From: Thiotrichaceae bacterium
GTDB taxonomy: Bacteria > Pseudomonadota > Gammaproteobacteria > Thiotrichales > Thiotrichaceae
Direction: 5' to 3'
NCBI GenBank assembly: GCA_027008885.1
Contig: JALVDQ010000010.1
Location: 1-18,443, forward strand
Length of the DNA stretch: 18,443 nucleotides
Shown here one piece after another: positions 1-18,443 of the stretch. The position numbers were made by a program, and so were the translations under genes. Below the pieces are notes generated by a model. It made no database searches, was not told where the DNA came from, and saw only the letters and a list, made by a program, of their open reading frames with translations. Position 1 is the stretch's first letter. The number at the start of each line of letters is the position of its first letter.

Positions 1-22
1 TTTATAAAAAAACTTATTTTTA

Positions 23-140
23 CCTGTTTTTGTGACATTATTCAATCACTAATTGAAGGCTGCAGTATAGCCCACTATGCTCCCGTCGCAATGCCTTGAA
101 TATCAAAAAACAGGAAACGAAATTTTGTTAAATTAATTTT
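23..140. repeat. Left copy of a structured dispersed repeat (window-end repeat)
   Basis: The 64 bases at 77-140 recur at 18060-18123 in the same orientation with one mismatch (G119 against A). Upstream of this core both copies also share a TATAGCCC motif and, further out, a CCTGTTTT arm. Here CCTGTTTTT (23-31) is complementary to AAAAACAGG (106-114), which suggests a long-range stem. No open reading frame was recognised in it. It may be a dispersed non-coding repeat or a small structured RNA. The duplication is seen directly; its nature is inference. Confidence 0.75.
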
Positions 141-154
141 GCTTGGGTACTTAG

Positions 155-1378
155 TTATAGATAGGCAAAGGGTATATTTATTAACTTATCATCAATTAAA
201 CCCAGTCGTTCATTGTTACATATTACAATCCCATAAGCACATTGGTAGTCTTTGATAAAGCCGCGAATACCTTTTAGCTCTCGTAAAGTTACGGTTTGTT
301 TATATTTAATCTCAATGGGTAATAAGCCAAACTCACCTTCCAGTACTAAATCTACTTCAGCGCCTGCGCTGGTTCGATAGTGAAAATAATTAAATGAACA
401 GCCTATGCTGTTTAAACCCCGAATCATATTCTCTATAACCATGGATTCCCATGAATGCCCCATTTGAGGGTGGGACAAAACATCATTTAGCCCATGCAGG
501 TGTAATAAATGGTGTAATAAACCTGAATCGCGTAAGTATCCTTTGGGATGTTTAACAATTCGTTTTTTGGCATTCTTTTCATAGGGTGGAATATGCCGCC
601 AGACAAATGTGCCATCGGCGATGGTAAAATATTCCCGGATGGTCGGCGCTGAAACCCCTAAAGTACGCGCAATATCTGAATAATTAATAATTGACCCAGA
701 AAGCTGCGCTAACATCTGTAAAAAAAGCTGGTATTTTGGGCGTTGTAAATTAGGGAATAAGCGTAAAATATCACGATCCAGGTAAGTCTGAACATAGTTT
801 TGCATCCATAACCTATCGAAACGTTTGTTATTTTTAACCCAGGGTTCGGGGAATCCACCCCGTAGCCAATAATCATGATGTTCCTGCAAGCTTGTTTTAG
901 GCGCAGGCATTTCTTGATAATCTGTCAGCAATGAGCTGGTTTGAATCAGATGAAATAATTGAGAGAATGGCTGTTGATACGCCTCGCGCATCATAAAGGG
1001 TGCAACTTCAATAATGGCAATCCGCCCTGCCAGACTTTCAGAAATTGACTGTACCAGAGCAGGTGAGCTAGACCCTGTTATAATGAATCGTCCTTTTTTT
1101 GTTCTGTCACTATCAATGGCTACACGCAAAGCAGGAAAAATCTCTGGTAATAATTGTGCTTCATCTAGCGCAATATTTTCAGGGTTAAGCCGAAAAAAAA
1201 GATCAGGATCACGAGCGATAAGCTCAAAGTCACTACGCTTCTCACAATCAAAAATCTGCCAGGGTTTTGGCAAGCTGTTAATGGTTGTAGTTTTTCCAGA
1301 CTGGCGAACCCCCGTGAGAGCAACACAGGGAAACAGGGTGAGAAGTTCATTTAAGTAAGTAGTAAAGCATCTTTTCAT
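155..1378 (-). CDS. AAA family ATPase with DUF4143 C-terminal domain
   Basis: This is a P-loop ATPase of the widespread AAA_14/DUF4143 type, about 407 residues from the ATG at 1378. Walker A is GVRQSGKTT (residues 23-31), Walker B is LDEAQ (71-75), and a sensor-like TGSSS follows near 101-105. A winged-helix-like stretch (about 230-260) precedes the C-terminal DUF4143 part. That part carries a PD-(D/E)XK-like pattern: E341-x-D343, then E356-x-K358. Reading can be extended upstream to a TTG at 1498. The ATG at 1378 gives the normal family N-terminus (MKRCFTTYLNELL), and an in-frame ATG at 1387 is also possible. A 22-bp-arm palindrome lies over both ATGs and could hide the initiation region. 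The gene is divergent from a related ATPase at 1535. The family's cellular role is poorly defined; members are often accessory and horizontally mobile. Confidence 0.88.
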   Translation of the reverse strand: MKRCFTTYLNELLTLFPCVALTGVRQSGKTTTINSLPKPWQIFDCEKRSDFELIARDPDLFFRLNPENIALDEAQLLPEIFPALRVAIDSDRTKKGRFIITGSSSPALVQSISESLAGRIAIIEVAPFMMREAYQQPFSQLFHLIQTSSLLTDYQEMPAPKTSLQEHHDYWLRGGFPEPWVKNNKRFDRLWMQNYVQTYLDRDILRLFPNLQRPKYQLFLQMLAQLSGSIINYSDIARTLGVSAPTIREYFTIADGTFVWRHIPPYEKNAKKRIVKHPKGYLRDSGLLHHLLHLHGLNDVLSHPQMGHSWESMVIENMIRGLNSIGCSFNYFHYRTSAGAEVDLVLEGEFGLLPIEIKYKQTVTLRELKGIRGFIKDYQCAYGIVICNNERLGLIDDKLINIPFAYL

Positions 1379-1423
1379 ACCTTGCATTATGAAATATCGA
1401 GTTTCATAATGCAAGGTATGAAA
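1373..1423. repeat. Perfect inverted repeat over the ATPase start codon
   Basis: Arms of 22 bp (1373-1394 and 1402-1423) are perfectly complementary around a 7-base loop, TATCGAG. The inner 19 bases of the left arm are CATACCTTGCATTATGAAA. Both candidate ATG codons of the minus-strand ATPase (1378 and 1387) lie inside the left arm. An mRNA starting upstream would therefore bury its start codon in a very stable hairpin. It could also be a protein-binding operator or a mobile palindrome. Confidence 0.9.
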
Positions 1424-1500
1424 CTTGACTCCTAGTTTGTTTTCCTGTGTCAGTCCAGCTTGATAATAAATCTTTCTAACTTCTTTTAAAACACCCAATT

Positions 1501-1535
1501 TGCATGGATTGTAAATCGGAATTACAATCTATGCA
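1501..1535. repeat. Second palindrome at the start of the divergent ATPase
   Basis: Arms TGCATGGATTGTAA (1501-1514) and TTACAATCTATGCA (1522-1535) match except for one pair, around a 7-base loop ATCGGAA. The right arm runs into the first base of the ATG at 1535. The plan (TTGCAT at the outside, an ATCG-containing 7-base loop, ATGCA at the other side) resembles the palindrome at 1373-1423. The two may be related operator-like sites between the divergent ATPase genes. Confidence 0.8.
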
Positions 1536-2982
1536 TGAATATTGTAAGGAAAATACAGCCTTTTCTACTAGAAATGGCAAATTACTATCCTGTTGTCGTA
1601 GTTACTGGTCCTCGGCAGTCGGGTAAAACCACTTTAACGCAACAGGCATTTCCTGAAAAAAACTACATTTCTCTGGAGGCTCTTGATAACAGGGCGTTTG
1701 CCAGTGAAGATCCTCGTGGTTTTTTAGAGGAGTACAAAGAAGGTGCTGTTATTGACGAGATACAGCATACACCAGAGTTACTCAGCTATATTCAGGACGT
1801 TATCGACAAGAACCCCAAAAAAGGGCGATTTATTCTTACTGGTTCTCAAAATTTTATGCTTAGTCAGGCAATTTCTCAAACACTCGCGGGGCGTTGCGGC
1901 ATTTTAACATTACTGCCCCCGGACTGGAGTGAGTTACAATGCTTTCCAAATTCCCCCGAAGATTTGCTAAGCCTGCTGTGGCAGGGGTGTTACCCCAGAA
2001 TTTATGACCAGAATATACCCGCCCAAAGGTGGTTAGCCGATTACACCACGACCTATGTGCAACGTGATGTGCGACAAATTACGCAAATAACCGATTTGAA
2101 TACATTTACAATATTTATGAAATTGTGCGCTGGAAGTACCGCGCAAGAAGTGAATCTGTCAAGGTTGGGTAATGATGCGGGCATTAGTCATAACACGGCA
2201 AAATCGTGGTTATCCGTTATGCAAACCGCCTGGCTAGTGCAAACATTACCCGCATGGCATAGAATTATTCGCAAACAAATTGTAAAAGCACCCAAGCTAC
2301 ACTTTATTGATACAGGGCTGGTTTGTTATTTGCTAGTACTCCAACAACATTGTATTGATGGCTACAGCGAGTCAGAAAGCGGTTAGCCACTAGGCGCCCT
2401 TTGCAGGAAATGGTTGTTCCCTTCACAAAAAGGGCAACAACGTGGATGACCACTTTCTGGCTCGCCCGAAGGGAGCAACCCAAAGCGTCCAATACAGCGT
2501 TATGACTCTTGTCAAGGGAGTAACCATTGCCTTCGAGCCATGCCTTGTCTTGAACGCTTTGGATTGCTCTGTATCCATCAATACAATATTGCTGGAGTAC
2601 TAGTATACGCAATGCAGAAGAATTGCGCTATCATCCACTGCGTGGGGCGATTTTTGAAAGCTGGGTTAGCACAGAGATTTTGAAGCACTATACTAACCAG
2701 GGAAAAACTCCCTCGCTTTATCATTATAGAGAATCACGAGGACTGGAAATTGATATTTTAATAGAAGCTGCTGATACTTTACAGCTTGTGGAAGTAAAAT
2801 CAGGAAGTACGATAATCCCGTCATTTTTTAAAAATTTAAAAAGATTTAGTCAAAACAGCAAGGAAAATTTTAAAATTCAGTCATCCCTGGTCTATGCTGG
2901 AGAAGAGTCATATAAACAGGCAGGTATCCAGTTAATAAGCTGGAGAGAACTGCCGACAGAATTAGAACGATGGAATATGTAG
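1535..2982 (+). pseudogene. DUF4143-type AAA ATPase, split by a 271-bp MITE
   Basis: The 5' part (1535-2332) begins MNIVRKIQPF and carries Walker A GPRQSGKTT (25-33), Walker B VIDEIQ (72-77) and LTGSQN (101-106), then runs to DTGLVCYLL. The 3' part resumes at about 2602 (SIRNAEELRYHPLRGAIFE) and contains the C-terminal EIDILIE...LVEVKSG nuclease-like motif, ending at TAG 2980-2982. The element at 2333-2603 lies between them and brings a stop at 2384-2386. Removing the element and leaving one CTAG does not restore frame: the flanks are still out of phase, so a further small indel is implied. The two halves together would make a typical ATPase of about 385-390 residues. It is a paralogue-like neighbour of the ATPase at 155-1378, divergently oriented, and is very likely inactive as a full protein. 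Confidence 0.87.
2333..2603. mobile_element. MITE-like element with 33-bp TIRs and two internal hairpins
   Basis: Terminal inverted repeats at 2333-2365 and 2571-2603 match at 30 of 33 positions and begin CTAGTACTCC. CTAG at each edge could be a target duplication or part of the TIR. The interior folds almost completely. Hairpin 1 pairs 2367-2383 with 2449-2465 (15 of 17), with an inner stem from 2413-2423 to 2430-2441. Hairpin 2 pairs 2473-2487 with 2555-2569 (14 of 15). The whole element thus forms a three-way, cloverleaf-like cruciform. There is no transposase. It interrupts the ATPase gene, which is independent evidence of insertion. Confidence 0.88.
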
Positions 2983-2998
2983 ATGTAGATAAGGGTAC

Positions 2999-3040
2999 TT
3001 ACACCAGAATATTGGCATCAAAAAACAGTTTATCAGTCAT
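2999..3040 (-). pseudogene. VapC-type PIN-domain toxin, N-terminal stub
   Basis: From the ATG at 3040 the minus strand reads MTDKLFFDANILV and then a TAA. FFDANILV is the conserved first strand of PIN-domain ribonucleases, including the first catalytic aspartate. The rest of the gene is missing: the homology breaks off just before the end of the neighbouring ATPase remnant. The start overlaps the end of the antitoxin remnant as ATGACTGA, the usual coupling in vapBC operons. It cannot be functional. Confidence 0.75.
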
Positions 3041-3262
3041 ATAAATCATCTCGTGACCAAGTACGTTTTCCCATATTCCGCTCTAAACAATGAAAGCTTT
3101 TTTTAGCAGGGCAATTTTACGCTCTCTTTCAGGTGCTTCACGATCTGCAACAGACTGCAGGTAATTTCGAATCATTGCTGTCATTGTGGTATTTTCATTA
3201 ATAGCAACCTTCGAACCTTTTTGATAATTTCATCATCTACATTTCAATGTAATATTCGCCAT
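3033..3262 (-). pseudogene. VapB-like antitoxin, frameshifted
   Basis: The ATG at 3262 opens MANITLK. Following similarity across frames gives VDDEIIKKVR, then VAINENTTMTAMIRNYLQSV, ADREAPERERKIALLKK, SFHCLERNMGKRTW and SRDDLYD, with a stop at 3035-3033. This is the layout of a short ribbon-helix-helix-like antitoxin. At least three single-base frameshifts break it: after MANITLK, after KKVR, and in a run of seven A/T near 3092. It overlaps the VapC stub by eight bases. The reconstruction was done by eye. Confidence 0.75.
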
Positions 3263-3342
3263 AGAAGAAACCCTTATTAAGGGTAAAACTTATTACGGCA
3301 ATGCAAATATGGTTTATCAAGATAATCTTTCGCAGGTTGTAG

Positions 3343-3409
3343 GTTGGGCAGAGGAACGAAGCCCAACGTGATTGGCTTTGATATTTGTTGGGTTACTACA
3401 TCAGCCCAA
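3343..3409. repeat. REP-like palindromes (GTTGGGC / GCCCAAC)
   Basis: GTTGGGC (3343-3349) and GCCCAAC (3361-3367) form a perfect 7-bp stem around 11 bases. A second weaker pair follows, TTGGG (3388-3392) and CCCAA (3405-3409). The wording (GTAGGTTGGGC...GCCCAAC) resembles extragenic repeats common in gammaproteobacteria. No coding potential was recognised. Confidence 0.6.
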
Positions 3410-3418
3410 GCTACGAAC

Positions 3419-3475
3419 TGACAAAATCTGAGAAAGCGTCATAAAGTGACAGAAAATACTGACGAAAATATGACA
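3419..3475 (+). promoter_or_regulatory. TGAC repeat cluster, candidate PilR-binding sites
   Basis: Four TGAC(A/G) repeats occur at 3419, 3447, 3460 and 3471; the last three are spaced 13 and 11 bases and followed by A-rich sequence. They lie roughly 115-170 bases upstream of the start expected from the sigma-54 promoter. In Pseudomonas, PilR is known to bind repeated TGTC/GACA-type sites upstream of a sigma-54 pilA promoter. That these are activator sites is inference. Confidence 0.5.
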
Positions 3476-3561
3476 AAGAGATATTTTTAGAACAAAGTCA
3501 GCTTTTGCAAAACTATAATAAAAAAATTAAAAATCAATAAGTTAAATCTAAAAATATTTTT

Positions 3562-3578
3562 TTGGCACGCCCCCTGCA
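3562..3578 (+). promoter_or_regulatory. Sigma-54 (RpoN) promoter of pilA
   Basis: TTGGCAC (3562-3568) followed by CTGCA ending at 3578 matches the -24/-12 consensus TGGCAC-N5-TTGC closely. The GG (3564-3565) and GC (3576-3577) are 12 bases apart, as required. Transcription should begin near 3588-3590, leaving a leader of about 135 bases before pilA. A small palindrome, GAACA-GAT-TGTTC, lies at the very start of that leader (3590-3602). Confidence 0.87.
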
Positions 3579-3723
3579 TTAATCTTAGCGAACAGATTGT
3601 TCAGGCTGTTAAGCTAATATTAACCATAAAGTTATATAATAGCCGCGCAGTCACAGTTAACTAACTTGCTGTTTAAGTTTACACAATTTAATTTAATCAT
3701 AAAAATAACTATTGGAGTTAAAA

Positions 3724-4149
3724 ATGAAAAAACAAGTACAAAAAGGTTTCACACTTATCGAATTAATGATCGTTGTAGCAATTATCGGTATTCTTGCCTC
3801 AATCGCTCTTCCTGCTTATCAGGATTACACAAAGCGAGCACATGTATCTGAAGGTTTGTCTCTGGCTTCTGGTGCTAAGACTGCGGTTTCAGAATTTTAC
3901 GCGACTAATGGTCACTGGCCTGCAAATAATGCATCTGCTGGTTTGGCAGCTGCGACCTCAATCAAAGGCACAGCGGTAACACAAGTTGCAGTGACTGGTA
4001 GTAAGGTAACTGCTACGTTTAATGATAAAGTTGAAAATGGTAAAGTATTGGTATTGAAAGCTACTGATAATGGTGGCGATATTGAATGGACTTGTAAAGG
4101 CAATGGTACAAACGTAGATGGTAAATATCTGCCTTCCAAGTGCCGTTAA
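3724..4149 (+). CDS. pilA: Type IV major pilin PilA
   Basis: This is the type IVa pilus structural subunit. The prepilin leader MKKQVQKG is followed by F, giving mature [20 protein letters not shown] with the conserved Glu5 for assembly. The protein is 141 residues before leader cleavage by PilD. The hydrophobic alpha-1 helix continues to PAYQDY. Cys124 and Cys140 bound a C-terminal disulfide loop ending KCR. The middle (residues 75-105) is rich in Thr, Ser and Ala and could carry glycans. The start is set by GGAG at 3715-3718; an in-frame TTG at 3712 would destroy the leader. A sigma-54 promoter lies upstream and a terminator downstream. The next gene encodes a membrane glycosyltransferase, which suggests the pilin is modified. 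Confidence 0.96.
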
Positions 4150-4188
4150 TAGCAGAATAAACTTCTCTTAGCAAGAGCGTGTTTTTAT

Positions 4189-4216
4189 AAAAGCCCTTCA
4201 AATGAAGGGCTTTTTT
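4189..4216 (+). terminator. Rho-independent terminator after pilA
   Basis: AAAAGCCCTTC (4189-4199) pairs with GAAGGGCTTTT (4204-4214) around a 4-base loop AAAT, with T residues continuing to 4216. It sits 40 bases after the pilA stop and before the glycosyltransferase. That gene may be expressed by read-through or from its own promoter. Confidence 0.92.
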
Positions 4217-4308
4217 ATTGGTATCAGTGTTATTCATACTAAGTTAAGAAGCTTCTGGTTAGTATGCTGTTTACTTCTTATAAATATAAAACAAAAACAA
4301 GAGTCTTT

Positions 4309-6249
4309 ATGGATACTCAATTACGCTTTATCAATAAAGGGATGCTATTATGGAGTAGCATCTTTCTACTGCTACTTATCTTTAGTTATTTTGTCTATTT
4401 ACCAGGCATTAGTGGTATCTTTATCTTTGATGATATTCCAAATTTGACCCCATTGGGTAAATACAGTGATTTTGGCTTCTGGAATGACTTCTGGATTTTT
4501 CTTCTTGAGGGAGATTCAGGACCAACAGGTAGACCAGTAAGTCTGGCAAGTTTTTATTTGAATGATACAAGTTGGCCAAGCTTGCCATTAAGTTTTATTC
4601 AAACAAATATCCTTATCCATCTTTTAAATGGTGTGTTAGTTTTCTGGGTATGCCTGAAATTGGCAAACAGGTTTAAGCTCAACAATAATTATCAAATCGG
4701 CTTTTCACTGCTTATTACCAGCTTCTGGTTATTGCACCCTATGCATACAACCACCGTACTGTATATTATTCAGCGTATGACCGAGTTAAGCGCAACCTTT
4801 ATGTTAACAGGTCTTGTTTTTTATCTTTATGGTAGGGAACAATTAGACAAAAATACAGTAAAAGGTTTTTTAACCCTTTTTATTGGTGTGGGCTCGAGCC
4901 TGATATTAGCCATATTGAGCAAGGAAAACGGCATTCTGTTGGTTGCTTATATTCTGGTGATTGAGTTTTTTTTATTTCAACCACTAAATATTAAACCACC
5001 CGTGAAGTTTTATTATTGGCTTGTTCCCGCTGTAATACTCCCTTTTCTTGTTATACTTATTTACCTGGGGTTAAGGACAAACCCCGGTGCTTTTATTAAT
5101 CGAGATTTTACACTTGAGGAAAGACTCTTAACAGAACCACGAATATTGTTTGATTATCTATATCATATTCTTGTTCCAAAAATGAATTATATCACTATTT
5201 TTCATGATGATTTTGAGTTATCCAAATCAATATTTAAGCCTATGACAACATTTTTTTCAGTTATAGGTCTGCTTTTATTAGTGCTTTTTAGCTTTGCATA
5301 TAGAAAAAAAATACCCTTTGTTAGCTTTGCAATTGCCTGGTTTTTTGCTGGTCATTTAATCGAATCGACTGTTTTGCCTTTGGAGCTTTATTTTGAACAT
5401 CGTAATTATTTACCGATGCTAGGAATTTTTATTTTATTAGGCTGGTATGCATCTTTATTTATTGAGCGACAAAAATCGCTTGTTGCTAGTATCGCTATTA
5501 TTATGTTATTGCTCAATGTGGCTATTTTGTTTCAGAATACTACGCTTTGGGGAAACCCACTGGAACTTGGTATAAACTGGTACCAAAATCACCCAAAATC
5601 AGAGCGTTCACGCTTGCTTTATGTTTCTGTTATGGAGGCGGCTGAGCTGCCTGTAAAACCTAAAGACAAACATCCCTTAACAGATAAAAATTCACAGTTT
5701 TACAGCACTTCTGCTTTTCTTGAATTGAAAAATGCCTGCATTGAAAATACGCTTACGGAAACCCAATTAAATAAAACAGTTAATATATTTGAAAGCAGTG
5801 TAATACATATCTCGGCAAAGACCAGGTTTTTAGAGTTTATAAATGAATGGGAGAAAGGAAAGTGCAAAGTAATTACTCCGACAGTACTAAAACACTATCT
5901 GAAGAAGTTGGCATCACTTGATAATATTAAAAAACACGGACAAATTGCCCACGATGTCCATTATGTGCTTTCTAATATCTATAAAAAAGAGAAAGATTTC
6001 CAAAGTACCATGTTACATCTGGATAAGGCTTATTCTTATAGTCCTTCTTATGAATTATTAAATCTTAAAATAGCAACTTTACTATCAGGTGGTCTTTATA
6101 ATGAAGCCTTAAAAGTATTAAATGACACCTCCAAACTAAAAACAACATTTAGAAAAAAGCTAGCCATGAAAATCAGGCAGAAAGAACTGGATCAACTAAA
6201 ACAGTTTATTCAAAATAAAATACGACAACAGCAAGCAAATAATACATAA
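4309..6249 (+). CDS. GT-C/TMTC-like membrane glycosyltransferase with TPR-like tail, candidate pilin glycosyltransferase
   Basis: From the ATG at 4309 the protein has 646 residues. Multiple membrane segments fill residues 12-420. Motifs resemble the TMTC/DUF1736-like branch of polyisoprenyl-phosphate-sugar glycosyltransferases: FDD (40-42) in the first outer loop, GRPVSLASFYLN (74-85), NILIHLLN, LLHPMHTT (141-148), LSKENGILL (203-211) and EHRNYLPMLG (363-372). The soluble C-terminal third (about 480-640) is helical, with TPR-like pieces near IYKKEKDFQSTMLHLDKAY. Such enzymes transfer sugar from a lipid carrier to extracytoplasmic targets. Its place directly behind pilA suggests the pilin as acceptor, as for TfpO and TfpW in Pseudomonas, but it is not clearly either family. 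An upstream ATG at 4264 is possible. Family placement is by motif reading; the pilin role is inference. Confidence 0.8.
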   Translation: MDTQLRFINKGMLLWSSIFLLLLIFSYFVYLPGISGIFIFDDIPNLTPLGKYSDFGFWNDFWIFLLEGDSGPTGRPVSLASFYLNDTSWPSLPLSFIQTNILIHLLNGVLVFWVCLKLANRFKLNNNYQIGFSLLITSFWLLHPMHTTTVLYIIQRMTELSATFMLTGLVFYLYGREQLDKNTVKGFLTLFIGVGSSLILAILSKENGILLVAYILVIEFFLFQPLNIKPPVKFYYWLVPAVILPFLVILIYLGLRTNPGAFINRDFTLEERLLTEPRILFDYLYHILVPKMNYITIFHDDFELSKSIFKPMTTFFSVIGLLLLVLFSFAYRKKIPFVSFAIAWFFAGHLIESTVLPLELYFEHRNYLPMLGIFILLGWYASLFIERQKSLVASIAIIMLLLNVAILFQNTTLWGNPLELGINWYQNHPKSERSRLLYVSVMEAAELPVKPKDKHPLTDKNSQFYSTSAFLELKNACIENTLTETQLNKTVNIFESSVIHISAKTRFLEFINEWEKGKCKVITPTVLKHYLKKLASLDNIKKHGQIAHDVHYVLSNIYKKEKDFQSTMLHLDKAYSYSPSYELLNLKIATLLSGGLYNEALKVLNDTSKLKTTFRKKLAMKIRQKELDQLKQFIQNKIRQQQANNT

Positions 6250-6258
6250 CTAAAGCAT

Positions 6259-6366
6259 GAACAGGCAAAAGCATATTATAATCAGTTTGGTTTTATCTCA
6301 ATGCCGGAACAGTTGGAGAATTTGTTTTTACCATTAGGTACACTTGAGAAAAATATGAGTGCTTAA
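6259..6366 (+). pseudogene. C-terminal fragment of a GNAT-type (TacT-like) toxin
   Basis: Starting 9 bases after the glycosyltransferase stop, the frame reads EQAKAYYNQFGFISMPE, then QLENLFLPLGTLEKNMSA and TAA (6364-6366). AKAYY-QFGF-PLP...LFLP...TLEK is the usual C-terminus of small acetyltransferase toxins of DUF1778-GNAT toxin-antitoxin pairs. No start codon, acetyl-CoA-binding loop or antitoxin is present. It is a 35-residue remnant, probably left when the pilin-glycosyltransferase segment was joined to this DNA. Confidence 0.75.
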
Positions 6367-6411
6367 TTATACTCTTCCCGTGTTTCGTGCCTCACACAGG
6401 TTTTAGCCACA

Positions 6412-7632
6412 CTATCCCTGCTTTCTGGATAGAGCCCTGATAAGCCTTTTAAGCAGCTGCTTGACTGGTCCATGTATAAACAGAAAGAGATGTGATTTGA
6501 TATTTTTCTTTTCAAAAGAAATATTGTACATGCTTTCTGTATTTCCTGCGTATCTGCGTTTATAGGTTGACTCATCATCAGAGTACATAAAATTAAAATA
6601 TTTGAGTCTGTTATTTTCGATACTGGAAGAAATTTCCTGGGTCAGCATCATGGTCAATAATGAGTAGCGTTGCCCATTTTCTTTTTCAAAGCCACTTTGG
6701 TAAGCATGTATGGTGTCACCATCAATAAAGGAATAGAGCACTGCAACTGGCTCCTGTTCGAAGCGCAAGATTTTTAGGGAGATGCCCTGTTGCGGATTGC
6801 TCTGATTCAGCAGTCTTTTGGCGAGTTTGTGATGATAATTCTCGAAATTAGGCTGTTCAAACGAACTCGGTTTTTCCAGATAGCCCCGACGCGCACGGTT
6901 TAGATCCGCGAGTAAAGAGATCGCCTTGTCAATGTGTTTGCTGTTATCAACAGATTCAATGCTAAATTTTTTTTCCCTCTGGAGACGTGAAAATGTTCTG
7001 GTAATATTATTCCGCATTTTCTTTTTAAGGCTCATTAAATAAGCCTTGTAGCTATCAGGAAGTTCAATCAGGGTGCGAAAGCCATGCCGTTGGGTGGTTT
7101 TTATGATGTCTGCCTGATATTCAGAAAATAAATCAGAAATATGTGAATTGTTTAATAACTGGTGAAATTTTAAACCATCCCACAACTCCTTGTTAGTAAA
7201 TAAAAAATCTGATACCGTTTTGATGACAGCCTGTTCGTTTCCAGGTGCAATGATCAAGTCCATATATTCACCAAAAACGGCACTACCATCGGTTTCTCCT
7301 GTACCAAGCATAATGACCTGCCTGCTACAGGGAAAATACTTTTTGGGATTGTAGGCGATTTGCAAAGGCGCTATGCCAACCAGCTTTTCAGACGGGTCAT
7401 AACAACAAATAATATAAAGCTGGCGTTTGCCATCTGCCTTATAGACTTCCCACCAAGTATATAGCCACTCCCATGAGGTGAAAATATTTCCCTTGTCTGC
7501 TTTATTATTGAGTTCACTCCATTCGCGTTGAAGCTGCTTAAATATTTTATCGTCAGTGATTAAACTTATCGTTAGAAAAGTCTCAGCGGAGCTTTTACCG
7601 TTTGCTTCATATAAATTATTCAAGTGCATCAT
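6412..7632 (-). CDS. CelD/BcsL-like GNAT-family protein
   Basis: A soluble 406-residue protein of the GNAT_acetyltransf_6 (PF13480-like) type. Near the N-terminus it has FTSWEWLYTWWEVY (51-64), the aromatic signature of this family. A basic stretch follows at about 203-222 (KKKMRNNITRTFSRLQREKK), then the core acyl-CoA fold with HAYQSGFEKENGQRYSLL (309-326) and FNFMYSDDESTYKRRYA (347-363). Relatives occur with cellulose and exopolysaccharide genes and resemble FemAB-type aminoacyl transferases; substrates are mostly unknown. Here it lies near, but not in one tight operon with, the wza-wzb-wzc genes on the same strand, which suggests surface-polysaccharide acylation. ATG codons at 7632 and 7629 are both usable. 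Confidence 0.85.
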   Translation of the reverse strand: MMHLNNLYEANGKSSAETFLTISLITDDKIFKQLQREWSELNNKADKGNIFTSWEWLYTWWEVYKADGKRQLYIICCYDPSEKLVGIAPLQIAYNPKKYFPCSRQVIMLGTGETDGSAVFGEYMDLIIAPGNEQAVIKTVSDFLFTNKELWDGLKFHQLLNNSHISDLFSEYQADIIKTTQRHGFRTLIELPDSYKAYLMSLKKKMRNNITRTFSRLQREKKFSIESVDNSKHIDKAISLLADLNRARRGYLEKPSSFEQPNFENYHHKLAKRLLNQSNPQQGISLKILRFEQEPVAVLYSFIDGDTIHAYQSGFEKENGQRYSLLTMMLTQEISSSIENNRLKYFNFMYSDDESTYKRRYAGNTESMYNISFEKKNIKSHLFLFIHGPVKQLLKRLIRALSRKQG

Positions 7633-7691
7633 TCGATCTGCTTTGATTGATATTAAAGAATGCTATATCTTTTGGGATCAGAAAAGATGAA

Positions 7692-7763
7692 ATGAGTAGA
7701 GTGTTTAATTATCTTGATAAACGTATAAAACAGGGTTGGGAATGGATCTTTGAGCCTATATAG
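7692..7763 (+). CDS. Possible 23-residue small ORF
   Basis: ATG at 7692 opens MSRVFNYLDKRIKQG and ends WEWIFEPI before TAG (7761-7763). The peptide is amphipathic, with a basic middle and an aromatic C-terminal end. It sits in the gap between two minus-strand genes. A GGGATC 18 bases upstream is only a poor ribosome-binding site. It may be chance or a fragment; no family was recognised. Confidence 0.2.
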   Translation: MSRVFNYLDKRIKQGWEWIFEPI

Positions 7764-7790
7764 TTCACAGCCCTGGAAAATTCAACTCCA

Positions 7791-8285
7791 TTACCAGGTT
7801 GCATCTTCTACAATGCTTGCAAGCAGCTCTTCAATTTCCTTGATCACTTTTTCCGAACCTGGTTTGCCATTTGGAACCTGGTAGCTAATATGGACTATTT
7901 GGGGTTCAGTCACTAACGAATAAATACCAATCGTAAAAGGGCATACCACGATATTGTCCGGATCAGCGCGAGACAATTCCTGCGATAGTTTTGCACTACA
8001 AAACTCCAGAATTTGAGCGTGCGAGTAGACAGATTTTTTATAACCATAGGCAGGTCCAGTCCTTTGCAACATATCACTGGCATGTAACTCATGGGCGATA
8101 TTAATGCCTTTCCCAAGGATTGCAGAACGCAGACTTTGTACGACTTCAAAATAATTGCCACTGACCTTGGTTGTCACTATTTTGGGTATTCTTGCAGATT
8201 TATTATTTTCAGCTGCAATAACAAGATTGATTAGAAAAAAACCGAGTAAGGCTATGAATATTGATTTTATTTTTGCATTCATCAT
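7791..8285 (-). CDS. Periplasmic DUF302-domain protein
   Basis: A 164-residue exported protein. Residues 1-25 form a signal peptide (hydrophobic FIALLGFFLINLVIA, likely cleavage near AA-E). The DUF302 fold follows: SGNYFEVVQSLRSAILGKGI (42-61), ILEFCSAKLSQELSRADPDN (92-111) and IVVCPFTIGIYS (112-123). Cys96 and Cys115 are at the positions often conserved in this family. DUF302 proteins have no settled function; some are near sulfur-oxidation or redox genes. AGAGG lies 12 bases before the first ATG, and two more ATGs follow closely. It has no obvious operon partner. Confidence 0.87.
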   Translation of the reverse strand: MMNAKIKSIFIALLGFFLINLVIAAENNKSARIPKIVTTKVSGNYFEVVQSLRSAILGKGINIAHELHASDMLQRTGPAYGYKKSVYSHAQILEFCSAKLSQELSRADPDNIVVCPFTIGIYSLVTEPQIVHISYQVPNGKPGSEKVIKEIEELLASIVEDATW

Positions 8286-8450
8286 ACTGTTTGTTTACCT
8301 CTAGCGTATATGGAACTTGAATTAGGAGATATACTTGTTTTTTTGCAGGATTACAATTTAATAATTTTTATTATAGCTGAAGCAGTGACTTCAATGCGGA
8401 CAGGGAAGACAACGCATTGTTAAACCAGTACTCCTGTGTTTCGTTCCCAC

Positions 8451-8510
8451 AGGCTACGCAAAAATATGTAAAAACAGGGGGGGTGGGTGTTTCTGAGGAC
8501 AGAGGACAGA
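8451..8510 (+). repeat. G-rich direct repeat, copy 1
   Basis: Bases 8461-8510 match 8701-8750 at 48 of 50 positions, and 8451-8460 match 8691-8700 at 8 of 10. The unit contains AAAAACAGGGGGG, then TGGGTGTTTCTGAGGACAGA. In this copy GGACAGA continues as further imperfect copies to about 8526. Confidence 0.88.
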
Positions 8511-8538
8511 AGACTGAGGACAGAAAATAGCTCCGTAG

Positions 8539-8565
8539 GTCGGATTAGCCCAAGCGTAACTCGAC
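8539..8565 (+). repeat. REP-like GTCGGATTA palindrome, copy 1 (imperfect)
   Basis: GTCGGATTA, nine bases (GCCCAAGCG), then TAACTCGAC instead of the expected TAATCCGAC. The bases after it (GATCGTGGCACTATGTTTGGATAACG) closely follow those after the copy at 18322, so the true repeat unit is longer than the palindrome. Confidence 0.75.
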
Positions 8566-8690
8566 AGATCGTGGCACTATGTTTGGATAACGTATAGCCA
8601 GCGTTGAGCATGTAGGGTTGCTGGTGTTTACGCAACCAACCAGATTCGGTTGGTTTCGCATGGCTGCTCCAACCCTACGCAGCTCAAAAC

Positions 8691-8750
8691 AGACTACACA
8701 AAAATATGTAAAAACAGGGGGGATGGGTGTTTCTGAGGACAGAAGACAGA
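8691..8750 (+). repeat. G-rich direct repeat, copy 2
   Basis: This is the partner of 8451-8510, offset by exactly 240 bases. The two differ at the end of the G run and in the GAGGACAGA tail. No coding role was recognised. Confidence 0.88.
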
Positions 8751-8869
8751 TAGCAAAGCATATAGACTGCGTTGAATATGCAAACGCGGGATGGCGCGGT
8801 ATTAACCACTGCCTTCGTTTTTTGTGGGTTAGATTAGCATCGCGTTATCCAGCATTGTGCCGCGATTTT

Positions 8870-8896
8870 GTCGGATTACGCTTGGACTAATCCGAC
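8870..8896 (-). repeat. REP-like GTCGGATTA palindrome, copy 2
   Basis: GTCGGATTA (8870-8878) and TAATCCGAC (8888-8896) are perfect 9-bp arms around a 9-base loop. Read on the minus strand the loop is GTCCAAGCG, similar to the loops of the other copies, so this copy is inverted relative to them. Confidence 0.85.
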
Positions 8897-8933
8897 TGCA
8901 AACTAAAATTTAAACCTTGCTCATGAAATAAAC

Positions 8934-8962
8934 CTGAACCCGTGGAGCCAATGCGGATTCAG
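8934..8962 (-). terminator. Possible terminator after the wza-wzb-wzc operon
   Basis: CTGAACCC (8934-8941) and GGATTCAG (8955-8962) form an 8-bp stem with one G-T pair, immediately beyond the wzc stop codon. On the minus strand it is followed by GTTTATTT rather than a strong U-run, so termination would be weak. Confidence 0.4.
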
Positions 8963-8963
8963 A

Positions 8964-11207
8964 TTATTTGTCTGACTTATAATCGCTATAATAAGAATAG
9001 CCGTAACCATAGCCACCATAGCCATAGCTCTTCTTTTTGGCATCGTAACCATTGAATATAAAGCCCTTGGTTTCTATTTTGCTTTGAGCCAAACGCTTCA
9101 CTGCACCCTCTATTTCTTTAATGTTATGCCTATCTGCGAAAACAACCATAAAGACGACGCCGGCTAATTGCCCTATAATTGTAGGATCTGTTACAGCATG
9201 AACCGGAGGCGTATCGATAAGAATCAAATTATATTCTTTTTGAAGCTGATCGAGTAACTCCTTAAAGCCCTTGTGCATTAGCAATTCAGAAGGATTTGGC
9301 GGTGTTTTGCCTCTGGTAATGACATCCAGAGATTCTTCCCCTACCTCGATTGTATGTATAGCTTCTTTTAATGTGGCTTGCTCGCTGATTAAATCAGAAA
9401 GCCCTGGAGAGACTGGTTTTCCAAGCATATTATGAAGATAGCCCTTGCGCATATCCGCATCAATAAGTAAAACCTTTTTCTCGGAACTTGCCAGCACAGC
9501 GGCAAAGTTTGAAGAAATAAAAGACTTGCCAATTCCTGGAGCCGGTCCTGTTATCATAACGATGTTATTATCCTCCGCTTCTAATAAAGCAAAGTGCAGA
9601 CTGGTACGCAAACCCCGCAAACTTTCGATCGAAGGATCCGTTGGGTTTTCGCTTGCCAATAGCTTTTTTTGCCGCTTTCTTTTCCCTATTCCACCGGTTA
9701 GTTTTACACCTGTACTTAGTGGCACTGTCGCGTAAACCGGAATACCTGTGGCTTTTTCGATTTCTTCCGGGTTATCCACTGTCTGGTGTAAAGCTTTTCT
9801 TAAAAAGACAAACAACACACCAAACATGCCACCTAACAGGGAACCCAATGCAAGAATCAGTGCTTTTTTGGGCTTGACAGGTTTTTCATAAGCTACGGCA
9901 GTATCAACAATATAAACATTACCGACCTTACTTGCCTTGGTAACTTTAAGTTCCTGAATTTTATTGACCAAATTAAGGTAAGTCCCATTTTTTACCTTGT
10001 AATCACGTTCCAGCTTGAGTAATTCCTGTTGGGTTTTTGGTAGTTTTGATATTTTTACACGAGTTTTCTTTTTTCTCGCAAGCAATTTTGCTTCCTGCGC
10101 GGCAAGCGCCTGGATAATGGGATGATTTTTGGCATATTTTGGTCCCAGCTCAACTTTTTTTAAGGAGATTTTTTGCAACTCGGCATCAATACTGGAAATC
10201 ACATCAAGGACACTCTGTGTCTCCATGGAAATATCGGCGGTTTGATGGCGGGTTCGATAAAGTCTCAACCTGCTTTCAGCTTTTTCAACCTCTTTCTTTA
10301 CTGATCCGATTTGCTTTTGCAAAAACTCCAGGGCACTCTTTGCCTCCTCGGAACTGCGCGACTTGTTTTGTTCGACATATGTTTTGGAAATATGATCAAG
10401 TGTTTTTACAATCAGGTTTTTATCAGAACCTTCAAGTACGAGACTTATAATCCCAGTTTTTTTACCTTTTTCAGATGCTTTTATGTCTTTTTGAAGAGAA
10501 CCAATCACATTTAATTTAGATTGTTTTATCAGGGTATATTCAGTCCCGGGGAGACCCGTTAGCTCACGCACTTTTATTTCTACAGAGCCATCTTTGGAAC
10601 GCGAATAGCGCCCGACTTTACCGTCGAGAAGAAACTCGCCCTCCCTCGTAAAAAGTTTATAGGCACCATTTTTCCCGTTAACAAGAGTGAGTTTTTTGTT
10701 TAGAAGATTTTCCGGAACTTCCAGTCTGCTAACGTCAATCTGCTCATTACCCCACGCAAATTTATGCACGAATTGATCAAACTTGTCCCAAACGGGAGGT
10801 AATTTTTTTACATCATCGACGTTAAAAAATTTCTTGTACAAATTACCAAAAAGGGGAATTCGTTTAGGTTTGGTCTTGATATCCAGTTTCAGGTCCTTGA
10901 TTGCCTTGCCCAGATTTTTTCTTGATTTTATAATTTCAATTTCAGTTCCTACCGTCGCATCTTCACCACCGGCAAGACCTGCAAAATCTTCCAGACCTGC
11001 CATGACCGACGGCTTTTTTTCTACCTGAAGCAAGGCATCAGCCTTGTAAATTGGTATTTGTCCAAATGCATAAATAAATGCGAATAAAGTAAAAAGGAGT
11101 GTAAAAAGTATAATCCACCATTTACCCTCCATTAAGGTATGAAATAATTCCAATAAATCAATTTCATCATCTTCTTCTTGTGAAGAGATATTGGCTTTAT
11201 CATTCAT
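8964..11207 (-). CDS. wzc: Wzc-like polysaccharide co-polymerase and BY-type tyrosine kinase
   Basis: An inner-membrane protein controlling chain length and export of capsule or exopolysaccharide. From the ATG at 11207 it has 747 residues. It comprises TM1 (about 29-49), a long periplasmic Wzz domain with a coiled coil (about 285-420), TM2 (about 450-470), and a cytoplasmic kinase with Walker A GPAPGIGKS (554-562), Walker A' VLLIDADMR (579-587) and Walker B LILIDTPP (661-668). The C-terminal tail SYGYGGYGYGYSYYSDY holds eight tyrosines for autophosphorylation. The frame can extend to 11258, but that would overlap the phosphatase gene and lacks a ribosome-binding site. The chosen start lies 22 bases after wzb. 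Dephosphorylation by the adjacent Wzb-like phosphatase is expected from the known system. Confidence 0.95.
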   Translation of the reverse strand: MNDKANISSQEEDDEIDLLELFHTLMEGKWWIILFTLLFTLFAFIYAFGQIPIYKADALLQVEKKPSVMAGLEDFAGLAGGEDATVGTEIEIIKSRKNLGKAIKDLKLDIKTKPKRIPLFGNLYKKFFNVDDVKKLPPVWDKFDQFVHKFAWGNEQIDVSRLEVPENLLNKKLTLVNGKNGAYKLFTREGEFLLDGKVGRYSRSKDGSVEIKVRELTGLPGTEYTLIKQSKLNVIGSLQKDIKASEKGKKTGIISLVLEGSDKNLIVKTLDHISKTYVEQNKSRSSEEAKSALEFLQKQIGSVKKEVEKAESRLRLYRTRHQTADISMETQSVLDVISSIDAELQKISLKKVELGPKYAKNHPIIQALAAQEAKLLARKKKTRVKISKLPKTQQELLKLERDYKVKNGTYLNLVNKIQELKVTKASKVGNVYIVDTAVAYEKPVKPKKALILALGSLLGGMFGVLFVFLRKALHQTVDNPEEIEKATGIPVYATVPLSTGVKLTGGIGKRKRQKKLLASENPTDPSIESLRGLRTSLHFALLEAEDNNIVMITGPAPGIGKSFISSNFAAVLASSEKKVLLIDADMRKGYLHNMLGKPVSPGLSDLISEQATLKEAIHTIEVGEESLDVITRGKTPPNPSELLMHKGFKELLDQLQKEYNLILIDTPPVHAVTDPTIIGQLAGVVFMVVFADRHNIKEIEGAVKRLAQSKIETKGFIFNGYDAKKKSYGYGGYGYGYSYYSDYKSDK

Positions 11208-11229
11208 TATATTTATATTCTCTTGTTGG

Positions 11230-11664
11230 CTATTTCCAGAGTTTTTTCTGCCAGGCATTTAAGCCAGACTCAATCAGGGAAGCAGCTGATGCAAAAGCAG
11301 CCTTATCTTTTTTGTACGGATCCGGGATTTCCTGATTATCAAGCCACTTTCCAATCAGGAAAACTTTGCCCCTGGCTTCAGGGAACTGAGAGCGAATTGC
11401 TTCAATATGTTTTTGTTCCATAGTCAGAATCAAATCAGATGCAGAAACAAGTACAGAGTTAATCTGCTGAGCACAATGATTACTTAAGTCAATATTTTTT
11501 TCAGCCATAAGTTCAACAGAAAATGGGTCAGCAGGCTTGCCAACCAAAGCCCCCAGACCTGAAGAATACACATTTAATTGTGGCTGCTGATGTTTTAGCA
11601 AGACTTCTGCTATGGGGCTTCGACAAATATTACCTACGCAAACCATCATTACATTTTTAAACAT
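11230..11664 (-). CDS. wzb: Low-molecular-weight protein-tyrosine phosphatase (Wzb-like)
   Basis: A cytosolic 144-residue phosphatase. The P-loop CVGNICRSP places the nucleophile Cys9 and Arg15, and the general-acid loop is DPY (115-117). Both are intact, so it should be active. A TAAGG ribosome-binding site precedes the ATG by about 7 bases. It lies between wza and wzc with gaps of 23 and 22 bases, so the three genes form one operon. By analogy with E. coli Wzb it removes phosphates from the Wzc tyrosine tail to cycle export. Confidence 0.95.
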   Translation of the reverse strand: MFKNVMMVCVGNICRSPIAEVLLKHQQPQLNVYSSGLGALVGKPADPFSVELMAEKNIDLSNHCAQQINSVLVSASDLILTMEQKHIEAIRSQFPEARGKVFLIGKWLDNQEIPDPYKKDKAAFASAASLIESGLNAWQKKLWK

Positions 11665-11687
11665 AATTAACCTTAAATATAGATTTA

Positions 11688-12827
11688 TTACTTGAGAAGA
11701 GTATCTGTATTGTTAGTAATTGTAGATGTTGACAATAGCTGACTAATAACCCTGTTCCAGCGAGTCATAGGAGCAGCAGTAACATAAACGATATCTCTTG
11801 AACGCAAAGGAAACTGCTCTGCAAGCAACATCGAATGCACAGACGTCATCTGCAATTGATATACAGACGGAAGCTTATCCTTTGGATTTTCCTGTCTTAC
11901 AACAAATATTCCTGTTGGGCTTGCCGTTTCTTCATTTATTCCACCTGAATCACTTAATGCTTCAGCCAAAGTTAAACCAAAACGATCCAGGTGCAAGCTA
12001 CCCGGCTTTTTAACTTCCCCTAAAACAAATACTTTTTCTGATGGGTTTTTCTCTGCTATATACAAAGCATCTCCGCCCCTCAGAACATAGTTTTGAGAAT
12101 TATCCCCCTTGCGGTAAAGAGCGCCAAGGTCGATTTTTATTTTCTTGTTATGATGAGACAATAATGCCAGATCTGACGCTTTTTCTGTTAAGCCCCCTGC
12201 TTTTGCAATAATATCCCGAACGGTCAGGGGAATATCATTAACAGGAATAACTCCCGGTTTTAATACCTGACCCGATATGTATGCCTGCTGGCTCCTATAG
12301 GCAGCAATAGAAACACCAACCTGTGGTTTGGTAATATTTTTAGTCAACTTTTGTTCTAATTCGCGTCTTATCTGTTCAGTTGTTCGACCAGCCGCCTGTA
12401 TTATCCCGGCATAGGGAAAAAAGAAACGTCCATCACTGCCAACTTTGTGACCCGCTGCGGTAGGTGAACGAAATTCACCTGCGGGTATTGTTAACTCAGG
12501 ATGATCCCAAACTGTAATGCTCAAGATATCCTGTGGTCCCACACGATATGAATAGCCACCAATACCTCTTGATCGGGGTTGTCGCGTATTTATTCGTTTA
12601 TGTCGTTTATGAGTCTCCCTCTGCTTGCGCACCACCTGTGGAGTTAAAGGAATCAACTTATAATCAATATTAGGTCTTGCGGGAGCAGGTCGTGGCGAAT
12701 ATCTTGCCTCAATAGTAGGCATACCCGGGATCACAAATCTTGAACAGCCGGCAAGAAAAAAAGCTACAAAACTGATGACAACAAGCCTGGCAAACAAACG
12801 ATTAGTGGTCACAAAAAGATTAATCAT
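11688..12827 (-). CDS. wza: Wza-like outer-membrane polysaccharide export lipoprotein
   Basis: A 379-residue outer-membrane channel subunit. A lipoprotein signal ends in LAGC with Cys28 as lipidation site. The polysaccharide export (PES) domain begins YRVGPQDILSITVWDHPELT (about 94-113) and runs to about 175, followed by two SLBB-like domains (about 180-260 and 268-350). The C-terminus RWNRVISQLL is the amphipathic helix that lines the outer-membrane pore in Wza. A basic, proline-rich linker (45-90) separates the lipid anchor from the PES domain and is longer than usual. It is the first gene of the minus-strand operon wza-wzb-wzc. It is confidently a PES-family protein; the gene name rests on context. 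Confidence 0.93.
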   Translation of the reverse strand: MINLFVTTNRLFARLVVISFVAFFLAGCSRFVIPGMPTIEARYSPRPAPARPNIDYKLIPLTPQVVRKQRETHKRHKRINTRQPRSRGIGGYSYRVGPQDILSITVWDHPELTIPAGEFRSPTAAGHKVGSDGRFFFPYAGIIQAAGRTTEQIRRELEQKLTKNITKPQVGVSIAAYRSQQAYISGQVLKPGVIPVNDIPLTVRDIIAKAGGLTEKASDLALLSHHNKKIKIDLGALYRKGDNSQNYVLRGGDALYIAEKNPSEKVFVLGEVKKPGSLHLDRFGLTLAEALSDSGGINEETASPTGIFVVRQENPKDKLPSVYQLQMTSVHSMLLAEQFPLRSRDIVYVTAAPMTRWNRVISQLLSTSTITNNTDTLLK

Positions 12828-12863
12828 AAGGTGAAATTATAGAAATGGAATTGACGGCAGAAT

Positions 12864-12890
12864 AGTATAGTTTTTTTTATTAAAATACAA
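12864..12890 (-). promoter_or_regulatory. Possible sigma-70 promoter for wza-wzb-wzc
   Basis: On the minus strand TTGTAT (12890-12885) and TATACT (12869-12864) are separated by 15 bases, or TTTGTA by 16, about 40 bases before wza. The -10 match is good and the spacing is short. The rest of the 317-base gap 12828-13144 is AT-rich and shows no gene. No JUMPstart or ops (GGCGGTAG) element was found in it. Confidence 0.35.
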
Positions 12891-13144
12891 AGCATTCTTA
12901 ATTTCATTATTAGAACAGATAGTTTTTAAGCGATGGAGTCTTGTTCATGCTCAGTTTATAAGTCTAAATGAGCACTTTTAACGCAGCTATTGGGCAAAAT
13001 AGAGAGTGAGCCGAGTAGTTACAGATAAAAGAGCACAGACAAAAATAAACACCTTATCCTTAATATAATTCCTGCTATCACCTAAGTCTTTCTCCAAAGA
13101 AATGTTTCTAATAAATTGCGTAACATATTCAGGGAAGATTTAAT

Positions 13145-13465
13145 ATGAAAAAACATAGCAATACATCATTCACTGTCCTTCTATTCTCAAGTATTCTGGG
13201 AGTTCTTGTTGTTTCCACTCTGGTAGCGGCTTCGAGCTTCTTTTTACGCCCGGTTATCGAGCTTGATCTTAAGAACAAGCTTATCAGTGATCTTTTAAAA
13301 GCTGGAATCACTCCACCCGTAATAAATATTTCCGGAAGGGATATTACACTGAGTGGCTTTATCTCAAATGAAAAAGAGTCAATAAGAACTGAAGAAACAG
13401 CAAAAAAAGTTTGGGGTGTTCGGAAAGTCAACAACCATTTAATTGTAAGAAGCAAAATTGAATAG
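13145..13465 (+). CDS. Membrane-anchored BON-domain protein
   Basis: A 106-residue protein with an N-terminal membrane anchor or uncleaved signal (about 9-35) and one BON domain (38-103): LKNKLISDLLKAGI, then VINISGRDITLSGFISNEKE, then VWGVRKVNNHLIV. Gly71 is at the conserved BON turn. BON domains (as in OsmY and some OmpA-like proteins) bind phospholipid or envelope components in the periplasm. GGGAAGATTTAAT directly before the ATG is the ribosome-binding leader, and nearly the same leader precedes the next gene. A role in envelope integrity is inference. Confidence 0.82.
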   Translation: MKKHSNTSFTVLLFSSILGVLVVSTLVAASSFFLRPVIELDLKNKLISDLLKAGITPPVINISGRDITLSGFISNEKESIRTEETAKKVWGVRKVNNHLIVRSKIE

Positions 13466-13642
13466 TTACTGCACATTCGGCAGACAAGCCCTGCTCAAAC
13501 ACTGATAAGCAGTCCAGCAATGGAATCCTTTAGTTGCTAAAATCACAGTAGAAAAGGAGCCGGAACACTGGCAACATCAGTAGCATCGGCAGCAAAGATG
13601 CCTGCTTGTTTTTTAACATTTTGATACCAGAAAACTAAAACC

Positions 13643-13674
13643 TGTCTGGAAATATACCTTACTATTTCCGGACA
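13643..13674. repeat. Hairpin between the BON and coiled-coil genes
   Basis: TGTCTGGAAATA (13643-13654) pairs with TATTTCCGGACA (13663-13674), 11 Watson-Crick pairs plus one G-T, around an 8-base loop. It ends 14 bases before the ribosome-binding site of the next gene and has no T-run. It is therefore more likely an operator or mRNA leader structure than a terminator. Confidence 0.65.
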
Positions 13675-13697
13675 AGTTCCAAATCAAGGAAGATTTA

Positions 13698-14015
13698 ATG
13701 ACTTATTTTTTATTACAAATTACCTTTGTTACGTCTATTGCCTTTATCGCAGGAGCCATCATTGGCTGGTGGCTGCACCATTACTATAACAAAAAACCCA
13801 CATCGGATAACGATCTGGGTTTAATTAAAAGTTATCTGGCAGAATCCATAAAAGAAAACGCACTTCTCAAGCTTCAACTAAAAAATGCGGAAAGCAGTAT
13901 CAATAAACTCAGAAATAGTGATCGGCTAAACACACTGAAAGAGAATGATTTCGACGCATTTAAGGCATTTGAAGATACCTTGAAAGAAGCACAGATGAGA
14001 AAATATCTGAATTAG
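13698..14015 (+). CDS. Small membrane protein with coiled coil (YhcB-like layout)
   Basis: A 105-residue protein with one N-terminal membrane helix (about 3-26) containing a glycine-small motif (AGAIIGWWLHHYY), then a charged helical region (38-78) likely to form a coiled coil and a helical C-terminus. The plan resembles YhcB/LapD-type (DUF1043) cell-envelope proteins, but this is layout only and no family is claimed. AAGGAAGATTTA precedes the ATG. It follows the BON gene by 232 bases and faces the oxygenase gene convergently. Confidence 0.75.
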   Translation: MTYFLLQITFVTSIAFIAGAIIGWWLHHYYNKKPTSDNDLGLIKSYLAESIKENALLKLQLKNAESSINKLRNSDRLNTLKENDFDAFKAFEDTLKEAQMRKYLN

Positions 14016-14037
14016 GGATGAATTAAGGGAATAAAAG

Positions 14038-15024
14038 CTAATCCGCAAAAGAAAAGGCGGTTCTGCTTTTCTCCTTACGCTTGCTCATTCCAGTGCTGCT
14101 TAAATGGTCTACTTCAATATCCGAAATATAGGTGCTTGTTCTGCTTCCTTTTTTTAGCAAGCCAAGCTTGTTTGTTGCAAAGTAAGTGAATTCCTTAATG
14201 GCGGGAACAAGCCCCTGTGTTTCAATGGAACGCTTTTTTATTCCCATCTTTTTCAGAAAATGATGATTAAACCCATGCACGCCAATAAGCCTTCGGCTTT
14301 GTTTTGATGAATAACTGGTTGTCATGGATACATTTAGCCCCACATTTTCAATTCGGTGAGGTGAGTGTTGTGGCCAGCTTACTACGTCCCCCGGGTGCAA
14401 TTCTGCGTGAACAGCATGTGAGTCGAAGGATTTTTTGTAAGGGATATTCTCATGTCGCTCTTGCGCCACAATATCTTCAATATAGCGTTTAGGTGCAAAT
14501 ATTTCTTCACCCGCTGGATAAACCCAGGCATTTTTAATGCCTTTTAGATGCCACAGCATGTTCGCATCCGTGTCAATATGGTAATAAACCTGAATACCGG
14601 GTGAGGAAATAAGGAGCGCGCAAAAAGAGCTTTTTATATTGGTGATTTGGGGGCAATTTGCGCCAATACGTTGATACATTTCATCAATCAATTCAGCATA
14701 TTCCTGATTGAACTGGTTAATATTGATCAGATTAACCCAGAATCGCCCCTTTTCAAGTGCCTGCAATATTTCTTTGCCCGAGCGTTCGGCAATATGCACC
14801 GGCGTCCAGTCTCTATGGTTTTCCGGGTTGGTTCCCATGGTATAGCATTGCAGCCATTTGCGTGGATAATTTTCCAGCAGGTTTTCAATTGCGGCATCGC
14901 TAAATAATTCAGAGTTGTGATAATTATGCTTGAGTAACTGGATTTTTTGACCAAAGTTTTGATAATCCTCTGCACTCCAGTCAAATCCCTGAGGTGTTTT
15001 GCTTTCCATATCCTGATAATCCAT
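14038..15024 (-). CDS. Cupin/JmjC-like 2-oxoglutarate Fe(II) oxygenase
   Basis: A soluble 328-residue protein with a double-stranded beta-helix iron site. YYHIDTDANMLWHLKG gives the H149-x-D151 pair and GDVVSWPQHSPHRIEN (212-227) gives the distal histidine, most likely His223. This is the HxD...H triad of cupin_8/JmjC-like hydroxylases, followed by strands such as NAWVYP. The C-terminal part (about 255-328) is basic and less typical. The start is 10 bases past the waaC stop, with no strong ribosome-binding site, which suggests translational coupling. Relatives hydroxylate proteins, peptides or small molecules. The link with heptosyltransferase I suggests an LPS or cell-surface substrate, but this is inference. 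Confidence 0.8.
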   Translation of the reverse strand: MDYQDMESKTPQGFDWSAEDYQNFGQKIQLLKHNYHNSELFSDAAIENLLENYPRKWLQCYTMGTNPENHRDWTPVHIAERSGKEILQALEKGRFWVNLININQFNQEYAELIDEMYQRIGANCPQITNIKSSFCALLISSPGIQVYYHIDTDANMLWHLKGIKNAWVYPAGEEIFAPKRYIEDIVAQERHENIPYKKSFDSHAVHAELHPGDVVSWPQHSPHRIENVGLNVSMTTSYSSKQSRRLIGVHGFNHHFLKKMGIKKRSIETQGLVPAIKEFTYFATNKLGLLKKGSRTSTYISDIEVDHLSSTGMSKRKEKSRTAFSFAD

Positions 15025-15033
15025 GCGATTAAA

Positions 15034-16029
15034 TCATAAAATTGCCATCATCCTAGCATTAATGGCTTCTGCATCAAGCGATGCCTCACCACCGATGCTT
15101 TCTATCAGACCACTGGTCGATAAGGCACCTGACAAGCGGGGTTCTGTAGCAGGATAAAGTGCCAGTCCCTTTTTATCAAAAGCAGCTGCGACATGCAGTA
15201 ATCCGGTATCCATACCAATCACGGCTGAGGCATTTTGAATCAGTCCGGCAAGCGTTGTTAGTGAGCAACGGGGCAGTGCGACTGCATTCTCATTCCGGTT
15301 TGCAAATTCTTCAGCACGTTGCCGTTCTTCATCATTTCCCCAGGGAAATAAAACCTGATAACCCATCCCCCCCATTTTTTGTATAAAGTTATGCCAGTGT
15401 GGTACAGGCCATTCCTTGTTTTTGCGACTGGTTCCATGTAAGGCAACAATATTCTTCGTGGGTATGCCCTTGCCCTGAAAAACTTCATGTTTGGCAAGCT
15501 CACCACAGGCTTGCCTAAAGACAGGATTTTCTGTAATGCCGTAATCAAGCGGCAGATCCTCTATGGAATAGGCTAGTGTTTTTGCCAGAATAAGACGGTT
15601 GCGGGTAACCGCATGTTCCAGATAGGGTACAGATACTTTATTCTCGTACAGATAGCTGGCAAATGGATCGCGCGCGCTATGCCTGTCATAACCCCAGCTT
15701 TCCCCATGACTCATGCGGGCAACAACAGCGCTTTTTATAAGACCCTGAGAGTCGATGACTTTTGCATACGAGCTTGCCTGAAGCTGCTTTTTGAAGCGTC
15801 GATAAGCCTTCCATGTTGATTTGCTCAAGAGTTGTTTGCGCCATTTGCGCAGACCGATTTCAATCACCTGATCCACTTCCGGATGCCATGCCGGAATTTC
15901 AATAAAACCACTTTCGGCAACCCAGTCAAAGGAAATACCAGGTATTTTTCTGCTGGCATCGCTTATTGCTGGTAACATATGAACAATATCACCAAGTGAA
16001 CTTGTTTTTACAATGAGATGTTTTAACAT
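15034..16029 (-). CDS. waaC: Lipopolysaccharide heptosyltransferase I
   Basis: A GT9 enzyme that adds the first L-glycero-D-manno-heptose to Kdo2-lipid A at the cytoplasmic face of the inner membrane. It has 331 residues from the ATG at 16029; E. coli WaaC is slightly shorter. LIVKTSSLGDIVHMLPA (5-21) is the WaaC opening. VIDSQGLIKSAVVARMSHG (91-109) and SARDPFASYLY match the WaaC acceptor-side motifs. HGTSRKNKEWP and MDTGLLHVAAA (273-283) form the ADP-heptose site. An upstream TTG at 16056 is in frame but less likely. It is first of a two-gene unit with the oxygenase and divergent from the YejM-like gene, 66 bases between starts. Its presence implies a heptose-containing LPS core. Confidence 0.93.
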   Translation of the reverse strand: MLKHLIVKTSSLGDIVHMLPAISDASRKIPGISFDWVAESGFIEIPAWHPEVDQVIEIGLRKWRKQLLSKSTWKAYRRFKKQLQASSYAKVIDSQGLIKSAVVARMSHGESWGYDRHSARDPFASYLYENKVSVPYLEHAVTRNRLILAKTLAYSIEDLPLDYGITENPVFRQACGELAKHEVFQGKGIPTKNIVALHGTSRKNKEWPVPHWHNFIQKMGGMGYQVLFPWGNDEERQRAEEFANRNENAVALPRCSLTTLAGLIQNASAVIGMDTGLLHVAAAFDKKGLALYPATEPRLSGALSTSGLIESIGGEASLDAEAINARMMAIL

Positions 16030-16066
16030 GCGCGCTTTATTTCTTAGTGGTTTCAATAATTAATGT

Positions 16067-16098
16067 GGTTTAAGACAGATGCGGTTTAAAAACAGATG
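16067..16098 (+). repeat. Tandem near-duplicate at the yejM-like start
   Basis: GGTTTAAGACAGATG (16067-16081) and GGTTTAAAAACAGATG (16083-16098) are adjacent near-copies, each ending in ATG. Only the second ATG (16096) is the start of the long protein. No clear Shine-Dalgarno precedes it. Confidence 0.6.
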
Positions 16099-17961
16099 AA
16101 AAACAAACTCACAAATAATCAGTATTCACTGTTTTTCAAAGCCAATTTTTTTCTAACCTGCATACTATTTCTACTTTTTTTACAATACAACAATAAGTAT
16201 CAAATAGTTGATTTTTTTCTGGCTTTTTTCGGTGCGATTTCAACGGCAACGATTCTTTATGCGTTGCTCTATCTGCTGCTTTTTATACTGCGTTTTGCAG
16301 GGAAGACAGGGCTATACCTTGCTGCCCTTGCCTTTGTTATTCTTGATATAGGTCTTGTGATCGACTTTTTTATCTACAAAGTCTTCAAGTTTCATATTAA
16401 CGGCATGATCATAAATATACTGACCTCTCCGGATGCTCTGGATTCCATCCAGACTGGCATCATGCCCATTATTGTTCTGCTGCTGGTGCTTTCTGCCTTG
16501 TTTGCTTTTGAGTTTTTCCTGATAAAAAAATTGCAGCAGCAAAATGAAGCATCAAGAGCCAGACTCAACAAACGCCTGAATCATCTTATTATTATTCCAT
16601 TGATCATTATTGTACTGGGTGAAAAAATAGCCTACGGCTTTTCTTCGCTGTTTGCGAACAGGGAGATTATAAGCAAATTCAAGGTCATACCACTCTATCA
16701 GCCACTAACCTTTAATCGCATTGCGGCAAAATATTTTGGTATTAAACCCAAAGTCAGCGCAAATAATACGATTCATCTGGATGCTGACTTTAATTATCCA
16801 CTAAAGCCAATCGAGTTAAAGAATACTCCAAACCGGTTTAATATCTTTATTTTTGCCAGTGATTCAGTCAGTGCCACCCGCATTACACCCCAGATCACAC
16901 CCAATTTAATGGCATTCAAACAGGATGCCATTTCACTTGAAAATCATCACAGTGGTGGCAACAGCACCCGCTTTGGTATTTTTTCATTGATGTACGGATT
17001 AAATGCAAGCTACTGGTTTAGTGCCGAATCAGCCAAAAAAGGCAGTGTTCTGTTTGATGTTTTAAAGCAGCTTGATTATGCAATAAATATCACCTCATCC
17101 ACCAATACCAACTGGCCCGAGTTTAAAAATACCTGCTATGTCAATGTTCAGGAAAGGATTAAGGATGACTTTGCCGGAGCTCCCTGGAAAAAAGATCAGC
17201 AAGCTAGTGCCTATTTCATAAAATGGCTGGAAAAACAGGATAAAAACAAGCCAATCTTCTCATTTGTATTTCTCGACGCGCCGCATGGCTACTCCTTTCC
17301 AGAAGCCGTCAACCCGTTTCATGCAAGCACCAAACAGCTCAACTATTTAACCGTTAAAGCGGGTAGTGATGAAATTAAAATGGTTGAAAAGCAGCATAAT
17401 AACGCCATTTTTTACAATGATTTACTGATTGGAAAAATGCTCCAGGCGATTAAGGAAAAGGGGCTTTACAAGGATTCACTCATTATTTTTACCTCTGACC
17501 ACGGGCAGGAATTTTTTCAGTTTGGTAACTTCGGGCATAACACTGATTTTTCATCAGCGCAGACGCGGGTTCCCATGCTTATCAAATTGCCCGATTTTTT
17601 AAAGGAGAAAATCACTCTGCCAGACTCAATGTCTGCAAAGTCGCTGAAAAAACTGAGCAGCCATATTGATATAGTGCCGACAATTCTGTCCCTCATTGGC
17701 GTAAAAAACCCGCCTGAAGATTACAGTAATGGCAAAAACATCTTTGACAAGCACTACAGCCGGGAAATACTAAGCTGCTCCAACTGGAATAAAAATGCGA
17801 TTATTAGCGAGCAGTCAATCTACGTTTTTTCCAATACGCCTGACAAGATTTTCAGCAATGAAATACGTAATGCCAAAACCTATAAAACTATGCAAAATGC
17901 AGTCATAGACAGCCACAAGGTTTTAAAAGTAATAAATGAGAACAAGCGTTTTTTGAAGTAG
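16096..17961 (+). CDS. yejM: YejM/PbgA (LapC)-like inner-membrane sulfatase-fold protein
   Basis: A 621-residue inner-membrane protein with about five N-terminal membrane helices (roughly 15-35, 40-66, 72-95, 122-145 and 163-180) and a large periplasmic alkaline-phosphatase/sulfatase domain (about 245-560). The domain shows FASDSVSATR (253-262), HSGGNSTRFGIFSLMYG (285-301) with Thr291 at the nucleophile position, TSDHGQEF (466-473) and GHNTDFSSAQTRVPML (480-495). FHINGMIINIL (99-109) and the NSTR-GIF-L-YG stretch match YejM rather than LPS phosphoethanolamine transferases or LTA synthase. In E. coli YejM/PbgA senses LPS and controls LpxC breakdown through LapB. The predicted metal residues look intact. 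It is divergent from waaC. Confidence 0.88.
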   Translation: MKNKLTNNQYSLFFKANFFLTCILFLLFLQYNNKYQIVDFFLAFFGAISTATILYALLYLLLFILRFAGKTGLYLAALAFVILDIGLVIDFFIYKVFKFHINGMIINILTSPDALDSIQTGIMPIIVLLLVLSALFAFEFFLIKKLQQQNEASRARLNKRLNHLIIIPLIIIVLGEKIAYGFSSLFANREIISKFKVIPLYQPLTFNRIAAKYFGIKPKVSANNTIHLDADFNYPLKPIELKNTPNRFNIFIFASDSVSATRITPQITPNLMAFKQDAISLENHHSGGNSTRFGIFSLMYGLNASYWFSAESAKKGSVLFDVLKQLDYAINITSSTNTNWPEFKNTCYVNVQERIKDDFAGAPWKKDQQASAYFIKWLEKQDKNKPIFSFVFLDAPHGYSFPEAVNPFHASTKQLNYLTVKAGSDEIKMVEKQHNNAIFYNDLLIGKMLQAIKEKGLYKDSLIIFTSDHGQEFFQFGNFGHNTDFSSAQTRVPMLIKLPDFLKEKITLPDSMSAKSLKKLSSHIDIVPTILSLIGVKNPPEDYSNGKNIFDKHYSREILSCSNWNKNAIISEQSIYVFSNTPDKIFSNEIRNAKTYKTMQNAVIDSHKVLKVINENKRFLK

Positions 17962-17999
17962 CTTGAGTACCCGCTCAAAATTAATCTAACAATTTAGCC

Positions 18000-18123
18000 C
18001 CTGTTTTCTGATCTTCTTCGTTATTGCTTTGGTCACATATATAGCCCTACTATACCCATATGCTCCCGTCGCAATGCCTTGAATATCAAAAAACAGGAAA
18101 CAAAATTTTGTTAAATTAATTTT
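18000..18123. repeat. Right copy of the structured window-end repeat
   Basis: Bases 18060-18123 equal 77-140 except for one base. CCTGTTTTCTGAT (18000-18012) is complementary to ATCAAAAAACAGG (18085-18097) at 12 of 13 positions, so a long-range stem is better formed here than in the left copy. Between the arms the two copies have diverged, apart from TATAGCCC, and this copy has a few extra bases (about TATACCCA). Confidence 0.78.
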
Positions 18124-18150
18124 CAAGTTTCGGAGTTCAAATCTATCGTT

Positions 18151-18299
18151 ACGCAGAGAAACACCGAGATATTCACAGAGAACCGCAGAGGTTGTTAAAA
18201 AAAGGAAAACAATTTATACCTCCTTCGTTTGCACACTATTTGTTTGATACTTTTTATAATGTTAACTCAGTGGTTCTTTGCGAAAAACTCTGTGGTAGT
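18151..18299. repeat. CGCAGAGAA-type dispersed inverted repeat
   Basis: The left part (18151-18192) contains ACGCAGAGAAACACCGAG and CACAGAGAACCGCAGAGGTT. The right part (18265-18297) contains AACTCAGTGGTTCTTTGCG and ACTCTGTGGTAGT, an imperfect reverse complement of the left. Similar wording occurs as extragenic repeats in several environmental bacteria. No gene was recognised between the arms. Confidence 0.6.
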
Positions 18300-18321
18300 G
18301 GGGCAAACCTGTGTTTTGTAG

Positions 18322-18348
18322 GTCGGATTAGCCTGAGCGTAATCCGAC
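18322..18348 (+). repeat. REP-like GTCGGATTA palindrome, copy 3
   Basis: Perfect arms GTCGGATTA (18322-18330) and TAATCCGAC (18340-18348) flank a 9-base loop GCCTGAGCG. It belongs to the same family as the palindromes at 8539 and 8870. Confidence 0.87.
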
Positions 18349-18364
18349 AAGATCATGGAACTAT

Positions 18365-18390
18365 GTTGGATTACGCTACGCTAATCCAAC
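18365..18390 (+). repeat. Companion palindrome GTTGGATTA
   Basis: GTTGGATTA (18365-18373) and TAATCCAAC (18382-18390) are perfect arms around CGCTACGC. It follows copy 3 by 16 bases, and a decayed version (TTTGGATAACG) follows copy 1 at about the same distance. The two palindromes therefore travel as a pair. Confidence 0.8.
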
Positions 18391-18443
18391 CTTCTATGAA
18401 GTCACTTGTCAACCTCAAATCACTAAAATTTCCTTCTGTTTCC

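Follow-up and report, generated by a model that had tools for sequence, protein, structure and literature searches.

A GT-C enzyme with a TPR-like tail encoded directly after pilA in a Thiotrichaceae genome: a probable pilin O-glycosyltransferase related to TfpW

We suggest that the enzyme encoded directly 3' of pilA in a Thiotrichaceae genome is a periplasmic pilin O-glycosyltransferase, which would take a monosaccharide from polyprenyl phosphate and transfer it to PilA. Judged from sequence, gene neighbourhood and predicted structure, this function is probable. The window (the whole stretch of DNA analysed, 18,443 nucleotides) is contig C10 of a 2.97 Mb genome, the assembly of which has 494 contigs and an estimated completeness of 100%.

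The pilin locus and the enzyme

An earlier note, made from the letters of this DNA, placed the enzyme ORF right after pilA, and the ORF list and the pilin Pfam match agree with it. The locus contains the following features.

3724..4149, + strand: pilA-type major type IV pilin gene, 141 aa (Pilin PF00114, E 1.2e-25; N_methyl PF07963, E 2.3e-10)
4189..4214, + strand: Rho-independent terminator-like hairpin between the pilin gene and the enzyme gene, 11-pair stem and T-rich tail
4309-6249, + strand: enzyme ORF, 646 aa, directly 3' of pilA
4309..5598, + strand: GT-C membrane domain, residues about 1-430
4429..4434, + strand: DD motif, D41 D42, corresponding in position to TMTC motif M1 and to the GT-C acidic pair
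4531..4536, + strand: R75 P76 of GPTGRP, invariant in 93 homologues
4921..4926, + strand: K205 E206 of SKENG, corresponding in position to TMTC motif M4, invariant in the 93 homologues and in 25 aligned proteins
5203..5211, + strand: HDD, residues 299-301, the family's acidic motif in the loop that carries LHP in TfpW
5395..5409, + strand: EHRNY (R365), close in position to TMTC M7 ERxxY and to TfpW HERF
5626..6246, + strand: C-terminal all-helical TPR-like domain, residues about 440-646
6412-7632, opposite strand: gene 3' of the enzyme, with an Acetyltransf_6 domain

The pilin encoded at 3724..4149 is the probable acceptor of the enzyme. Its best counterpart among 38 related genomes compared is 79% identical and belongs to G009, a genome of the same genus. 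The hairpin has a fold z-score of -2.75. The locus thus has the cassette layout known for TfpW, with a major pilin, a terminator and then the enzyme gene directly downstream.

The AlphaFold2 model of the enzyme (pLDDT 94) shows a GT-C membrane domain followed by a TPR-like tail, as the earlier note had read from the sequence, and the GT-C membrane fold carries the acidic pair in the first periplasmic loop. The closest solved structures are Pmt4, Stt3, AglB and ArnT, with 9-12% identity in the structural alignments. Foldseek alone gave no match at E <= 0.001; the GT-C matches came from a second look with VIA-align, in the output of which a missing row for a solved WaaL/PglL structure carries no weight as evidence. 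D41 and D42 are invariant in the 93 homologues and in the 25 aligned proteins, TfpW included; R75 is invariant and P76 nearly so among the same 25. D300 and D301 are kept in at least 90% of the 93 homologues, and H364 to Y367 are invariant in all of them. The TPR-like domain (residues 440-646) is possibly the part that docks the pilin.

For the enzyme, Pfam and NCBIfam gave no match above cut-off, a PDB sequence search gave nothing useful, a tblastn search of plasmids gave no match, and a search of the open PMC literature found no paper describing the family. The family is bacterial, widespread and apparently unnamed.

Other parts of the window were noted. A 271-bp stretch (2333-2603) with inverted ends of 35 nt, 91% complementary, resembles a small MITE-type insertion; an ATPase-like ORF (1535-2386) breaks off there and a further ORF (2623-2982) lies beyond. 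At 8449-8896, two 62-nt direct repeats (94%) stand 240 bp apart, together with 28-nt inverted repeats, in a stretch between DUF302-like and wzc-like genes that holds no convincing genes. The minus strand of 8964-12827 carries Wzc-, Wzb- and polysaccharide-export-like genes, of which only the export protein is above its cut-off, and 16096-17961 encodes a YejM/EptA-like sulfatase-fold membrane protein (147 of 825 bits, below the NCBIfam cut-off).

Linkage of the family to pilin genes

Of 458 confirmed stretches, the best 80 are named loci, and in these we surveyed the neighbourhood of the enzyme genes. The enzyme gene is directly downstream of a pilin gene in 47 of them; in six, the pilin is upstream with another enzyme copy in between, in three the enzyme gene is divergent from the pilin, and in five the pilin is only elsewhere in the locus. 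Any pilin is absent from 13 loci with at least 0.8 kb upstream, and six are too short upstream to judge. Pilins were recognised by a pattern of the N-terminal motif, so that atypical pilins may escape detection. In 54 of the 74 judgeable named loci, a same-strand pilin begins no further than 1 kb upstream of the enzyme gene; the same holds for nine of 397 control ORFs (Fisher p 2e-44), a strict control because these other ORFs of at least 300 aa come from the same, pilin-holding loci. Another 40 lower-scoring loci were hand-picked down the score list of a class-wide search, with most second copies and contig-end places omitted; 26 are pilin-adjacent and 14 are not, and no pilin accompanies any of the six lowest-scoring ones (L242-L247, at most 305 bits).

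The terminator-like hairpin recurs as well. Of the 47 loci with direct linkage, 36 have such a hairpin no more than 150 bp from the pilin stop. As controls, stretches after ORFs of at least 200 aa from these loci have one in 30 of 577 cases, and random stretches in 18 of 500. PMC11841053 describes a terminator as common among the pilin-accessory cassettes of P. aeruginosa.

The idea of a pilin-dedicated enzyme, drawn in the earlier note from this one neighbourhood, holds in so far as the family is tied to pilins far beyond chance; it fails to cover the homologues without the link, which are the 13 of the 80 named loci with no pilin, the five with a pilin elsewhere and the 14 non-adjacent of the 40. 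The 13 pilin-free and 14 non-adjacent loci indicate that some family members may have other acceptors. The unlinked members are scattered among linked ones on the tree, suggesting that the linkage changed several times. A general O-glycosyltransferase of other or many periplasmic or surface proteins, kept in the pilin locus for co-regulation only, would explain the pilin-free loci and also the members that stand (by eye) beside folD-like or capsule-type glycosyltransferase genes. It is nevertheless unlikely for the window's enzyme, in view of the direct position behind a pilin in 47/80 loci, the cassette hairpin in 36 of these, and the other pilin-accessory-type genes that occupy the same slot in relatives. 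Modification of the pilin is the reading that we retain. A conserved acceptor site was sought in the enzyme-linked pilins, and seven Ser/Thr columns conserved at ~60% or more were found, none singled out. Two neighbouring GT-C gene copies occur in L023, L033, L047, L053, L073, L078, L079 and L080, mostly behind a pilin gene.

Distribution of the family

A profile search of a class-wide sample of Gammaproteobacteria matched 125 of 369 genomes at E <= 0.001; by hand count, 104 of these are below E 1e-50 and 21 are weak (E 1e-20 or worse). A few of the 104 strong genomes come from distant branches that lack a pilin, for example L243-L247. The closest named relatives of the enzyme belong to Thiotrichaceae MAGs (L002, L003 and L004; 67%, 57% and 48% identical, respectively), and clear members stand after a pilin in two Pseudomonadaceae genomes (L156 and L157, 434 and 419 bits). 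The enzyme is present in 14 of 57 related genomes and, in the window's genus, the most heavily sampled one, in only two of 12 (its own genome and G009), so close relatives differ in whether they carry it. Two gene copies with internal stops, apparently decaying, were observed at G069:C1:1406931-1407689 and G077:C67:5040-6952.

Relationship to TfpW

TfpW of Pseudomonas paraeruginosa PA7/Pa5196 (group IV) arabinosylates pilin and is, to our knowledge, the only characterised pilin glycosyltransferase outside the Wzy_C kind. We took genome G527 as PA7, the source of TfpW; its pilA is followed by ORFs of 641 aa and 245 aa, which fit the TfpW and TfpX of PMC12369383 and PMC11841053. The profile of the enzyme family finds PA7 TfpW in the genome search at 44 bits (E 2.1e-11), and hhalign of the two families gives 99.7% probability (E 4.6e-26) over 553 columns at 17% identity. 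By these profile comparisons, TfpW is a distant full-length homologue of the enzyme. The TfpW model (pLDDT 94.4) shows membrane-length helices and then helical repeats in a similar order, with the same kind of GT-C neighbours.

In a quick unrooted tree of 81 rows, the 20 TfpW and TfpW-like rows lie beyond a branch of 1.84 (SH-aLRT 100), with the window deep on the opposite side; the enzyme is not inside the TfpW clade of this tree. The Pseudomonadaceae proteins L158 and L160, encoded right after a pilin gene too, form a third group. The tree is to be read with its warnings: the long branches of TfpW and L158/L160 meet, L242 and L225 have long end branches, and twelve rows are of odd composition. 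According to this quick method, the enzyme family appears to be a separate clade beside TfpW in the same wider group. The L158 (4596-6278, + strand) and L160 (4300-5928, + strand) genes encode shorter pilin-adjacent GT-C/TPR proteins, apart from both TfpW and the window's family.

Two further explanations are weighed by these results. The enzyme might be a plain TfpW orthologue that arabinosylates pilin, given the like position, plan and full-length homology and the L003 locus, where the gene order equals that of PA7. We consider this very unlikely, because identity is 17%, the two clades are separated by a long internal branch in the quick tree, and the family is coupled to a GT2. An arabinose route was also sought in the window's own genome by way of UbiA-family genes; the three matches had no recognisable Araf cluster in the ~1.5 kb of flank inspected. 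A non-protein acceptor, i.e. a side chain of LPS or exopolysaccharide as for ArnT or GtrC-type enzymes, seems remote in the face of the pilin linkage and the homology to a pilin enzyme. A pilin O-glycosyltransferase distinct from TfpW therefore remains our preferred assignment. As to the proposed new class of pilin glycosyltransferase, TfpW had already established the kind.

A GT2 partner and the putative sugar donor

Among the 80 named loci, of which 75 extended 1 kb or more downstream, 43 have a GT2 gene directly 3' of the GT-C gene (same strand, < 500 bp), and so do 13 of the 40 further ones. When the whole locus is counted, a GT2 gene was detected in 45/80 and 23/40, respectively. The profile scan used (E 1e-40) replaced a narrow pattern scan that gave 11/80. 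The profile was built from nine sequences out of the same loci, so the within-locus count is not independent of its seeds. The genome co-occurrence scan used one GT2 sequence and detected GT2 at E <= 1e-30 in 12 of 57 related genomes. All 12 belong to the 14 genomes that have the enzyme, and the 43 that lack it gave none (p 1e-10); weaker matches (E about 1e-14) are in G002 and G007, both without the enzyme. The two genes are not neighbours in G009 and G025, so the co-occurrence is more than adjacency, and in G031 both are near contig ends.

The five best NCBIfam matches of the L263 GT2 are AglJ, ArnC, PgfS, a dolichyl-phosphate hexose transferase and PpgS, all below cut-off (AglJ, 119 bits; cut-off, 325). 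ArnC and dolichol-phosphate mannose synthase are among the solved relatives of the L019 GT2. In four GT2 proteins, a hydropathy scan detected one or two C-terminal hydrophobic segments. The matched names are those of enzymes that load a sugar onto lipid phosphate.

In G025, the GT2 gene is followed by genes for glucose-1-phosphate cytidylyltransferase and CDP-glucose 4,6-dehydratase, both above cut-off, and genes of similar look are 3' of the GT2 in G031 (only the G025/L263 group was scored). These deoxysugar gene groups are as follows.

L263:3535-8501, + strand: GT2-headed gene group of the CDP-glucose 4,6-dehydratase type
L264:42-4324, + strand: GT2-headed gene group of the CDP-glucose 4,6-dehydratase type

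The gene content gives a hint of a CDP-deoxyhexose as the sugar in G025 and G031. In the window's own assembly, estimated as complete, the GT2 was not found, adjacent or elsewhere; only two PF00535 genes were detected there, and by eye neither looks like a lipid-phosphate synthase. The donor in the window's strain is thus unaccounted for, and the data fit a true loss of the gene as well as a gap among the 494 contigs. G046 is the second genome with the enzyme and without the GT2.

An exchangeable slot after pilA

We took 13 pilin regions from relatives without the enzyme. A TfpX-like gene adjoins pilA in six of them (G002, G004, G006, G007, G010 and G011, all of the window's genus), with 25-30% identity to PA7 TfpX (E 1e-20 to 4e-28). 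The slot after the pilin holds a Wzy_C protein in G013 (E 1e-18) and a Sulfatase/EptA_B_N protein in G012 (E 3e-35 and 1e-5). No accessory-type gene was seen by eye at the pilin region of G014, G017, G022 and G023, and the G003 contig ends there. The L003 locus has the enzyme together with a TfpX-like gene (26%, E 2e-31) in the order pilA, GT-C gene, TfpX-like gene, which is the PA7 order. The Sulfatase/EptA-like gene of G012 (L201:2390-4135, + strand) stands directly after two pilin genes and is possibly a pilin phosphoethanolamine transferase in the accessory slot.

The slot exchange parallels the pilin cassettes of Pseudomonas. We propose, tentatively and with slightly less than even confidence, that pilA, the GT-C/TPR-like transferase and its own AglJ/ArnC-like GT2 form a separate portable pilin-glycosylation cassette, swapped at pilA against TfpX-like, Wzy_C and EptA-like genes. 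The pilus surface chemistry would then shift between close relatives, perhaps under phage pressure, and the TPR-like domain would read the pilin.

Proposed mechanism and significance

In the proposed pathway, the GT2 synthase would place a monosaccharide on polyprenyl phosphate at the cytoplasmic side, and the lipid-sugar would be flipped across the inner membrane. The DD, Arg/Lys/Glu and EHRNY residues would form the periplasm-facing GT-C active site, which is predicted to move the sugar to a Ser/Thr of membrane-held PilA ahead of pilus assembly, with the periplasmic TPR-like domain possibly aiding PilA recognition. The terminator 3' of pilA would hold expression of the enzyme below the pilin level.

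At E below 1e-50, the family matched 104 of the 369 gammaproteobacterial genomes sampled; it stands behind a pilin in most loci that could be judged, often with a GT2, so that, if its members behave in this way, pilin glycosylation from lipid phosphate would be common and not a Pseudomonas oddity. The enzyme and the GT2 provide a gene pair for testing the sugar, the site and phage protection, and potential bacterial models of the TMTC-like plan.

Comparison with known systems

TMTC1-4, the animal O-mannosyltransferases of the GT-C/PMT clan, have the GT-C domain first and the TPRs last; the enzyme has a like order, with a TPR-like tail. Their motifs, as given in PMC7801869, are DD (M1), SHKSYRP (M2), RxD (M3), KET/Q (M4), DW (M5) and ERxxY (M7). 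By comparison with these published motifs, the enzyme keeps DD of M1, RP of M2, R of M3 and KE of M4, has a D at the M5 place and EHRNY near M7, but is without HKSY of M2, D of M3 and DW of M5. The TMTC-like motifs reported in the earlier note are seen at the DD, RP, KE and ER-type places; several TMTC motifs are changed, and no match to DUF1736 (the TMTC Pfam domain) was found at E up to 1. By these tests, against DUF1736 and the published motifs, the enzyme is not a member of the TMTC family.

PglL, TfpO, TfpM and PglS carry the O-antigen ligase-related (Wzy_C) domain, whereas the enzyme did not match Wzy_C at any E up to 1; by that test it is not PglL/TfpO-like, as the earlier note had held. 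TfpO, TfpM and PglS are often encoded beside their pilin or pilin-like target, according to PMC12645811, and the enzyme gene shares this position beside a pilin. Pmt4, Stt3, AglB and ArnT differ from the enzyme in accessory domains and acceptors.

The nearest known system is TfpW, likewise encoded directly after pilA and likewise built of a GT-C domain and C-terminal helical repeats. The contrast drawn earlier, in which the enzyme followed the TMTC plan instead of that of TfpW, falls away, since TfpW shares this plan, is a full-length homologue, and has RFD and HERF motifs nearer to RxD and ERxxY of TMTC than RMTE and EHRNY of the window's enzyme. The two proteins have in common DD, RP, KE, Tyr283 and Pro290, and differ at RMTE, FHDD and EHRNY of the enzyme versus RFDL, LHP and HERF of TfpW. 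A TfpX-like gene may come next in both kinds of loci, and the enzyme family, unlike TfpW, is coupled to an AglJ/ArnC-like GT2.
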